Source: Lachnospiraceae bacterium
GTDB lineage: Bacteria; Bacillota; Clostridia; Lachnospirales; Lachnospiraceae
Assembly (NCBI GenBank): GCA_017411305.1
Contig: JAFQQI010000048.1
Location: forward strand, 1 to 64,000
Direction: 5' to 3'
DNA: 64,000 nt
Part shown: positions 1 to 64,000 of the stretch, piece after piece
How positions within the stretch are numbered: the stretch's first letter is position 1
How the letters are laid out: each line of letters starts with the position of its first letter
The notes under the pieces: generated by a model
Database searches by the model: none
Told to the model about the DNA's origin: nothing
Seen by the model: the letters and a program-made list of their open reading frames with translations, nothing else
Translations under genes and position numbers: made by a program

Positions 1-33
<33 letters not shown>

Positions 34-105
34 TCATGCTCGTGGCACAAAAATTATTTTAAGATAATGAGTTTGCTTTGTCAAGTATTTTTCGAAGATA
101 TTTCC

Positions 106-134
106 TTGCTTTTTTAGGGATGTTTTTTTATACT
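106..134 (+). promoter_or_regulatory. Sigma-A-type promoter of the lipoprotein gene
   Basis: TTGCTT at 106-111 and TATACT at 129-134 are separated by 17 bases. The start codon of the next gene lies about 40 bases downstream. Confidence 0.5.
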
Positions 135-175
135 ATTAAGTAACGTTCCAATTTGAATGAGGTAGGTTACTTATT

Positions 176-970
176 ATGAAAATAAAAAAAAGAATATTAT
201 CTCTTATAATGATATGCATACTTTGCTTTTCTGTTACCGCATGCGGACCTTCTGAAGAGAAAGTGCTTCAGGCACAGCAGAAGTATACGGAACTGATAGA
301 GAAACATAATCGGGTAGTAGAAGCACATAATCAGATTAGTGACAATGCGTATGATGAGCAGCTTCTTGCACTGAGAGAAAAAATTACGGAAGTGGAAGCA
401 TACAATCTGAACGATATGGAGGACGAGGAAATCGATTTACTCATTCAGATTATGGACTCTTTGATTGGGACCTACGATGAATTTCATGTGGCACTTACCC
501 AGGTAAAGGAGCAGGAGGATGCAGCAATTATTGTAACGATTCCGGTTACGGTAGTAAATAATACCGGCAAAGCAATTTCCGCGTTGAAATTGTATGAGCA
601 GGGAAATCAAGAGTTGCAGGTGAACGTACTTCAGAATTTGACTCCCTTGGAAGACGGACAAACTATGACCGGATTGATGATTCAGAGAGATGCAGAAAAC
701 ACTGCATGGGTGCTTACCGTAGAAAGTGGTTCAGGGTCTGAGGATGTAAAAAGCGACGATTCCAAAAAGGATGATAAAGAAAAAGACGAAAAGAGCGGCA
801 ATGCAGAGTTAATTCTCCCGGTAGAAGAATATACGGAAGAGGGTATAGAGCTGATACTTGTATATGATGAAGAATCGGAAGCCATTGTTCTTGCCGGGCC
901 GGAAGAAGTCTCTGAAGAAGAGGCAGAAGATGTAGCAGAGGAGTCTGTCGCTGAAGAATCGGCCAACTAA
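176..970 (+). CDS. Predicted lipoprotein with acidic C-terminus, function unknown
   Basis: The 264-residue product has a lysine-rich N-terminus, a hydrophobic segment and a lipobox ending VTAC with Cys23 as the likely lipidated residue, so it should be anchored to the outer face of the membrane. Residues about 26-115 are charged and helical in appearance. A more apolar stretch around 118-185 (IIVTIPVTVVNNTGKAIS) could be a small beta-domain. The tail from about 190 is rich in Glu, Asp, Lys and Ser and probably disordered. A GAGGTAGG ribosome site precedes the ATG by about 10 bases. I do not recognise the family. The gene is followed after 30 bases by an AraC-type regulator, which may be co-transcribed. 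Confidence 0.75.
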   Translation: MKIKKRILSLIMICILCFSVTACGPSEEKVLQAQQKYTELIEKHNRVVEAHNQISDNAYDEQLLALREKITEVEAYNLNDMEDEEIDLLIQIMDSLIGTYDEFHVALTQVKEQEDAAIIVTIPVTVVNNTGKAISALKLYEQGNQELQVNVLQNLTPLEDGQTMTGLMIQRDAENTAWVLTVESGSGSEDVKSDDSKKDDKEKDEKSGNAELILPVEEYTEEGIELILVYDEESEAIVLAGPEEVSEEEAEDVAEESVAEESAN

Positions 971-1000
971 GAGGTATAGGAACAGTAAGCAGGTGAAACT

Positions 1001-1903
1001 ATGGAGAAAGCGTACAAATTAGAATTTGCCAAAGGAAAAGACGGCAGTTTATTTGTAAACTGCTGCGGTTTGTCGCGCACGGAACCTCTTCACAGCTTTG
1101 GACCTGCCATTAAGCCTCATTATTTGATTCATTTTGTATTAAGCGGAAAAGGAAAATTTTCTATCGGCGGGAAAGAATATCCACTTGAACAGGGATACGG
1201 ATTTTTGATACCTCCGGAGGAATTGGCATTTTACCAGTCGGACGAAGAAGACCCATGGACCTACGTCTGGGTAGGATTCGGCGGAAGTTTGGCACCGGAT
1301 TTGGTGAAATCTATGGGCTTTTCCTTAAGCAATCCGATTTTTAAATCTGAGAAGGAAAAAGAGCTTTATCAGGTTGTGAAGGATATGATGGAGCACAATA
1401 CCTTCGGCGTAGCAAATGACCTTCGCAGGAACGGGCAGCTACAGATGTTTTTGTCCCTAATTGCAGAGGGAGCTACCATAGAAGAGAAGGGTGAGAGCAG
1501 CCGGGCAGATAATTATGTACGACGTGCGGTAGAGTTTATACAGGGTAATTATTGTAACCCCATTAAAATTACGGATGTAGCGGATTATGTGTGTATCAAC
1601 AGAAGTTATTTATACACCTTGTTCCATGAAGCAATGGGAATGTCGCCCCAGCAGTTTTTAACCACATTTCGTATCACCAAGGCTACGGAGCTTTTGCAAC
1701 TGACGTCGCTGCCGATAGAAAGTATTGCACTTTCCTGCGGATATACAGATCCTCTTGTTTTTACCAAATCATTCAAGCAGATGAAAAAAATGTCTCCTTC
1801 CGCCTACCGCAAAGAGATGCAGAAAGGGGAAACCCGAAAGAATAAAGAGTATTTAAAGCAGGTTGAGGATTTCATCAATCAGATTAATCAGATAAACAGT
1901 TAA
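1001..1903 (+). CDS. AraC-family transcriptional regulator
   Basis: The 300-residue protein has a cupin-like sugar-sensing N-terminal half (about 1-150, with SIGGKEYPLEQGYGFLIPP) and a C-terminal pair of AraC helix-turn-helices (about 170-280). The DNA-binding part shows the usual ITDVADYVCINRSYLYTLF first helix pair and the SIALSCGYTDPLVFTKSF signature. It ends just before a strong terminator and lies upstream of galK-galT on the same strand, so control of galactose use is plausible but not shown. The start is the first ATG, with AGGTGA five bases upstream. The inducer cannot be read from the sequence. Confidence 0.88.
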   Translation: MEKAYKLEFAKGKDGSLFVNCCGLSRTEPLHSFGPAIKPHYLIHFVLSGKGKFSIGGKEYPLEQGYGFLIPPEELAFYQSDEEDPWTYVWVGFGGSLAPDLVKSMGFSLSNPIFKSEKEKELYQVVKDMMEHNTFGVANDLRRNGQLQMFLSLIAEGATIEEKGESSRADNYVRRAVEFIQGNYCNPIKITDVADYVCINRSYLYTLFHEAMGMSPQQFLTTFRITKATELLQLTSLPIESIALSCGYTDPLVFTKSFKQMKKMSPSAYRKEMQKGETRKNKEYLKQVEDFINQINQINS

Positions 1904-1909
1904 CATTTT

Positions 1910-1945
1910 GACAGGTTTGCACAACAAACCTGTCTGTTTTTTTTT
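1910..1945 (+). terminator. Rho-independent terminator after the AraC gene
   Basis: A perfect 10-bp stem (GACAGGTTTG / CAAACCTGTC, 1910-1919 and 1925-1934) with a 5-nt loop is followed by TG and a run of T. It separates the AraC gene from galK, so galK must have its own promoter in the following 40 bases or be expressed by read-through. Confidence 0.85.
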
Positions 1946-2000
1946 AGGACGATATCATACCATAAGAGTAATAAAGGTATTTTATTTCGGAGGGAAAACA

Positions 2001-3164
2001 ATGAAAGAAATCATTTTAAAGAAATTTGAAGAAGTATTTGGTGACACAGAAGGTGTTAAGGTATTTTTTGCACCGGGCAGAGTAAATTTAATCGGAGAAC
2101 ATACTGACTATAATGCAGGTCATGTATTTCCCTGTGCACTGACAATTGGTACTTATGCGGTAGCAAGAAAAAGAGAGGATAAGAAGCTTCGTTTTTATTC
2201 CATGAATTTTGAGCAGCTTGGTGTGATGGAATCAAGTATTGAAGGATTAAAGCCTGAGAAGGAAGCTGATTGGACCAACTATCCTAAGGGAGTGATGTGG
2301 GCATTTGGTGAGAGAGGATTTGAAATTCCCTGTGGTATGGACATCTTATTAAACGGTAATATTCCCAACGGTTCCGGACTTTCTTCTTCTGCATCCGTGG
2401 AAGTACTGACAGGCGCAATTTTGCGTGATTTCTTCGGATTCGAAGTAAGCAATCAGGATTTGGCTTTAATCGGACAATTTTCCGAAAATAAATTCAATGG
2501 TGTAAACTGTGGTATTATGGATCAGTTTGCCATTGCCATGGGCAAAAAAGATCATGCGATTTTCTTGGATACTGCTGACTTATCCTATACTTATGCTCCT
2601 GTGAAATTAGAGGGAGCTAAGATTGTAATTGCATGCAGTAACAAGAAGCGCGGACTGGGTGATTCCAAATACAATGAGAGAAGAAGCGAATGTGAAACTG
2701 CTCTTGCAGAGTTACAGACCGTGATTGATATTGAAGGTCTCGGCAATCTGACAGAGGAGCAGTTTGAAACCTATAAGTCAGCGATTAAGGATGAAGTAAG
2801 AGTAAAGCGTGCAAAGCATGCGGTTTATGAGAATCAGAGAACATTAAAAGCAGTAGCAGCTCTTGAAGCAAACGACATTGCACAGTTCGGACAGCTGATG
2901 AATGCTTCCCATGTTTCCCTTCGTGATGATTATGAAGTAACAGGAATTGAGTTGGATACTTTGGTGGAAGAAGCATGGAAGGTAGATGGTGTTATCGGTT
3001 CCCGTATGACAGGTGCAGGCTTCGGTGGCTGTACGGTAAGTATTGTAAAGGATGAGGCAATTGAAACCTTCAAGAAGCAGGTAGGTGAAGCTTATCTTGC
3101 TAAAATCGGTTATGCGGCAGACTTCTATGTAGTGGAAGTAGGCGACGGCCCTATGGTGCTGTAG
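2001..3164 (+). CDS. galK: Galactokinase
   Basis: This 387-residue GHMP-family kinase phosphorylates galactose to galactose-1-phosphate with ATP in the cytoplasm, the first step of the Leloir pathway. The galactokinase signature starts at residue 26 (GRVNLIGEHTDYNAGH), the GHMP ATP-binding loop lies near residue 123 (NGSGLSSSASVE), and a C-terminal GHMP motif reads GSRMTGAGFGGCTV. An open frame extends upstream to 1908, but ATG 2001 has a GGAGGG site seven bases before it and matches the family N-terminus. galT follows after about 45 bases, so the two form an operon. Galactose released by the alpha-galactosidase and beta-galactosidase elsewhere in the window would feed it. Confidence 0.96.
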   Translation: MKEIILKKFEEVFGDTEGVKVFFAPGRVNLIGEHTDYNAGHVFPCALTIGTYAVARKREDKKLRFYSMNFEQLGVMESSIEGLKPEKEADWTNYPKGVMWAFGERGFEIPCGMDILLNGNIPNGSGLSSSASVEVLTGAILRDFFGFEVSNQDLALIGQFSENKFNGVNCGIMDQFAIAMGKKDHAIFLDTADLSYTYAPVKLEGAKIVIACSNKKRGLGDSKYNERRSECETALAELQTVIDIEGLGNLTEEQFETYKSAIKDEVRVKRAKHAVYENQRTLKAVAALEANDIAQFGQLMNASHVSLRDDYEVTGIELDTLVEEAWKVDGVIGSRMTGAGFGGCTVSIVKDEAIETFKKQVGEAYLAKIGYAADFYVVEVGDGPMVL

Positions 3165-3213
3165 AGAGTGAAGAGATTGCAAAGATGATTCAGACGATAG
3201 AGAGGTTATGGCG

Positions 3214-4728
3214 ATGATACAGGTTGCTATCAGAAAATTAATTGCTTACGGAATTAAGACAGGTCTTGTTCCGGAAGAAGATAAAATATATACCACCAAC
3301 AGATTGCTGGAGCTATTTGGTTTGGAAGAATTGGTGGAGCCTGATGAAAAGGCTTTGGCAGAGGTAGAAAATACGAAGCCGGAGGAACTTGAGTCCATTC
3401 TTGCAACGATGCTGGATTATGCGTATGAAGCAGGTCTGATGGAGGATAATGGTGTGGTATACCGTGATTTGTTTGACACCAAGATTATGAGTGTACTGAT
3501 GCCCCGTCCCAGTGAAGTAATCGGCAAATTTAATGAACTGTATGAAAAGAGCCCTAAGGAAGCTACCGACTATTATTATAAGTTAAGCTGTGATTCTGAT
3601 TATATCCGCAGATACCGCATCAAAAAGGACATGAAGTGGCTTGCGCCCACACAGTATGGTGACCTTGATATCACCATCAACCTTTCCAAGCCGGAAAAGG
3701 ATCCGAAAGCGATAGCGGCAGCTAAAAATGCCAAGCAGTCCGGTTATCCCAAGTGTTTGCTCTGCATGGAGAATGAAGGCTATGCGGGAAGAGTGAATCA
3801 TCCTGCAAGACAGAATCACCGTATCATTCCTGTGACTATTCAGGGAGATAAATGGGGCTTCCAGTATTCTCCTTATGTATACTATAATGAACATTGTATT
3901 GTGTTTAACGGGCAGCACATTCCGATGAAGATTGAACATAATACCTTTTGCAAGCTGTTTGATTTTGTAAAGCAGTTTCCTCATTACTTCGTGGGCTCCA
4001 ATGCGGATTTGCCTATCGTGGGCGGTTCTATTTTGAGCCATGACCATTTCCAGGGCGGTAACTATGAATTTGCCATGGCGAAGGCACCTGTAGAAAAAAG
4101 CTTTGCGGTAGACGGCTTTGCAGATGTGGAAGCAGGTATTGTAAAGTGGCCTATGTCCGTGATTCGTTTAAGCGGCACAGATACAGACAGCATCATTGCA
4201 CTTGCGGACGTAATTTTGGAAAAATGGAGAGGCTATACAGACGAACCGGCATTTATTTTTGCCCAGATGGATGGGGAACCTCACAATACCATTACACCTA
4301 TAGCCCGTAAGCGCGGTGATAAGTATGAGCTGGATTTGGTACTGCGTAACAACATTACCACGAAGGAACATCCTTTGGGAGTTTATCATCCTCATGCTAA
4401 TCTGCATCATATCAAAAAGGAAAACATCGGTCTGATAGAGGTTATGGGACTTGCTGTTCTCCCTGCCAGATTAAAAGGTGAAATGGAGCAGTTGAAAGAA
4501 GCTATCCTTGCAGGAGCGGACCTGCGTAAGGATGAAGTGCTTGAGAAGCATGCGGATTGGGTTGATGAGTTTAAGCTAAAATATGACGTGATTAACGATT
4601 CCAATATTGATGAGATTGTGGAGAAGGAAATTGGTCTGGTATTTATGCAGGTGCTGGAGGATGCCGGAGTATATAAGAGAACGGCACAAGGTATGGAGGC
4701 ATTTGAGAGATTTATTAAGAGTATTTAA
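3214..4728 (+). CDS. galT: UDP-glucose--hexose-1-phosphate uridylyltransferase (Firmicutes type)
   Basis: The roughly 504-residue protein belongs to the long Firmicutes GalT class (about 500 residues, versus about 350 for the E. coli type). It exchanges galactose-1-phosphate with UDP-glucose to give UDP-galactose and glucose-1-phosphate. The active-site histidine region is visible as LSHDHFQGGNYEF near residue 275, and a Cys pair (CLLC) lies near residue 185. Two in-frame ATGs compete, at 3208 and 3214. The AGAGG site at 3201-3205 is only two bases from the first and eight from the second, so I prefer 3214. It is co-transcribed with galK. Confidence 0.94.
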   Translation: MIQVAIRKLIAYGIKTGLVPEEDKIYTTNRLLELFGLEELVEPDEKALAEVENTKPEELESILATMLDYAYEAGLMEDNGVVYRDLFDTKIMSVLMPRPSEVIGKFNELYEKSPKEATDYYYKLSCDSDYIRRYRIKKDMKWLAPTQYGDLDITINLSKPEKDPKAIAAAKNAKQSGYPKCLLCMENEGYAGRVNHPARQNHRIIPVTIQGDKWGFQYSPYVYYNEHCIVFNGQHIPMKIEHNTFCKLFDFVKQFPHYFVGSNADLPIVGGSILSHDHFQGGNYEFAMAKAPVEKSFAVDGFADVEAGIVKWPMSVIRLSGTDTDSIIALADVILEKWRGYTDEPAFIFAQMDGEPHNTITPIARKRGDKYELDLVLRNNITTKEHPLGVYHPHANLHHIKKENIGLIEVMGLAVLPARLKGEMEQLKEAILAGADLRKDEVLEKHADWVDEFKLKYDVINDSNIDEIVEKEIGLVFMQVLEDAGVYKRTAQGMEAFERFIKSI

Positions 4729-4746
4729 TAATATAGGAAAGATTCA

Positions 4747-4775
4747 AGAAGCAGAGGCGTAGTTCCTCTGCTTCT
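4747..4775. other. Hairpin after galT without a U-tract
   Basis: An 11-bp perfect stem (AGAAGCAGAGG / CCTCTGCTTCT) with a 7-nt loop sits just after galT. No T-run follows on the + strand, so it may protect the mRNA 3' end or act as a weak terminator. Confidence 0.5.
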
Positions 4776-4853
4776 CCCGTCTATGGAAAATTTGGATTCG
4801 GGCATTACCCGGGCCTTAATAGAAAATTGCCTTATAGAACACTAGCTAATTGT

Positions 4854-4882
4854 TTTACAGATACTATTTTCGAGACTATAAC
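4854..4882 (+). promoter_or_regulatory. Promoter of the XRE regulator gene
   Basis: TTTACA (4854-4859) and TATAAC (4877-4882) are separated by 17 bases, and the start codon is 33 bases further on. Confidence 0.5.
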
Positions 4883-4915
4883 TTATATATACGATAAAGT
4901 AAAGGAGTGTTTGTG

Positions 4916-5335
4916 ATGAATGGTACTGGAGATATTATTTGTAAAATGCGTCAAAATAAAAATATGACACAAGAAGAATTTGCCTCCCGCTTAGGTGTAA
5001 CGCCACAAGCGGTAAGCCGATGGGAAAGAGGAAATAGTCTTCCAGACATTTCGTTAATTGAGGGAATCTGTAAGATTATTAACAAGCAATGTGTAAAGCT
5101 GTTAATAGCTTGTTTGAAGGAGGATTATCCGGGTGTGGTGGAAGGACTTGTGCCGGAGAAGATTAGTTATTTACAAGTGAAAAAGAAATTGCAGGAAGTG
5201 TTACAGAAAACGGGGAATATCAGAGACTTAATACATATTTTGTCATATTTTAAAAATCGTAGGATAAAAAGAAAGTTTGGCTTAAAAACATATTTAATTT
5301 CAAAAATTTGGCAAAATGGTTTACAATTAAACTAA
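4916..5335 (+). CDS. XRE-family helix-turn-helix protein
   Basis: The protein of about 139 residues begins with a Cro/CI-type helix-turn-helix (residues about 5-60: MTQEEFASRLGVTPQAVSRWERG). The remaining 80 residues are basic, have no domain I recognise, and end abruptly, so the C-terminal part may be a degraded sensory domain. The upstream GTG codons lie on or next to the ribosome site AAAGGAG (4901-4907), which favours ATG 4916. It opens an AT-rich accessory island that continues with an AbiEi-like antitoxin and a KilA-N protein. Confidence 0.8.
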   Translation: MNGTGDIICKMRQNKNMTQEEFASRLGVTPQAVSRWERGNSLPDISLIEGICKIINKQCVKLLIACLKEDYPGVVEGLVPEKISYLQVKKKLQEVLQKTGNIRDLIHILSYFKNRRIKRKFGLKTYLISKIWQNGLQLN

Positions 5336-5353
5336 AATGATAGATAAATAAAC

Positions 5354-5382
5354 TTGACGGATTTATGATGCGGATGTATATT
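5354..5382 (+). promoter_or_regulatory. Promoter of the AbiEi/KilA-N pair
   Basis: TTGACG (5354-5359), a 17-base spacer and TATATT (5377-5382) lie 67 bases before the antitoxin start. Short related segments (AAACTAAAATGA upstream, CAACCTAAAATGA downstream) flank it and could be operator half-sites for autoregulation. Confidence 0.55.
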
Positions 5383-5448
5383 TAGTTTAAAAGATAAGCA
5401 AAATAGTTTCAAAACAACCTAAAATGAAAAAGTGAAGGTGAATAAAAT

Positions 5449-6207
5449 ATGAATTTATATTTTGAATTGTTAAAGAAACCTATATTTTGTATGGAAGATG
5501 TAAATGTATTTTATAACAATATAGAGAGTGCACGCTCTGCAGTTAAACGATTAATGAAGGAAAAAATGGTGGCTAAAATTCGAAATAATATGTATACCTG
5601 TATTAGTGGGGAAACGGGAGCGCCTGTAGCGAATCGTTTTCAGATTGCCAGTCATATAACCCCTAGTTCTTATGTATCGCACCATACGGCTATAGAATAT
5701 TATGGGATTACAGAACAAGTTTTTTATGATGTCTATGTTTCTTCCGAAACAAGTTTTCGAGATTTCTCATTTGATGGATATACCTATCGTTATGTGGCGT
5801 CTAAAAGCTTAGTAGGTGTAGAGAAGCCGGCCTCTAGTAGCGGAATTGCTGTAACAAACATAGAGCGAACAATCATTGATTGTATTAAGGATATGGATAA
5901 AATAGCCGGAATGGAAGAAGTTGTGCAAAATATAGAGAGTATGGGACAGATGCAGGAAAAGAGAATCTTGAAGTATTTGGAGCTTTTTCAGAATCAGTTT
6001 TTGTATCAAAAGATGGGATATCTATTATCCGAACGCCAAGAGCAGATAGGATTGTCAGATACATTTTTTGATAACTGTAAAGTGAAGATAGGAAAGAGCA
6101 AACGCTATCTGACGCGTGACCAAAAGGGCGGTCGATATGATGATGAGTGGAAACTGATAGTGCCGGAAGGCTTATGTGATTTGAAGAACGGAGAGATGGT
6201 TTTATGA
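5449..6207 (+). CDS. abiEi: AbiEi-type antitoxin / predicted transcriptional regulator
   Basis: The 252-residue protein has the layout of type IV AbiE antitoxins (COG5340-like). It has an N-terminal winged-helix region (about 1-60, ARSAVKRLMKEKMVAKIRNNMY), then the family's characteristic SYVSHHTAIEYYGI segment near residue 77, a central beta-rich part and a C-terminus ending in a DDEWKLIVPE-like motif. Such proteins normally repress their own promoter and neutralise the nucleotidyltransferase AbiEii encoded next door. Here the next gene, overlapping by 4 bp (ATGA), encodes a KilA-N protein and no AbiEii is present. The gene is AT-rich relative to its surroundings, consistent with horizontal acquisition. 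Confidence 0.8.
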   Translation: MNLYFELLKKPIFCMEDVNVFYNNIESARSAVKRLMKEKMVAKIRNNMYTCISGETGAPVANRFQIASHITPSSYVSHHTAIEYYGITEQVFYDVYVSSETSFRDFSFDGYTYRYVASKSLVGVEKPASSSGIAVTNIERTIIDCIKDMDKIAGMEEVVQNIESMGQMQEKRILKYLELFQNQFLYQKMGYLLSERQEQIGLSDTFFDNCKVKIGKSKRYLTRDQKGGRYDDEWKLIVPEGLCDLKNGEMVL

Positions 6208-7067
6208 AAAATATGAAAATTGACGCTAATGGAACAGAAATTAGAGTAATGGGTGATGTTGTAAATGAAGATGCATACATTTCACTAACAGACATTGCAA
6301 AATTTAAAAATCCGGACAATGCATTTATTGTAGTTGCAAACTGGATGCGTAATTATTCAACGATTTCATTTTTGGGGTTGTGGGAGCAAATTCATAACCC
6401 CAATTTTAAACCTATCGAATTCGATAGGTTTAAAACCAAAGCCGGTGATAATGCATTTACATTGACACCGCAACAGTGGATAAATGCAACAGATGCAATT
6501 GGGGTTATTTCTAAATCTGGACGTTATGGTGGGACCTATGCTCATTCAGATATTGCATTTGAGTTTGCGTCATGGATTTCACCAGAGTTTAAACTGTATA
6601 TCATCAAAGATTATCAGAGATTAAAGAAAGATGAAGCGGAACGTCTTGCAATTGGATGGGATGTAAAAAGAGAATTGTCCAAAATTAACTATCGCATTCA
6701 TACGGATGCGGTAAAGGAATTCTTAATAGCTCCAACATTATCCTCGCAAGAAATGACTTATACATATGCTTCAGAAGCAGATATTCTTAATGTGGCATTA
6801 TTTGGAAAGACAGCTGCACAGTGGAGAAGTGAACAAGGGATTAATGGGAGGTATCCCAATATTCGCGATTTTGCTTCTGCGGAGGAATTGGTTGTGCTTA
6901 TAAATCTTGAAGATACGAATGCTGACTTGATAAGGCAGGAAGTGCCTAAAATGGAGAGACTTAAACTATTAAGAGAAAAAGCATATCGTCAGCTTGAAAT
7001 TCTTAAGAAAAATCAAGAAACGATAAAAGCATTAAAGCAAAATCTTATAGAAGATACAAGCAACTAG
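6204..7067 (+). CDS. KilA-N domain protein translationally coupled to AbiEi
   Basis: The 287-residue protein carries a KilA-N DNA-binding domain at about residues 10-150. It shows YISLTDIAKFKN, the WMRNYSTISFLGLWE segment and the conserved SGRYGGTYAHSDIAFEFASW and ISPEFKLYIIKDYQRL motifs typical of phage and chromosomal KilA-N proteins. The C-terminal half (about 150-287) is a conserved helical extension ending in a likely coiled coil (LREKAYRQLEILKKNQETIK). The start overlaps the antitoxin stop by 4 bp, which implies coupled translation and a functional partnership. Its activity is unknown. A perfect 32-bp palindrome lies inside the coding region. Confidence 0.85.
   Translation: MKNMKIDANGTEIRVMGDVVNEDAYISLTDIAKFKNPDNAFIVVANWMRNYSTISFLGLWEQIHNPNFKPIEFDRFKTKAGDNAFTLTPQQWINATDAIGVISKSGRYGGTYAHSDIAFEFASWISPEFKLYIIKDYQRLKKDEAERLAIGWDVKRELSKINYRIHTDAVKEFLIAPTLSSQEMTYTYASEADILNVALFGKTAAQWRSEQGINGRYPNIRDFASAEELVVLINLEDTNADLIRQEVPKMERLKLLREKAYRQLEILKKNQETIKALKQNLIEDTSN
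6404..6435. repeat. Perfect 32-bp palindrome inside the KilA-N gene
   Basis: Bases 6404-6419 (TTTTAAACCTATCGAA) are the exact reverse complement of 6420-6435 with no spacer. It encodes the NFKPIEFDRFK stretch of the KilA-N domain. In DNA it could extrude as a cruciform or bind a dimeric protein, and in mRNA it would form a 16-bp hairpin. Confidence 0.9.
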
Positions 7068-7077
7068 CGCCAATGGA

Positions 7078-7116
7078 TGCACTAATAAGACTACAAACAG
7101 TTATCATATTGGTGCA
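7078..7116 (+). terminator. Possible terminator after the KilA-N gene
   Basis: A 10-bp stem with one G-T wobble (TGCACTAATA / TATTGGTGCA) encloses a 19-nt loop and is followed by TTGTTCTT. The long loop and weak U-tract make this tentative. Confidence 0.4.
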
Positions 7117-7241
7117 TTGTTCTTGTATGATTTGCTTATCCTGTAATAAAATGTATTCTTAAAAAACTATTGAAAAACATTTTAAATTAACTTACGCTTT
7201 ATTAAGGAGATCCTTTTCACTAAAATGAGGAGAGAGAAGCT

Positions 7242-8018
7242 ATGAAGTGTGAAGAATTGTTTTATGATATGATATTCAAGAGAAAATCCTTCCATTTATT
7301 CAGAAATATCGGAGAGGGAAGAATCAGTAAGGAAGAACTTCAGGATATTGAAGAAACATACAAAAAACTGACACCGTTATTTCTTGAAATCAGGACCGCC
7401 ATCAGAATTGTTCCGGCAAAGGAAACAACCTGCAAGCGGGGGCAGGAGTATTGCGTTTTGCTTTACAGCGAAAAGAAGGAGAACTATCTGCAAAATATCG
7501 GGTACTTGGGAGAACAGCTGGATTTATACCTGGTTTCCCGGGGAATCGGAACACTGTGGTTTGGGATTGGTAAAGTGGAGGAACCGTCTTGTGATGGGCT
7601 TGACTTTGTGATTATGATAGCCATAGCCAAAGTAGATGATGCTAAAAAATTCCGGAAAGATATGTTCAAAAGTAAAAGAAAGCCACTTGAAGAAATTTGG
7701 AACGGTGAATTTTTGACAGGCGTATCAGATGTTGTCAGGTTTGCGCCCAGTGCCTGCAATACCCAGCCATGGTTTGTGGAGAATAAGGAAGATGAACTGC
7801 TGATATATCGGTATAAGAAGCCGGGGAAGCGGGGCATTATGCCGGCGGCGCAGGTTTCTTATTATAACCGGATTGATGTGGGCATTTTCCTATGCTTTAT
7901 GGAGTTGTGCCTGAACCATGAGGGAATAGCCTATGAGAGAACACTGTATGTTGACTTGGGCGAGAATGCAGAGAAAACATTAACAGCAAAATATAAAATA
8001 AGAGAAAAAAGCCAATAA
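7242..8018 (+). CDS. Nitroreductase-family protein (TM1586-type)
   Basis: The 258-residue protein resembles the fused-repeat nitroreductases of the TM1586 type, which fold as an FMN-binding pseudo-dimer in one chain. The diagnostic segment RFAPSACNTQPWFVE lies near residue 165, followed by YYNRIDVGIFLCFMEL, which usually packs near the flavin. An N-terminal half with GYLGEQLDLYLVSRGIGTLW corresponds to the first repeat. The substrate is unknown; members are generic NAD(P)H-dependent flavin reductases. The ribosome site is GAGGAGAG. It precedes a radical SAM gene by 63 bases on the same strand, with no evident shared pathway. Confidence 0.82.
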   Translation: MKCEELFYDMIFKRKSFHLFRNIGEGRISKEELQDIEETYKKLTPLFLEIRTAIRIVPAKETTCKRGQEYCVLLYSEKKENYLQNIGYLGEQLDLYLVSRGIGTLWFGIGKVEEPSCDGLDFVIMIAIAKVDDAKKFRKDMFKSKRKPLEEIWNGEFLTGVSDVVRFAPSACNTQPWFVENKEDELLIYRYKKPGKRGIMPAAQVSYYNRIDVGIFLCFMELCLNHEGIAYERTLYVDLGENAEKTLTAKYKIREKSQ

Positions 8019-8081
8019 AATGCTGAGAACCCAAATATAGAAAGTATGAGGAAAGTACGAGAAAGGCTAAGAACCGTTACT

Positions 8082-9827
8082 ATGAAATTTTTATTAGTAG
8101 GCATTAATGCAAAATATATCCATTCCAATCCTGCCATTTATAGCCTGAAGGCTTATGCAGGAGAGGAATTTGCACAGAATATCGAGCTTACAGAGTATAC
8201 CATTAATAACCGTAAGGAAGAAATTCTTTCAGATATCTTTCGCAGGAAACCGGATGTAATAGGCTTCTCCTGCTATATCTGGAATTTTGGTATGGTGCAG
8301 GAGCTATTGCTTGAACTTCCTAAGCTGCTTCCGGGTACGGATATCTGGCTGGGCGGACCGGAGGTTTCCTTTGATGGTGCCAAGCTTCTGGAAAAATATC
8401 CCGGGGTTACGGGAATCATGTCAGGTGAAGGTGAGCAGACTTTTAAGGAACTATTGGTATACTATAAAGGAACTATAGGTAATTTAGAAGATATAAAGGG
8501 TCTCATCCTCCGCAATGGTGCAACAGCCCAAAGAGAGCCTCTGGATATGGATACATTACCCTTTTTATATGATGATATATCAGTCTTCGATAATAAAATT
8601 ATTTATTATGAATCCTCCAGAGGATGCCCCTTCCGATGTAGCTATTGTCTTTCTGCCATTGATAAAAATGTGCGGATTAGGAACTTTAGCACCGTCAAAC
8701 AGGAACTAAAGTTCTTTTTGGAACATCAGGTGCCGCAGGTAAAGTTTATTGACAGAACCTTTAACTGTAATCACGAGCATGCCATGAATGTGTGGAAGTA
8801 TATTATGGAGAATGACAATGGTGTCACTAATTTCCACTTTGAAATTGCGGCAGACATTATGACAGAGGAAGAAATTGCCTTGTTAAAGCAGATGCGTCCC
8901 GGTCTTGTGCAGTTGGAAATCGGAGTGCAGTCTACTTATGAGCCGACTCTGCGAGAGATTAACCGGTTTGTGAATACAGCGCATATTGCCAAGGTAGTAC
9001 GTGAGCTTCATGAAAGTGAAAACATTCATATTCATTTGGACTTGATAGCAGGACTTCCCTTTGAGGATTATGAGACTTTTGCCAAATCTTTTAATGAGGT
9101 ATATTGCATGGAGCCGGAGCAGTTGCAGCTTGGTTTCTTAAAGGTGTTAAAAGGCTCGCCAATGGAAGATAGGGCAGGGCAGTATGGCATTGCCTATCAG
9201 TCCATGCCGCCCTATGAGGTTCTTTATACCAAGTGGCTAAGCTATGAAGAACTTTTGAAATTAAAACAGATAGAGGAGATGGCCGAGCTTTATTATAACT
9301 CTAACCAGTTCCGTCATACCCTTAGAGTACTTGTTACTTGCTTTGACGGTCCCTTTGCCATGTTTGAAGCCATAGCGGCTTACTATGAAGAAAAGGGGTA
9401 TTTTGTGCAGGCACCGGCAAGAGGCTACCGCTATCAGGTAATGCTTGATTTTGCCCGTAAGACGGATCCCGGCAGAGAGGGCTTATATAGGGAGCTTTTG
9501 ACCTATGATTATTATCTTAGGGAGAAGGCAAAGAGCCGTCCGGATTTCGCGAAGAATTTGGATGAGTACTATGAGCAGATATGGGCTTTTTATCAAAGGG
9601 AAGAGGCAGAGCCTGTTCATTTAAATGCATACAAAGAGTATCATGCAAGACAGATGATGAAAATGACACATATGGAAGCATTTATATATCCTGTCTGGGA
9701 AAAGGATATAGAGAAGATAACCTTAGCTTCAAAAGAGGCGCCGATGGATACGGCGCCTGCTTATGTGCTGTTTGATTACAAAGAACGGAATCCGCTGACA
9801 GGGGATGCAAGGACTATAAAAATATAG
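8082..9827 (+). CDS. B12-binding-domain radical SAM protein (DUF4080-type)
   Basis: The protein of about 581 residues has an N-terminal cobalamin-binding-like Rossmann domain (about 1-140, KFLLVGINAKYIHSNPA). A radical SAM core follows from about 175 with the 4Fe-4S motif in RGCPFRCSYCLSA and a LIAGLPFEDYETF segment. A C-terminal domain of the DUF4080 kind runs from about 370. Such proteins are assumed to carry out SAM-dependent radical chemistry, but the substrate of this subfamily is not known to me. The frame is open from ATG 8046. I prefer ATG 8082 because homologues I remember begin with the MKFLLVGINAKY motif, although neither start has a strong ribosome site. Confidence 0.85.
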   Translation: MKFLLVGINAKYIHSNPAIYSLKAYAGEEFAQNIELTEYTINNRKEEILSDIFRRKPDVIGFSCYIWNFGMVQELLLELPKLLPGTDIWLGGPEVSFDGAKLLEKYPGVTGIMSGEGEQTFKELLVYYKGTIGNLEDIKGLILRNGATAQREPLDMDTLPFLYDDISVFDNKIIYYESSRGCPFRCSYCLSAIDKNVRIRNFSTVKQELKFFLEHQVPQVKFIDRTFNCNHEHAMNVWKYIMENDNGVTNFHFEIAADIMTEEEIALLKQMRPGLVQLEIGVQSTYEPTLREINRFVNTAHIAKVVRELHESENIHIHLDLIAGLPFEDYETFAKSFNEVYCMEPEQLQLGFLKVLKGSPMEDRAGQYGIAYQSMPPYEVLYTKWLSYEELLKLKQIEEMAELYYNSNQFRHTLRVLVTCFDGPFAMFEAIAAYYEEKGYFVQAPARGYRYQVMLDFARKTDPGREGLYRELLTYDYYLREKAKSRPDFAKNLDEYYEQIWAFYQREEAEPVHLNAYKEYHARQMMKMTHMEAFIYPVWEKDIEKITLASKEAPMDTAPAYVLFDYKERNPLTGDARTIKI

Positions 9828-9843
9828 ATTTTTGGGAGATATT

Positions 9844-10557
9844 CTAACAATCCATTTTCCAGCCGCGGCTTGTTTGGTAAATACCTACAAGCATTAGAAT
9901 GATTGCAACAATTTGAATGATTATTTTGTAATGATCCAAAGCAGGATTGCTTATAATCAGTGCACAGGAATTTAACAGTAAACCGCTTATTAACAGTGGG
10001 GAAGGACCGTTCTGCTTGGGGAGGTTGGTTGCTTCTCCTTTGCGTTCCTTTAATTCTGCAATGATGTGGTTAGTTTTGAAAGTCATTTTTGCACAAGCAA
10101 AGACAAAAATGCCAATTAAAAGAATAAAACAGAACAGCATAGGTTTGCTTGCCGGTGCTGTCAGCTCAAAACTGATTATTTCAATCATAAAGCAGATTAA
10201 TTCAATCAAAGTAACAACTTTGAACATGTTGCGGATTTTAGTATAGTGTGTAATCAGTGAATCTACATCGGAATATAGAATAAAATCGCCATCCGCAGCC
10301 TTTTTGCGCAGAAATACCCAGTAGCCCCAGGATTGTACGATTTCAACTCCGGTTTCTTCCATGAAGCTGCGATAGTCATCAGATACGGCGAACAGCTTGT
10401 CGTTAAAATCAATTTGATAAACATATTCGCCGGGCTCGGTCTTTTCAAAAGAATAGATTCCGGCAAAAAAACCGGTTAAAGCATAGCCTTTGGCAGCCAT
10501 TTCATTTAACCAAACAGTTTCTTTGTCTTTGTCAAAATAAAAACGGAATTTTTTCAT
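9844..10557 (-). CDS. DUF2812 membrane protein
   Basis: The 237-residue protein has a soluble N-terminal domain of about 110 residues (KKFRFYFDKDKETVWLNEMAAKGYALTGF, YVYQIDF), typical of DUF2812. Four probable transmembrane segments follow, at roughly 115-135, 140-160, 188-205 and 212-230. DUF2812 proteins are regularly encoded next to PadR regulators and are thought to be their membrane-bound targets or partners; their biochemical role is not known. It starts two bases after the PadR stop, so the two are one transcription unit. It converges on the radical SAM gene without a clear terminator between them. Confidence 0.85.
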   Translation of the reverse strand: MKKFRFYFDKDKETVWLNEMAAKGYALTGFFAGIYSFEKTEPGEYVYQIDFNDKLFAVSDDYRSFMEETGVEIVQSWGYWVFLRKKAADGDFILYSDVDSLITHYTKIRNMFKVVTLIELICFMIEIISFELTAPASKPMLFCFILLIGIFVFACAKMTFKTNHIIAELKERKGEATNLPKQNGPSPLLISGLLLNSCALIISNPALDHYKIIIQIVAIILMLVGIYQTSRGWKMDC

Positions 10558-10558
10558 A

Positions 10559-10876
10559 TTAGTGTTCTCCTTTCATAAGTGTTGCGTTGGCAACCAGTTC
10601 TTGCAGGCGTTTTACTTCTTCTTCAAAAACCTGCTTTCCTTCTTCTGTAATCAGGTATTCTTTTTTCTTGCGGGATTCGGTATCTTCGCTATGAATGATA
10701 ATCCAGCCCTTTTTGACCAGGGATTGAATCGCACCGTATAGAGTGCCGGGACCTAAAACCACTCTTCCCTTTGTCAGATCTTCTACTTCCTGAATTATGC
10801 CATATCCGTGATTAGGTTTTCTGACTGCAAGCAGTATATAAAAAAGTGCTTCTGTCAGGGGAATATTTTTTTCCAT
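10559..10876 (-). CDS. PadR-family transcriptional repressor
   Basis: The 105-residue protein is a PadR winged helix: TEALFYILLAVRKPNHGYGIIQEVEDLTKGRVVLGPGTLYGAI, then a wing (YLITEEGKQVFEEE) and a short C-terminal dimerisation helix. The frame is open 25 codons further upstream, but ATG 10876 has GGAGTAG eight bases before it, and the upstream codons would overlap the promoter-operator repeats. It probably represses its own promoter and the DUF2812 gene. Confidence 0.9.
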   Translation of the reverse strand: MEKNIPLTEALFYILLAVRKPNHGYGIIQEVEDLTKGRVVLGPGTLYGAIQSLVKKGWIIIHSEDTESRKKKEYLITEEGKQVFEEEVKRLQELVANATLMKGEH

Positions 10877-10896
10877 TGTTCTACTCCTTCCATATG

Positions 10897-10980
10897 ATTT
10901 ATCGCATGCTGATATATCGACATGCGACATATCGTGATTACAATATATCATCTGACGATATATCTGTCAAGGATATATTG
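10897..10980 (-). promoter_or_regulatory. PadR-operon promoter with repeated operator half-sites
   Basis: On the reverse strand, TTGACA (10965-10970), 17 bases and TATATT (10942-10947) form a near-consensus promoter. Variants of GATATATCG / CGATATATC recur four times: one overlaps the spacer, one lies just upstream of the -35, and two lie downstream. One is embedded in CTGACGATATATCTGTCA. The arrangement suits autorepression by the PadR protein. Confidence 0.7.
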
Positions 10981-11052
10981 TTCATAATTTTTGACGACTT
11001 TTTCTTTCAATAATGCCATATACTGTAAAGACAATATTAGCAGGACATTACA

Positions 11053-11580
11053 ATGGCGCAGGTACTTTCTAATATTTCCGATATTATTATTCCGGTTCTT
11101 GTTTTTTATATTGTGGCGTATGGAGCAGTGAGTAACTGTAAGGTATATGAAGACTTTGTGAAGGGAGCCAAAAAGGGACTTCAGACAGTGGTGGGGATTG
11201 CCCCCACGCTGGTGGCACTGATGGTGGCAGTAGGAGTGCTTCGAGCTTCCGGCTTTCTGGCTTTCTTGGGAGAACTGTGCAGACCGGTAGCGGAGCTTAT
11301 TCATTTCCCCGGGGAGCTGGTGCCCCTTGCCTTTATTAAGATGTTTTCATCTTCCGCTGCTACAGGACTTGTGCTGGATATTTTCAAAACCTATGGTACG
11401 GATTCTTATATAGGACGGCTTACGTCCATAATGATGAGCTGTACGGAAACTATTTTTTATACCATGAGTGTATATTTTCTGGCAGCAAAGGTAACAAAGA
11501 CACGATATACCTTAAGCGGCGCGCTACTGTCTACTCTTGCGGGAATTATAGCAAGTGTGGTAATTGTAGGGATGATGTAG
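11053..11580 (+). CDS. spmB: Spore maturation protein B homologue
   Basis: The 175-residue membrane protein is of the nucleoside-recognition (Gate) family. It shows TVVGIAPTLVALMVAVGVLRASG near residues 45-70, the conserved FIKMFSSSAATGLVLDIF near 95 and a glycine- and serine-rich C-terminal helix. In Bacillus, SpmA and SpmB act together in spore core dehydration. The usual upstream partner spmA is not next to it here; a PadR operon is divergent instead. Its 3' end overlaps the convergent AraC gene by 35 bp. The family is clear and the sporulation role is inferred from homology. Confidence 0.85.
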   Translation: MAQVLSNISDIIIPVLVFYIVAYGAVSNCKVYEDFVKGAKKGLQTVVGIAPTLVALMVAVGVLRASGFLAFLGELCRPVAELIHFPGELVPLAFIKMFSSSAATGLVLDIFKTYGTDSYIGRLTSIMMSCTETIFYTMSVYFLAAKVTKTRYTLSGALLSTLAGIIASVVIVGMM

Positions 11581-12412
11581 TGCGGTACTCCTTAGGAGAG
11601 AGACCCTTTTGCTTTTTAAAGATTCTGCTGAAATATAAAGGGTTATCATAGCCTACAATGGCAGCAATTTCGGAAATTGTATAGCCTGTGGTTTCCAGCA
11701 GGTTTTGGGCATTTGCAATGCGAATGGAAAGAATATATTGCATGGGGGTCATTCCCGTATAATGCTTAAAGCTTCTGATAAACCAGCAGGTACTTACATG
11801 GCGTGAGGCAGCGTACTCTTCAATGCTGATATCTTTATGATAATTTTCATTGAAGTAGTAGGTTGCCTTTTCGATTTCTTCCTGGATATAGCTGTTTCCC
11901 TTTTTCTCTTGAAGTTGCCTGTCCATTAATAAAAATATCTGACGCAGCATGAGGGTAAGCAGCTCTTCATAACCGGGTCGGCACATCTGAAGCTCCTGAA
12001 TCATCTGACGGAATAACCATTGATATTCTGCAGAGGTGCCGGAAAAGATAACATGCTTATCGGAAGGGATATGATAATTGCTTAAAATTTCTTTCACTTT
12101 ACCGCCGGTAAAATGAACCCAGTACACCTCTGTTTTGTCTGTGCCGTAATAGACATATTTTTGCGGCTCTTTGGGATAGTAAAGAACCATGTGCCCGGCA
12201 GGTACTATTTCTTCTTTGCCGTCGAAAAAGAAATGGGCCTTTCCTGCAGCCACATACAAAAGCTGATAATCCGGTCTTCCTTTGGGACGTAAGGTGGGAA
12301 GCTGGGTGATATTGGAAAGGCGGTAGGTGCCGCAACTGCTGACGATGAGGGGCTTGCTGTTGTCTTTAAAGGATATTTGCGAGTTGTTTAAAAAAGCGGA
12401 ATTGGTGTACAT
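11546..12412 (-). CDS. AraC-family regulator, divergent from lacL-lacM
   Basis: The 288-residue protein has a cupin-like N-terminus (about 30-130, with HFFFDGKEEIVPAGHMVLYYP) and a C-terminal double helix-turn-helix. The latter includes ISIEEYAASRHVSTCWFIRSF and the family signature ISEIAAIVGYDNPLYFSRIF. Its promoter region is shared with the divergent beta-galactosidase genes about 210 bases away, so it is the likely activator of lactose or galactoside use. A GGA-type ribosome site precedes the ATG. Confidence 0.88.
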   Translation of the reverse strand: MYTNSAFLNNSQISFKDNSKPLIVSSCGTYRLSNITQLPTLRPKGRPDYQLLYVAAGKAHFFFDGKEEIVPAGHMVLYYPKEPQKYVYYGTDKTEVYWVHFTGGKVKEILSNYHIPSDKHVIFSGTSAEYQWLFRQMIQELQMCRPGYEELLTLMLRQIFLLMDRQLQEKKGNSYIQEEIEKATYYFNENYHKDISIEEYAASRHVSTCWFIRSFKHYTGMTPMQYILSIRIANAQNLLETTGYTISEIAAIVGYDNPLYFSRIFKKQKGLSPKEYRTTSSLQLPHLL

Positions 12413-12625
12413 GGAGGTCCTTTCTGCTACAAAGGCGGGTACTGTTAAGCGTATATTGCAAAGAGATTGTGCTTACACATTAATTGTATCATTTTGTGCA
12501 TGTTTTGTCTAATGTAGTATATGGAATAAATGTATATTTGAAATGTATAATATAAAAAAATGCATAAGAAATAAATGCGGATTTATAAAAATAAATGAAG
12601 GAATAGTAAGACAGGAGGCAAAAAA
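12413..12625. promoter_or_regulatory. Divergent control region between AraC regulator and lacL
   Basis: A TATAAT at 12546-12551 lies 75 bases before lacL and has no good -35 element at the right distance, as is common at AraC-activated promoters. AAATGTATA-like and ATGTATATTTG segments recur nearby. The exact binding sites cannot be fixed from sequence alone. Confidence 0.4.
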
Positions 12626-14557
12626 ATGAAACCGGACATCAAATGGCTGGACAATCCGGAGGTCTTTCGTGTAAATGTACTTCCGGCATGCAGCGATCAT
12701 CAGTTTTACCAAAGCAGGGAAGAAATGAAGGAAGGTAAAAACTCACTTTCTCTTTCCTTAAACGGAACATGGCAGTTCCTTTATTCAAAAAATGCCAAAG
12801 AAAGACCGGAGGAATTTTATCAGTCTGATTATGCAGAGCGTACCTTTGAGGAAATCAAAGTACCTTGTCACATCGAAATGGCAGGCTATGACAAAATTCA
12901 TTATATCAATACCCTGTATCCCTGGGAGGGTCATGAATTCAGAAGACCGGCCTATAGTCTTTTAGGGAAAGCTAAATGGGAGGGGATGTTCAGTGAAGCG
13001 GAGTATAATCCCGTAGGATCTTACCGCAAGAAATTTGATTTGCCTTCGGAATTTATGGGAAAAAGAGTTGCTATTTGTTTTGAGGGTGTGGAGCAGGCCA
13101 TGTACTTGTGGCTCAACGGAGAATTTGTGGGCTATGCAGAGGATAGCTTTACTCCGTCCTGGTTTGACTTAACACCTTATATCAAAGATAAGGGAAATGT
13201 TTTGGCAGTAGAGGTGCATAAGAGAAGCACTGCGGCTTTTTTAGAGGACCAGGATTTCTTCCGCTTCTTCGGAATTTTCAGAAATGTAACCCTTTATGCT
13301 AAGCCACAGATGCATGTAGAGGATTTGTGGGCAAAGCCGGTTCTTTCAGAGGATGGGACGGGAAGCCTTGGGGTAGACCTTAAGATTTCTATGCAGGAAG
13401 GAATGACAGGCAGAGCGGAGATTACCCTGACCGACAAAGAGGGAAAAGAACTGCTTACGCATACCATGTTACTTCCCGGTGATGTGCGTGGTAAGCAGCA
13501 ATGTGCAGGCGCATTCCGTGAGATTTCCTGTGAGATGTCGCAACGTGATTTGGGAAAGGTGACAGCATGGGACAATCATAATCCGTATTTATATCATCTG
13601 CAGGTTGTACTTTATGATGAGGCAGACAGATTGGTGGAAGTGGTGCCTTATCAAATCGGATTCAGAACCATTGAGATTAAGGATAAGGTTATTTACTTAA
13701 ATGGCAAGAGACTGATTATCAATGGTGTAAACAGGCATGAGTGGAGCGCCGAAGGCGGTAGATGTATCGGCATGGAAGAAATGCAAAAGGATATGGCATG
13801 CTTCCTTAGAAACAATATCAATGCAGTGCGTACCTGCCATTACCCTGACCAGATTCCCTGGTATTATCTTTGCGATAAAAACGGTATTTATATGATGTCA
13901 GAAACCAACTTGGAATCCCATGGCTCCTGGCAGAAGCTGGGTGGTACGGAGCCATCCTGGAATGTACCGGGAAGCATCCCACAGTGGAAGGCAGCAGTGC
14001 TTGACAGGGCGAGCAATCATTTTGAAACCTTTAAGAATCATGTCAGCATTTTATTCTGGTCTCTTGGTAATGAATCCCATGTGGGAGACGACATCGAAGC
14101 CATGAACGTGTTCTTTAAGGATAAAAAGGACGGAAGACTGGTGCACTATGAAGGCGTCTGCCAGGACAGAAGCTATGAGGATACGGTATCTGACGTTGAG
14201 AGTAGAATGTATGCACCTCCGGCGCAGATTCGGGAGTATTTGGAGAATAATCCCAAGAAGCCTTTTATCCTGTGTGAATATATGCATGATATGGGAAATT
14301 CCATTGGTGGTATGGGCTCTTATATTAAACTCCTTGATGAATTTGAAATGTATCAGGGTGGCTTTATCTGGGACTTTATCGATCAGGCAATCCTGGTAAC
14401 GGATGCGGTGACGGGAAGAAAGGTAATGCGCTACGGCGGTGACTTTGATGACAGACCCTCTGATTATGAGTTTTCCGGTAACGGAATTGTATTTGCGGAC
14501 AGAAGCGAGAAGCCCGCGATGCAGGAAGTGAGGTATTATTATGGCTTGCACAAATAA
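12626..14557 (+). CDS. lacL: Beta-galactosidase large subunit (GH2, LacL type)
   Basis: The 643-residue protein carries the GH2 sugar-binding, immunoglobulin-like and TIM-barrel domains. The acid/base glutamate is about E483 in WSLGNESHVGDD, and the nucleophile is about E551 in ILCEYMHDMGNS. The protein stops after YYYGLHK, where single-chain LacZ would continue into the C-terminal beta-galactosidase domain. That domain is supplied by the next gene, which overlaps by 17 nt. The size and overlap match the heterodimeric LacL/LacM enzymes of lactic acid bacteria, so I read this as a real two-subunit enzyme, not a frameshift. An AGGAGG site precedes the start. It hydrolyses lactose-type beta-galactosides in the cytoplasm. 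Confidence 0.9.
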   Translation: MKPDIKWLDNPEVFRVNVLPACSDHQFYQSREEMKEGKNSLSLSLNGTWQFLYSKNAKERPEEFYQSDYAERTFEEIKVPCHIEMAGYDKIHYINTLYPWEGHEFRRPAYSLLGKAKWEGMFSEAEYNPVGSYRKKFDLPSEFMGKRVAICFEGVEQAMYLWLNGEFVGYAEDSFTPSWFDLTPYIKDKGNVLAVEVHKRSTAAFLEDQDFFRFFGIFRNVTLYAKPQMHVEDLWAKPVLSEDGTGSLGVDLKISMQEGMTGRAEITLTDKEGKELLTHTMLLPGDVRGKQQCAGAFREISCEMSQRDLGKVTAWDNHNPYLYHLQVVLYDEADRLVEVVPYQIGFRTIEIKDKVIYLNGKRLIINGVNRHEWSAEGGRCIGMEEMQKDMACFLRNNINAVRTCHYPDQIPWYYLCDKNGIYMMSETNLESHGSWQKLGGTEPSWNVPGSIPQWKAAVLDRASNHFETFKNHVSILFWSLGNESHVGDDIEAMNVFFKDKKDGRLVHYEGVCQDRSYEDTVSDVESRMYAPPAQIREYLENNPKKPFILCEYMHDMGNSIGGMGSYIKLLDEFEMYQGGFIWDFIDQAILVTDAVTGRKVMRYGGDFDDRPSDYEFSGNGIVFADRSEKPAMQEVRYYYGLHK

Positions 14558-15506
14558 AGCATTAAAAATTGTATATGGAGACAGCACGCTGGGGATTCAT
14601 GGCATGTGCGGGGAAAAAGATTTTCACTATATTTTTTCCTATGCAAAGGGATTTGAATCTTTGGTAAGTGACGGAAAAGAATGGCTGTACAGAAGCCCGG
14701 TTCCGGCTTTTTGGAGAGCCCTTACGGATAATGACAGGGGAAACAGCTTTCATTTAAAGAGCGGTATGTGGCTTGCGGCAGATATGTTTATCCGCTGCAT
14801 CGGTGCTCGGGTGGTAGCAGACGGTGCGGAAATACCAATGCCTGTTGCACCGGAAAACAATAAATACAGCGATAACGAAACTGCAGAGAGTATGAAGATT
14901 GTATATACCTATGAGACCATTACCGTGCCTTCGGTGCAGGTACAGGTTTCCTATGAGGTGGATATAGAAGGCGGTATTATGGTTTGTGCACATTATTTCG
15001 GTAAAGAGGACCTTCCGCAGCTTCCGGTATTCGGACTCCGCTTCCTGATGCCTACCTGTGCGGATAAATTTGTATATGAAGGTCTTTCGGGAGAAACCTA
15101 TCCTGACAGAATGGCAGGCGGTATAAAGGGTGTTTATGAGGTGGAAGGACTTCCGGTGACTCCTTACATGGTGCCTCAGGATTGCGGTATGCATATGGAT
15201 ACAACATGGGCGGAGATTTATCGCAGCAGCGAGCTGGATAATACCCGGAAAGAAAGGAAACAGACAGTGCTCCGATTGGAAGCTTGCGAGAAAAACTTTG
15301 CATTTTCCTGTTTGCCCTACACACCTTGTGAGTTGGAAAACGCCTTCCATCATGAAGAGCTTCCCCCTGCCAGAAGAACGGTGCTTACTGTTTACGGCGC
15401 AGTCCGCGGCGTAGGAGGTATCGACAGCTGGGGAGCGGATGTGGAAAGTGCTTATCATGTGGATGCTACGAAGGATATAGAGTTTTCCTTCCGCATCAAG
15501 CCCTAA
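14541..15506 (+). CDS. lacM: Beta-galactosidase small subunit (LacM type)
   Basis: The 321-residue protein corresponds to the C-terminal domain of GH2 LacZ (Bgal_small_N). Typical motifs are WLYRSPVPAFWRALTDNDRG near residue 50, LPVFGLRFLMP near 165 and TVYGAVRGVGGIDSWGADV near the end. It contributes part of the active site when assembled with LacL. Its ATG lies inside lacL (17-nt overlap), and its N-terminus MACTN resembles the MA-TN starts of LacM proteins. Translation is probably coupled to lacL. Confidence 0.9.
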   Translation: MACTNKALKIVYGDSTLGIHGMCGEKDFHYIFSYAKGFESLVSDGKEWLYRSPVPAFWRALTDNDRGNSFHLKSGMWLAADMFIRCIGARVVADGAEIPMPVAPENNKYSDNETAESMKIVYTYETITVPSVQVQVSYEVDIEGGIMVCAHYFGKEDLPQLPVFGLRFLMPTCADKFVYEGLSGETYPDRMAGGIKGVYEVEGLPVTPYMVPQDCGMHMDTTWAEIYRSSELDNTRKERKQTVLRLEACEKNFAFSCLPYTPCELENAFHHEELPPARRTVLTVYGAVRGVGGIDSWGADVESAYHVDATKDIEFSFRIKP

Positions 15507-15526
15507 GCATATATGAAATCCTAAAC

Positions 15527-16522
15527 TTAAATCAGTCCCATAGACTTAAGGAGATATAGCCAAAAGGTCAAGGTGACAGAACTCAAAAGGGTAGTGGTTA
15601 CTACCACACTGGAGGTTAATATGCCTTCATGTTTCATGTTTTTTGCCATGATATAACAGCTGACCGTGGTAGGGGATGCCAGCATGATAAGGATAGCTAC
15701 CAGCTTTTCGGCAGTAAAACCCATAAAGACGGCAAGAGGCAGAAACAGTACGGGCCATAGTCCTAACTTAATAAAGGAACAGATAAGCGTTGGCTTTAGC
15801 ATAGCCAGCGCTTTTTTGCCCTCAAAACCGGCGCCTAAGCCAATCAAGGCAAGGGGAGTTGCCAGCACGGCAAAATAATTGATGGTTTTATTTACTATGA
15901 CCGGAAAAGAAATGCCTAAAGCAGAAACAAGCATTCCTGCAAGGATGCCGATGATAATGGGGTTGGTAAAAATACCTTTTACGGATTTTTTCACAGCAAT
16001 CCGGCGATAAAGGCTATCGGAACTACTACCGGTTGTACCGTCCCCGGCGATTGAAGCTTCCCCTGCGGAAGGAGTAGTAAAGGACAAAATAATAACTGCA
16101 GCTACGTTATAGAGAGGAACAGTACCGATAATCATGAGAGGTGCCATTCCGGCATTTCCGTAAATGTTCTGAATAAATGCAATGCCAAGCACTGCAGCAC
16201 TGCTGCGGTAGGATGCTTGTACAAATTCTCCGATTAGGTCCTTTTTATGGTACACTTTTGCTGTTATAATCCAAGTAGAGGTAATGCAAAACAGGGTACA
16301 TAAGAAGCAAAACAACACATATGAGGTATCCCATACCGATGCAAAATCCGACCCTGCAATATCCTGAAAGAGCAGTAGGGGCAGGGTGATGTTATAATTA
16401 AATTTATTCAAGGTCTTTACAAAAGACTCGTCCATTACTTTGAAGTTTTTAAGAAGATAGCCGATGACCATCACCAAAAATACGGGAACAGTGGCATTTA
16501 AACTGAACATCAGGTTTTCCAT
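15527..16522 (-). CDS. AEC (auxin efflux carrier-type) transporter
   Basis: The 331-residue protein has about ten hydrophobic segments and the AEC-family split around a central cytoplasmic linker (about 175-205, Ser/Gly-rich with charged residues). It begins LNATVPVFLVMVIGYLLK and contains NYNITLPLLLF and ASPTTVSCYIMAKNM, all typical of the family. Members move small organic acids such as malate across the membrane; the substrate here is unknown. The frame is open 57 codons further upstream, but the ATG at 16522 has a GGAGCG site and gives the normal N-terminus. It converges on lacM. Confidence 0.87.
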   Translation of the reverse strand: MENLMFSLNATVPVFLVMVIGYLLKNFKVMDESFVKTLNKFNYNITLPLLLFQDIAGSDFASVWDTSYVLFCFLCTLFCITSTWIITAKVYHKKDLIGEFVQASYRSSAAVLGIAFIQNIYGNAGMAPLMIIGTVPLYNVAAVIILSFTTPSAGEASIAGDGTTGSSSDSLYRRIAVKKSVKGIFTNPIIIGILAGMLVSALGISFPVIVNKTINYFAVLATPLALIGLGAGFEGKKALAMLKPTLICSFIKLGLWPVLFLPLAVFMGFTAEKLVAILIMLASPTTVSCYIMAKNMKHEGILTSSVVVTTTLLSSVTLTFWLYLLKSMGLI

Positions 16523-16580
16523 AAAAACGCTCCTTTCGTCAAAATGAGTATAGGAGCATGAAGGAGGTTTGTCAAATAAA

Positions 16581-17075
16581 ATGAAGCTGATATCTGAGAT
16601 GAAAAGTATATTAGAAATTGATAGGATGCCGGAGATAATTGCTGTGGTAATTATAATGGCAGTAGTGATTGCCGTATTTCTTTTTTGGCTCAAAGGTCGG
16701 AGAAGATATGTGAACTCTTATGAGGATATGGAGGGGCATGAGTTTGAATATTATTGTGCGGAGCTTTTAGAGCAGAGAGGATTTGTGGAGGTAGAGGTTA
16801 CTAAGGGAAGCGGAGACTACGGCATTGATATTTTGGCAGAGAAGGAAGGGGTTACTTATGCCATTCAGTGCAAGCGGTACACCACACCGGTAGGCGTCAA
16901 GGCGATACAGGAGGCTTATGCCGGCCGGGATTATTATGATCGGATGGTAGGAGTGGTGATGACCAATCAATATTTTACAACCCCGGCGGTAGAAGCGGCA
17001 AAGAAGCTTAAGATTCTGCTTTGGGACGGAGGCTATCTGGAGAGTATGACCCAAGAGCGGAACGTAGTCCGCTAA
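16581..17075 (+). CDS. Membrane-anchored Mrr-like restriction endonuclease-fold protein
   Basis: The protein of about 164 residues has one transmembrane helix near the N-terminus (about 18-38, IIAVVIIMAVVIAVFLFWL) followed by a Mrr_cat PD-(D/E)XK domain. The conserved pieces are GHEFEYYCAELLEQRGF, GDYGIDILAE (catalytic Asp) and YAIQCKRY (QxK motif), then VGVVMTNQYFTTPA. Soluble relatives cleave DNA; small membrane-anchored versions are common in Firmicutes and their role is not established. AAGGAGG at 16561-16567 supports ATG 16581 over the in-frame TTG at 16569. The 3' end overlaps the convergent DUF885 gene by 68 bp. Confidence 0.82.
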   Translation: MKLISEMKSILEIDRMPEIIAVVIIMAVVIAVFLFWLKGRRRYVNSYEDMEGHEFEYYCAELLEQRGFVEVEVTKGSGDYGIDILAEKEGVTYAIQCKRYTTPVGVKAIQEAYAGRDYYDRMVGVVMTNQYFTTPAVEAAKKLKILLWDGGYLESMTQERNVVR

Positions 17076-18849
17076 AATCACAAGGACCGCATTCCAGCAC
17101 GAACTGATGAAAACGATAAAGGCTAAAGCTGCTTCCCCATAAAGAAGCGGCTTCTTCTTTTAACGCATTCATTTCCAAAAAGCCTAAGTAATATTTCAGA
17201 TAATTACATGGCTCCTCACGGATGTAATCATAAATACGCAGTACGGTATCAGGGTTTGTAATGCCGATACTGCTCAAAATCTGTTGTACCTGACGCGGCT
17301 TTGCGCCATCATAATGGATAGCGATATCCAAAAGGGCGTACATACCGATATGAAGATTACGGTTTAGGCGGCAGGCTTCATAATAGGCAGTAGCGTAGCC
17401 GTTGTCTTTTACATAATCTTTAGCATACTCATAAGAGAGATTCTCTACATAATAAGCCCAACCTTCTACATAACCACCGTAGTGAAGCAGGTGGCGGATG
17501 CAGGAAGCATCTGCTTCATTCAGATAGGATTGGCTGTAAACAGTTTGATACAGATGTCCGGGATATCCTTCGTGGGCAAGGGTGGTATACAGATTTAAAG
17601 TGTCCGTATTGTTTTTCGGATTGATATAAATAATGTTTTCCGACATGTCATCAATAGGCGGTGTTAAGTAATAGGCAGGACTGCAGTAATCCTGCATGGA
17701 GGATGAAATGGTTTTTACGGTGGCAAGGGCATTTGTATTATCTGAAAGCGGAGGGAAATCCGTTGCCATTTTGTTCTTTAGGTCATTAAGAATCACACCC
17801 GGTTCTGAAACCGGCAAAGCAAAAGAGGACGCCACTTTGTTGTTTGCAATTTCGGGATATTTTTCAAGTAACGTAAGTAAAGCAACATAGTTCTGTCTGA
17901 AATCGGCAAACAGCATTTGCTTGATTTCAGGTACAGAACGGCTGCTTGCGGTGGTAAAAGCAAGTAAATATTCATAGTAATTTTTTCCCAGGGGATAATG
18001 GCAGAGGCCGTAGTTGTTTGTGCCCTTTCCCATCAGCAGGGTGAAGGTATCCGCAATCTGCTCATAGGCGGGGACGGTTACCGTAGTCAAAAGACGGTGG
18101 TTTTCGGACAGATAAGCTTTTGCTTCATCGTCGGTTATCAATCCTTTTTCTTTCATGGAATCCAGCCGTTCCCTGAAGGTAACAATTAAAAAGTGTGTGC
18201 CATCTTCCAACAGTTTTGGGTCCATAATGACGTTGCATTGGTCAATGACTTTTTGGGCGGAAGCATCACTCATGAAAAGTCCTGCTTCTGCCTTTTCTGT
18301 TTCATATTGCAAAAGACCTTCCAGATAAGCCCTGCTTTGTTCTAAAATATCCAGATAATCCTCTACATCCTGTTTGCGACGAAAGGCATAGTCTGCAAGT
18401 AAAATGGGAAGCCCTGATTGGATACCTGAATTCGGTGAAAAGGGTTCACTGTAGTAAGAATAAGTATTTCCTTCCAGACTAAGGTTTAAGTGTCGCATCA
18501 GCAGATGATATGTAAAAGCATCCTGGGAGCTTAAGTTTTCCGGTGAAATGGAAGAGAGGGTAGTAAGGGAGTCCTTAAGTGCTTCACCATCTGCATTTCC
18601 AGGGTCCGTATGATAAATGGGAAGTATTGCTTTCCCGGATAATCCATAGTTTTCCGGATAGGCAATAGTGTAGTGAAGATTTAAGGTGTTAGCGGATAAA
18701 TCCGACAAAAATAAATCTTTGGTAAGGCGGTCGAAACGGGCACTGTCACTGTAAAAGGTACCAAGCCCTAATAGAATAAGCGCAATGCAAAAGGGAATGA
18801 CAGCACAGAAAACACGCTGTTTTAAGGTCATTTTTTTCATAAAGGACAT
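17008..18849 (-). CDS. DUF885 family protein (putative metallopeptidase), membrane-anchored
   Basis: The 613-residue protein has an N-terminal signal-anchor (about 12-30, FCAVIPFCIALILLGLGTFY) and a long helical DUF885 domain. The zinc-site-like motif LAHEGYPGHLYQ sits at about residue 425, with a downstream EGWAYYVENL segment that carries further conserved acidic residues. DUF885 proteins are related to thermolysin-fold carboxypeptidases, and a peptidase role at the cell surface is likely but unproven. GAGG six bases upstream supports the first ATG. The last 68 bp overlap the convergent Mrr-like gene. Confidence 0.82.
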   Translation of the reverse strand: MSFMKKMTLKQRVFCAVIPFCIALILLGLGTFYSDSARFDRLTKDLFLSDLSANTLNLHYTIAYPENYGLSGKAILPIYHTDPGNADGEALKDSLTTLSSISPENLSSQDAFTYHLLMRHLNLSLEGNTYSYYSEPFSPNSGIQSGLPILLADYAFRRKQDVEDYLDILEQSRAYLEGLLQYETEKAEAGLFMSDASAQKVIDQCNVIMDPKLLEDGTHFLIVTFRERLDSMKEKGLITDDEAKAYLSENHRLLTTVTVPAYEQIADTFTLLMGKGTNNYGLCHYPLGKNYYEYLLAFTTASSRSVPEIKQMLFADFRQNYVALLTLLEKYPEIANNKVASSFALPVSEPGVILNDLKNKMATDFPPLSDNTNALATVKTISSSMQDYCSPAYYLTPPIDDMSENIIYINPKNNTDTLNLYTTLAHEGYPGHLYQTVYSQSYLNEADASCIRHLLHYGGYVEGWAYYVENLSYEYAKDYVKDNGYATAYYEACRLNRNLHIGMYALLDIAIHYDGAKPRQVQQILSSIGITNPDTVLRIYDYIREEPCNYLKYYLGFLEMNALKEEAASLWGSSFSLYRFHQFVLECGPCDFSGLRSALGSYSPDSLRPKAES

Positions 18850-19028
18850 GAATTGCCTCGTAAGAAATTCTTATTAGGATTATATGTTTCAATCCTCAAA
18901 AAAGTACAGTAAAAGTGCTGAAAAAAGCGCAAGAATTAAGAAGTATTTAGCATGAATCGCATATAGACGCTTAGGGGGAAATATGTTAAAATTATAACTA
19001 TCCTGAGACCTAAAATAATGGGTAATAA

Positions 19029-19058
19029 ACAACTTGTAAGAAGGAGCATACAAGTTGT
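19029..19058 (+). other. Leader inverted repeat upstream of the transketolase genes
   Basis: A perfect 10-bp inverted repeat (ACAACTTGTA / TACAAGTTGT) has a 10-nt loop reading AGAAGGAGCA and lies 46 bases before the transketolase start. No T-run follows, so it is an operator or an mRNA leader hairpin, not a terminator. Confidence 0.55.
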
Positions 19059-19104
19059 AGCATTATAGATAATAATATTACGATTGGTAAGAACGGAGGT
19101 AAGC

Positions 19105-19953
19105 ATGAACAATCTTGAACTCAAGAAAATTGCCAACGAAGTTCGTAAAGGCATCGTTACGGCAGTACACAGCGCAAAGGCAGGACATCCCGGCGGATCA
19201 TTGTCAGCAGCAGATATTTATACTTATCTGTACTTTGAAGAAATGAACATTGATCCCAAAGATCCCAAGAAGGAAGACAGAGACCGTTTTGTATTATCCA
19301 AGGGTCACACAGCACCCGGTTTATATTCTACTCTGGCAAACAGAGGATATTTCCCGGTAGAAGATTTAACCACTCTTCGTAAGCTGGGTTCTTACTTACA
19401 GGGACATCCTTCCATGCAGTATATCCCCGGCGTAGATATGTCCAGCGGTTCCTTGGGACAGGGTATTTCCGCAGCGGTAGGTATGGCGCTTGCAGCGAAA
19501 ATGGATGAGAAAGATATCAGAGTTTACACTCTTTTAGGTGATGGTGAAATTCAGGAAGGACAGGTATGGGAAGCTGCCATGTTTGCAGGACACCGTAAGC
19601 TGGACAATCTGGTAGTTATCGTGGACAACAACGGACTTCAGATTGACGGCCCCATTGATCAGGTATGTTCTCCTTACCCCATTGATAAGAAGTTTGAAGC
19701 ATTTAATTTCCATGTAATCAACTTAGATGATGCCCATGACTTTGACAAAATCAGAGCAGCTTTTAAGGAAGCAAGAGAAACCAAGGGAATGCCTACTGCA
19801 ATTATTGCCCACAGCTTAAAGGGCAAAGGCGTATCCTTCATGGAAGGAAATGTAGCATGGCACGGAACCGCTCCTAATGATGAGCAGTATGCCGTAGCAA
19901 TGGCAGATCTTGAGAAAATCGGCGAAGAATTAAATAAGGAGGGAGAAGCATAA
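19105..19953 (+). CDS. tkt: Transketolase, N-terminal (ThDP pyrophosphate-binding) subunit
   Basis: The 282-residue protein is the N-terminal half of a split transketolase, the usual form in Clostridia. The ThDP motif is intact: GDGEIQEGQVWEAAMFAGHRKLDNLVVIVDNNG (about residues 145-180). KGHTAPGLYSTLA and GSLGQGISAAVGMALA form other parts of the active site. With the next gene it transfers two-carbon ketol units in the pentose phosphate pathway. The frame is open seven codons upstream, but CGGAGG lies six bases before ATG 19105. The stop and the next start share one base (TAATG). Confidence 0.95.
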   Translation: MNNLELKKIANEVRKGIVTAVHSAKAGHPGGSLSAADIYTYLYFEEMNIDPKDPKKEDRDRFVLSKGHTAPGLYSTLANRGYFPVEDLTTLRKLGSYLQGHPSMQYIPGVDMSSGSLGQGISAAVGMALAAKMDEKDIRVYTLLGDGEIQEGQVWEAAMFAGHRKLDNLVVIVDNNGLQIDGPIDQVCSPYPIDKKFEAFNFHVINLDDAHDFDKIRAAFKEARETKGMPTAIIAHSLKGKGVSFMEGNVAWHGTAPNDEQYAVAMADLEKIGEELNKEGEA

Positions 19954-20894
19954 TGGCAGACGTAAAGAAAGTAGCAACCAGAGAAAGCTATGGTAACGCA
20001 TTAGTTGAGCTGGGTGCAGAATACCCCAACCTTGTAGTATTAGATGCTGACCTTGCGGCAGCAACCAAGACAGGTGTGTTTAAGAAAGCATATCCCGACA
20101 GACATATCGATTGCGGTATCGCAGAATGCAACATGACAGGCATTGCAGCAGGTTTATCCACTATGGGTAAGATTCCTTTCGTCAGCAGCTTTGCCATGTT
20201 TGCAGCAGGAAGAGCCTTTGAGCAGGTAAGAAACTCCATCGGCTATCCTCACTTAAATGTGAAAATTGGTGCAACCCATGCAGGTATTACGGTAGGTGAA
20301 GACGGTGCATCTCACCAGTGTAACGAAGATATCGCATTGATGAGAAGTATCCCCGGCATGGTAGTTATGTGTCCCGCTGATGATATTGAAGCAAGAGCGG
20401 CAGTGAGAGCGGCAGCAGAATATGTAGGTCCTGTTTACATGAGATTCGGACGTGCGGCATGTCCCGTTATCAATGACAGACCTGATTATAAATTTGAAAT
20501 CGGTAAGGGTACCGTAGTAAGAGAAGGTAGCGACGTTACTATCGTAGCAACCGGTATCTGTGTAGGCAGTGCATTAGAAGCAGCAGACAAGCTTGCAGAA
20601 GAAGGCATCAGCGCAGAAGTAATCAACATCTGTACCATTAAGCCTTTGGACGAAGAAGTGATCATCAATTCCGCTAAGAAGACAGGAAAGGTAGTAACCG
20701 CAGAAGAGCATTCTGTAATCGGTGGTTTGGGCAGTGCAGTTTGTGATGCACTTTGCAAAGCTTATCCCGTACCTGTGATGAAGATTGGTATGCAGGATGT
20801 ATTTGGCGAGTCCGGCTCTGCAGCAGCCTTGATTGAAAAATATAAATTGGACGGCAAGGGCGTTTATGAGCAGGTTAAGGATTTCTTGAAATGA
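19953..20894 (+). CDS. tkt: Transketolase, C-terminal (pyrimidine-binding) subunit
   Basis: The 313-residue protein is the C-terminal half of the split transketolase. The pyrimidine-binding domain carries the catalytic glutamate in DCGIAECNMTGIAAGLS, followed by SFAMFAAGRAFEQVRN and GATHAGITVGEDGASHQ. The C-terminal transketolase domain runs from about 185 (VTIVATGICVGSALEAA). It overlaps the upstream subunit by 1 nt and the downstream rpe gene by 4 nt, so the three are translationally coupled and all serve the non-oxidative pentose phosphate pathway. Confidence 0.95.
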   Translation: MADVKKVATRESYGNALVELGAEYPNLVVLDADLAAATKTGVFKKAYPDRHIDCGIAECNMTGIAAGLSTMGKIPFVSSFAMFAAGRAFEQVRNSIGYPHLNVKIGATHAGITVGEDGASHQCNEDIALMRSIPGMVVMCPADDIEARAAVRAAAEYVGPVYMRFGRAACPVINDRPDYKFEIGKGTVVREGSDVTIVATGICVGSALEAADKLAEEGISAEVINICTIKPLDEEVIINSAKKTGKVVTAEEHSVIGGLGSAVCDALCKAYPVPVMKIGMQDVFGESGSAAALIEKYKLDGKGVYEQVKDFLK

Positions 20895-21547
20895 TGAAGT
20901 ATATTTTGGCACCTTCACTCTTGGCGGCAGATTTTACTAAGCTGGGAGAGCAGATAAAAGAAACTGAAGAAGCAGGAGCAGAGTACCTTCATATTGATGT
21001 GATGGACGGGCTTTTTGTACCCAGTATTTCCTTCGGAATGCCTCTGATCGAATCTATCCGGCCTGCCAGCAAGCAGTTTTTTGATGTGCACTTGATGATA
21101 GTAGAGCCGGAGAGATACATTGACGAGTTTGTCAGATGCGGTGCGGACAGTATTACCTTTCATTTAGAAGCAACCAAAGACCCTCAGGCAGTTATTGATA
21201 AGATTCATGCCTGCGGCGTACAGGCAGGTATTTCCATCAAGCCGGGAACCCCTCTTGAAGAAGTGTACCCTTATGTGGATCAAGTGGAGATGGTGCTCAT
21301 CATGAGTGTAGAACCGGGATTTGGAGGACAGGCTTTTATCCCCGAGTCGTATGACAGAATCAGACAGCTTCGTAATTATATCGAGGAAAATGGACTTGTT
21401 ACCGCAATCGAAGTGGACGGCGGTGTAGGCAAGAAGAATATCCGTGAAGTTATTGAAGCCGGTGCTAATATTTTTGTGGCAGGGTCAGGTGTATTTCGAA
21501 AGAATACAATTACAGATAATGTGAATAAGTTTTTGGAAGCGTTTTAA
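20891..21547 (+). CDS. rpe: Ribulose-phosphate 3-epimerase
   Basis: The 218-residue TIM-barrel enzyme interconverts ribulose-5-phosphate and xylulose-5-phosphate, the ketose donor for the transketolase encoded upstream. Signature segments are LAPSLLAADFTKLGEQI, LHIDVMDGLFVPSISFG (metal ligand Asp), FDVHLMIVEPERYI, VLIMSVEPGFGGQAF and IEVDGGVGKKNI. The start overlaps the transketolase stop (ATGA). A strong terminator follows 50 bases after the stop, closing the operon. Confidence 0.96.
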   Translation: MMKYILAPSLLAADFTKLGEQIKETEEAGAEYLHIDVMDGLFVPSISFGMPLIESIRPASKQFFDVHLMIVEPERYIDEFVRCGADSITFHLEATKDPQAVIDKIHACGVQAGISIKPGTPLEEVYPYVDQVEMVLIMSVEPGFGGQAFIPESYDRIRQLRNYIEENGLVTAIEVDGGVGKKNIREVIEAGANIFVAGSGVFRKNTITDNVNKFLEAF

Positions 21548-21597
21548 AAACGAAAACATGATTATACGCGGACAGGTTAAATAAAACAGTTTATTTT

Positions 21598-21640
21598 AAA
21601 GAATACAACCGGGGTTATGGTTGTATTCTTTATTTTTAAT
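21598..21640 (+). terminator. Terminator of the transketolase-rpe operon
   Basis: A perfect 13-bp stem (AAAGAATACAACC / GGTTGTATTCTTT) with an 8-nt loop is followed by ATTTTTAA. Confidence 0.9.
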
Positions 21641-21652
21641 ATAGTATCAGAC

Positions 21653-21697
21653 TTGACAAAGCTAATTGCATTAGCTATAATGGCTAATATGATTAGC
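21653..21697 (+). promoter_or_regulatory. Consensus promoter with two TetR-type operators
   Basis: TTGACA (21653-21658), 17 bases and TATAAT (21676-21681) form a perfect sigma-A promoter. Two identical 15-bp palindromes of the form GCTAAT-N3-ATTAGC lie at 21661-21675 (in the spacer) and 21683-21697 (at the expected transcription start), 22 bp centre to centre. Occupancy would block RNA polymerase, so autorepression by the adjacent TetR protein is strongly suggested. Confidence 0.85.
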
Positions 21698-21756
21698 TTT
21701 TAGAATTTAAACTACTATTTATTGTAAGAGGATATAATCTCGGAAAGAAGGTTGTT

Positions 21757-22323
21757 ATGCCAAGACAAGGATTGGATAAAGAAGCAGTTATTGAATATGC
21801 GGCTATGCTGGCAGATGAAATTGGGTTCTCCAATATAACATTAAAGCTACTGGCAGAAAGAATGAATATCAAATCCCCCTCTTTATATAAACACATTGAT
21901 GGTCTTGACTCTTTAAAGAAGGAACTTATGATATATGGATATAAGCTGCTTGAGGGAATGATAATCGATAAGGTCATGGGAAAATCAGGAGATGATGCGG
22001 TAAGAGCATTATGTAATGCTTATTACGAGCTTGCCACAAATCGTTCGGGAGTATTCCAGGCAATGGAGAATTACAGAAGATTTGTGGACGAAGAGAGTAA
22101 ACAGGCTACGGACGGAATTTTTAAAGTTACATCAAAGATCTTTTCAGTGTATGATTTGAGTCCTGTGCAGAAGGCACATTTGGTAAGAACCTTTCGAGGC
22201 TTTTTGCAAGGTTTTCTGACACTGGCAGCTAATCACCTTTTTACGGATTCTATTGATATCAAAGAAAGCTTCGATTTATCGGTGGATGTACTGATTGCGG
22301 GTATAGCATATCTGAATAAATAG
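21757..22323 (+). CDS. TetR-family repressor
   Basis: The 188-residue protein has an N-terminal TetR helix-turn-helix (about 8-55, EAVIEYAAMLADEIGFSNIT ... MNIKSPSLYKHIDG) and an all-helical C-terminal ligand domain of the WHG (TetR_C_33) kind (FRGFLQGFLTLAANHLF). The promoter ahead of it carries two perfect palindromes that it probably binds. A lipoprotein esterase gene follows after 22 bases on the same strand and is the likely co-regulated target. The effector is unknown. Confidence 0.9.
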   Translation: MPRQGLDKEAVIEYAAMLADEIGFSNITLKLLAERMNIKSPSLYKHIDGLDSLKKELMIYGYKLLEGMIIDKVMGKSGDDAVRALCNAYYELATNRSGVFQAMENYRRFVDEESKQATDGIFKVTSKIFSVYDLSPVQKAHLVRTFRGFLQGFLTLAANHLFTDSIDIKESFDLSVDVLIAGIAYLNK

Positions 22324-22345
22324 GAAAGTGAGGGATCAGATATTC

Positions 22346-23959
22346 ATGAAGAAGAAAATAAAAAGATTCATTAGTATATTCAGTATGGCTGCGTTCATTT
22401 TATTACAGGCTGGCTGCGGGCAGGGAAATATGGAAGAGCAGAAAATTGTAGCCGAACAAGAAAAACCTGAGCAAGAAAATGAAGAACAACAGGAGAATTC
22501 TGCGGAAGATAATGAAGTACTGGAGATAGAGACAGATGGTAAATACCTGGTAGTTACAGACGAAAAAGCATACAGGGAATTATCATGGGATTATACGGTG
22601 GAGAGTGATATATTCTTTGGGCAGGCAGAGGGGATTAGCGGACTTGAAGACTTGAAACTGGATATTTACAGGACGGATAAGGAAGGCCCGAATCCTGCGA
22701 TCATTCTTTTACATGGCGGCGGATTAACTTCCGGTGATAAGGCTAATGAGAGCTTGATTAAAAATTTGGCGATTGATTATGCTAAGATGGGATATGTTGT
22801 AGTGGTGCCAAATTACCGTTTGGACAAAGTGATTTCGGCGAAAGCGTTGAATAATGCAATGATAGATGCAAAATCTGCTTATGAATGGGTTTTGGAAAAT
22901 GGCGATGATTACGGAATTGACACGGATTTTATTATTTTGGGCGGATACTCAGCCGGAGCTGATATTGCCATAAATACATATTATTCCAACTTTTTTGATG
23001 ATATGAAAAGGGAAAATGTCAAATGTGTTTTAGATATTAGTGGTGGTCACATTTATTATAGTATGGCACGAGGGGAACTGGCAGGTTGTGTCATTGTACA
23101 TGGAACGGCGGATACGACTGTGGATTTTAGCAAAGGTGAAGCAACTGCCAAACAGTTGGAAGACAATGTAGTTGACGTATTATTTTATCCTCTGGAAGGA
23201 ATCAATCACGATATTCTCATTAAATATGATGAGGTTCGTAATTTGATGGCTGAGTATATATACAAAAGCATCACGGGAATAGAAACTAAAATCGATATAA
23301 AGTCGGAGATTTCGCAAGAGCATCAGAAGTCTCTTGCCAGACAGGAAAATGGAACAGCTTATCATGTAAAGCAGATTGACGTAGTGATAGATGGAACTCT
23401 GGATGAGTGGGTAGGTACAGAGGCAATCAGAATGGACCAAATCAAAGATGTAGGCGACACAGTTCCTGATGAAAATGATTATTCGGGAGAAGTTATGGTA
23501 GCCTGGAATGAGGAGAATCCTACCACTCTCTATCTTGCGGCAACAATTAAGGATGATGCAATCAAGAACTCTGTTCCGGCAGACGGAAAGTGGTATTTGG
23601 ATGATTGTTTGGAAATTGCATTTGATTTTACCGATGAAAACCTGGAGCAACAGATTTTGAAATGGGTTATCGGCTTAGAAGGGGATGATTTGTCCGTATA
23701 TGCAACCCCTAAAAATACAAAAGTAGCTATATCGCAGGAGGGGGATGTTTATATTTGTGAAATGAGTATTGACATCAGCAAGGTGCCGGAGGGAGCATAT
23801 CAGGGAGATATAACCCCTAGTTTTTCGGCTGAGAAAAGCATCGGATTCAGTATTAGCTATAATGACTGTGAAAATGGGGCAAGGGAACATCAGATGGGCT
23901 GGACTCCCGGTAAGGCCGGTGATAAAGCTTCGTTTGGAACGTTGTATTTTGAGAAATAA
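22346..23959 (+). CDS. Lipoprotein alpha/beta-hydrolase (esterase) with C-terminal CBM9-like domain
   Basis: The protein of about 537 residues begins with a lipoprotein signal (FILLQAGCGQ, Cys about 24) and an acidic linker. An alpha/beta-hydrolase domain of the carboxylesterase type follows at about 85-320, with oxyanion motif LLHGGGLTSG, nucleophile Ser in GGYSAGADIA and a likely catalytic His in GINHDIL. From about 340 comes a beta-sandwich resembling carbohydrate-binding family 9 (VVIDGTLDEWVGTE, WYLDDCLEIAFDF, ISYNDCENG). It is probably a surface-anchored esterase acting on a polysaccharide or other ester; the substrate is unknown. The frame is open six codons upstream, but the ATG at 22346 starts the signal peptide. 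It lies in the TetR operon. Confidence 0.82.
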   Translation: MKKKIKRFISIFSMAAFILLQAGCGQGNMEEQKIVAEQEKPEQENEEQQENSAEDNEVLEIETDGKYLVVTDEKAYRELSWDYTVESDIFFGQAEGISGLEDLKLDIYRTDKEGPNPAIILLHGGGLTSGDKANESLIKNLAIDYAKMGYVVVVPNYRLDKVISAKALNNAMIDAKSAYEWVLENGDDYGIDTDFIILGGYSAGADIAINTYYSNFFDDMKRENVKCVLDISGGHIYYSMARGELAGCVIVHGTADTTVDFSKGEATAKQLEDNVVDVLFYPLEGINHDILIKYDEVRNLMAEYIYKSITGIETKIDIKSEISQEHQKSLARQENGTAYHVKQIDVVIDGTLDEWVGTEAIRMDQIKDVGDTVPDENDYSGEVMVAWNEENPTTLYLAATIKDDAIKNSVPADGKWYLDDCLEIAFDFTDENLEQQILKWVIGLEGDDLSVYATPKNTKVAISQEGDVYICEMSIDISKVPEGAYQGDITPSFSAEKSIGFSISYNDCENGAREHQMGWTPGKAGDKASFGTLYFEK

Positions 23960-24101
23960 ATGAGATTCGTGTGTGGCGTGCTGACAGTCCTTTCCGGTAA
24001 GCCGATAAACCTCTTGAGATTCCAAATTCTATGACAGGTTTAGGCATGTTTCATAAGAACGGCATTGCGGATAATGTGGATAAATATGATTATAAAATAC
24101 T

Positions 24102-24130
24102 TTGACACGACATCTATATAGTGTTATTAT
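24102..24130 (+). promoter_or_regulatory. Promoter of the antisense (antitoxin) RNA
   Basis: TTGACA (24102-24107), 17 bases and TATTAT (24125-24130). The predicted transcript starts near 24137 with GAAAAGAGTGCTACC. Confidence 0.7.
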
Positions 24131-24136
24131 TATTAT

Positions 24137-24223
24137 GAAAAGAGTGCTACCGATAGACGGTTAGCCGCATATAATGATTAAAACAAAAATAACCGCTTAG
24201 TTTGCAGACCGGCGGTTATTTTT
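24137..24223 (+). ncRNA. Putative antitoxin RNA of a type I toxin-antitoxin locus
   Basis: A short transcript is predicted from its own promoter to the shared terminator. Its 5' part (GAGTGCTACC...CGGTTAGCC) closely resembles the 5' end of the convergent toxin mRNA. Its 3' end is antisense to the toxin mRNA's last codons and terminator. This resembles the convergent layout of Firmicutes TxpA/RatA-type loci. No ORF of note lies in it. The RNA is inferred from promoter and terminator only. Confidence 0.6.
24185..24223. terminator. Bidirectional terminator shared by toxin mRNA and antisense RNA
   Basis: A perfect 12-bp stem (AAAAATAACCGC / GCGGTTATTTTT) with a 15-nt loop has T-runs on both strands. 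The toxin stop codon is inside the stem. Confidence 0.85.
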
Positions 24224-24311
24224 GTGTCTTATTGCATCCTATTGAGTATCCGAGTCCAAAAGCAGTCAGCAATAAGCTGATAACTGCAATCAAAGCTTCA
24301 ATCGTCAACAT
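24216..24311 (-). CDS. 31-residue hydrophobic peptide, putative type I toxin (holin-like)
   Basis: The peptide starts MLTIEALIAVISLLLTAFGL, a single membrane-spanning helix, and ends in a short charged tail (CNKTQK). This is the form of the small holin-like toxins common in Clostridia. A strong AAAGGAGGG site lies nine bases before the ATG at 24311; another in-frame ATG two codons upstream (24317) is too close to it. A long structured leader, its own promoter and a convergent antisense RNA complete a type I toxin-antitoxin-like layout. Overproduction of such peptides depolarises the membrane in characterised systems; here that is inference. Confidence 0.75.
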   Translation of the reverse strand: MLTIEALIAVISLLLTAFGLGYSIGCNKTQK

Positions 24312-24460
24312 TGGCATCACCCTCCTTTAGCAAGATTTCCGCTTAACAGCAGATTTCTATGTAAACAGAGGGTCACAGTCCCTCTGCGAGAGGGCTAACC
24401 GCCTACCGTAAATGGTAGCACTCATGAAGGAATTATAACAAACTGTTGGGATTTAATCAA
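24312..24460 (-). promoter_or_regulatory. Promoter and structured 5' leader of the toxin mRNA
   Basis: On the reverse strand, TTGATT (24455-24460), 17 bases and TATAAT (24432-24437) predict a start near 24425. The leader of about 110 nt begins GAGTGCTACC, repeating the start of the antisense RNA. It can form a small hairpin (CTACC/GGTAG) and a second one (CAGAGGG/CCCTCTG) before the ribosome site. Such leaders commonly delay translation of type I toxins. Confidence 0.65.
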
Positions 24461-24571
24461 TGAGTTGATGCTTTTTAGTGAATAAATAGCAACTTGCACA
24501 ATAGTAAGATTGAGGTTTATTTCTGACGTAAATCATCAATCAGTTGAGAAATATGAGCGGATTGTTGCAAT

Positions 24572-24658
24572 TTGACATTTAAGTGAAAGAAGTATATGAT
24601 AACAAAGGAACTCAACGAGTCTCTTCATCATGGGGACCACGTTGGGTCTTTTGCTTTT
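24572..24658 (+). promoter_or_regulatory. map promoter and 5'-terminal terminator-like hairpin
   Basis: TTGACA (24572-24577), 17 bases and TATGAT (24595-24600) predict a start near 24607. Three bases later a two-part stem begins: ACTCAACG (24610-24617) with CGTTGGGT (24640-24647), and inside it GTCTC with GGGAC. It is followed by CTTTTGCTTTT. This could attenuate map expression or shield the 5' end. Confidence 0.55.
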
Positions 24659-24675
24659 AAGGAGATGTTAAGTGC

Positions 24676-25548
24676 ATGGAAAAACTGGGAAGAAACGATA
24701 AATGCTGGTGTGGCAGCGGCAAGAAATACAAAAGCTGCCACATGGCGATTGATGATAAAATTCATTATTATGAATTGCAGGGACACATTGTACCGGACAG
24801 GGATATGTTGAAAACCCCGGAGCAGATAGAGGGCATTAGAGTCAGCAGTAAAATTAATGTGGCAGTGTTAGATGCAGTAGAAAAAATGATCGGTCCCGGT
24901 GTCAGCACAGAGGAAATAGATAAGCTGGTTTATGATATGACTACTGAAATGGGTGGTATTCCGGCACCCTTAAATTATGACGGATTTCCTAAGAGTGTAT
25001 GTACCTCTATTAACGAAGTGGTTTGCCACGGAATTCCGTCTTCCGATGTGATTTTGAAAGATGGCGATATCGTCAATGTGGATGTATCCACTATTTATAA
25101 CGGATATTTTTCCGATTCTTCCCGTATGTTTTGTATCGGTAAGGTAGATGCAGAAAAGGAGAAGTTGGTTAGAGTGGCAAGGGAATGTATTGATTTGGGG
25201 CTTGAGCAGGTAAAACCATGGAACTTCCTTGGCGATATGGCACAGGCAATCAATGACCATGCCAAAGCAAACGGCTACAGCGTGGTAGTGGACATCGGCG
25301 GCCACGGTGTGGGACTGGAATTCCACGAGGAACCCTTTGTCAGCTATGTAACGAAGAAGGGCACGGAAATGCTGATGGTTCCCAGCATGGTATTTACTAT
25401 TGAGCCAATGATTAATGCGGGAACTTGTGAGATTGAAATTGATGAAGCAGACGGCTGGACTGTTTATACAGCAGACAGAAAGCCTTCGGCACAGTGGGAG
25501 GTTACTGTAGTAGTAATTGATGATGGGTATGAAATATTGACTTGGTAG
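24676..25548 (+). CDS. map: Methionine aminopeptidase with N-terminal SEC-C zinc motif
   Basis: The 290-residue enzyme removes N-terminal methionine from nascent proteins. Residues about 4-24 form a SEC-C zinc motif (CWCGSGKKYKSCH), found in one class of bacterial Map and thought to aid ribosome or protein contact. The catalytic domain shows the ligand Asp residues in VNVDVSTIYNGYFSDSSR, the His in IGGHGVGLEFHEEP, and the Glu residues in FTIEPMI and AQWEVTVVV. All five metal ligands appear present. AAGGAG precedes the ATG by 11 bases. It is a single-gene unit closed by a strong terminator. Confidence 0.95.
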   Translation: MEKLGRNDKCWCGSGKKYKSCHMAIDDKIHYYELQGHIVPDRDMLKTPEQIEGIRVSSKINVAVLDAVEKMIGPGVSTEEIDKLVYDMTTEMGGIPAPLNYDGFPKSVCTSINEVVCHGIPSSDVILKDGDIVNVDVSTIYNGYFSDSSRMFCIGKVDAEKEKLVRVARECIDLGLEQVKPWNFLGDMAQAINDHAKANGYSVVVDIGGHGVGLEFHEEPFVSYVTKKGTEMLMVPSMVFTIEPMINAGTCEIEIDEADGWTVYTADRKPSAQWEVTVVVIDDGYEILTW

Positions 25549-25588
25549 CAAGAGGAAAAGAAATTAGTATATTGGTAAATAACTTAAC

Positions 25589-25623
25589 AAAGCCCGGATT
25601 GTGAATGCACAATTCGGGCTTTT
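25589..25623 (+). terminator. Terminator after map
   Basis: A 15-bp stem with one G-T wobble (AAAGCCCGGATTGTG / CACAATTCGGGCTTT), a 4-nt loop and a short T-run. The opposite strand also has an A/T-rich flank, so it may serve the convergent gene too. Confidence 0.85.
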
Positions 25624-25671
25624 GGTATTTCCGCGGATGTAACTGTAGAGCGGTTCGGCTTCCGCTTAGCT

Positions 25672-26649
25672 TCAGCTTTGTTTTTGGGCGGCCTTTAATC
25701 TGGCATTTTCAGCTTTTAAAGCTTCGATTTCTTCAAGAAGTGAGAGGACTTGCTGCTTGGCAAACTCATCCTTCAGAGCCTTAATTTCGGCATCCTTTTC
25801 AGCGATGATTGCAGCAATTTCTTCTTCATGCTTCTTCTCAATGATATCAATGTCAAGAATTAACGATTCGTCTGTAAGCACGTTTAATACCTCCATTTCA
25901 TCATAATGGGAATAAATGTGTTGATATAGCCGGTGAGTCAGCTGCTTTAACCGTCTGGCATCATCTGTGGTTATATTATTTAACGTTAAATTTTGTTCGA
26001 TTGATTCGATTATATCATGCTCGATTAAATATTGCAATGCTTTCAAATTTTCTTCGGAACGCTCTTTTTTCATGAGTGCCCGTAGCTTCAAAAGCTGGAA
26101 AGGAATCAGAATAATCATTTTCCTATTATTCAGCTCCTCCAAAGAGGTTTCTAAGAATTTAAAAGTAGAAACCTTATAAAGAAAGTAGCCTTGAGAACCA
26201 AAATTTAAACGTAGGTGATATTCGTCCGGAGCTTTGGCGGAGGAATAAAGATAAATAATTTTGGGTTCCGGAAAAAGTAATTCACACCCGCTTTCAATAC
26301 TGTTTTTTTCTATGTAGCCGTCTTCATTGGTGAGCATGTTTACAGCATATCTGCGGTTGCGGTCAGCGTGTCCGTAGCCGTAATCAAAAACCCGGAAAAT
26401 AATATCTTCATCCTCGGTCATCTGCGCCTCCATGTGGTAGCTGTACTTTCCGTTAATGGTCAGGATGGTATCTGCCAAGATGCGGCGCAGCTCATTGTTT
26501 TCAAATTCGGTCCAGTTGTAAGCGACAGTACTGTCTGTAGGATAATCGGTATCAAACAGACCGTTGATCAGGTTGATGACTGCCTTTGATGACAGGGTCA
26601 AAATTTTTTTAAATACTTTATCATAGATATGATAGACGTTATCAGACAT
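25672..26649 (-). CDS. PD-(D/E)XK nuclease-family protein (Rpn/transposase-associated type)
   Basis: The 325-residue protein starts DNVYHIYDKVFKKILTLSSK and contains a nuclease-like core at about 50-105: ILADTILTINGKYSYHMEAQ, with an acidic residue and an ExQ motif. This is the pattern of PDDEXK_2 proteins often annotated as putative transposases. The C-terminal 75 residues form a long coiled coil (HEEEIAAIIAEKDAEIKALK ... EALKAENARLKA). These proteins are common and multi-copy in Lachnospiraceae; DNA cleavage is expected from the fold but the biological role is unclear. A good AAAGGAGA site precedes the start. It is not flanked by inverted repeats, so it is not an IS by itself. Confidence 0.75.
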   Translation of the reverse strand: MSDNVYHIYDKVFKKILTLSSKAVINLINGLFDTDYPTDSTVAYNWTEFENNELRRILADTILTINGKYSYHMEAQMTEDEDIIFRVFDYGYGHADRNRRYAVNMLTNEDGYIEKNSIESGCELLFPEPKIIYLYSSAKAPDEYHLRLNFGSQGYFLYKVSTFKFLETSLEELNNRKMIILIPFQLLKLRALMKKERSEENLKALQYLIEHDIIESIEQNLTLNNITTDDARRLKQLTHRLYQHIYSHYDEMEVLNVLTDESLILDIDIIEKKHEEEIAAIIAEKDAEIKALKDEFAKQQVLSLLEEIEALKAENARLKAAQKQS

Positions 26650-26685
26650 AATTAGATTCTCCTTTGCTTTAAGATATGTTTTTGC

Positions 26686-26807
26686 TTAATTGGAATTTTT
26701 ATCTGTGAAAAATATAGTTGATGGGAACAATGTGAATAGTTTGAGTTTTATCAAATGGTAAAAGAATAATAGAATCAGAATTGTTATAAAGCGTCAAAAA
26801 TCCTCAA
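26686..26807 (-). pseudogene. Possible remnant of a small holin-like toxin gene
   Basis: On the reverse strand a GAGGTGATGCC site, in the same position as at the 24.3-kb toxin, precedes TTG and the codons for MRIFDAL. The frame then stops. In the next frame a hydrophobic stretch (FITILILLFFYHLIKLKLF) continues to a TAA. One frameshift would join them into a peptide resembling the small MTVFDAL...-type holin-like toxins. The similarity is by eye and short. Confidence 0.35.
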
Positions 26808-27061
26808 AGGCATCACCTCGCAATCGGCCTGCAAATCAAAAGCATGAAATCTCAAACTTAAAGATTTGAAAACTTGGTTGAATCAACCGCAGAAAAAAGG
26901 AATTTTAGTTACATCCGAACGGATAAGGAAAGCATAGCATAAGAAGAAAAATATTGCAACAAGTTAGTAAGACTTGAGAAGGACTGTGATTGTGAAAGCA
27001 TCAGAATAATGATATAATTGCAGTAATCAAAAAGATACAGTTATTTAGGAGAGGACACATT
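26808..27061 (+). promoter_or_regulatory. Intergenic region with promoter of the phosphorylase-like gene
   Basis: TTGTGA (26990-26995), 17 bases and TATAAT (27013-27018) lie about 45 bases before the next start, with GGAGAGG as ribosome site. The rest, 26808-26989, is AT-rich and I see no gene, repeat or RNA in it. Confidence 0.5.
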
Positions 27062-28398
<1,337 letters not shown>

Positions 28399-28487
28399 TT
28401 TCATACGGATGCCGCCGATAAACATGAAAAGAAAAAACGAAACCCCTTGCATTTTTCTGCAGTCTCATGTTACTATGATTGCAGATA

Positions 28488-28614
28488 AAGGACTGTGCAA
28501 CTGGCGGAAGACGGGAAACCGTTGTGAGAGCACTCACAGGGAGCATAGTTTTGATAAGAATGCCGACCGCCTGGGCGAACACTATTAACGTGTGTCGCTC
28601 AGGCGGTTTTGTTG
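28488..28614 (+). promoter_or_regulatory. ZTP (pfl) riboswitch with terminator platform
   Basis: The region shows the pfl-motif hallmarks: a P1 stem (CTGTGC 28493-28498 with GCATAG 28543-28548), an ACTGGCGG segment after the 5' P1 strand and the conserved CCGCCTGGGC (567-576). That conserved strand is also the 5' arm of a long terminator stem ending in AGGCGGTTTT (28601-28610), so ligand binding and termination are mutually exclusive. ZTP signals folate (10-formyl-THF) shortage, and the downstream genes perform the formyl-transfer and ring closure of purine synthesis. Sensor and targets fit. Confidence 0.85.
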
Positions 28615-28677
28615 TCTGAATACAGTTGCCGAACTGAGAGATGCGTACAAAAATTATAAAAAGAAAGAGGTACGAGG

Positions 28678-29391
28678 ATGAAAATGTTATCACTGAAAGA
28701 AGAACTTGCAAACAATGCTTACCCCGGACGCGGAATCGTGATTGGAAAAACACCTAACGGAAAGTATGCGGTAACTGCTTACTTTATCATGGGAAGAAGC
28801 TCCAACAGCCGTAACCGTGTCTTTGTAGAGGACGGACAGGGAATCCGTACCCAGGCATTTGATCCTTCCAAGTTAGAAGACCCCAGCCTGATTATTTATG
28901 CGCCGGTAAGAGTACTTGGCAACAAGACAATTGTGACAAACGGAGACCAGACAGATACCATTTACGAAGGCATGGACAAGCAGCTTACCTTTGAACAGTC
29001 CTTAAGAAGCCGTGAGTTTGAACCCGATGGTCCTAACTACACACCTCGTATTTCCGGTGTAATGCATATTGAAAACGGCGGCTATAACTATGCAATGTCT
29101 ATTTTAAAGAGCAACAACGGTAATCCTGAAAGCTGTAACAGATACACATTCGCATACGAAAACCCTGTAGCAGGCGAAGGACATTTCATTCATACTTACA
29201 TGCATGATGGTAATCCCCTTCCCAGCTTTGAAGGTGAACCTAAGCTGGTAGATATGATGGATGACATGGAAGCGTTTACCGAGATGCTTTGGGAAAATTT
29301 AAACGAAGAAAATAAGGTTTCCCTTTTTGTAAGATACATCAACATTGCAACAGGTCAGTATACAACAAAGATTATCAACAAAAACAAATAA
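28678..29391 (+). CDS. purO: IMP cyclohydrolase, PurO-type
   Basis: The 237-residue protein belongs to the PurO-like IMP cyclohydrolases first known from archaea and found in many Clostridia. Segments such as YPGRGIVIGKTPNGKYAVTAYFIMGRSSNSRNR, a FDPSKLEDPSLIIYAPVR stretch and YTPRISGVMHIENGGYNYAMSILK are typical. It closes FAICAR to IMP, the final step of purine synthesis. It replaces the N-terminal cyclohydrolase domain of the usual bifunctional PurH. The transformylase partner follows after 33 bases, and a ZTP riboswitch controls both. Confidence 0.9.
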   Translation: MKMLSLKEELANNAYPGRGIVIGKTPNGKYAVTAYFIMGRSSNSRNRVFVEDGQGIRTQAFDPSKLEDPSLIIYAPVRVLGNKTIVTNGDQTDTIYEGMDKQLTFEQSLRSREFEPDGPNYTPRISGVMHIENGGYNYAMSILKSNNGNPESCNRYTFAYENPVAGEGHFIHTYMHDGNPLPSFEGEPKLVDMMDDMEAFTEMLWENLNEENKVSLFVRYINIATGQYTTKIINKNK

Positions 29392-29424
29392 ACAGAAATA
29401 AAAAATGAAATGAGGAGAATACCC

Positions 29425-30603
29425 ATGAACGAAATCGAATTAAAATATGGCTGTAACCCCAATCAGAAGCCTTCCCGTATTTATATGGAGGATGGTAGTG
29501 AACTCCCTGTTACCGTATTAAACGGTAAGCCCGGATATATTAACTTTTTAGATGCATTTAACGGCTGGCAGCTTGTAAAGGAATTAAAGAAAGCAACAGG
29601 ACTTCCTGCAGCAACTTCCTTTAAGCACGTATCTCCTGCAGGTGCGGCAGTAGGCCTTCCGTTTGACGAGACTCTTGCTAAAATTTACTGGGTAGATGAC
29701 CTTGGAGAGCTTTCCCCCCTTGCCTGTGCTTATGCAAGAGCAAGAGGAGCTGACAGAATGAGCTCCTTTGGTGACTTTATTGCATTGTCCGATATCTGTG
29801 ATGCAGATACCGCACGTTTGATTAAAAGAGAGGTTTCTGATGGTGTAATCGCGCCCGGTTATACCGAAGAAGCGCTGGAAATGTTAAAGGCAAAGAAAAA
29901 AGGTGCTTACAATGTGATTCAGATTGATGAAGCGTATGTACCTGCTCCTGTTGAGAAGAAGCAGGTATACGGTATTACTTTTGAACAGGGAAGAAATGAG
30001 CTTGACATCAACAATGAGCTTCTTTCCAATATTGTAACCAAGAACAAAGAAATCCCCGAAAGTGCATTAATCGATATGAAGATTGCATTGATTACCTTAA
30101 AGTATACACAGTCCAATTCCGTATGCTATGTAAAGGACGGACAGGCAATCGGTATCGGTGCAGGACAGCAGTCCAGAGTTCACTGTACCAGACTTGCAGG
30201 ACAGAAGGCAGACAACTGGTTCCTTCGCCAGTCCCCTCAGGTGCTTGGTTTACAGTTTGTAGATACTCTCGGCAGAGCAGAGCGAGACAATGCCATTGAT
30301 AACTATATCGGTGATGAATATATGGATGTGCTTGCAGAGGGCGCATGGCAGAGAGTATTTAAAGAAAAGCCTGCCGTATTTACAGCAGAAGAGAAGAGAG
30401 CATGGCTTGATAAGATGCAGAATGTAACTTTAGGCTCCGATGCATTCTTCCCCTTCTCTGATAACGTAGAGCGTGCACGTAAGAGTGGTGTGAAGTATAT
30501 TGCACAGCCCGGCGGTTCCGTAAGAGATGATTTAGTCATTGAATGCTGTGATAAGTATGATATGGCAATGGCATTTACAGGAATCAGACTGTTCCACCAC
30601 TAA
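29425..30603 (+). CDS. purH: AICAR formyltransferase, stand-alone
   Basis: The 392-residue protein is the AICAR transformylase part of PurH without the N-terminal cyclohydrolase (MGS-like) domain. It begins NEIELKYGCNPNQKPSRIY and contains the catalytic region SFKHVSPAGAAVG (Lys-His pair) near residue 68, then ALITLKYTQSNSVCYVKDGQAIGIGAGQQSRVHC and QPGGSVRDD near the end. It adds a formyl group from 10-formyl-THF to AICAR. GAGGAG lies before ATG 29425; the in-frame ATG at 29410 overlaps that ribosome site and is not used. It pairs with the upstream PurO. Confidence 0.93.
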   Translation: MNEIELKYGCNPNQKPSRIYMEDGSELPVTVLNGKPGYINFLDAFNGWQLVKELKKATGLPAATSFKHVSPAGAAVGLPFDETLAKIYWVDDLGELSPLACAYARARGADRMSSFGDFIALSDICDADTARLIKREVSDGVIAPGYTEEALEMLKAKKKGAYNVIQIDEAYVPAPVEKKQVYGITFEQGRNELDINNELLSNIVTKNKEIPESALIDMKIALITLKYTQSNSVCYVKDGQAIGIGAGQQSRVHCTRLAGQKADNWFLRQSPQVLGLQFVDTLGRAERDNAIDNYIGDEYMDVLAEGAWQRVFKEKPAVFTAEEKRAWLDKMQNVTLGSDAFFPFSDNVERARKSGVKYIAQPGGSVRDDLVIECCDKYDMAMAFTGIRLFHH

Positions 30604-30636
30604 AAATGAGAATTGTCAGTGAACTTATGATATTCA

Positions 30637-30720
30637 TTGAGAAAAACTGAATATTCTGTTATAATAATAAAAGCGGACCATACAAAAAAGAAAGCGTACA
30701 TTTTTTGTATGGTCGTTTTT
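30637..30720 (+). promoter_or_regulatory. glpK promoter with promoter-proximal terminator
   Basis: TTGAGA (30637-30642), 17 bases and TATAAT (30660-30665) predict a start near 30672. Only four bases later a perfect 14-bp terminator stem begins (30676-30689 with 30701-30714), followed by GTTTTT. Transcripts would end at once unless an antiterminator acts. In Bacillus, GlpP does this for glycerol genes in response to glycerol-3-phosphate. Confidence 0.75.
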
Positions 30721-30785
30721 GCATAAAAGAAACCGGCATATCCGTAAGAAACAGACGAAAGAGAACGCTTCGGAAAGGGGTTACA

Positions 30786-32282
30786 ATGAGTAAATATATT
30801 ATGGCACTTGATCAGGGAACCACCAGTTCCCGTTGCATCCTTTTTGATAAAAAGGGAAATATCTGCAGCATGGCACAGAAGGAATTTACCCAGATTTATC
30901 CGAAGCCCGGTTGGGTAGAGCATAATCCTATGGAAATCTGGTCGTCCCAGCTTTCCGTGACCATGGAGGCTATGGCAAAGGTAGGGGCCGGCCCTAAGGA
31001 TATCGCAGGTATCGGTATTACCAATCAGAGAGAAACGGCTATTGTTTGGAATAAAGAGACCGGAGAGCCGGTATATAATGCCATTGTCTGGCAGTGCCGC
31101 AGAACAGCAGAAAAAATCGATGAACTGACCGCCGGGGGCTACGCGGATATGATTAAGGAACGTACAGGACTGGTGCCGGATGCTTATTTCAGCGGTACAA
31201 AGATAGCGTGGATTCTTGATAACGTGCCGGGAGCAAGACAGCAGGCAGAAGAAGGGAAACTGCTTTTCGGAACCGTGGACAGCTGGTTGATTTACAATTT
31301 GACCAAGGGTGCGGTACATGTAACAGATTATACCAATGCATCCAGAACCATGATTTTTGATATTCATAAGCTTTGCTGGGATGAGGAATTGCTGAAGCTG
31401 TTAAATATTCCCAAAATTATGCTGCCTCAGGTAAAGCCTTCAAGCTGTTTATACGGATATACGGAAAGCTCAGTGTTGGGCGGAGAGATTCCTATTGCAG
31501 GAATTGCCGGAGACCAACAGGCAGCATTGTTCGGGCAGTGCTGTTTTGGAAAGGGACAGGTAAAGAATACATACGGAACCGGTTGTTTCCTTTTGATGAA
31601 TACCGGTCACGAGGCAATTGCTTCAAGAAACGGACTTCTTACTACCATTGCGGCGAGCACCGGTGAAAAGGTGGAATATGCCTTGGAGGGAAGTGTGTTC
31701 GTGGCAGGAGCTGCTATTCAATGGCTTCGGGATGGTATGAGAATGATAAAAACAGCGGACAAAACACAGAAGTACGCCGAAAGGGTAGAGGATACCGCAG
31801 AGGTTTACATGGTGCCTGCTTTTGCGGGTATGGGTGCTCCCTACTGGAATCCTTATGCAAGAGGTACTATCGTGGGTATTACCAGAGGATGCGAAAAAGA
31901 ACATTTTGTTCGTGCAGCACTTGAATCTATTGCTTATCAGACGTATGATGTACTTAAGGCGATGGAAGAGGATGCAGAGGTTTCCATTACGGAACTTAAA
32001 GTGGACGGAGGAGCCAGTGCCAATGATTTTCTGATGCAGTTTCAGTCGGATATTCTGGGAGCAAGAGTATACAGACCGGAGTGTATTGAAACAACTGCTC
32101 TCGGAGCGGCATATTTGGCAGGACTGGCAACCGGCTATTATAAGAGTAGAGAAGAGATTTGTGAAAACTGGCAGCTCGGCAAAGAGTTTGATGCCGGTAT
32201 GGGTGAGCATACAAGGGAGAAACTCTTAAAGGGCTGGAAGAAGGCTGTACGCTGTGCGCTGATTTGGGCTGAACAGGAGTGA
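30786..32282 (+). CDS. glpK: Glycerol kinase
   Basis: The 498-residue FGGY-family kinase makes glycerol-3-phosphate from glycerol and ATP. Typical segments are [21 protein letters not shown] at the N-terminus, [30 protein letters not shown] near 80-115, [16 protein letters not shown] near 240 and the C-terminal FGGY-like stretch [20 protein letters not shown] near 405-425. The frame is open upstream through the leader, but ATG 30786 with AAAGGGG gives the normal length. No glpF is adjacent. The next gene begins four bases after the stop and encodes an uncharacterised cyclic-nucleotide-binding-like protein. Confidence 0.95.
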
Positions 32283-32286
32283 GAAT

Positions 32287-34560
32287 ATGAGGGAAATTAA
32301 GGCAGGAACCGTTTTACTGGAAGAGGGACAGAAGTTTTTGGAACGGTATCTGATTATGAAGGGGACCGTGAAGGCTTCCAATGCAGGAGGGGACTTGATT
32401 CTTCGGGCAGGAGATATTATGGGCTTGTGCGAAGCTGATAAGGATGAGGCTGTATTTACTTATCAGGCTGAGACAGATGTTTCTGTATTTCCGCTTCCAG
32501 GGGAGCAAAGATTGCTACGCGGAGCTTTAGAAAAGAATACGGATGCGGTGAGATATGTGAAAACTTCTCTCTTCCGTCAAATGAATGACATCAGTAGCAG
32601 ATGCCGCATTTTGACGGTAGAAGCAGATTCACTGTGGCAGTATTTGGAAAGCTGTTACGGAAGCTATCAGGCATTTTGTAAAGAAGAAGGCAGTGAGCCG
32701 GAAACGCTTCCGGGTTATGAGGAACTGCAGAAACCGGAGCTTAAGGACCGTCCGCCGGAGTGGATAGGCGGCTATTATGCTACTTTAGAGCAGATGATGT
32801 CTATTTGGGATCATAACAATACAGACTATGATTTTGTATACGGCTTTATTATGAAAGGCTGTGCTGACATGCAACATATGGCTATCTACTGCAAAGAGAT
32901 ACAGGCAATCAGGGAGGAGTTATGTGATTACCTGATGAATGAAGACGGTGTTGATTTGTTCGGCCTATTGACCAATCTGTATCTAAGCAGAATAGAGGAA
33001 GGCAATACGGCACCTGAGAAGCTGTTGGCACTTAAAATAAAGATACGGGAAATTGTTTCCGTGATGCAGAAACACAGGGGAACAGTTACGGAATATTATC
33101 AAACAAGGATGGAGGAATTCGAAAAGAACGTTATGGAACTGGATAATCAGAACAACGAAAAGAACATTGATAACGCAACGGCGAGAGAAGCATTGGAAGA
33201 AATAGCAGGCTCGCTGGATAAAATTTTGAAGTATGCAGAATGCGGCGAACATGCAGAAGCTAACTTTAGACGATATCTTTTGGCATATAAAAAATTACAA
33301 AATAAAAATAGTACGGAAGAAGTGGCGCGCCTTTTGCGCCATGAGCTGACTGCGCTGTTTTATAAGATTTATGTTTCTGCTTTTCAGGTAAGTATCAAGG
33401 ACAGAGATGTGCCGACAGTTGTAAAGATGTTCTTTAATTTCGGATATGTGGATGAGGAACTGGCAGGTGTAAAGAATGCGGTTTATCTGTATCAATTGGC
33501 TAAAAATATGCCTACCGATCCCGGTAAAGGCATTTATTCCATGTATGAATGGTTGATGGCTATTTATACCGGAAAGAAAGAACCCGGACGGAATGAATTT
33601 GATATGGATTACGGTGATTATCTGCGTGAGCAGAGAAAGATGGGACGTATTAATGAATCCCAAGAGAAGGCGTTGATTAACAATCACGCTTCCCGTGTAA
33701 TGTATGAGCTGGAAAATGTATTTCCATCCGTAAACAAAATCAGTTTTGGCAGGCCCAGTACATTTTGTCCGGTATTTTCCAAGCATAATGTGTTAAAACC
33801 CTTAGATGCTGTACTGGTAACCGAGCAAAAGATATCAGAGATTTTTTCTGAAATCAGAAGTAAAGATTTTGGTGCATTTTACAGGGAGACCATGCTTTCA
33901 GAGGCAGACACTGCAATTCCGAAGGAAATGATACAAGTGGAAGTATTGCCCGATATTATTCTGGCTCCCAACATGGGAACCAGAGGAGTGATGTGGCAGG
34001 AAGTAGAAGGAAAGAAGCGTAATACGCCTGCCAGAATGATTTGCTCCGTATTTCAGATGGAGGATTTGCCGCTGACGATAATCCGCATGACTGCAGAATT
34101 CCGGTGGGAAATGTGTAAGCGTATTCAAGGCGGACGATGGAATGATGTATCAGAGCGCTCCCTTACCAGTGAGTATTGCGATTATGCCCAGTTCTATAAA
34201 AAGAATAAAGACCTATCGGCAGATACCAAAGAAAGAATCAAGGTTCAGCTACTGAAAGCAAGAAATAACTTTAAGGAAATGTTTATCGGAGATTATATTG
34301 TCTGGATTCGCTATGAAAGCGGCGGTTCTCCCAGATTGAATAAGCCGGTAAGAAATATCATGTTTACATATTGTCCGTTTCCTAAGACGGTTACGAGTAA
34401 ACTGACAGTGAATCCCCTTTATAAGGAATTCATAGACAAACACAATCTGCGTCGTGCCCAAAAACTCCATCATGTGGAAAACGTTTGTAAAAAGTTGCAG
34501 AATACCGGAAAGCCTATACCGGAAGATTATGAGAAATATAAGCAGTTTTTAGAAATGTAA
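32287..34560 (+). CDS. Large protein with cyclic-nucleotide-binding-like N-terminus, unknown function
   Basis: The 757-residue protein starts with a Crp-type beta-roll (about 1-95: IKAGTVLLEEGQKFLERYLIMKGTVKA ... LRAGDIMGLCEA), but the phosphate-binding cassette is not obvious. It has no helix-turn-helix. The middle (about 100-460) is helical with a likely coiled-coil segment near 265-305 (EEFEKNVMELDNQNNEKN). A C-terminal domain (about 530-757) carries LPDIILAPNMGTRGVMWQEVEG, FRWEMCKRIQGGRWND and GDYIVWIRYESGG, which I do not recognise from any characterised family. No signal peptide or membrane helix is seen. Tight coupling to glpK (4-nt gap) suggests shared regulation, perhaps a sensor of metabolic state. 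Confidence 0.7.
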   Translation: MREIKAGTVLLEEGQKFLERYLIMKGTVKASNAGGDLILRAGDIMGLCEADKDEAVFTYQAETDVSVFPLPGEQRLLRGALEKNTDAVRYVKTSLFRQMNDISSRCRILTVEADSLWQYLESCYGSYQAFCKEEGSEPETLPGYEELQKPELKDRPPEWIGGYYATLEQMMSIWDHNNTDYDFVYGFIMKGCADMQHMAIYCKEIQAIREELCDYLMNEDGVDLFGLLTNLYLSRIEEGNTAPEKLLALKIKIREIVSVMQKHRGTVTEYYQTRMEEFEKNVMELDNQNNEKNIDNATAREALEEIAGSLDKILKYAECGEHAEANFRRYLLAYKKLQNKNSTEEVARLLRHELTALFYKIYVSAFQVSIKDRDVPTVVKMFFNFGYVDEELAGVKNAVYLYQLAKNMPTDPGKGIYSMYEWLMAIYTGKKEPGRNEFDMDYGDYLREQRKMGRINESQEKALINNHASRVMYELENVFPSVNKISFGRPSTFCPVFSKHNVLKPLDAVLVTEQKISEIFSEIRSKDFGAFYRETMLSEADTAIPKEMIQVEVLPDIILAPNMGTRGVMWQEVEGKKRNTPARMICSVFQMEDLPLTIIRMTAEFRWEMCKRIQGGRWNDVSERSLTSEYCDYAQFYKKNKDLSADTKERIKVQLLKARNNFKEMFIGDYIVWIRYESGGSPRLNKPVRNIMFTYCPFPKTVTSKLTVNPLYKEFIDKHNLRRAQKLHHVENVCKKLQNTGKPIPEDYEKYKQFLEM

Positions 34561-34665
34561 GAATATAGGATGGTTTTATACTTCCGACGATTAATACCAA
34601 ATAAATATACAAAAAAATACGAAAATTTTTGTGAATTATTCAGCCTCCGGATTTGTCTTAATCGG

Positions 34666-34693
34666 TTGACATTCGATATATTTAATTTATAAT
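34666..34693 (+). promoter_or_regulatory. Alpha-galactosidase promoter
   Basis: TTGACA (34666-34671) and TATAAT (34688-34693) are separated by 16 bases. Confidence 0.75.
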
Positions 34694-34726
34694 TTAAGTA
34701 AATTTACTCATTTTAAGTAAATTAAG
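34694..34726 (+). promoter_or_regulatory. Probable operator at the alpha-galactosidase start site
   Basis: A perfect 12-bp palindrome (AGTAAATTTACT, 34697-34708) covers the expected transcription start, and the half-site TTTAAGTAAATT recurs beginning at 34712. The LacI-type or AraC-type regulators encoded downstream are candidates to bind it. Confidence 0.55.
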
Positions 34727-34766
34727 ACTATTGAATGTGAATACAAAACAAATCCGGAGGTTACTT

Positions 34767-36971
34767 ATGTCAATTGCATGCTATGAAAATTTATCTGAAA
34801 ACATTGTGAAAAGCTTTAAGCTTGATACGAAAAATACCAGCTATGTAATCGGCGTGGTTGATGAAGAGCAGTTTCTCGGACACATGTATTACGGTGCCCG
34901 TTTGAATGATTATCATCTTGCACATATACTACGTATTAATGAAGCTCCCTTTGTACCGACTAAAAACAATCGTGACAGGGGCTCTTTTCTTGACAGCTTT
35001 CCTATGGAGTATCCGGCTCATGGTTTGGGTGACTATAGGGAGGATTGTATCAGAATTGAAACAAAGACAGGTAACATGGGACTTTCCATGAATTACATAT
35101 CTCATAAAATCACTTCCGGCAAACCGGCACTTGCAGGCCTTCCTGCTACTTTTGGCACAGAGGACGAGTGCAGTAGCCTTGAAATTCTTTGTGAGGACTC
35201 CCATACAGGGCTTCAGGCAGCGCTCCTTTATACTGTGTTTGAGGATGTTGATATAATTACCAGAAGTGTAAGAGTAATCAATGCAGGTAAAGATACTGTA
35301 TATTTGACAAAGGTATTCAGTGCCTGCCTTGACATGGACAATAAAGACTTTGAAGCGATTTCACTGCACGGCTCTTGGGCAAGAGAACGCTGTATTCAGA
35401 AGACTCCTGTAGGTCACGGTAAGTTTAGTGTGGAATCTACCCGTGGTAAATCCAGCCATCAGGATCATCCGTTTATGGCAATCCAGACCAAAGGAACTAC
35501 ACAGGAATGTGGTGAAGTTTATGCGATGAATTTCGTATATTCCGGTAACTTTAAAGCAATGGTGCAGAATGACCAGTTTGATCAGATTCGTATGGTTATG
35601 GGAATTCATCCTGACGGATTTAAGTGGAAGCTTAACCCTGGCAGTGAATTCCAGGCGCCCGAGGTCGTTATGGTTTATTCCGATGAAGGTCTCGGCAAGA
35701 TGACACGTACCTTCCATGATTTCTACAGAAACCATTTAATCAGAGGTGAGTATAAGGATAAGAAGCGTCCTATTTTGATTAACAACTGGGAAGCAACTTA
35801 TTTTGATTTTAATACAGAAAAACTAATTGCCATTGCAAAACAGGCATCTGAACTGGGCATTGAAATGCTGGTTATGGATGACGGATGGTTCGGAAATCGC
35901 TGTGATGATAACAGAGCGTTAGGTGACTGGATTGTAAATGAAGAAAAGATTTCGGGTGGTTTGAAATATCTGGTAGATGAAGTGAATAAGCTTGGTATGA
36001 AATTCGGTATTTGGTTTGAACCGGAAATGATTTCTCCCGACTCTGACCTCTACAGAGCGCATCCCGATTGGGCCATTGCTATTCCGGGAAGAGTAGGAAC
36101 CCGCTCCAGAAATCAGTATGTGCTTGATTTAAGCCGCAGAGATGTTTTGGATTATACCTATGAAAGTATTGCCAAGATTTTGCGCAGTGCCAATATCGAA
36201 TATGTAAAGTGGGATATGAACAGAGAACTTACCGATTTAGGCTCTGCCGTACTTCCTACAGATCAAATGGGTGAGCTTTATCACCGCTATGTGCTTGGTG
36301 TTTATGAATTGCAAGACAGAATGATGAAGGAATTCCCTTATCTGCTTGTGGAGAACTGTTCCGGAGGCGGTGCACGTTTTGATCCCGGTATGCTCTACTA
36401 CAGCCCCCAGATTTGGAGTTCAGATGATACGGATGCAGTAGAGAGACTGCGTATTCAGGAAGGAACCGCACTGATTTATCCGCTTTCCGCAATGGGTGCC
36501 CATGTATCTGACTGTCCTAACCATACAGTAGGCAGAGTAACACCTTTTGAGACAAGAGGCTATGTGGCACTGGCAGGTACCTTCGGATACGAATTGGATG
36601 TAACGAAGATTCCTGCAGAGGACAGAGCAATGATTCCCGAGCAGGTTGCTATGTACCATAAGTACAATGATTTGGTAAGAGAAGGCGATTACTACAGAAT
36701 TGCTTCTTATAGTGAAAATAATTATTATGATTGCTATGGCGTGGTAAGTAAGGACAAAAAAGAAGCGTTGTTTACCTTTGTACAGGTAATCAACAGAGCG
36801 AATTACCACAGCAGAAGAATTTTCCTTAAGGGACTTGATCCTGAAAAGAGATATGCGATTGAAGGGGAAGAAGGTACATATACCGGTGATGTGCTGATGA
36901 AAGCCGGTTATTTGATTCAGAATCCCTGGGGAGATTTCAAGGGTCGTCTGATTCATCTTACAGAAGCATAA
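34767..36971 (+). CDS. Alpha-galactosidase (GH36)
   Basis: The 734-residue protein has the full GH36 layout: N-terminal beta-sandwich, catalytic barrel from about 320 and C-terminal beta-domain. The nucleophile Asp lies in VKWDMNRE (about D482) and the acid/base Asp in WSSDDTDAVERL (about D552). WEATYFDF, MDDGWFGNR and ENCSGGGARFDPGM are further family motifs. It removes alpha-1,6-galactose from galactomannan oligosaccharides or raffinose-type sugars; no signal peptide is seen, so it acts in the cytoplasm. GGAGG before ATG 34767 fixes the start. A LacI regulator follows, and the mannan locus lies just beyond. Confidence 0.93.
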   Translation: MSIACYENLSENIVKSFKLDTKNTSYVIGVVDEEQFLGHMYYGARLNDYHLAHILRINEAPFVPTKNNRDRGSFLDSFPMEYPAHGLGDYREDCIRIETKTGNMGLSMNYISHKITSGKPALAGLPATFGTEDECSSLEILCEDSHTGLQAALLYTVFEDVDIITRSVRVINAGKDTVYLTKVFSACLDMDNKDFEAISLHGSWARERCIQKTPVGHGKFSVESTRGKSSHQDHPFMAIQTKGTTQECGEVYAMNFVYSGNFKAMVQNDQFDQIRMVMGIHPDGFKWKLNPGSEFQAPEVVMVYSDEGLGKMTRTFHDFYRNHLIRGEYKDKKRPILINNWEATYFDFNTEKLIAIAKQASELGIEMLVMDDGWFGNRCDDNRALGDWIVNEEKISGGLKYLVDEVNKLGMKFGIWFEPEMISPDSDLYRAHPDWAIAIPGRVGTRSRNQYVLDLSRRDVLDYTYESIAKILRSANIEYVKWDMNRELTDLGSAVLPTDQMGELYHRYVLGVYELQDRMMKEFPYLLVENCSGGGARFDPGMLYYSPQIWSSDDTDAVERLRIQEGTALIYPLSAMGAHVSDCPNHTVGRVTPFETRGYVALAGTFGYELDVTKIPAEDRAMIPEQVAMYHKYNDLVREGDYYRIASYSENNYYDCYGVVSKDKKEALFTFVQVINRANYHSRRIFLKGLDPEKRYAIEGEEGTYTGDVLMKAGYLIQNPWGDFKGRLIHLTEA

Positions 36972-37029
36972 AAATAAAGAAAGCCTGAAAATGCTCTTTT
37001 TTGAGAGTGAGGGGTAACGGAGGAGAAAA

Positions 37030-38061
37030 ATGGCCAAGTCGGTTAAGCTGGCAGATATTGCAGCAATTTTAAATGTAAGTACGGTAACGGTGTCAAAGGC
37101 GCTTGCCGGACAGAAGGGTGTCAGCGAGGAGATGCGTGAAAAAATCAAAAAGCTGGCACAGGAAATGGGATACAAGTCACCCACTGCCGTAAAAATGATG
37201 AAAAATAAAAAGAGCTTCAATATCGGCGTGTTGATATCGGACAGATATTTTGATCAGCATGACAGTTTTTACTGGCAGATGTATCAGGAGGTGGCTACCA
37301 GAGCGGTTAGTAAGGATTGCTTTACCATGCTGGAGATTTTAAGCCAGGAAAACGAAAAGAATTTGGAGATGCCTAAGCTTCTTCAGGAGGATAAGGTAGA
37401 CGGACTGATTATTATCGGTTTATTGAAGGAAACATATCTGACATTACTGGAGCAATATTGCAAGGTTCCGTTTGTCTGCCTGGATTTTTATGACAAACAG
37501 AATGAATGTGATGCCGTAGTAACAGACAACTTCTACGGAATGTATAAACTGACCAATTATTTATTTGACATGGGACATACACAGATTGGTTATGTGGGAA
37601 CACTTCTTTATACCAACAGTATTACTGACAGATATTTTGGTTATTGCAAGGCTCTTTTGGAACACGGACAAAGAGTACGTGAAGACTGGGTGATTGATGA
37701 CAGAGACATGGAAACCGGTAATCAGGGAAAGCTACAAGACTTTGAATTCCGCCTTCCTGCGGAAATGCCTACGGCTTTTGCGTGCAACTGTGACCTTTCG
37801 GCAGGACTTCTGATTGAGGAGCTTAAAAGGAGAGGCTATCGTGTGCCCGAGGATATTTCCATTGTAGGTTTTGATAACTATATTTACCCGGGTGTATGTG
37901 ATTTGCCCATTACCACTTATGAAGTAGACATTAGGGAAATGGCAAAGAAAGCAATCAGTCATTTGATTAAGCAGATGTCAGGAGAGCAATATAAGCAGGG
38001 AATAACCATTGTTGAAGGGCATATGGTTATTAAAGAAAGTGTAAAAAAAGTAATGGCATAA
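37030..38061 (+). CDS. LacI-family transcriptional regulator
   Basis: The 343-residue protein has an N-terminal LacI helix-turn-helix (VKLADIAAILNVSTVTVSKALAGQKGVSEEMR, about 5-37) with a hinge. The periplasmic-binding-like sensor domain from about 63 includes FNIGVLISDRYF, GYVGTLLYTNSITDRYFGY and ISIVGFDNY near 280. GGAGG precedes the ATG. It follows the GH36 gene by 58 bases and ends at a bidirectional terminator. It probably represses the alpha-galactosidase and perhaps the mannan operon; the effector is unknown. Confidence 0.92.
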   Translation: MAKSVKLADIAAILNVSTVTVSKALAGQKGVSEEMREKIKKLAQEMGYKSPTAVKMMKNKKSFNIGVLISDRYFDQHDSFYWQMYQEVATRAVSKDCFTMLEILSQENEKNLEMPKLLQEDKVDGLIIIGLLKETYLTLLEQYCKVPFVCLDFYDKQNECDAVVTDNFYGMYKLTNYLFDMGHTQIGYVGTLLYTNSITDRYFGYCKALLEHGQRVREDWVIDDRDMETGNQGKLQDFEFRLPAEMPTAFACNCDLSAGLLIEELKRRGYRVPEDISIVGFDNYIYPGVCDLPITTYEVDIREMAKKAISHLIKQMSGEQYKQGITIVEGHMVIKESVKKVMA

Positions 38062-38068
38062 GATAAGA

Positions 38069-38102
38069 AAACAGCGGATGGCTAAAAGGTCATCCGCTGT
38101 TT
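38069..38102. terminator. Bidirectional terminator between LacI and AraC genes
   Basis: A perfect 12-bp stem (AAACAGCGGATG / CATCCGCTGTTT) with a 10-nt loop sits between convergent genes. The stop codon of the AraC gene falls in the loop. Confidence 0.8.
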
Positions 38103-38978
38103 GTATTCTAAAGGGGTTGTACCATGTATTTGACGGAACAGAGAAATGAAATGATTGGTGTTATCAATTCCTACCTTGCTGCCTACTTCATGAATCTTTA
38201 AATCGGTAGTTAATAAAAGATGCTGTGCGATTTCTATCCGGCGATGATTCAAATATTTCAAAGGGGGCATACCAAAGGCATTGCCGAATTCCCTGCATAA
38301 GCGATATTTGCTTATATGAAATTGCTCTGCCAATTCATCCAGAGAATAGGAGCTTTCAAAAGAATTATCAAACAATGTTTTTATATCAGACAGATATGGA
38401 GCAACCTGAATCGGCCGGTCTTCTTCTTTGATAGAAGAAGAAATGCAAACAGTAAGCACATAGTTAATCAATGAAGAAATCATTAATTGGGATGAGATGC
38501 TGTCAGAACCGGTCAGATGCAACAGCTTCTCCAAACATAAGGCGGTATGTGAAAAGGGCGTAATGTGAACCAATGCAGGTTTGTTATCAGGCAAAAGTTC
38601 ATTGTAATAGGATAAAGAAGTCCCTGCTATGAAAAAAATTTGATATTCCCAAGGCTCTATGGCAATGTCTAACCGGAAGCGTTCCCTGCAATCAAGGAAC
38701 AAGACGGAAGAGGGTGTAAGGGAATAAACCTGATTGCCGACAACCAGTTTTCCGCAGCCTTCCTTTGTATAAAGAAACAAAAAGCAGTCAAGTGAACGGA
38801 TGTCAAAGGAAAAAGGCATTGTTGCTTTGGTGATGCCTGCAGACAGCAAAAAGAATAAAGGAGAAGAATTATCCGGTTCAACTGTATGAATGTTCCCGGG
38901 GAAATTCTCCGGTCTGAAATCTGCAGGATGTTTCGGCGTGGATGCCATTGCATTCAGAAAAACTTTTTTTATATTCAT
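38082..38978 (-). CDS. AraC-family regulator of the mannan locus (predicted)
   Basis: The 298-residue protein has an N-terminal cupin-like half (about 40-140, with GKLVVGNQVYSLTPSSVLFLD) and a C-terminal AraC domain (about 200-298, YSLDELAEQFHISKYRLCREF ... IHEVGSKVGIDNTNHFISLF). It is divergent from the ABC transporter operon, sharing a 356-bp control region, so it is the likely activator of the manno-oligosaccharide genes. Confidence 0.88.
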   Translation of the reverse strand: MNIKKVFLNAMASTPKHPADFRPENFPGNIHTVEPDNSSPLFFLLSAGITKATMPFSFDIRSLDCFLFLYTKEGCGKLVVGNQVYSLTPSSVLFLDCRERFRLDIAIEPWEYQIFFIAGTSLSYYNELLPDNKPALVHITPFSHTALCLEKLLHLTGSDSISSQLMISSLINYVLTVCISSSIKEEDRPIQVAPYLSDIKTLFDNSFESSYSLDELAEQFHISKYRLCREFGNAFGMPPLKYLNHRRIEIAQHLLLTTDLKIHEVGSKVGIDNTNHFISLFRQIHGTTPLEYKQRMTF

Positions 38979-39334
38979 TTTGCCGCTCCTTAATTAGCAT
39001 TTTTGCTTATTATAGTATGTTTTGGTGGTTTGGGCAAATAGGAAAAATGGGAAAATAAGTTTTTAAGCTAAAATATAAATTAAATTAAGCATTTATTAGG
39101 TTGGAAAAAGGATAAAATAGGTTTAAATGACAAAAAATGGTATACAAGTTGCATAAAAACGATGGTTTAAAATTGTGGAAAAGGAAGAAATGACTAAAAT
39201 GAGCAATAATAATACATAAAAAGCAATATTAAGTGATGATTAAAAAAATAAAGTAAATATAATTAAAATTAAGTTACGTGACAGACACGTAATAAACAGT
39301 TCAAGTAACAAATATAAAAGGAGGATAAGTTATT
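38979..39334. promoter_or_regulatory. Divergent AT-rich control region of the mannan operon
   Basis: The 356 bases have no gene. The clearest element is a perfect inverted repeat TTACGTG-ACAGA-CACGTAA (39274-39292) 43 bases before the binding-protein start, a plausible LacI- or AraC-type operator. Several poly-A tracts suggest curved DNA. I cannot assign a -35/-10 pair with confidence. AAAGGAGG precedes the binding-protein ATG. Confidence 0.55.
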
Positions 39335-40786
39335 ATGAAACTGAGAAAAGTTTTAGCACTGACACTTGCAGCAGTTATGACAATGTCATTAGTTGCTTGT
39401 GGCGGCAGCACAGAAACAACAGAAGCACCTGCTACAGAAGAAAAGACAGAAGCTCCTGCAGCAGAAGCAGAAACAAAGGAAGAAGCACCCGCAGCTGAAG
39501 CAGAAGCTGAAGCACCTGCAGGCGTTCCTACTTATTCACAGGTTGTTGTTGGTGAGGATTATACAGACCTTACAGCAGAAATCAAGTGGATTCACCACAA
39601 GACAGACCGTGCAGAAGACGGTACAATTGATGCTATGATTGCTGAATTCAACAAGGTATATCCTAACATCACAGTAGTTCCTGAAGCAGTTACTGATTAC
39701 GCAGAAGATTCTCTTCTTCGTCTTTCTACAGGTGACTGGGGCGACATCATGTTCATCCCTGCAGTAGATAAGGCTGAATTAGGCAATTACTTTGTAGCAC
39801 TTGATTCTTATGAAAACATGGACAAGGAAATCAACTTTGCTAACCAGTGGGAATTTGGCGGACAGACATATGGTGTTCCTTACATGGCAGGTGCACAGGG
39901 TATCGTTTACAACAAGGCTGTATTTGAAGCAGCAGGCGTAACAGAACTTCCTAAGACTCCCGATGAATTCATCGCAGCTCTTCAGGCTATCAAGGATAAC
40001 ACAGATGCGATTCCTCTTTATACAAACTATGCAGCTGGTTGGACCATGGGTGCATGGGATGCTTACATCGGTACAGTATCTGAAGGTGACAACACATATA
40101 TGAACCAGAAGTTTGCTCATGATGCAGATCCTTTCGCAGATCCCGGTGATGGCACAGGTATCTACAACCTTTACAAGATTCTTTATGATGCAGTTGCTAA
40201 CGGCTTAATTGAAGACGACTACACAACAACTGACTGGGAAGGTTGTAAGGGTATGATCAACAGAGGCGAAATCGGATGTATGGTACTCGGTTCTTGGGCA
40301 TTTGTTCAGATGAGAGATGCAGGCGAAAACGGTGATGACATCGGCTATATGCCTTTCCCTATGACTGTTGGCGGAACACAGTACGTTGCAGCTGGTGGTG
40401 ACTACTCTTTCGCTATCAACGTAAATGCTTCTGATGACAACAAGACAGCTTCCATGGTATTCATTAAGTGGATGACAGAAAAGTCTAACTGGTGCTACAA
40501 CGAAGGTGGCTACACAGTTGATAAGGACGGACAGAATCCTGATATGTACTCTGCATTTGACGGATGTACCGTATTAGGTGATGCTTCTGCAATCGCTGGT
40601 GAAGAAACATTATTAAACGACATGAATGCTGAATCCGAACTTTCCTTCAATGCTGGCGGAAACGCTAAGGTTCAGAGAATCGTAGAAGCAGCAGCTACAG
40701 GTTCTGAAAGCTTTGATGACATCATGGCTGACTGGAAAGCAGCTTGGAATGATGCTCAGGCTTATCTTGAAATCGAAGCTAACTAA
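39335..40786 (+). CDS. ABC transporter sugar-binding lipoprotein (manno-oligosaccharide, predicted)
   Basis: The 483-residue protein has a lipoprotein signal (TMSLVACGGS, Cys about 22) and a 40-residue linker rich in Glu, Ala, Pro and Thr. A solute-binding fold of the carbohydrate uptake type follows (RLSTGDWGDIMFIPAVDK, GGQTYGVPYMAGAQGIVYNKAVFEAAG, GEIGCMVLGSWAFVQM). Aromatic residues are frequent, as expected for sugar stacking. It delivers oligosaccharides to the two permeases encoded next. No ATPase gene is present, so a shared MsmK-type ATPase must serve it. The mannan specificity is inferred from the GH130 and epimerase neighbours. Confidence 0.9.
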   Translation: MKLRKVLALTLAAVMTMSLVACGGSTETTEAPATEEKTEAPAAEAETKEEAPAAEAEAEAPAGVPTYSQVVVGEDYTDLTAEIKWIHHKTDRAEDGTIDAMIAEFNKVYPNITVVPEAVTDYAEDSLLRLSTGDWGDIMFIPAVDKAELGNYFVALDSYENMDKEINFANQWEFGGQTYGVPYMAGAQGIVYNKAVFEAAGVTELPKTPDEFIAALQAIKDNTDAIPLYTNYAAGWTMGAWDAYIGTVSEGDNTYMNQKFAHDADPFADPGDGTGIYNLYKILYDAVANGLIEDDYTTTDWEGCKGMINRGEIGCMVLGSWAFVQMRDAGENGDDIGYMPFPMTVGGTQYVAAGGDYSFAINVNASDDNKTASMVFIKWMTEKSNWCYNEGGYTVDKDGQNPDMYSAFDGCTVLGDASAIAGEETLLNDMNAESELSFNAGGNAKVQRIVEAAATGSESFDDIMADWKAAWNDAQAYLEIEAN

Positions 40787-40837
40787 TAAGTTTTGATAAA
40801 GTTATCTGAAATATTGGTAATGAAATAATGAATATCG

Positions 40838-40865
40838 GAGCCAAGGGGAGGTATCTCCTTGGCTC
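40838..40865 (+). other. Intercistronic hairpin after the binding-protein gene
   Basis: A stem of at least 9 bp (GAGCCAAGG / CCTTGGCTC) without a following T-run lies between the binding-protein and first permease genes. Such hairpins often stabilise the upstream message so that binding protein is made in excess. Confidence 0.6.
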
Positions 40866-40913
40866 TAATACTCTAAAACAGCAGTGCTTTATTTGTTATT
40901 CGGGAGGAGAACT

Positions 40914-41918
40914 ATGGCAGCAATGACTAAAGCGCCGAGAGCGCAGAAGCGAACATTAGGACAGTGGGCAAAAAGCAGGGACGGACAAAAGGTATTTGTT
41001 ATGGTCGCCTTTATGATAGTGCCACTTTTGCTGCTGTTTACATTTACATACCTGCCTTTCGCGGAAATGGTGGGATTTAGTTTTTACAACATGAAATATA
41101 TCGGAGCAAGAAAGTTTGTAGGATTGAGAAACTATGCGAGAGTGTTCTCAAGAGATGACTGCTTCGGCGCATTAAAGCTCAGCTTATATTACATGGGTGG
41201 TTCTATTGTACAGCTTGCATTATCTTTATATCTTGCAACCATCTTAAGCTTTAAGGTAAAAGGCGGAAATATCTTTAAGGGATTTATGTTTTTCCCTTAT
41301 CTGATTAATGGTATTGCAATGGGCTTTATGTTTAAATTTTTCTACACCAGAGGCTTTGTTTTCGATACAGTGCTTCAGTGGTGCGGATTTGAACTTGAAA
41401 ATCTTCCATATTGGTTAAAGGACCAGAGAATTAACAATGTTTCCCTGGTAGCAACCTCAGTGTGGCGATACTTCGGACAGAACATGGTACTCTTTATCGG
41501 TGCAATCATGTCGGTAGATTCCGAATTATATGAAGCAGCCATGCTGGATGGTGCAAATAGATTCCAGCAGTTTAAGTATATTATTTTGCCAAGTATTAAG
41601 ACCATTATTATGTTGAACGTAATCCTGTCTATTACAGGTTCCTTAAGTGCATTCGAGCCTTCCTACGTTATTTCCAGTGGTGCCAACGGTACAGCTACTT
41701 ATTTCGTAGTAATGCATGAAATCGCACATACACAGCAAAAGGTTGGCCTTGCGTCGGCAATGGCAGTTGTCCTGCTTTGCATTATCTTTGTGGCAACCAT
41801 TCTTCAGAAGCTGTTCTTTAAATATGTATTCAGAAGTGCAGAGGATGAGGATTTTAATGCAACAGCAAAACGTGATAAAAAGCTGGCAAGATTAGCAGCT
41901 AGAAAGGCGGGAAAATAA
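40914..41918 (+). CDS. ABC sugar transporter permease (MalF/MsmF type)
   Basis: The 334-residue membrane protein has about six transmembrane segments and a basic N-terminal tail (KAPRAQKRTLGQWAK). The EAA loop that contacts the ATPase reads YEAAMLDGANRFQQFKYIILPSI near residue 205. GGGAGGAG precedes ATG 40914; the frame is open 10 codons upstream without a ribosome site. Its stop abuts the start of the second permease. Confidence 0.92.
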   Translation: MAAMTKAPRAQKRTLGQWAKSRDGQKVFVMVAFMIVPLLLLFTFTYLPFAEMVGFSFYNMKYIGARKFVGLRNYARVFSRDDCFGALKLSLYYMGGSIVQLALSLYLATILSFKVKGGNIFKGFMFFPYLINGIAMGFMFKFFYTRGFVFDTVLQWCGFELENLPYWLKDQRINNVSLVATSVWRYFGQNMVLFIGAIMSVDSELYEAAMLDGANRFQQFKYIILPSIKTIIMLNVILSITGSLSAFEPSYVISSGANGTATYFVVMHEIAHTQQKVGLASAMAVVLLCIIFVATILQKLFFKYVFRSAEDEDFNATAKRDKKLARLAARKAGK

Positions 41919-42767
41919 ATGACACTTATGCAGAAAATCGGAAAGTATGTATTAATTATTTTGAAATATTTTTCACTGGTATTCTTCTCATTTGTTGCGG
42001 TTTTACCTATCGTTTCCTGCTTTATCACAGCATTTAAGACAGATGTTGAATATCAGAATACCAACGTTATGGTATTGCCGGAAAGCTGGCTCAATTTTGA
42101 AAACTTTGTGTTAGCATTTGAAAAAGCAAATATGGGAAGAGCGTTTATTAACTCTGTGATTATTCTGATTTGCGTGCTTGTTGCTTCTGTATTTATCGGA
42201 ACCCAGCTTGCTTATGTCCTTGACAGGTTTAAGTTCCCGGGCAACAACCTGATTAGGAACTTATTCCTGTTTGCCTCCCTGCTTCCCGGTATTGCGATGC
42301 AGATTGCAGTATACCAGGTTATGTACAACTTAGGATTCATTAACTCCTTGCTTGGTTACATCGTAATGATGTGCGGTACGGACGTTATTTCCATTTATAT
42401 TTACATCCAGTTCTTTGAAAATATCAGTACCTCACTGGATGAATCCGCGATTGTGGACGGAGCATCTTATTTTACAATCTTCTATAAGATTTTGCTTCCG
42501 CTCTTAAAGCCGGCAATTGTTACATCCTGTATTCTTAAAGGTGTAGGTACTTATAATGAATATTATTCTGCAAATCTTTATTTACAGGATAAGCAGCTTC
42601 TTCCTACAGTGGCAACCTCCCTGTACACTTTTGTAGGACCATTGGGAAGCAAATACAACTTAATTTGTGCAGGTGTTATTATTTCACTGCTTCCTGCGCT
42701 GATTGTATTTATTACCTGCCAGAAACAGATTTACAGCGGACTTGTAGCAGGTGCAGTTAAGGGTTAA
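41919..42767 (+). CDS. ABC sugar transporter permease (MalG/MsmG type)
   Basis: The 282-residue protein has about six transmembrane segments. Its EAA loop reads DESAIVDGASYFTIFYKILLPLLKPA near residues 172-197. The ATG follows the stop codon of the first permease directly, so translation is coupled. It forms the membrane channel with that permease. Confidence 0.92.
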   Translation: MTLMQKIGKYVLIILKYFSLVFFSFVAVLPIVSCFITAFKTDVEYQNTNVMVLPESWLNFENFVLAFEKANMGRAFINSVIILICVLVASVFIGTQLAYVLDRFKFPGNNLIRNLFLFASLLPGIAMQIAVYQVMYNLGFINSLLGYIVMMCGTDVISIYIYIQFFENISTSLDESAIVDGASYFTIFYKILLPLLKPAIVTSCILKGVGTYNEYYSANLYLQDKQLLPTVATSLYTFVGPLGSKYNLICAGVIISLLPALIVFITCQKQIYSGLVAGAVKG

Positions 42768-42821
42768 AATAGAAGATGATATGAGCTCTGAGATTTAGCA
42801 GAAATGACGAAAGGCATAACA

Positions 42822-43988
42822 ATGAAAACAATTGTAGAAGAAGTTAAAAACCATTTAACAGAAGATATTATTCCTTTTTGGAAGTCTTTAAGAGACAATG
42901 AATACGGTGGATATTACGGGTACATGGATTATTATCTGAACCTGGATAAGAAGGCAGAAAAAGGTTGCATTTTAAACAGCCGTATTACTTGGTTTTTTGC
43001 CAATGCCTATACACTTCTGAAGGACGAAAGTCTTTTGGATGAAGCAAAACACGGATTTGCTTTTATGAAAAAATGTATGGATAAAGAAAATGGCGGTATT
43101 TACTGGTCCATGAAATACAACGGAGAGCCGGAGGATACAACCAAGCATACATATAATCAGGCATTTTCCATTTATGCCCTTTCCTCTTATTATGAGGCAA
43201 CCGGTGATGAAGAAGCGCTTAATATGGCCAAGGAGCTTTTCACAATTATTGAAACTAAGTGTACCGATGAGCTGGGCTATATGGAAGCTTTTGATAAGGA
43301 GTTTAACCTTGTTGATAATGATAAGCTTTCCGAAAACGGTGTTATGGCGGATAAAACCATGAATACGTTACTTCATGTATTTGAGGCATATACAGAACTT
43401 TACCGCGTGGCAAAGTTGCCTGAAGTAAAGGCAAAGCTGGAGTGGATTATGGATGTGTTTGCAGATAAGGTATACAATCCGGAGCTTCACAGACAGGAAG
43501 TGTTCTTTGATGCACAGTACAATACCATTTTAGACCTTCATTCCTACGGACATGACATTGAAACAGCATGGCTTATGGACAGAGGCGTAGAGGTGCTTGG
43601 AGATGCGGCATATGAAGCAAAGATGTCTCCGATTACTAAGGACTTGACGGCACAGATTTACAAGATTGCTTTTGACGGACGTTCTCTTGCCAATGAGTGC
43701 GAGAAGGGCGTAGTAGATACACATCGTATTTGGTGGGTGCAGGCTGAAAGTCTGATAGGCTTTTTAAACGGCTGGCAGAAGGACCCTTCAAAGACAGAGT
43801 ATTTGGAAGCTGCAAAAGCACAGTGGAATTTCATTAAGGAATATGTGGTAGACAAGAGAAACGGTTCTGAGTGGTTCTGGTGGGTAGAGCCGGATGGCAC
43901 TCCAATCAAAAAGCCTATCGTAGAACCTTGGAAATGCCCTTACCATAACGGAAGAATGTGTTTTGAAGTGATTAAGAGACTGTCATAA
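42822..43988 (+). CDS. Cellobiose/mannobiose 2-epimerase
   Basis: The protein of about 388 residues is an (alpha/alpha)6-barrel of the N-acylglucosamine 2-epimerase superfamily with cellobiose 2-epimerase features. These include [76 protein letters not shown] and [17 protein letters not shown], each carrying His, Arg or Trp residues used by the family. It would turn beta-1,4-mannobiose into mannosyl-glucose for the GH130 enzyme encoded next. An earlier ATG (42804) lacks a ribosome site; GAAAGG precedes the one at 42822. Confidence 0.9.
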
Positions 43989-44032
43989 CACACGGGAATA
44001 AAGCATTAACAAAAAGAAGAGGAGATAGTGAG

Positions 44033-45208
44033 ATGTTACATGCAAAGTATTATGAAGAGCTGAAGAAGTATGAAGCTCTTGTAAACAGAAAAAACGAAGT
44101 GGATACAGAGTTTTACAATGGTGTTTATGACAGATATAAGTATCCGGTACTTACCAGAGAGCATATTCCCCCGACATGGGAGTATGACCTAAACCCTGAA
44201 ACCAATCCTCATTTTATGAAGAGACTTGGTATCAATGCCGTATTAAACTCCGGTGCAATTGAATTGAATGGTAAGTTTTATATGGTAGCAAGAATCGAAG
44301 GAGATGATAGAAAGTCTTTCTTTGGTGTTGCAGAAAGTGACAACGGAATCGATGGCTTTAAGTTTTGGGATTACCCGATTCTTTTACCGGACACCTGTCC
44401 GGAAGAAACTAACGTATATGATATGCGTCTGACCAAGCATGAGGATGGCTATATCTACGGTGTATTCTGCTCCGAAAGCAAGGATACTACAGTAAACGAT
44501 TTGTCTGCAGCAGTTGCAGCAGCAGGTATTGTAAGAACTAAGGATTTAAAGACATGGGAGAGACTTCCTAACTTAGTAACCTTACGTTCTCCCCAGCAGA
44601 GAAACGTAGTACTGCATCCTGAATTTGTAGACGGCAAGTATGCATTCTACACAAGACCCATGGATGATTTCATTGAGACCGGTTCAGGCGGCGGTATCGG
44701 ATTCGGACTTTGTGATGATATTACCAATGCGGTTATCGATGAAGAAAAGATGACTAGCCTTCGTAAATATCATACCATTACGGAAGCGAAGAACGGTGCA
44801 GGCGCAGTGCCTATTAAGACCGACAAGGGCTGGATTCATATAGCACACGGTGTTAGAAATACAGCAGCAGGTCTCCGTTATGTTATTTATGCATTTGCGA
44901 CAGACTTAAATGATCCTACAAAGGTAATAGCAGAACCCTCCGGACTTTTGATCGGACCCAGAGGAGCAGAGAGAGTAGGCGATGTTTCTAACGTAGTATT
45001 TATTAACGGTGCTATCGCAAGAGAGAATGGAGATGTATATCTTTACTATGCTTCCAGTGACACCAGAATGCATGTTGCAACCACAACCATTGAGAAGCTT
45101 AAAGATTATGTATTCAATACACCTTCCGATCCTTTGAGAAGTGTAGAATGTGTGGCACAGAGATGCGACCTGATTAAGAAGAACCTTGAGTTTTTGGCAC
45201 AGCAGTAA
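44033..45208 (+). CDS. GH130 mannosylglucose phosphorylase (GH130_1-like)
   Basis: The 391-residue five-bladed beta-propeller protein matches the longer GH130_1 type. The catalytic acid region is [14 protein letters not shown] near residue 130, and [25 protein letters not shown] contains phosphate-binding basic residues. [22 protein letters not shown] follows. It would phosphorolyse mannosyl-beta-1,4-glucose to mannose-1-phosphate and glucose, consuming the product of the epimerase encoded just upstream. GAGGAGA precedes the start. It is cytoplasmic. Confidence 0.9.
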
Positions 45209-45233
45209 AATAAATTGAAATGAGGGAAAGAAA

Positions 45234-46256
45234 ATGAGCGAAATTAAAATGATTGCCCCTGCGGTAAAGAATGTACCCTGGCAGGAAAGACCTGCTAACT
45301 TAGTCGGAGCACCTGTTTGGAGATACACAGAGAACCCTATTATCGGACGTAATCCGGTAGAAGGCGTTGCAAGAATCTTTAACAGTGCGGTTATGCCTTA
45401 CGGTGATGAATTTATCGGTGTGTTCCGTGGTGAACAGACAAACGGTATTCCTTACATCTACATGGGAAGAAGTAAAGATGCGATTCATTGGGATTTTGAC
45501 AAGGAAAAAATTCCTTTCGTGAACGAAAAGGGTGAACCTTTCATGCCCAGATATGCATATGACCCCAGACTGGTTAAGGTAGAAGATACCTATTACATCA
45601 TTTGGTGTCAGGATTTCTACGGCGCTTCCATCGGTATGGCAAAGACCACAGATTTCAAGACCTTTACAAGACTGGAGAATCCTTTCATTCCTTATAACAG
45701 AAATGCAGTATTATTCCCCAGAAAGATTAATGGCAACTACATGCTTCTTAGCCGTCCTTCTGACAGCGGACATACACCCTTTGGTGATATCTTCTTAAGC
45801 GAAAGCCCTGACCTTGTATATTGGGGCAAGCACAGACATGTAATGAGCCAGGGTAGTGAATGGTGGGAGTCCGTTAAGATCGGTGGCGGTGCAGCTCCTA
45901 TCGAAACAAGCGAAGGTTGGCTGTTATTCTATCACGGTGTAAGCGGAACCTGTAATGGTTTTGTATATTCCATCGGTGGAGCAATCTTAGACCTTGAAAA
46001 TCCTTCCATCGTGAAGTACAGATGTGAAAACTTCCTGTTAACTCCCGAAGAATGGTATGAGGAGAGAGGCTTTGTTCCTAACGTATGCTTCCCTTGTGCA
46101 ACCATTCATGATCCTGAGAGTGGAAGAATTGCAATTTACTACGGATGTGCAGACAGCTATGTTGGCCTTGCATTTACCCAGTTTGAGGATATTGTGGCTT
46201 ACATTAAAGAGCACAGCAAGTTATCCGAAACAGATACAGAAATCGGTATCAGATAA
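45234..46256 (+). CDS. GH130 manno-oligosaccharide phosphorylase (GH130_2-like)
   Basis: The 340-residue protein matches the shorter GH130_2 type: WRYTENPIIGRNPVEGVARIFNSAV, the acid region YDPRLVKVEDTYYIIWCQDFYG near residue 110, and GGGAAPIETSEGWLLFYHGV near 220. It would remove terminal mannose from beta-1,4-manno-oligosaccharides as mannose-1-phosphate, leaving mannobiose for the epimerase. It is a divergent paralogue of the upstream gene, 25 bases away. GAGGGAAAG is the ribosome site. Confidence 0.9.
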   Translation: MSEIKMIAPAVKNVPWQERPANLVGAPVWRYTENPIIGRNPVEGVARIFNSAVMPYGDEFIGVFRGEQTNGIPYIYMGRSKDAIHWDFDKEKIPFVNEKGEPFMPRYAYDPRLVKVEDTYYIIWCQDFYGASIGMAKTTDFKTFTRLENPFIPYNRNAVLFPRKINGNYMLLSRPSDSGHTPFGDIFLSESPDLVYWGKHRHVMSQGSEWWESVKIGGGAAPIETSEGWLLFYHGVSGTCNGFVYSIGGAILDLENPSIVKYRCENFLLTPEEWYEERGFVPNVCFPCATIHDPESGRIAIYYGCADSYVGLAFTQFEDIVAYIKEHSKLSETDTEIGIR

Positions 46257-46282
46257 TAATAACGGCACGTTTATGTGCAGGA

Positions 46283-46315
46283 AACAAAAGGCTTGCATGG
46301 CGCAGGTCTTTTGTT
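46283..46315 (+). other. Intercistronic hairpin after the second GH130 gene
   Basis: AACAAAAG (46283-46290) pairs with CTTTTGTT (46308-46315) around a 17-nt partly self-complementary loop. No U-tract follows on the + strand. It probably modulates mRNA stability inside the operon. Confidence 0.45.
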
Positions 46316-46378
46316 GCTTCATAAGAATTTACCATGAAGCAGTATTTCAAGAAGCACAAAGTAAGAGAGGGCAGTTAT

Positions 46379-47503
46379 ATGGCATATAATGTAAACCCTG
46401 CTAAGGGATTAATTAACAAAGGAAATTGGTATCGCATCAAAGAATGCATGAAAAGGGCGAAACAAGGAGATAAGCTTACGGTTGGCTTTTTGGGCGGCTC
46501 CATTACACAGGGAAGTCTTTCTTCCACTCCGGAAACATGTTATGCTTATCTTGTATATGACTGGTGGAAAAAGAAGTTCCCTCAGGCAGAAGTGATATTT
46601 ATTAACGGGGGCATCGGCGGAACAACATCCCAGTTCGGTGTATCCAGGGTAAAGGATCATGTTTTGAAATATGAACCTGATTTTGTACTGACAGAATTTG
46701 CTGTTAATGACGATAATACAGAGTTTTTTATGGAGACCTATGAGGGTCTGGTTCGTAAGATACTCAGCGACGAATGCAAGCCGGCGCTGATGCTGATGAA
46801 TAATGTAAAGTATGATGACGGTTTAAATGCAGAGGATATGCATTTGGCAGTAGCGAAGGCTTATGATGTGCCTATGGTCAGTATGAAGCATACCATCTGG
46901 CCTGAGGTGGAATCCGGAAGAATTCCGAATAGAGAAATTACACCTGACGACCTTCATCCCAATGATGCAGGACATGCCCTGGTGGCAGAAGTGATTACCA
47001 CCTTTTTGGAGCAGGTATATGCTGATTTGGATGTGCAGGATACGCCTGCTGCTTATGAAAGTGCTTTGCCTGTACCGATTACGGCAAACGCTTATCAGGA
47101 TTCTGTCCGTTACCAGAATTATAATGCGGTTGTAGAGACGAAAGGGTTTGAAGCGGATTTACAGGAACAGAATCACATTACCGAAATATTTAGACACGGT
47201 TGGACAGCATGGAAAGAAGGAGATAAAATCAGTTTTACCATTTCCTGCAGCGGCGTTGCGGTGCAATACCGTAAGTCTGTGAATCAGCCTACTCCCATTG
47301 CCCGTGTTGTGGTCGACGGCAAGGAAGATGAGGCAATGCTGCTAGACGGTAATTTCGAAGAGACTTGGGGAGATTGCTTATATATTGATACAGTAAAGCG
47401 ACATATGCAGCCGGGAGAACATAGGGTAGAAATTACCATAGCTAAGGCCCATGAAAATGATGTGGTACCTTTTTATTTGGTATCGGTAATCGGTTCCAAC
47501 TAA
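46379..47503 (+). CDS. SGNH-fold carbohydrate esterase, predicted mannan O-acetyl esterase
   Basis: The protein of about 374 residues has an SGNH hydrolase domain (about 35-220): block I nucleophile in VGFLGGSITQGS, GGIGGTTSQFG with the oxyanion Gly, LTEFAVNDDN with the block III Asn, and the catalytic Asp-His pair in PDDLHPNDAGH. A C-terminal beta-rich domain (about 245-374) could bind sugar. The gene order matches mannan loci of Roseburia, where two cytoplasmic esterases (CE2 and CE17) remove acetyl groups; this size fits the CE17 type, but I cannot separate the two. No signal peptide is present. ATG 46379 has an AGAGAGGG site; an upstream ATG at 46334 lacks one. Confidence 0.82.
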   Translation: MAYNVNPAKGLINKGNWYRIKECMKRAKQGDKLTVGFLGGSITQGSLSSTPETCYAYLVYDWWKKKFPQAEVIFINGGIGGTTSQFGVSRVKDHVLKYEPDFVLTEFAVNDDNTEFFMETYEGLVRKILSDECKPALMLMNNVKYDDGLNAEDMHLAVAKAYDVPMVSMKHTIWPEVESGRIPNREITPDDLHPNDAGHALVAEVITTFLEQVYADLDVQDTPAAYESALPVPITANAYQDSVRYQNYNAVVETKGFEADLQEQNHITEIFRHGWTAWKEGDKISFTISCSGVAVQYRKSVNQPTPIARVVVDGKEDEAMLLDGNFEETWGDCLYIDTVKRHMQPGEHRVEITIAKAHENDVVPFYLVSVIGSN

Positions 47504-47521
47504 TCAAAAGGGGGAGAAAGT

Positions 47522-49702
47522 ATGGAACTTAATAAAGAAAAAAAAGAAAAGAAACCGAAAGCAGTAAAAAAACTAAAGGTAAAAGAACCAAAGGTAAAAG
47601 CACCTAAGAAGGTAAAATTGCCAAAGGCTAACAGCAAAAAGAGCATTCTCGGTACCTTGCTTGCGGCATTTATGGTGCCTGTAGTACTAATGATTGCGTT
47701 AGGTATTGTATCCTACAATACGGCATCTTCCGGTATCGTGGAAAAGTACAAGGAATCCGCAGAATCCACGGTTTCCGCGGTAGGTGACTATTTTGATTTG
47801 GTTTGTACCAACATTTCCGGTAAGGCACTTGAAATGATTACCAACAGTGATGTGGGCGATTACTACGATAAGTATTACGGAAAGAAAGAAGGAAAAGCAA
47901 TGGAAGCCTTCCGTAATGCCAAGTCCATTATCAGTAATGCCAAGTCCACCAATCAGAATATTTACAGCTGTACGGTCATTCCGGAGGGCGGCGCATATCT
48001 GTCCACCTTATCGGGCGGTATGACAGAAACGCCTATGGCGGATTTTTCAAATACTGCAGAAGGACAATATTTTGTAACTAATAATACCCAGAGAAATAAG
48101 TGGCTGGGTTATCAGACCTATCTGGATGAAAATATGCAGAGTAAACAGGAGAATTATGCCCTTGTTTACTACCAGAGATTGTCAAGGGCAGATGCTTATA
48201 TCGCTATGGCTTTGGATATTTCCGTGGCTGAGGAAATGCTGGGACAGATTGATTTCGGAAAAGGCAGTGTAAAGGCACTGGTGTCCTCTGACGGAAGAGA
48301 GATTTCCTTTGAGCAGCTGACAGACAGCATTGAGGAAGCGGAAGCTGCCGCAGGTGATACAGGGTCTGTAAAGCAGTGGTTTGTAGGAAGCGAATTCTAT
48401 GAAAGTACCAAAGCGGCTGAAGAAACCGGACATATGGATGTTAAGGTTGAAGGTAAGAAATATGTGTATATTTATACACCTGTAGGAGATACGGGCACTA
48501 TGATTTGTACCCTGATTCCGGAAAGTAATGTGTTAGGACAGGTAGGAAGCATTAAATATATCACCATTTTTATGGTAATTCTGGCGGCAGGTGCAGCACT
48601 CGCCATTGGCTTTATTATTTCTTCAGGCATCAGTAAAACGGTAAAAGAAATGAGCGGCGGCCTTGCCAAGGTGGCACAGGGTGATTTATCCAAGGACTTT
48701 ACTACTAAACGTCAGGACGAATTTAAGGAATTGACCGGAAGCTTGAATGCCATGATAGAAAGTATGAGAGCATTAATGCGTGACATGAAGCAGTTCGGTA
48801 CTAAGGTAACCGGACTTGCAGAGGATGTGTCGGATAAAACCGGTGCCATCAACAACTCCATGCAGGACATTGCCAGAGCTATGGACGAAGTGGCCGGCGG
48901 TGTACAGAGTCAGGCAGAAGATACCGAAAAGAGCAATGAAAACATGATTACCTTCTCTGAAAATATTACGGCAGTAACCGGGGAGACAATCCGCATGGGT
49001 CAGACTGCTGATAAGGCAATCGGTGCTGTAGAGCAGGGAAGAGTGATTGTACAGGAATTAAGTGATAAGTCAGATACCACTGTATCTTTGACCAGAATAT
49101 TGGTAAACGATATCGATGCGGTACAAAAAAGCTCTGAAGAAATCAAGAGCTTTGTTGATGTGATTAACAGTATTGCCGGGCAGACCAATTTACTTTCCTT
49201 AAATGCGTCTATTGAGGCAGCAAGAGCAGGAGAAGCGGGAAGAGGCTTTGCGGTAGTGGCAGAAGAAATCCGCAAGCTGGCTGACCAGTCCAAGGAATCC
49301 GGCGAAAAGATTCGTGAAATTGTAGAACACATCGGACAGACAACGGACAAGACCACGGCATCCGCAAGAGAAGCGGAAACCATGGTAAACCAGCAGGCGA
49401 AAGCACTAGAAGAGACCGTAAATGTATTCGGTATGATTCAGGGCTGTGTAGGTGAGCTGGTAGAAGGAATCCGTATTGTAACAGAGAAGCTGGAAGCGAG
49501 CATGACAGAAAAAGAAAACGTGGAAAATTCTCTGCAGAATATTTCTTCCGTATCTGAGGAGGTTGCAGCTTCCACCCAGGAGGTTACAGCTACCTTAGGC
49601 GAACAGGTATCCGTAATCCAGACCCTGAAGGAAGAAGTGGAGATGCTCAGAGCAGATGCTCTTGAACTGGATCAATCCATTGACAGATTTAAGATTGACT
49701 AA
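47522..49702 (+). CDS. Methyl-accepting chemotaxis protein with basic N-terminal tail
   Basis: The 726-residue receptor starts with an unusual 40-residue Lys/Pro-rich cytoplasmic tail ([20 protein letters not shown]). A transmembrane helix (about 41-63), an extracellular Cache-like sensor of about 275 residues and a second transmembrane helix (about 345-365) follow. Next come a HAMP domain ([20 protein letters not shown]) and a signalling coiled coil with the conserved tip [20 protein letters not shown] near 551. It signals to CheA/CheW. Its place inside the mannan operon suggests that it senses manno-oligosaccharides or their binding protein and ties motility to this nutrient. It has no terminal CheR-binding pentapeptide. 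Confidence 0.92.
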
Positions 49703-49739
49703 ATAAATACAGCATAATAACGAGAAAGGAAATAGAACT

Positions 49740-52046
49740 ATGTTTCGTGAAGATTTCGTCTGGGGCGTTGCCAGCAGCGCCTATCAGGTAGAAGGAAGAG
49801 AAGAAGGAGACGGATGCGGTAAGAACATCTGGGATACCTTCACAGAGGAAGGAAGAATCCAGGATGGACATAATTCTTATGTTACCTGCGACCATATGCA
49901 CAGATACAAAGAAGACTATGCCCTGATGCGTATGCTGGGTATCAAAGCTTACCGTTTCTCTATGAGCTGGGCAAGAATTCTGCCGGAAGGAACCGGAAGA
50001 GTAAACGAAAAGGCAATTGCCCTTTACAGAGATATGATTTTGGAAATGAAAAAGAATGGGGTAGAGCCTTACATTACCATGTATCATTGGGAATTTCCCC
50101 AGGCACTGCAGGATAAAGGCGGCTGGCTGAATGAAGAGGTAATTGACTGGTTTGCCGAGTATGCAAAGGTAGTAGCCGAGAATTTCTCTGATATATGTGA
50201 AAATTTTATTACCTTAAATGAGCCTCAGTGCTTTGTAGGATTAGGACACTTATCAGGCGTTCATGCGCCCGGAATGAAGCTTCCTTACAAGGATGTATTC
50301 CAAATTGCTCATAATGCACTCCGTGCCCACGGTAAGGCAGTAATTAACTTAAGAAAATATGCATGCCGTCCTATTAAGGTTGGCTATGCGCCCACCTGTG
50401 GTATGGCATATCCTGCAAGCAATAAGCCGGAGGATATTGAAGCGGCAAGAAAGACATTGTTCGGATTCCATCAGCCCATGGATAACTGGACCTGGAATGT
50501 AGCATGGTTTAATGACCCTGTATTTCTTGGAAAGTATCCGGAAGAAGGCCTTAAGAAATTTGCGGAATATCTGCCGGAAATTACCGAAGAGGATATGAAT
50601 CTGATTTCCCAGCCTCTTGATTTCATGGGACAGAATATTTATAACGGCTATATGATGAAAGCAGGAGCAGACGGAGAACCTGAATTTGTAGACAGATATG
50701 CAGGCTTCCCCAAAACTGCTGCCAACTGGCCGGTTACCCCGGAATGCTTCTACTGGGGCGTAAGATTTATTTATGAAAGATACAAGCTGCCCATGTTTAT
50801 TACAGAGAACGGAATGTCCTGCCATGATAATGTAGCTTTGGACGGAAAAGTGCATGACCCTGACAGACAGAACTTCCTTGATCTTTATATTTCTGCTTTG
50901 CAGAAAGCAGTAGATGACGGCGCAGATGTGAGAGGATATTTCCTTTGGACCTTCCTTGACAACTTTGAATGGGATAAGGGATATACAGAACGTTTCGGTA
51001 TCGTACATGTAGATTTCAGAACCCAGAAGAGAATCGTAAAGGATTCCGCTTATTGGTATCAGAAGGTTATTGAATCAAACGGAGCAAACTTAAGCATCAA
51101 CCAAAAGCCTCGTCAAATTCTGTTCCTTGATCCTGTATTTAAGCAGATGATTTGGGGCGGCAATCAGTTAGAAACCAAGTTCGGTTATCAGATTCCCGGT
51201 GATAAGACCGGTGAATGCTGGGCTGTCAGCGCACATCCTAACGGAGACTGTGTGGTAAGGGAAGGCATTTATGCAGGTAAGACCTTGTCCGAAATGTGGA
51301 AAGAGTATCCGGAGCTGTTCGGAAACAGTGCGTATGACCGTTTCCCGCTTCTTATTAAGATTATCGATGCAAAGGATGACTTAAGTATTCAGGTACATCC
51401 TGATGATGCATACGCAGGGGAACATGAAAACGGTTCTTTCGGAAAGACAGAATGCTGGTATATTTTGGATTGTCCCGAAGATGCAGCGCTTGTAGTAGGT
51501 CACAATGCAGGCAGCAAGGAAGAGCTTGCTGACATGATTGCACAGGGCAAGTGGAGTGAATTAATCCGTGAAGTGCCTGTGAAGAAGGGTGACTTTATCC
51601 AGATTAATCCCGGCACCGTACATGCCATCAAGGGCGGTCTGATGATTCTGGAAACCCAGCAGAACAGTGACATTACCTATCGTGTATATGATTATGACAG
51701 ATTGACAGACGGTAAGCCTCGTCAGCTTCATGTACAGCAGAGTATTGATGTGATTACCGTACCTGCACCTTCTGCAGATGATAGCGTAAAATCCGCACTG
51801 GAGTTGCCGAAGAATGTAATGCATGAGCTGATTAGCTGTGATTATTATACGGTATGGAAATTAGATTTAGACGGAGCGATTTCCTTTGAACAGACACATC
51901 CTTTCTTAATTATGAGCGTGATTGAAGGCGAAGGCCTTGTGAACGGCCAAATGATTAAAAAGGGCGACCACTTTGTAATACCCAGTGGAATGGGACAGGT
52001 GGATATGCAGGGTGAAATGGTGCTGATGGCATCTACTGCGAAATAA
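49740..52046 (+). CDS. GH1 beta-glycosidase fused to mannose-6-phosphate isomerase
   Basis: The 768-residue protein joins two enzymes. Residues about 1-445 are a GH1 barrel with acid/base Glu in FITLNEPQCF (about 161) and nucleophile Glu in FITENGMS (about 356). The DNFEWDKGYTERFG motif is the kind found in enzymes for unphosphorylated sugars. From about 457 a type I phosphomannose isomerase follows: LDPVFKQMIWGG, zinc ligands in LSIQVHPDDAYAGEHE, GKTECWYIL, and NPGTVHAIKGGLMILETQQ. The first half would split beta-glucosides or beta-mannosides and the second convert mannose-6-phosphate to fructose-6-phosphate. No frameshift or stop lies at the junction. It is the last gene of the operon; AGAAAGGAA is the ribosome site. 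Confidence 0.92.
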   Translation: MFREDFVWGVASSAYQVEGREEGDGCGKNIWDTFTEEGRIQDGHNSYVTCDHMHRYKEDYALMRMLGIKAYRFSMSWARILPEGTGRVNEKAIALYRDMILEMKKNGVEPYITMYHWEFPQALQDKGGWLNEEVIDWFAEYAKVVAENFSDICENFITLNEPQCFVGLGHLSGVHAPGMKLPYKDVFQIAHNALRAHGKAVINLRKYACRPIKVGYAPTCGMAYPASNKPEDIEAARKTLFGFHQPMDNWTWNVAWFNDPVFLGKYPEEGLKKFAEYLPEITEEDMNLISQPLDFMGQNIYNGYMMKAGADGEPEFVDRYAGFPKTAANWPVTPECFYWGVRFIYERYKLPMFITENGMSCHDNVALDGKVHDPDRQNFLDLYISALQKAVDDGADVRGYFLWTFLDNFEWDKGYTERFGIVHVDFRTQKRIVKDSAYWYQKVIESNGANLSINQKPRQILFLDPVFKQMIWGGNQLETKFGYQIPGDKTGECWAVSAHPNGDCVVREGIYAGKTLSEMWKEYPELFGNSAYDRFPLLIKIIDAKDDLSIQVHPDDAYAGEHENGSFGKTECWYILDCPEDAALVVGHNAGSKEELADMIAQGKWSELIREVPVKKGDFIQINPGTVHAIKGGLMILETQQNSDITYRVYDYDRLTDGKPRQLHVQQSIDVITVPAPSADDSVKSALELPKNVMHELISCDYYTVWKLDLDGAISFEQTHPFLIMSVIEGEGLVNGQMIKKGDHFVIPSGMGQVDMQGEMVLMASTAK

Positions 52047-52075
52047 GTAATAAATATTAGATAGAGATTATAAAT

Positions 52076-52114
52076 AAAAGGTAATATGCACTGAAACAGT
52101 GCATATTACCTTTT
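52076..52114 (+). terminator. Terminator of the mannan operon
   Basis: A perfect 18-bp stem (52076-52093 with 52097-52114) with an AAA loop, ending in TTTT. This is one of the longest perfect terminator stems in the window. Confidence 0.92.
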
Positions 52115-52161
52115 GTAATTTATGGTAAAATAAAGAGAAAGATAAATACACAAAATAATGT

Positions 52162-52190
52162 TTGCAATTCAAATTTGTTTATTGTATAAT
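52162..52190 (+). promoter_or_regulatory. Promoter of the Rpn-family gene
   Basis: TTGCAA (52162-52167), 17 bases and TATAAT (52185-52190). The leader of about 175 bases up to the start holds a small hairpin (ACAGTG/CACTGT) and nothing else I recognise. Confidence 0.6.
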
Positions 52191-52370
52191 TCCGTTAATA
52201 TCTAAGATGTCTTTCTTGACAGATCTTATTTATTTTTACAGTGTACTTCTTTTTGCACTGTATCACGCTTCCTATTGGAAGTTCCGGCAAATTTGCACGG
52301 CAAGTCTAGTTATGCCGGCAGTCACGCCAGATTACTCATTTTAATTTTACTATGAAAGGAGTTTTTGCCT

Positions 52371-53267
52371 ATGATGCAAAACAACAACTTAAATGTTAAA
52401 AAACGTGAATTTCGGAAACTGGAGGATTTGAATGTGATTGACAATTTCCTCTTCCAAGAACTGCTTATGCAGGAGGAGGACGGCGAAGAGTTTGCCAGAA
52501 TCCTTTTAAAGACTATTCTTGGAAAGCCTATCCGCAATGTCAAAATTGTTCCCCAAAAGAATGTTCCGGGAATTGATACCGATAAACATGGTATCCGATT
52601 GGATGCCTATATTGAGGAAGTCGTAGATGTGCAAGGCGGGGAAATGGCAGATGCTGAAATTATTCCTACTATTTACGACATTGAACCAAACAACACTTAT
52701 GAAAGGGAAACACTTCCAAAGCGCGCGCGTTATTATCATGGATTGATTGACACTAAATTGCTCTCTACAGGCGCCGGTTATGGCAAGTTACCAAATGTCT
52801 TTATTATCTTTATCCTCCCTTATGACCCATTTGACAGAAATCGTATGGTTTATACAGTGCAAAACCACTGTACAGAGGATATTTCTATTCCTTATGAGGA
52901 TGGTGCTCGGAAAATTTTTCTTTATACCAAAGGAATGGAAGGAAATCCTAGGCAAGAGCTGAAAGATATGCTAAAATACATAGAGAAATCTACGACTGAC
53001 AATATCACGAATGCAGATATTGCATCCGTCTCACAATTTGTAAGCAAAGTAAAGCAATGCAGAGAGGTGGGGATTAATTATATGAAATCATGGGAAAACG
53101 AACAAATGGCTCGCGATGAGGGACGTCAGGAAGGAAAATCAGAAATAAATCAATTAAACATACTGCTTGCCGAAGCGGGTCGCACAGATGACATCATTAG
53201 GGCGGCCAAAGATTCGGAATACCAAAATTTTCTTTTAAAAGAATTCATATATAAGCAAAACGATTAG
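52371..53267 (+). CDS. Rpn-family recombination-promoting nuclease / putative transposase
   Basis: The protein of about 298 residues belongs to the Rpn (PD-(D/E)XK) proteins. It has the N-terminal LEDLNVIDNFLFQELLMQ motif, the nuclease core GIRLDAYIEEV and TIYDIEPN (about 75-115), then KRARYYHGLIDTKLL, FIIFILPYDPF and KIFLYTKG. The C-terminus is helical and ends in a charged tail (MARDEGRQEGKSEINQLN) typical of the family. Rpn proteins in E. coli promote RecA-independent recombination. AAAGGAG ten bases upstream supports ATG 52371. It is an independent unit between two terminators, with no IS ends. Confidence 0.85.
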   Translation: MMQNNNLNVKKREFRKLEDLNVIDNFLFQELLMQEEDGEEFARILLKTILGKPIRNVKIVPQKNVPGIDTDKHGIRLDAYIEEVVDVQGGEMADAEIIPTIYDIEPNNTYERETLPKRARYYHGLIDTKLLSTGAGYGKLPNVFIIFILPYDPFDRNRMVYTVQNHCTEDISIPYEDGARKIFLYTKGMEGNPRQELKDMLKYIEKSTTDNITNADIASVSQFVSKVKQCREVGINYMKSWENEQMARDEGRQEGKSEINQLNILLAEAGRTDDIIRAAKDSEYQNFLLKEFIYKQND

Positions 53268-53275
53268 ATAAAAAA

Positions 53276-53307
53276 AGCGCCCTGACATTTCGAGTCGGGG
53301 TGCTTTC
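53276..53307. terminator. Bidirectional terminator
   Basis: An 11-bp stem with two G-T pairs (AGCGCCCTGAC 53276-53286, GTCGGGGTGCT 53294-53304) has TT on the + side and a longer T-run on the reverse strand. It serves the converging Rpn gene and SDR operon. Confidence 0.8.
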
Positions 53308-53329
53308 ATAATTTATGATATAAAAATTA

Positions 53330-53944
53330 TTACCAAGTAATTTCACGAAACCATCCGTCTCTCATGACCAGACGGTTTTCTTCGGAATGCAAATAGTTCT
53401 CTCTCTCATCATAACAGAAATCCATACGCATATATTCTGCGGCGGAAATTCCGCTTCCGTCGGGATTGGGGCTAAAGCACCTGAAGGTATATCCTTCCGG
53501 ATGCAACTTATTAAAGTAAATCTTCCAAGTCATGTGGAGTCCGGCCTTTGCCATGGCGTAACCAAAATCATCGGTTTCTGTTACTTCACGGATACTGGCA
53601 GAGGCGTCGGTAATCAGTCCGAGACGTTTCTTTCCTTTGGAAAGTAAGGGAAGAGCGGCTTCTACCAAATCGAAAGTATCGCAGACACTTTTACAATAAA
53701 GTTGTGACATCTCTGTATAATCCAGACTGCCGAAGGCGGGAGTTTTGTCACTGCGGTATTCGGCCTGGATAATCAGATAATCCAATTTTCCTTCTTTTTC
53801 GATTTCCTTTAAAACAGCGTCACGGGCTGCTATATCATCAGCAGTGGGCAGTTCGTATACTGATGCGCCCAGCGTACGGAAGCGGTCGGCGGTCTTTTTC
53901 GCTTCTTCAAAACAGGTTCCTGCAATTAATACGATTTCACTCAT
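53330..53944 (-). CDS. Degenerate SDR-like protein
   Basis: The 204-residue protein is a paralogue of the upstream SDR. It keeps the SDR core order and a YxxxK pair (GYAMAKAGLH), and shares the HPEGYTFRCF stretch. Its N-terminal nucleotide-binding loop reads IAGTCFEEAKKT and lacks the usual GxxxGxG glycines, so cofactor binding is doubtful. It is translated from a GGGAGGTG site 12 bases after the upstream SDR gene and may form a heterodimer with that protein. Function unknown. Confidence 0.7.
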   Translation of the reverse strand: MSEIVLIAGTCFEEAKKTADRFRTLGASVYELPTADDIAARDAVLKEIEKEGKLDYLIIQAEYRSDKTPAFGSLDYTEMSQLYCKSVCDTFDLVEAALPLLSKGKKRLGLITDASASIREVTETDDFGYAMAKAGLHMTWKIYFNKLHPEGYTFRCFSPNPDGSGISAAEYMRMDFCYDERENYLHSEENRLVMRDGWFREITW

Positions 53945-53956
53945 CTTTACACCTCC

Positions 53957-54646
53957 CTAAAACGGCCAGAACTGGTGATAAACATCCTGCATAAGAAGTA
54001 CATCTTCACAGGGAACATCACCGGTAAACTGTTCATAAGCAATCTGTGCGGTCTCTTCCGGCTCGAAGTGACCTTGTGTGGCTTTCTGACCGCTCATATA
54101 AGAGCGCACCCAGCCGGGGTGATAAAGCCGAAAGGTATATCCTTCGGGGCGCAGTTTCTGAAACAGCATTTGGGAAGCGATGTTTAATGCCGCCTTTGAT
54201 GAGGTATAGGCAAACTCACCTATTCTGGTAGCCAAAGAAATGATGCCTGCCTCAGAAGAGAAGCTGCAAATCCGTTTATCTCCATTTTCCATAAGAGGAA
54301 GAAAGGCTTCTGTTACCCGTAAAGCACCCAGGGTATTTACCTGATAAATATTTAAAAAGTGTTCACGGTCATCTGTGGAAGAATGAATTCCGGCACAGTT
54401 TATCAATATATCAAGGCGGTCAGTCTTAGCACTTACCAACGTGAAGGCTTCCGTTACCGATTCGTCACTTCCTACATTCAGTGGAATGATATGTAAAGTC
54501 TCCGGAAAGGTTTGCTTTAATTCGGAAAGCGCCGGCCAGTCCGGCATAAACTGTCCCGCATATACTACATAATTATTTTCTGCGTAAATTTTGGCAAGGG
54601 CGAAGCCGATACCACGGTCTGCGCCTGTAATCAGCACATGCTTCAT
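53957..54646 (-). CDS. SDR-family oxidoreductase
   Basis: The 229-residue Rossmann-fold enzyme has the NAD(P)-binding motif ITGADRGIGFALA at the N-terminus, an INCAGIH motif near residue 87, the catalytic Tyr-Lys in FAYTSSKAALN, and the HPGWVRSYM segment after it. Substrate unknown. It is the middle gene of a ThuA-SDR-SDR set, with GGGAGG before its start. The context suggests oxidation or reduction of a sugar or polyol. Confidence 0.88.
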   Translation of the reverse strand: MKHVLITGADRGIGFALAKIYAENNYVVYAGQFMPDWPALSELKQTFPETLHIIPLNVGSDESVTEAFTLVSAKTDRLDILINCAGIHSSTDDREHFLNIYQVNTLGALRVTEAFLPLMENGDKRICSFSSEAGIISLATRIGEFAYTSSKAALNIASQMLFQKLRPEGYTFRLYHPGWVRSYMSGQKATQGHFEPEETAQIAYEQFTGDVPCEDVLLMQDVYHQFWPF

Positions 54647-54668
54647 AAAATACCTCCCTCATAGATAG

Positions 54669-55349
54669 TTATTTTTTGATACACCATTTGATTGCGTTAC
54701 TTAATAATTTTTGGAACTGAGGATTTTTCCATACTTCTAAAATATGACCCGGCATCAGGGAACAAAGGCGCCCCTGACCGATTTCGCGTACATAGGCAGC
54801 AGGCATATCCGCACCGTCGGCAGACGAAGATGTCATCAGAATCAAAGCATCTTCTGCGGTCATTTCAATTTGGTAATGCTCATCCCGGACAATAAAGTCC
54901 GATACGCCCTCCGTAACCGGGTGAGGTGCTGGCAGCACCTGATAGTTTACGGGACATCTTGCGGGGTGAGTTACAAATCGGCAACCAACAAAATCAATAT
55001 ATTCCCGGGCAGGAGCATCTACCTGCTCACCCTCTCCGGTTTCAAAAAAGGAGTTGCCGGCATGAACAGAAAGAAAGCCGCCGCCATTTTCTACATATTC
55101 CCTAAAGTCAGCAGGAGTAGCTTCATTAACACCTGCATCGAACCAGGAACACTTATTGCCGGAAGTTAGGTTGTTGCCTTTGCAATTGATAATCAGATCA
55201 TACTGCTTTAAGTCAGCAGCAGTAAGCATATCTTTTGCATCTTCCATGAATTCCATGTCATCATAGAACTCTGTCAGATAGGATAGTCCTTTGTGAACTA
55301 CCTCAACAGGATGCCAGATATCCCCATAAAGAACCAATATTTTTTTCAT
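54669..55349 (-). CDS. ThuA-family protein (trehalose-utilisation/glutamine-amidotransferase-like fold)
   Basis: The 226-residue protein has the ThuA fold: ILVLYGDIWHPVEVVHKGLSYL at the start, KQYDLIINCKGNNL, REYVENGGGFLSVHAGNSF near residues 85-105, VGCRFVTHPA and GRLCSLMPGHILEVWKNPQ near the end. ThuA proteins occur in sugar oxidation loci (trehalose and related), and their reaction is not firmly known. It is the first gene of the reverse-strand set, with AAAGGAGG before the ATG. Confidence 0.85.
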   Translation of the reverse strand: MKKILVLYGDIWHPVEVVHKGLSYLTEFYDDMEFMEDAKDMLTAADLKQYDLIINCKGNNLTSGNKCSWFDAGVNEATPADFREYVENGGGFLSVHAGNSFFETGEGEQVDAPAREYIDFVGCRFVTHPARCPVNYQVLPAPHPVTEGVSDFIVRDEHYQIEMTAEDALILMTSSSADGADMPAAYVREIGQGRLCSLMPGHILEVWKNPQFQKLLSNAIKWCIKK

Positions 55350-55433
55350 AGAAAACCTCCTTACTTTATGTGTATTTAATTATGTAAAAACTACTGCTTG
55401 TTGTAACCCCGAAAGCAGCAGTAATGTTTCTGA

Positions 55434-56213
55434 CTAAAAGGGCTTTTCCTTCAGTTCACCGTACACGGTTGCCCGAAGCTTCTTAAAGTTTTCCTTGGTA
55501 TTGGCGGCAATGACACCAAAAGGTCCATCAAGGGGCAAAGAGTCATGAAATAAGAACTCTACATATCCGCCGGCTTCCTGTATCAGCAAGGCTGCTGCTG
55601 CTGCATCCCAAGGGAAAATCCGGATTTCAAAGTAAAGCTCAACTCGGCCTGCAGCAAGGTAAGAAAGCTCCAGAGCCGCAGTGCCCAGTCTGCGTAAATC
55701 ATCGCATTCATCATAAACCTTTTCGATAATTCTAAAGCATGCGGAGGCATGGCGTTTATCGTACAGACTCATGGCAGAGCAAAGGTGGGAGTGGGCGTAG
55801 TCGCGGTCTGATACGTGAATGGGCTTTCCGTTCATAAAAGCTCCTTTGCCGGCCTTGGCATAGTACATTTCGTCCCGGTAGGGAAAATAAACCACGCCGA
55901 TGTAGGGAGCATTGTCTTTAAGAAGAGCTACAGAAATCACACTTAACCCTAAATCCCGGATAAAGTTAGAAGTGCCGTCAATGGGGTCAATGACCCAGGT
56001 ATATTCTGCTGTCTGAAAAGCAGCGTCTCCTTCTTCACCGATAAAACCGCTGCCGGGAAGTAATGCCCGTAATTTTTCATAAAGAAAATCCTGTACTGCA
56101 ATATCTGCGGAGGTTACATAGTTAGAGGCGTTCCCTTTCTGGGAAATATCCTCAATATCTTTTTTCATAAGTAGGGAAGCTTCCCTTACAATTTCGGTAA
56201 TTTGTGTAATCAT
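55434..56213 (-). CDS. Inositol monophosphatase-family phosphatase
   Basis: The 259-residue enzyme carries all metal-binding motifs of the family: FIGEEGD near residue 58, WVIDPIDGTSNFIRD near 73-87 and FPWDAAAAALLIQEAGG near 200. It would hydrolyse a sugar or inositol phosphate (inositol-1-phosphate, fructose-1,6-bisphosphate, PAP or similar); the exact substrate is not clear. It lies 84 bases upstream of the ThuA set on the same strand and could be co-transcribed. Confidence 0.9.
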   Translation of the reverse strand: MITQITEIVREASLLMKKDIEDISQKGNASNYVTSADIAVQDFLYEKLRALLPGSGFIGEEGDAAFQTAEYTWVIDPIDGTSNFIRDLGLSVISVALLKDNAPYIGVVYFPYRDEMYYAKAGKGAFMNGKPIHVSDRDYAHSHLCSAMSLYDKRHASACFRIIEKVYDECDDLRRLGTAALELSYLAAGRVELYFEIRIFPWDAAAAALLIQEAGGYVEFLFHDSLPLDGPFGVIAANTKENFKKLRATVYGELKEKPF

Positions 56214-56357
56214 GTTGTTTCCTGCCTGTAAATGTTATGGTAATTATAATGATATTATAAAAGATTCATTTCGGGATTACTAGAAAGAAACGTTACAGAT
56301 GTGGTAAATATTGTGTCAAAATGTTACTACAATTGGGGATGATGAGAAAAGCTTTTC

Positions 56358-56386
56358 TTGATAAAGTGCCGTGGAGTTGATATACT
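56358..56386 (+). promoter_or_regulatory. Promoter of the aminotransferase gene
   Basis: TTGATA (56358-56363), 17 bases and TATACT (56381-56386), 57 bases before the start codon. Confidence 0.7.
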
Positions 56387-56443
56387 TTTATTGTTGTAAA
56401 GAAGTAAAGTATCAGGTTACAGATAGAAAGTGAGGAATATTTT

Positions 56444-57628
56444 ATGATTAATGAACAATATAAGCAGATGTTACAGGGTAAATCTGTTATCAGACAGCTG
56501 TCTGAGTTTGCAACCGCAAGAGGAAAAGAAATCGGTTATGAAAACGTATTTGATTACAGCTTGGGCAATCCTTCCGTTCCGGTACCGGAGAAGTTTACAC
56601 AGGTAATGATTGACTTGCTGCAGAATAAGACTTCTATGGAGCTTCACGGTTACAGCCCCAGTGTGGGAATCCCTTCCGTTAAGGAAAAGATTGCGGCGTC
56701 CTTAAATAAAAGATTTGACATGAATTATACAGGAAATCATATTTTCCCTACCACAGGTGCGGCAGGTGCGGTAGCCCATGCGGTAAGATGTGTGACAAAG
56801 CCCGGTGATGAAGTACTGACCTTTGCGCCTTACTTCCCCGAGTATAATCCTTATATTAATATGTCCGGTGCACAGCTTAAAGTTGTGCCTGCCAATACAG
56901 AGAATTTCCAGATTAACTTTGAAAAGCTGGAAGAGATGTTAAATGAAAAGACCATGGCTCTTTTGATTAATACTCCAAACAATCCTTCCGGTGCCGTTTA
57001 CAGTGCAGAAACCTTAACAGCTTTGGCAGAACTTCTTTATAAGAAGCAGGAAGAATACGGACATGATATCTTCATCATTTCCGATGAGCCTTACAGAGAA
57101 ATTGTATTTGCAGGAGTGGATGCTCCTTATGTTTCCAAGTTTTATGATAATACCTTATCCTGCTATTCCTATTCCAAATCCTTGTCTTTACCGGGTGAGC
57201 GAATCGGTTATGTGGCAGTGAATCCGAAGTGCACCGATGCGGAACTGATTGTAACTATCTGCAGCCAAATTTCCAGAGGAATCGGACATAACTGTCCTCC
57301 TTCCATTATCCAGCTTGCGGTAGCAGAGGTGCTTGATGTTACTTCCGACATGAGTGTTTACGAAACTAACATGAACTTACTTTATAATGAACTTACAGAC
57401 CTTGGCTTTTCCTGTGTAAAGCCCGGCGGAACCTTCTACATCTTCCCTAAGGCTCTTGAAGAGGATGCGGTGGCATTTTGCCAGAAAGCACTGAAGTATG
57501 ACCTTGTACTGGTACCTTCCGATAGCTTTGGCGTTCCCGGTTATTTCCGTATGGCATATTGTATCGATACCGAGAAAGTAGAGCGTTCTTTAACTGCTCT
57601 GCGTAAGTTTGTGAAAGAGAATTATTAG
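56444..57628 (+). CDS. Class I/II PLP-dependent aminotransferase
   Basis: The 394-residue fold-type I aminotransferase shows DYSLGNPSVPVPEKF at the N-terminus, TTGAAGAVAHAVRCV near 105, INTPNNPSGAVYS near 180, IISDEPYREIVF near 215 and the PLP lysine in SYSKSLSLPGERIGYV (about K244). The C-terminal Arg lies in GYFRMAYCI. It transfers amino groups between an amino acid and a 2-oxo acid; the specificity (aspartate, alanine or aromatic) is not evident. It opens a short + strand run with a patatin and uppP. Confidence 0.92.
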   Translation: MINEQYKQMLQGKSVIRQLSEFATARGKEIGYENVFDYSLGNPSVPVPEKFTQVMIDLLQNKTSMELHGYSPSVGIPSVKEKIAASLNKRFDMNYTGNHIFPTTGAAGAVAHAVRCVTKPGDEVLTFAPYFPEYNPYINMSGAQLKVVPANTENFQINFEKLEEMLNEKTMALLINTPNNPSGAVYSAETLTALAELLYKKQEEYGHDIFIISDEPYREIVFAGVDAPYVSKFYDNTLSCYSYSKSLSLPGERIGYVAVNPKCTDAELIVTICSQISRGIGHNCPPSIIQLAVAEVLDVTSDMSVYETNMNLLYNELTDLGFSCVKPGGTFYIFPKALEEDAVAFCQKALKYDLVLVPSDSFGVPGYFRMAYCIDTEKVERSLTALRKFVKENY

Positions 57629-57650
57629 TTAGTAGAAAGAAGGAGCAATC

Positions 57651-58499
57651 ATGTATCAGGCAGGACTTGTACTTGAAGGCGGCGGCATGAAGGGTGTATA
57701 CACCTGTGGTGTTTTGGATTTCTTTTTGGATAAGGGACTGGAGTTTTCTTCCTGCTACGGGGTATCTGCAGCAGCATGTAGCTTATGCAGCTTTTTATCC
57801 AAGCAAAGAGGCAGGGCGTTTCACACCAATATTGATTATGCAGGCGATAAGAATTACTGCAGCCTTTACAGTCTTTTAACCACAGGGGATTTGTTTAATG
57901 TAGATATGTGCTATTATCAAATTCCGGACAAATTGAATCCTTATGATCACGAAACCTATGAAAAATATCAGGGCAATTTTTATAGTGTGGTAACAAACAT
58001 AGAAACAGGAGAGCCTGAATATATTCCTATTAAAGATTTACATGTGGATATTGAAGCAATTCGCGCGTCTGCTTCGTTACCTTTAGTGTCACGTAATGTA
58101 GAATTTAGAGGTAAGCTTTATCTTGACGGAGGTATTTCCGACGGTATTCCGCTTAAGCGTTCCATAGAGGATGGTAATCATAAAAATATTGTAGTTATGA
58201 CCAAGGAAGTTGGATATCGCAGAAAGCCCACTTCAGCACTTTCTCTTATCAAGATGAAATACCATAAGTATCCTAAGGTATATGAGCTTATGAGGGACAG
58301 ACATATTGTTTATAATGATACACTGGATTTTATTGAAGAGCAGATAGAAGCAGGCACTACTTTTTTGATTCAACCTAAGAAAAAAAGTGATGTGGGAAGA
58401 ATTGAAAAAAATGTGGATAAACTGACAGCACTTTATGAGGAAGGCTATCGTGATGCCGAAAGCTGCTATGAAGAGCTACTGGCTTTCCTGAAAAAATAA
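57651..58499 (+). CDS. Patatin-like phospholipase family protein
   Basis: The 282-residue protein starts GLVLEGGGMKGVYTCGVLDFFLD, with the oxyanion GGGxxG loop. The nucleophile elbow reads YGVSAAACS, so the usual GxSxG has Ala in the last position. The catalytic Asp is in YLDGGISDGIP near residue 160. It resembles the YjjU group of cytoplasmic patatins, probable lipid acyl hydrolases. It lies 22 bases after the aminotransferase with GAAGGAG as ribosome site. Confidence 0.87.
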   Translation: MYQAGLVLEGGGMKGVYTCGVLDFFLDKGLEFSSCYGVSAAACSLCSFLSKQRGRAFHTNIDYAGDKNYCSLYSLLTTGDLFNVDMCYYQIPDKLNPYDHETYEKYQGNFYSVVTNIETGEPEYIPIKDLHVDIEAIRASASLPLVSRNVEFRGKLYLDGGISDGIPLKRSIEDGNHKNIVVMTKEVGYRRKPTSALSLIKMKYHKYPKVYELMRDRHIVYNDTLDFIEEQIEAGTTFLIQPKKKSDVGRIEKNVDKLTALYEEGYRDAESCYEELLAFLKK

Positions 58500-58542
58500 A
58501 TCCGTATAAGATAATTGTTATCTCATGATTGGAGGAATTGAG

Positions 58543-59394
58543 ATGTTGGAATTTTTAAAAGCGGTATTATTCGGTATTGTAGAAGGAATCACGGAATGGC
58601 TTCCCATCAGCAGTACCGGGCATATGATTTTGCTTGATGAATTTGTAAAGCTGGATGTATCACCGGAGTTTTGGGAAATGTTTTTGGTAGTAATTCAGCT
58701 GGGGGCAATTTTGGCAGTGGTACTTTTGTTCTTTCCGCAAATCTGGCCCTTTGGAATGAAAAATAATCCCTGTCCTGTGAAAACAAAAGGAGTTCTTTCC
58801 TATTGTAATAAGGATATCTGGGTATTATGGTTTAAAATATTAGCAGCCTGCATTCCGGCAGCAGTAGTGGGACTTTTATTTGACGAGTTTTTTGAAAGCT
58901 TGTTCTACAACGGTGTATGTGTATCTATTGCCTTGATTGTATTCGGTATTGGTTTTATTTTGATTGAAAACAAGAATAAGGGTGCGAAACCTCAGATTAA
59001 TTCTTTAAAAGAGCTGACCTACAAGACCGCATTGATTATCGGCTTATTCCAGCTGATTGCAGCGATTTTTCCCGGAACCAGCCGATCCGGTGCTACTATT
59101 TTAGGTGCGCTTCTTATCGGAGTTTCCAGAACGGTTGCGGCAGAGTTTACCTTCTTTTTGGCAATTCCGGTTATGTTGGGAGCCAGCTTGCTTAAGATTC
59201 TGAAATTCGGCTTTTCTTTTACGGGAAATGAGTTGATGATTCTTATGACAGGTATGATAACAGCATTTGTAGTTTCCGTAATTGTAATCAAGTTTTTGAT
59301 GGGCTATATCAAGAAACACGACTTTAAGGTTTTTGGCTGGTATCGTATTGTTTTAGGTGCAATTGTACTGGTATATTTTGGCTTTTTTGCGTAA
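58543..59394 (+). CDS. uppP: Undecaprenyl-diphosphatase
   Basis: The 283-residue integral membrane enzyme recycles undecaprenyl pyrophosphate to the monophosphate carrier for cell-wall synthesis and gives bacitracin resistance when overproduced. The catalytic motifs are GIVEGITEWLPISSTGHM near residue 11 and FPGTSRSGATILGALLIG near 177. About eight hydrophobic segments are visible. GGAGG seven bases before ATG 58543 favours it over the in-frame ATG at 58525. Confidence 0.95.
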   Translation: MLEFLKAVLFGIVEGITEWLPISSTGHMILLDEFVKLDVSPEFWEMFLVVIQLGAILAVVLLFFPQIWPFGMKNNPCPVKTKGVLSYCNKDIWVLWFKILAACIPAAVVGLLFDEFFESLFYNGVCVSIALIVFGIGFILIENKNKGAKPQINSLKELTYKTALIIGLFQLIAAIFPGTSRSGATILGALLIGVSRTVAAEFTFFLAIPVMLGASLLKILKFGFSFTGNELMILMTGMITAFVVSVIVIKFLMGYIKKHDFKVFGWYRIVLGAIVLVYFGFFA

Positions 59395-59409
59395 AAACGG
59401 GCGGATGAG

Positions 59410-59514
59410 TTGACATTTCCTGATTTTTAGGGTATACTGCAACCCATAAATGGAGTGTTTTGGGGAGAATACTTTGTAAAGACGTTGACAGAAGCAATAG
59501 AAGGTGATTGCTTC
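59410..59514 (+). promoter_or_regulatory. Promoter and leader hairpin of the DUF6465 gene
   Basis: TTGACA (59410-59415), 17 bases and TATACT (59433-59438). In the leader an 8-bp hairpin (GAAGCAAT / ATTGCTTC, 59491-59514) ends 21 bases before the start codon, just upstream of AAAGGAG. Confidence 0.75.
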
Positions 59515-59535
59515 TCTATACGAAAGGAGTTAATT

Positions 59536-60009
59536 ATGGCAGAAGTTAAGAAAGCGACAGCGAAGGTAATTGCTAAGAAAGCACCTGTTAAGGAAGAAGC
59601 TAAAAAGGTAGAAGAAGTGAAGGCAGAAGTTAAGGAAGCGCCTAAGGCAGAAGCTAAGAAGGCACCTGCGAAGAAGGCCGCTGCACCTAAGAAGGAAGCA
59701 GCTCCTAAGAAAGAAACCGCTAAGAAGGCACCTGCGAAGAAAGCAGAAGCTAAGCCTGCAGCAGAAAAGAAAGCACCTGCAAAGAAGGCAGCTGCTAAGA
59801 AGACTGAGGTTAAGGAATCCGTTAACTTCCAGTTCAGCGGTAAGTCATACACTCCCGATGATCTGTTAAAGATTTGTAAGGATGTATGGATGTATGACTT
59901 AAACGGTAAGGCAGAAGACTTCAAGTCTGTGGAATTATATGTTAAGCCCGAAGAGAACACTACATACTATGTAATCAACGGCAACATCACAGGAAGCTTC
60001 TTTATCTAA
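59536..60009 (+). CDS. Lys/Ala/Pro-rich histone H1-like protein with C-terminal DUF6465-type domain
   Basis: The 157-residue protein has an N-terminal 95 residues made of Lys, Ala, Glu and Pro in irregular repeats (KKAPAKKAAA, KKEAAPKKETAKKAP). This resembles eukaryotic histone H1 tails and bacterial nucleoid proteins such as Hc1/AlgP. The last 60 residues form a compact domain (NFQFSGKSYTPDDLLKICKDVWMYDLNG ... VELYVKPEENTTYYVINGNITGSF) that I recall as DUF6465 of Lachnospiraceae. A role in DNA or RNA binding is likely from the charge but unproven. A strong promoter and terminator make it monocistronic. The start is the ATG after AAAGGAG. Confidence 0.82.
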   Translation: MAEVKKATAKVIAKKAPVKEEAKKVEEVKAEVKEAPKAEAKKAPAKKAAAPKKEAAPKKETAKKAPAKKAEAKPAAEKKAPAKKAAAKKTEVKESVNFQFSGKSYTPDDLLKICKDVWMYDLNGKAEDFKSVELYVKPEENTTYYVINGNITGSFFI

Positions 60010-60035
60010 ATCTAAGAGCAAATGACATTAAGAAA

Positions 60036-60064
60036 AGCGGACATCTTCGGATGCCCGTTTTTTT
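60036..60064 (+). terminator. Terminator after the DUF6465 gene
   Basis: A stem of about ten pairs, with one A-C mismatch, closes on a TTCG tetraloop (60046-60049) and is followed by seven T. Confidence 0.85.
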
Positions 60065-60070
60065 GTGCTG

Positions 60071-60532
60071 TAAATTTTAAAGTGTTTTGCATAGAGCATA
60101 GCCAAATAATTGTTTATTTCAATGCTAATATCTTATTTCGGAATTTTTTGAATTCGCTCTTTTATATGCTGATTAACTGCCCGTCGTAAAACTCAAAGCC
60201 GTACAATTGTAACGAGTGCCAAAAGCCTTTTAAAACTTTTTGTAAAAATTCAATCAGCGGATTTTGAAAAATGTATAGCGCATTCCAACCTGTTTGAAGC
60301 GAAGCAAGTTTTGGAATGCGCTATTTATTACATCTTTAAAATCCGCTGATTAGAATTTTCTAAAAAGTTTTATAGGCTTTGCACTGTTACAATGGCGGCT
60401 TTTCAGACAGTTACTTCCGGGCAGTGCATTTATAAAAGAGCGTTTCTAAAAAATTCAGCGAAATAAGATATAAAGCCATTGAAATAAACATATTACATGG
60501 CTATATTTCCATGCAAAATCATTTGAAATTTA
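60071..60532. repeat. Very long imperfect inverted repeat (about 220-bp arms)
   Basis: The left arm (60071-60288) and right arm (60311-60532) are reverse complements over their full length at roughly three quarters identity by eye, around a 22-base centre. Conserved blocks include TTGGAATGCGCTAT, AAAATCCGCTGATT, ATAAAAGAGCG, GAAATAAGATAT and ATTGAAATAAACA. No reading frame of note lies in it. It lies between a terminator and the hrcA promoter. It could be a fold-back miniature transposable element or the template of a long hairpin RNA. Confidence 0.85.
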
Positions 60533-60579
60533 TTTTTGGGTTTTTAGAATTTTTTAATAATTAATTTCTGGGATATCTG

Positions 60580-60649
60580 TTGACAATAAATAGGGATAGT
60601 GCTATTTTATGTATGGAAGGTGTTAGCACTCCATCGAATCGAGTGCTAA
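60580..60649 (+). promoter_or_regulatory. hrcA promoter and CIRCE operator
   Basis: TTGACA (60580-60585), 17 bases and TATTTT (60603-60608) are followed by a perfect CIRCE element, TTAGCACTC (60623-60631), nine bases, GAGTGCTAA (60641-60649). HrcA binds CIRCE and represses the heat-shock operon when free GroEL is plentiful. Confidence 0.95.
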
Positions 60650-60685
60650 CAAAACAAGCAAAAGAGTCGGAAAGGAGCGGTGCTT

Positions 60686-61717
60686 ATGCAGTTAGATGAA
60701 AGAAAAGTCAAAATTTTACAGGCTATCATCCGTAACTACTTAGAAACCGGTGAACCGGTGGGCAGCCGTACCATTTCCAAATACACAGACTTGAATTTAA
60801 GTTCTGCAACTATCCGTAATGAGATGGCAGACTTAGAAGAGATGGGCTACATTTTGCAGCCGCATACCTCCGCAGGCCGTATTCCTTCCGATAAAGGCTA
60901 TCGCCTTTATGTAGACGCCATGATGGAGGAGAAGGAAAAGGAACTGGAAGAACTCAAAGAGATGATGATTGAAAAAGAAGATAAGATGGATCATCTCTTA
61001 AAGCAGGTAGCAAAGCTCTTGGCGGTAAACACAAACTATGCGACCATGATTTCCGCGCCTGTAGTTCATAAGAATAAGTTGAAATTTATCCAGCTTTCCA
61101 GAGTAGATACCCATCAGCTTTTGGCTGTTATCGTGATGGAAGGTAATGTGATTAAAAATAATATTTTGCATGTTACGGAAGAATTAAATGATGAAACATT
61201 ACTTAAGCTGAATATTCTTCTGAATACAAACCTTAACGGTATGGCATTGGAAGAAATCAATTTGGGAACCATATCCATGATGAAACAGCAGGCAGGAACC
61301 CACAGCGATATTGTAGCAGATGTGATTGACGCGATTGCAGAAGGAATTAAGGCAGAAGAGGATTTGCAGATTTATACCAGCGGAGCCAATAACATTTTCA
61401 AGTATCCTGAGCTTTCGGACAATCAGAAGGCAAGCGAAATTATCAATACCTTTGAAGAAAAGCAAATGCTTACCGAGTTGGTGCAGGAGAGGCTTGCAGA
61501 TGAAGAGAACACCGGCATTCAGGTTTATATCGGTAATGAAACACCGATTCAGACTATGAAGGACTGTAGTGTGGTAACAGCTACTTACGAGCTGGGAGAA
61601 GGCATGAGAGGTACTATCGGAATTATTGGTCCGAAAAGAATGGACTATGACAAGGTGGTAAGCACTCTTAAGACCATTACCCATCAACTTGATGATTTAT
61701 ATAAAGACAGAAAGTAG
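60686..61717 (+). CDS. hrcA: Heat-inducible transcription repressor HrcA
   Basis: The 343-residue repressor has an N-terminal winged helix (about 1-80, LDERKVKILQAIIRNYLETGEPVGSRTISKY, LSSATIRNEMADLEEMGYILQPHTSAGRIPSDKGYRLYVD) and a C-terminal GAF-like and insertion domain. GTIGIIGPKRMDYDKVVS near residue 310 is a family signature. It binds the CIRCE element just upstream. AAAGGAG eight bases before ATG 60686 favours it over the GTG at 60680. Confidence 0.96.
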   Translation: MQLDERKVKILQAIIRNYLETGEPVGSRTISKYTDLNLSSATIRNEMADLEEMGYILQPHTSAGRIPSDKGYRLYVDAMMEEKEKELEELKEMMIEKEDKMDHLLKQVAKLLAVNTNYATMISAPVVHKNKLKFIQLSRVDTHQLLAVIVMEGNVIKNNILHVTEELNDETLLKLNILLNTNLNGMALEEINLGTISMMKQQAGTHSDIVADVIDAIAEGIKAEEDLQIYTSGANNIFKYPELSDNQKASEIINTFEEKQMLTELVQERLADEENTGIQVYIGNETPIQTMKDCSVVTATYELGEGMRGTIGIIGPKRMDYDKVVSTLKTITHQLDDLYKDRK

Positions 61718-61731
61718 AAAGGATAGGAGAC

Positions 61732-64000
<2,269 letters not shown>

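Follow-up and report, generated by a model that had tools for sequence, protein, structure and literature searches.

A long palindromic repeat upstream of hrcA belongs to a dispersed, fold-back-like family in Lachnospiraceae

The inverted repeat before hrcA and its copies

A Lachnospiraceae genome (GCA_017411305.1) carries, within the 64,000-nucleotide stretch of contig JAFQQI010000048.1 analysed here (the window), a very long palindrome directly before the heat-shock gene hrcA, which raises the question of whether it is part of that promoter, a structured RNA or a mobile DNA. Self-alignment placed the inverted repeat over exactly 60071-60532 with 362 of 462 positions complementary, and the fold of 60050-60550 reached -209 kcal/mol compared to -102 +/- 6.7 kcal/mol for shuffled sequences (z -16, equalled by 0 of 100 shuffles). 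The giant imperfect inverted repeat of the preliminary description is therefore real, and its placement between a terminator and the hrcA promoter also held (Table 1). It was rightly called gene-free, with no plausible gene inside and a sole overlapping frame of at least 50 aa that has just 55 aa. The termini are A/T-rich (TAAATTT / AAATTTA) and no target duplication was demonstrable at the ends of the window copy. The inverted repeat before hrcA is one we take to be of the CIRCE type. The upstream gene (59537-60009), directly before the element and hrcA, encodes a long lysine/alanine/proline-rich part with AKKAPAKKA repeats that resembles a histone-H1-type tail.

Table 1. Features of the palindromic element and its flanks (window positions)
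Feature	Position	Strand	Basis or remark
Whole palindromic element	60071..60532	+	Strand with conserved apex TGTTTGAAGCGAAGCAAGTT; self-alignment, fold, own-genome copies
Outer arm block	60111-60124/60477-60490		Repeat finder
Outer arm block	60128-60140/60459-60471		Repeat finder
Outer arm block	60141-60166/60431-60456		Repeat finder
Stem 2, left strand	60231..60268	+	Inverted repeat I1 (repeat finder)
Stem 2, right strand	60335..60372	+	Inverted repeat I1 (repeat finder)
Central 141-nt core common to genus (model R1)	60232..60373	+	Stem 1, asymmetric internal loop, bulged stem 2
Stem 1, left strand	60270..60288	+	Inverted repeat I3 (repeat finder)
Stem 1, right strand	60311..60329	+	Inverted repeat I3 (repeat finder)
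Conserved apical loop TGTTTGAAGCGAAGCAAGTT	60291..60310	+	Sequence, apex table of 61 genus copies, alignment A4
Mini-hairpin GCGAAGC within apical loop	60299-60305	+	
Terminator-like hairpin of upstream gene (flank, outside element)	60038..60057	.	Listed on - by scan; T-run after it on +
hrcA promoter-like site (flank, outside element)	60580..60608	+	TTGACA at 60580, spacer 17, TATTTT
Inverted repeat before hrcA, presumably CIRCE-type (flank, outside element)	60621..60651	+	Inverted repeat I8 (repeat finder)

A DNA search located nine element places in the own genome including the window copy, the eight others at E 1e-21 or better, with full copies of about 460-500 bp. R1, a covariance model built from 28 copies of the central 141 nt, likewise found nine places there and scored 148.9 bits on the + strand and 64.0 bits on the - strand at the window core. 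It matched 12 of the 37 genus genomes, one of which (G033) had 22 distinct places, and 13 of the 397 genomes searched in the family (own genome counted in both). A second model, covering the 50-nt apex (R2, built from 45 copies), matched 40 of the 397 family genomes (35 of 334 genera) and, across the phylum, 13 of 398, the own genome counted each time; its training set consists in part of R1 family matches, and those genomes match R2 by construction. Up to 15 candidates per genome were scored in these two R2 searches, some genomes reaching 15, and copies there number at least those listed; a looser R2 search of eight such genomes gave 64 matches in G146 and 58 in G420. Nearly all uncut copies examined were again long hairpins, with exceptions such as L309, which is paired near the apex only. 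The median span was 465 bp (10-90% range 287-509) in 53 of the 61 genus copies, five being left out for want of a neighbouring gene call on one side and three (L256, L273, L274) as truncated. Four contigs of G026 start or stop inside an element copy, at or near the apical part (L035, L036, L037, L038); the hairpin thus seems to disrupt short-read assembly, and copy numbers from metagenome-assembled genomes are probably too low.

On balance we lean towards reading the palindrome as a copy of a mobile element of fold-back, MITE-like type, about 460-500 bp long, which is non-coding and dispersed and was likely spread as folded DNA. This reading builds on the dispersed copies, the empty sites, the precise ends seen in one relative, the compensatory change, a conserved apex, strand symmetry and opposite orientation at matching sites. 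Its range takes in part of the Lachnospiraceae and, by the apex, several further families of the phylum. We considered and rejected carriage by viruses or plasmids: two apex patterns gave 63 and 3 viral-contig stretches, most of them not such hairpins, and neither plasmid nor phage records held a match to the window copy, nor plasmid records one to a G146 element. The 63 stretches (L133-L195) contain the 19-base apex pattern TGTYYGAGCGAAGCGAGTT, mostly without a matching hairpin, and many are near-identical to one another.

Insertion sites, orientation and ends

The site before hrcA was filled in three species (the own genome, G007 and G026) and contiguous, that is empty, in seven (G017, G003, G012, G022, G015, G033, G011), with four further genomes undecidable. 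In the six empty species that were aligned, a short terminator-like stretch occupies the site, and the promoter and the CIRCE-type repeat are conserved. Three filled and seven empty sites mark the element as an insertion and not as part of the heat-shock promoter, a role that is unsupported since the promoter region is kept in species without it; the suggested effect on the heat-shock operon likewise finds no support in the six aligned species. By comparison of these sites, the element would have been inserted between the upstream gene end and hrcA in the lineage of the three species. The G007 copy at hrcA (L119) lacks the apical part and forms a shorter hairpin, as after an internal deletion.

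Two other sites gave the same kind of contrast. The L006 site is filled in the own genome and contiguous in G007, G005 and G015, and the stem of the short two-way terminator found there in G007 corresponds to the outermost arm of the own-genome element. At L008 the own genome, G007 and, with a different sequence type, G012 carry the element, and seven others are contiguous. None of the empty sites compared revealed a clean target duplication. Arms grown outward from the flanking genes, considered for L004, were dropped as an explanation because convergent sites keep a nearly constant gene-to-gene distance. At three sites the element lies in opposite orientation between colinear flanks: at hrcA (+ in the window, - in L244), at L231/L242 and at L257/L268. 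Inversion in place explains this best, and independent insertion may be an alternative.

Precise ends were found in G146, where the elements are bounded by a common 22-bp terminal inverted repeat (CCCTTTTCGGATTTGTGTTCCC at one end, its reverse complement at the other). The 17-base centre of this repeat had 68 matches with at most two mismatches, compared to 2 for a reversed control, and occurs once in G444, a genome of the same genus as G146. Ten bounded units measured 80, 238-240 (five), 353, 482-484 (two, the longest symmetric units) and 561 bp. Only two of the ten share three flanking bases and the rest have no visible target duplication, so a TA target duplication finds no support. Terminal-repeat units without the apex also exist in G146 (L405, L413, L417), down to 80 bp (L405), and the apex is therefore not needed for a copy to be retained. 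In L385 and L386, also of G146, the outer and inner parts are mutually inverted. Terminal repeats are less clear in G024 and G033, where several copies carry A- and T-runs at their base, and no shared ends were seen among copies of the window's clade. The precise ends and empty sites that had been anticipated for a transposable element were thus both found, the empty sites at hrcA, L006 and L008, the ends in G146 but not in the window's clade.

A source of transposition functions was sought in two ways. Eight G146 stretches around otherwise unexplained terminal repeats contained no transposase among their frames when inspected by eye, and ten proteins from these stretches had no match to a transposase family in Pfam. 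The Y1 transposase (PF01797) is unsupported as a partner, being no commoner in carriers (6 of 12 genomes with the element) than in the remaining genomes of the genus (15 of 25). The proposal of a fold-back MITE largely stands, with dispersed copies, empty sites and precise ends in G146 on its side; a TA target duplication is unsupported, and the G146 stretches examined revealed no parent transposon.

Conserved apex and paired arms

Four alignments chosen by hand for spread (A1, 28 copies; A2, 23; A3, 48; A4, 45) were used to compare the parts of the fold; one alignment candidate (L082) had no apex motif. The apex consists of TGTYYGA, a mini-stem, a short loop and RAGTT, mostly as TGTYYGA-[GC-GNA-GC]-RAGTT. 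Among the genus copies, 49 of 61 have GC(GNA)GC, 6 have GC(GNNA)GC and 6 have other forms. In other genera the two sides of the mini-stem change in step (AC..GT, GAC..GTC, GCC..GGC), and the loop between them is mostly unaltered. Of the 11 columns of A4 with an identity of 90% or more, 10 fall within the apical loop, conserved on one strand only, and the eleventh is the first base on the 3' side of stem 1, whose pairs vary on both sides (14 of 14). Part of this apparent conservation comes from the search, because R1 and R2 were trained on the apex, and over all columns of A2 unpaired positions were not more conserved than paired ones (0.758 vs 0.798). Asymmetric internal loops recur down the arms when inspected by eye. 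GNA and GNNA loops closed by at least two G-C pairs are described, in passages of PMC4686876, as extraordinarily stable DNA mini-hairpins, with a Tm of 78 C for GCGAAGC. Energy software rated the strand opposite the apex motif as more stable by 0.6-1.0 kcal/mol in three test pieces.

The arms have changed while remaining paired. In A1, 97.3% of cells were paired compared to 82.1% in shuffles, falling to 31-56% when the structure was slid along the alignment as a control, and 32 of 45 pairs had changed on both sides; RNAalifold reported double-sided changes in 69 of 102 pairs in A2. Both the homologues and the compensatory change, whose absence the preliminary description would have taken as signs of a chance or decayed structure, are thus present. 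Twelve copy pairs, most at matching sites, were compared directly. In the six at 89-98% identity, single-sided losses (G.T 17, A.C 20, other 10) stood against 10 Watson-Crick doubles, and in the six at 74-84% identity there were 91 doubles and 74 single-sided losses (G.T 18, A.C 11, other 45). Copies within one genome share stem variants that are absent from matching-site copies of other species, as judged by eye.

An alternative is that the element is an ordinary MITE, derived by deletion from an insertion sequence and mobilised as double-stranded DNA by way of its terminal repeats, with a passive core and arms matched by template switching. The shared 22-bp ends and the G146 units of 80 to 561 bp, some without an apex, would suit such an origin, as would the opposite orientation at matching sites; template switching is described in parts of PMC8604942 and PMC8794818 as homogenising arms and inverting the DNA between them. 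However, the apex and internal loops recur across genera despite differing arms, although they would be expected to disappear from a passive core, and template switching should remove asymmetric loops; acting alone it should erase the internal loops, so that some selection on the fold is likely. Double changes were adjacent 1.5-2.1 times as often as expected (identity classes 0.70-0.85) and single-sided changes 2.0-2.4 times; being no more clustered than single-sided changes, the doubles have nothing specific to multi-base template switching. With no parent transposon seen in the G146 stretches examined and no constant target duplication in the ten G146 units, we regard an ordinary MITE as a possible but unlikely account.

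A structured RNA, either a 3' UTR element or a small RNA and perhaps an RNase III substrate, selected for pairing and spread as copies, would also explain strong covariation, the position after genes and an apex conserved on one strand only. When a palindrome undergoes strong compensatory change, this is usually taken to prove an RNA. The mismatches gave no G-U surplus in the apex orientation (G.T 194 vs A.C 221 in 29 copies; 264 vs 285 in 53) or in gene sense (99 vs 89 in 19 tandem copies), although the test is weak because 74 predicted ordinary terminators, used as the control, themselves reached only 33 vs 21. Seven divergent copies were kept out of the gene-sense set, and L236, first called convergent, entered it as tandem according to the gene map. 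No bias was found relative to the replication strand (29 vs 32 against GC skew, 61 copies) or to transcription, with both orientations present at tandem sites (7 vs 13), counts that are inflated by non-independent copies at matching sites. The absence of both a preferred strand and a G-U surplus indicates pairing kept strand-symmetrically, which fits DNA, or RNA made from both strands. Only one of the six four-base apex loops fits GNRA, and a search of Rfam 15 with the window region and 13 related loci gave no hits at the element other than microRNA-precursor models that scored below cut-off. Of the long hairpin RNA first suggested, the compensatory change survives; the symmetry between strands points to DNA, which makes the family a test case for the usual reading of such change, and we consider an RNA element improbable.

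Returning to the mobile palindrome spread as folded DNA, its identity would lie in the folded shape, namely two arms of roughly 230 bp each, asymmetric internal loops that recur along them, and the conserved apex. Spread most probably occurs through the apex strand folded as single-stranded or cruciform DNA, with a recombinase or transposase encoded elsewhere acting on it. Complementarity of the arms is maintained by repeated pair-restoring changes, which could come from selection on the fold, arm-to-arm copying in replication, or both. We infer a folded DNA substrate, an enzyme acting on it and a process that keeps the arms alike, the first because the apex is of a DNA type, pairing is strand-symmetric, and the apex and loops recur while the stems drift. 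Much more tentatively, the family might represent a class of bacterial mobile DNA, found in several families within a single phylum and recognised through the shape that it takes when folded as a single strand: a GNA/GNNA apex mini-hairpin, a ladder of conserved internal loops, free-drifting paired arms and ends that vary by lineage.

Gene context and comparison with known repeats

The 61 genus copies comprised 29 in convergent, 20 in tandem and 7 in divergent gene gaps, with 5 unclassified, and background gaps called with the same simple gene finder (n=759) comprised 98 convergent, 553 tandem and 108 divergent. The resulting convergent enrichment (29 of 56 classified copies compared to 98 of 759 gaps) rests on inflated counts, since matching sites in different species contribute non-independent copies. 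This enrichment could suggest a two-way terminator or a gene-end boundary element, for example a supercoil absorber between convergent genes as proposed for REP/BIME, to which the stem of an empty species' two-way terminator that is now the outermost arm at the L006 site and the A-run and T-run at the base of several G024/G033 copies would be suited. Most copies of the window's clade, however, lack a T-run beyond the base, the hrcA site has a terminator-like hairpin distinct from the element, and 25 of the 37 genus genomes have no match. In G146 there was no gene-end preference, the nearest gene end being a 3' end for only 16 of 29 terminal repeats, so the convergent position may reflect tolerance. 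A terminator or boundary function is accordingly very doubtful. A chance or decayed palindrome without a family, to which only the mismatches between the arms would point, is refuted by the z of -16, the copies and the compensatory change.

The element works like MITEs, REPINs or ERIC and is filed as a variant of such known repeats. Bacterial MITEs are described in part of PMC3733652 as non-coding, 70-300 bp long and bounded by terminal repeats of 15-30 bp. Like MITEs and fold-back elements, the element is non-coding and dispersed, has lineage-specific insertions and, in G146, has a 22-bp terminal repeat and internal-deletion forms. Unlike them it is larger (about 460-500 bp), is paired over nearly its full length and has a core that recurs across genera with different ends, with neither a parent transposon nor a constant target duplication found. 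It also resembles REP/REPIN/BIME with TnpA-REP in being palindromic, multi-copy and mostly between convergent or tandem genes, and in the proposed handling of a folded single strand. It is set apart by size, REP sequences, which carry a GTAG or CGTC tag, being 20-40 bp long compared to a median of 465 bp here, and by the missing link to a Y1 transposase. The stems also lack the frequent G-T pairs that the same passages of PMC3733652 attribute to REP stems. ERIC/IRU and bcr1 are likewise intergenic repeats that fold into one long stem-loop, but at 127 bp (ERIC) and 147 bp (bcr1) they are smaller and occur in other hosts; this comparison draws on size and fold as given in parts of PMC2267715.

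In its variable paired arms and conserved unpaired bases, the element may be likened to the integron attC site. Such sites, of about 57-141 bp and part of gene cassettes, combine variable paired arms with conserved unpaired bases and are recognised in the form of folded single strands of DNA. Should the fold be the substrate here too, the family could lead to a new recombinase that reads DNA hairpins.

The copies add a large repeat family to gut Lachnospiraceae and their relatives, for which no name was found in Rfam and neither a name nor a description in the open-access literature searched. They also offer natural material on the fate of long palindromes in bacterial chromosomes: how they survive, remain matched and invert. 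Beside one copy, at a distance of about 1.3 kb, a Clostridiales-1 RNA (RF01699; 95.4 bits, above cut-off) was detected at L305:2909-3050.
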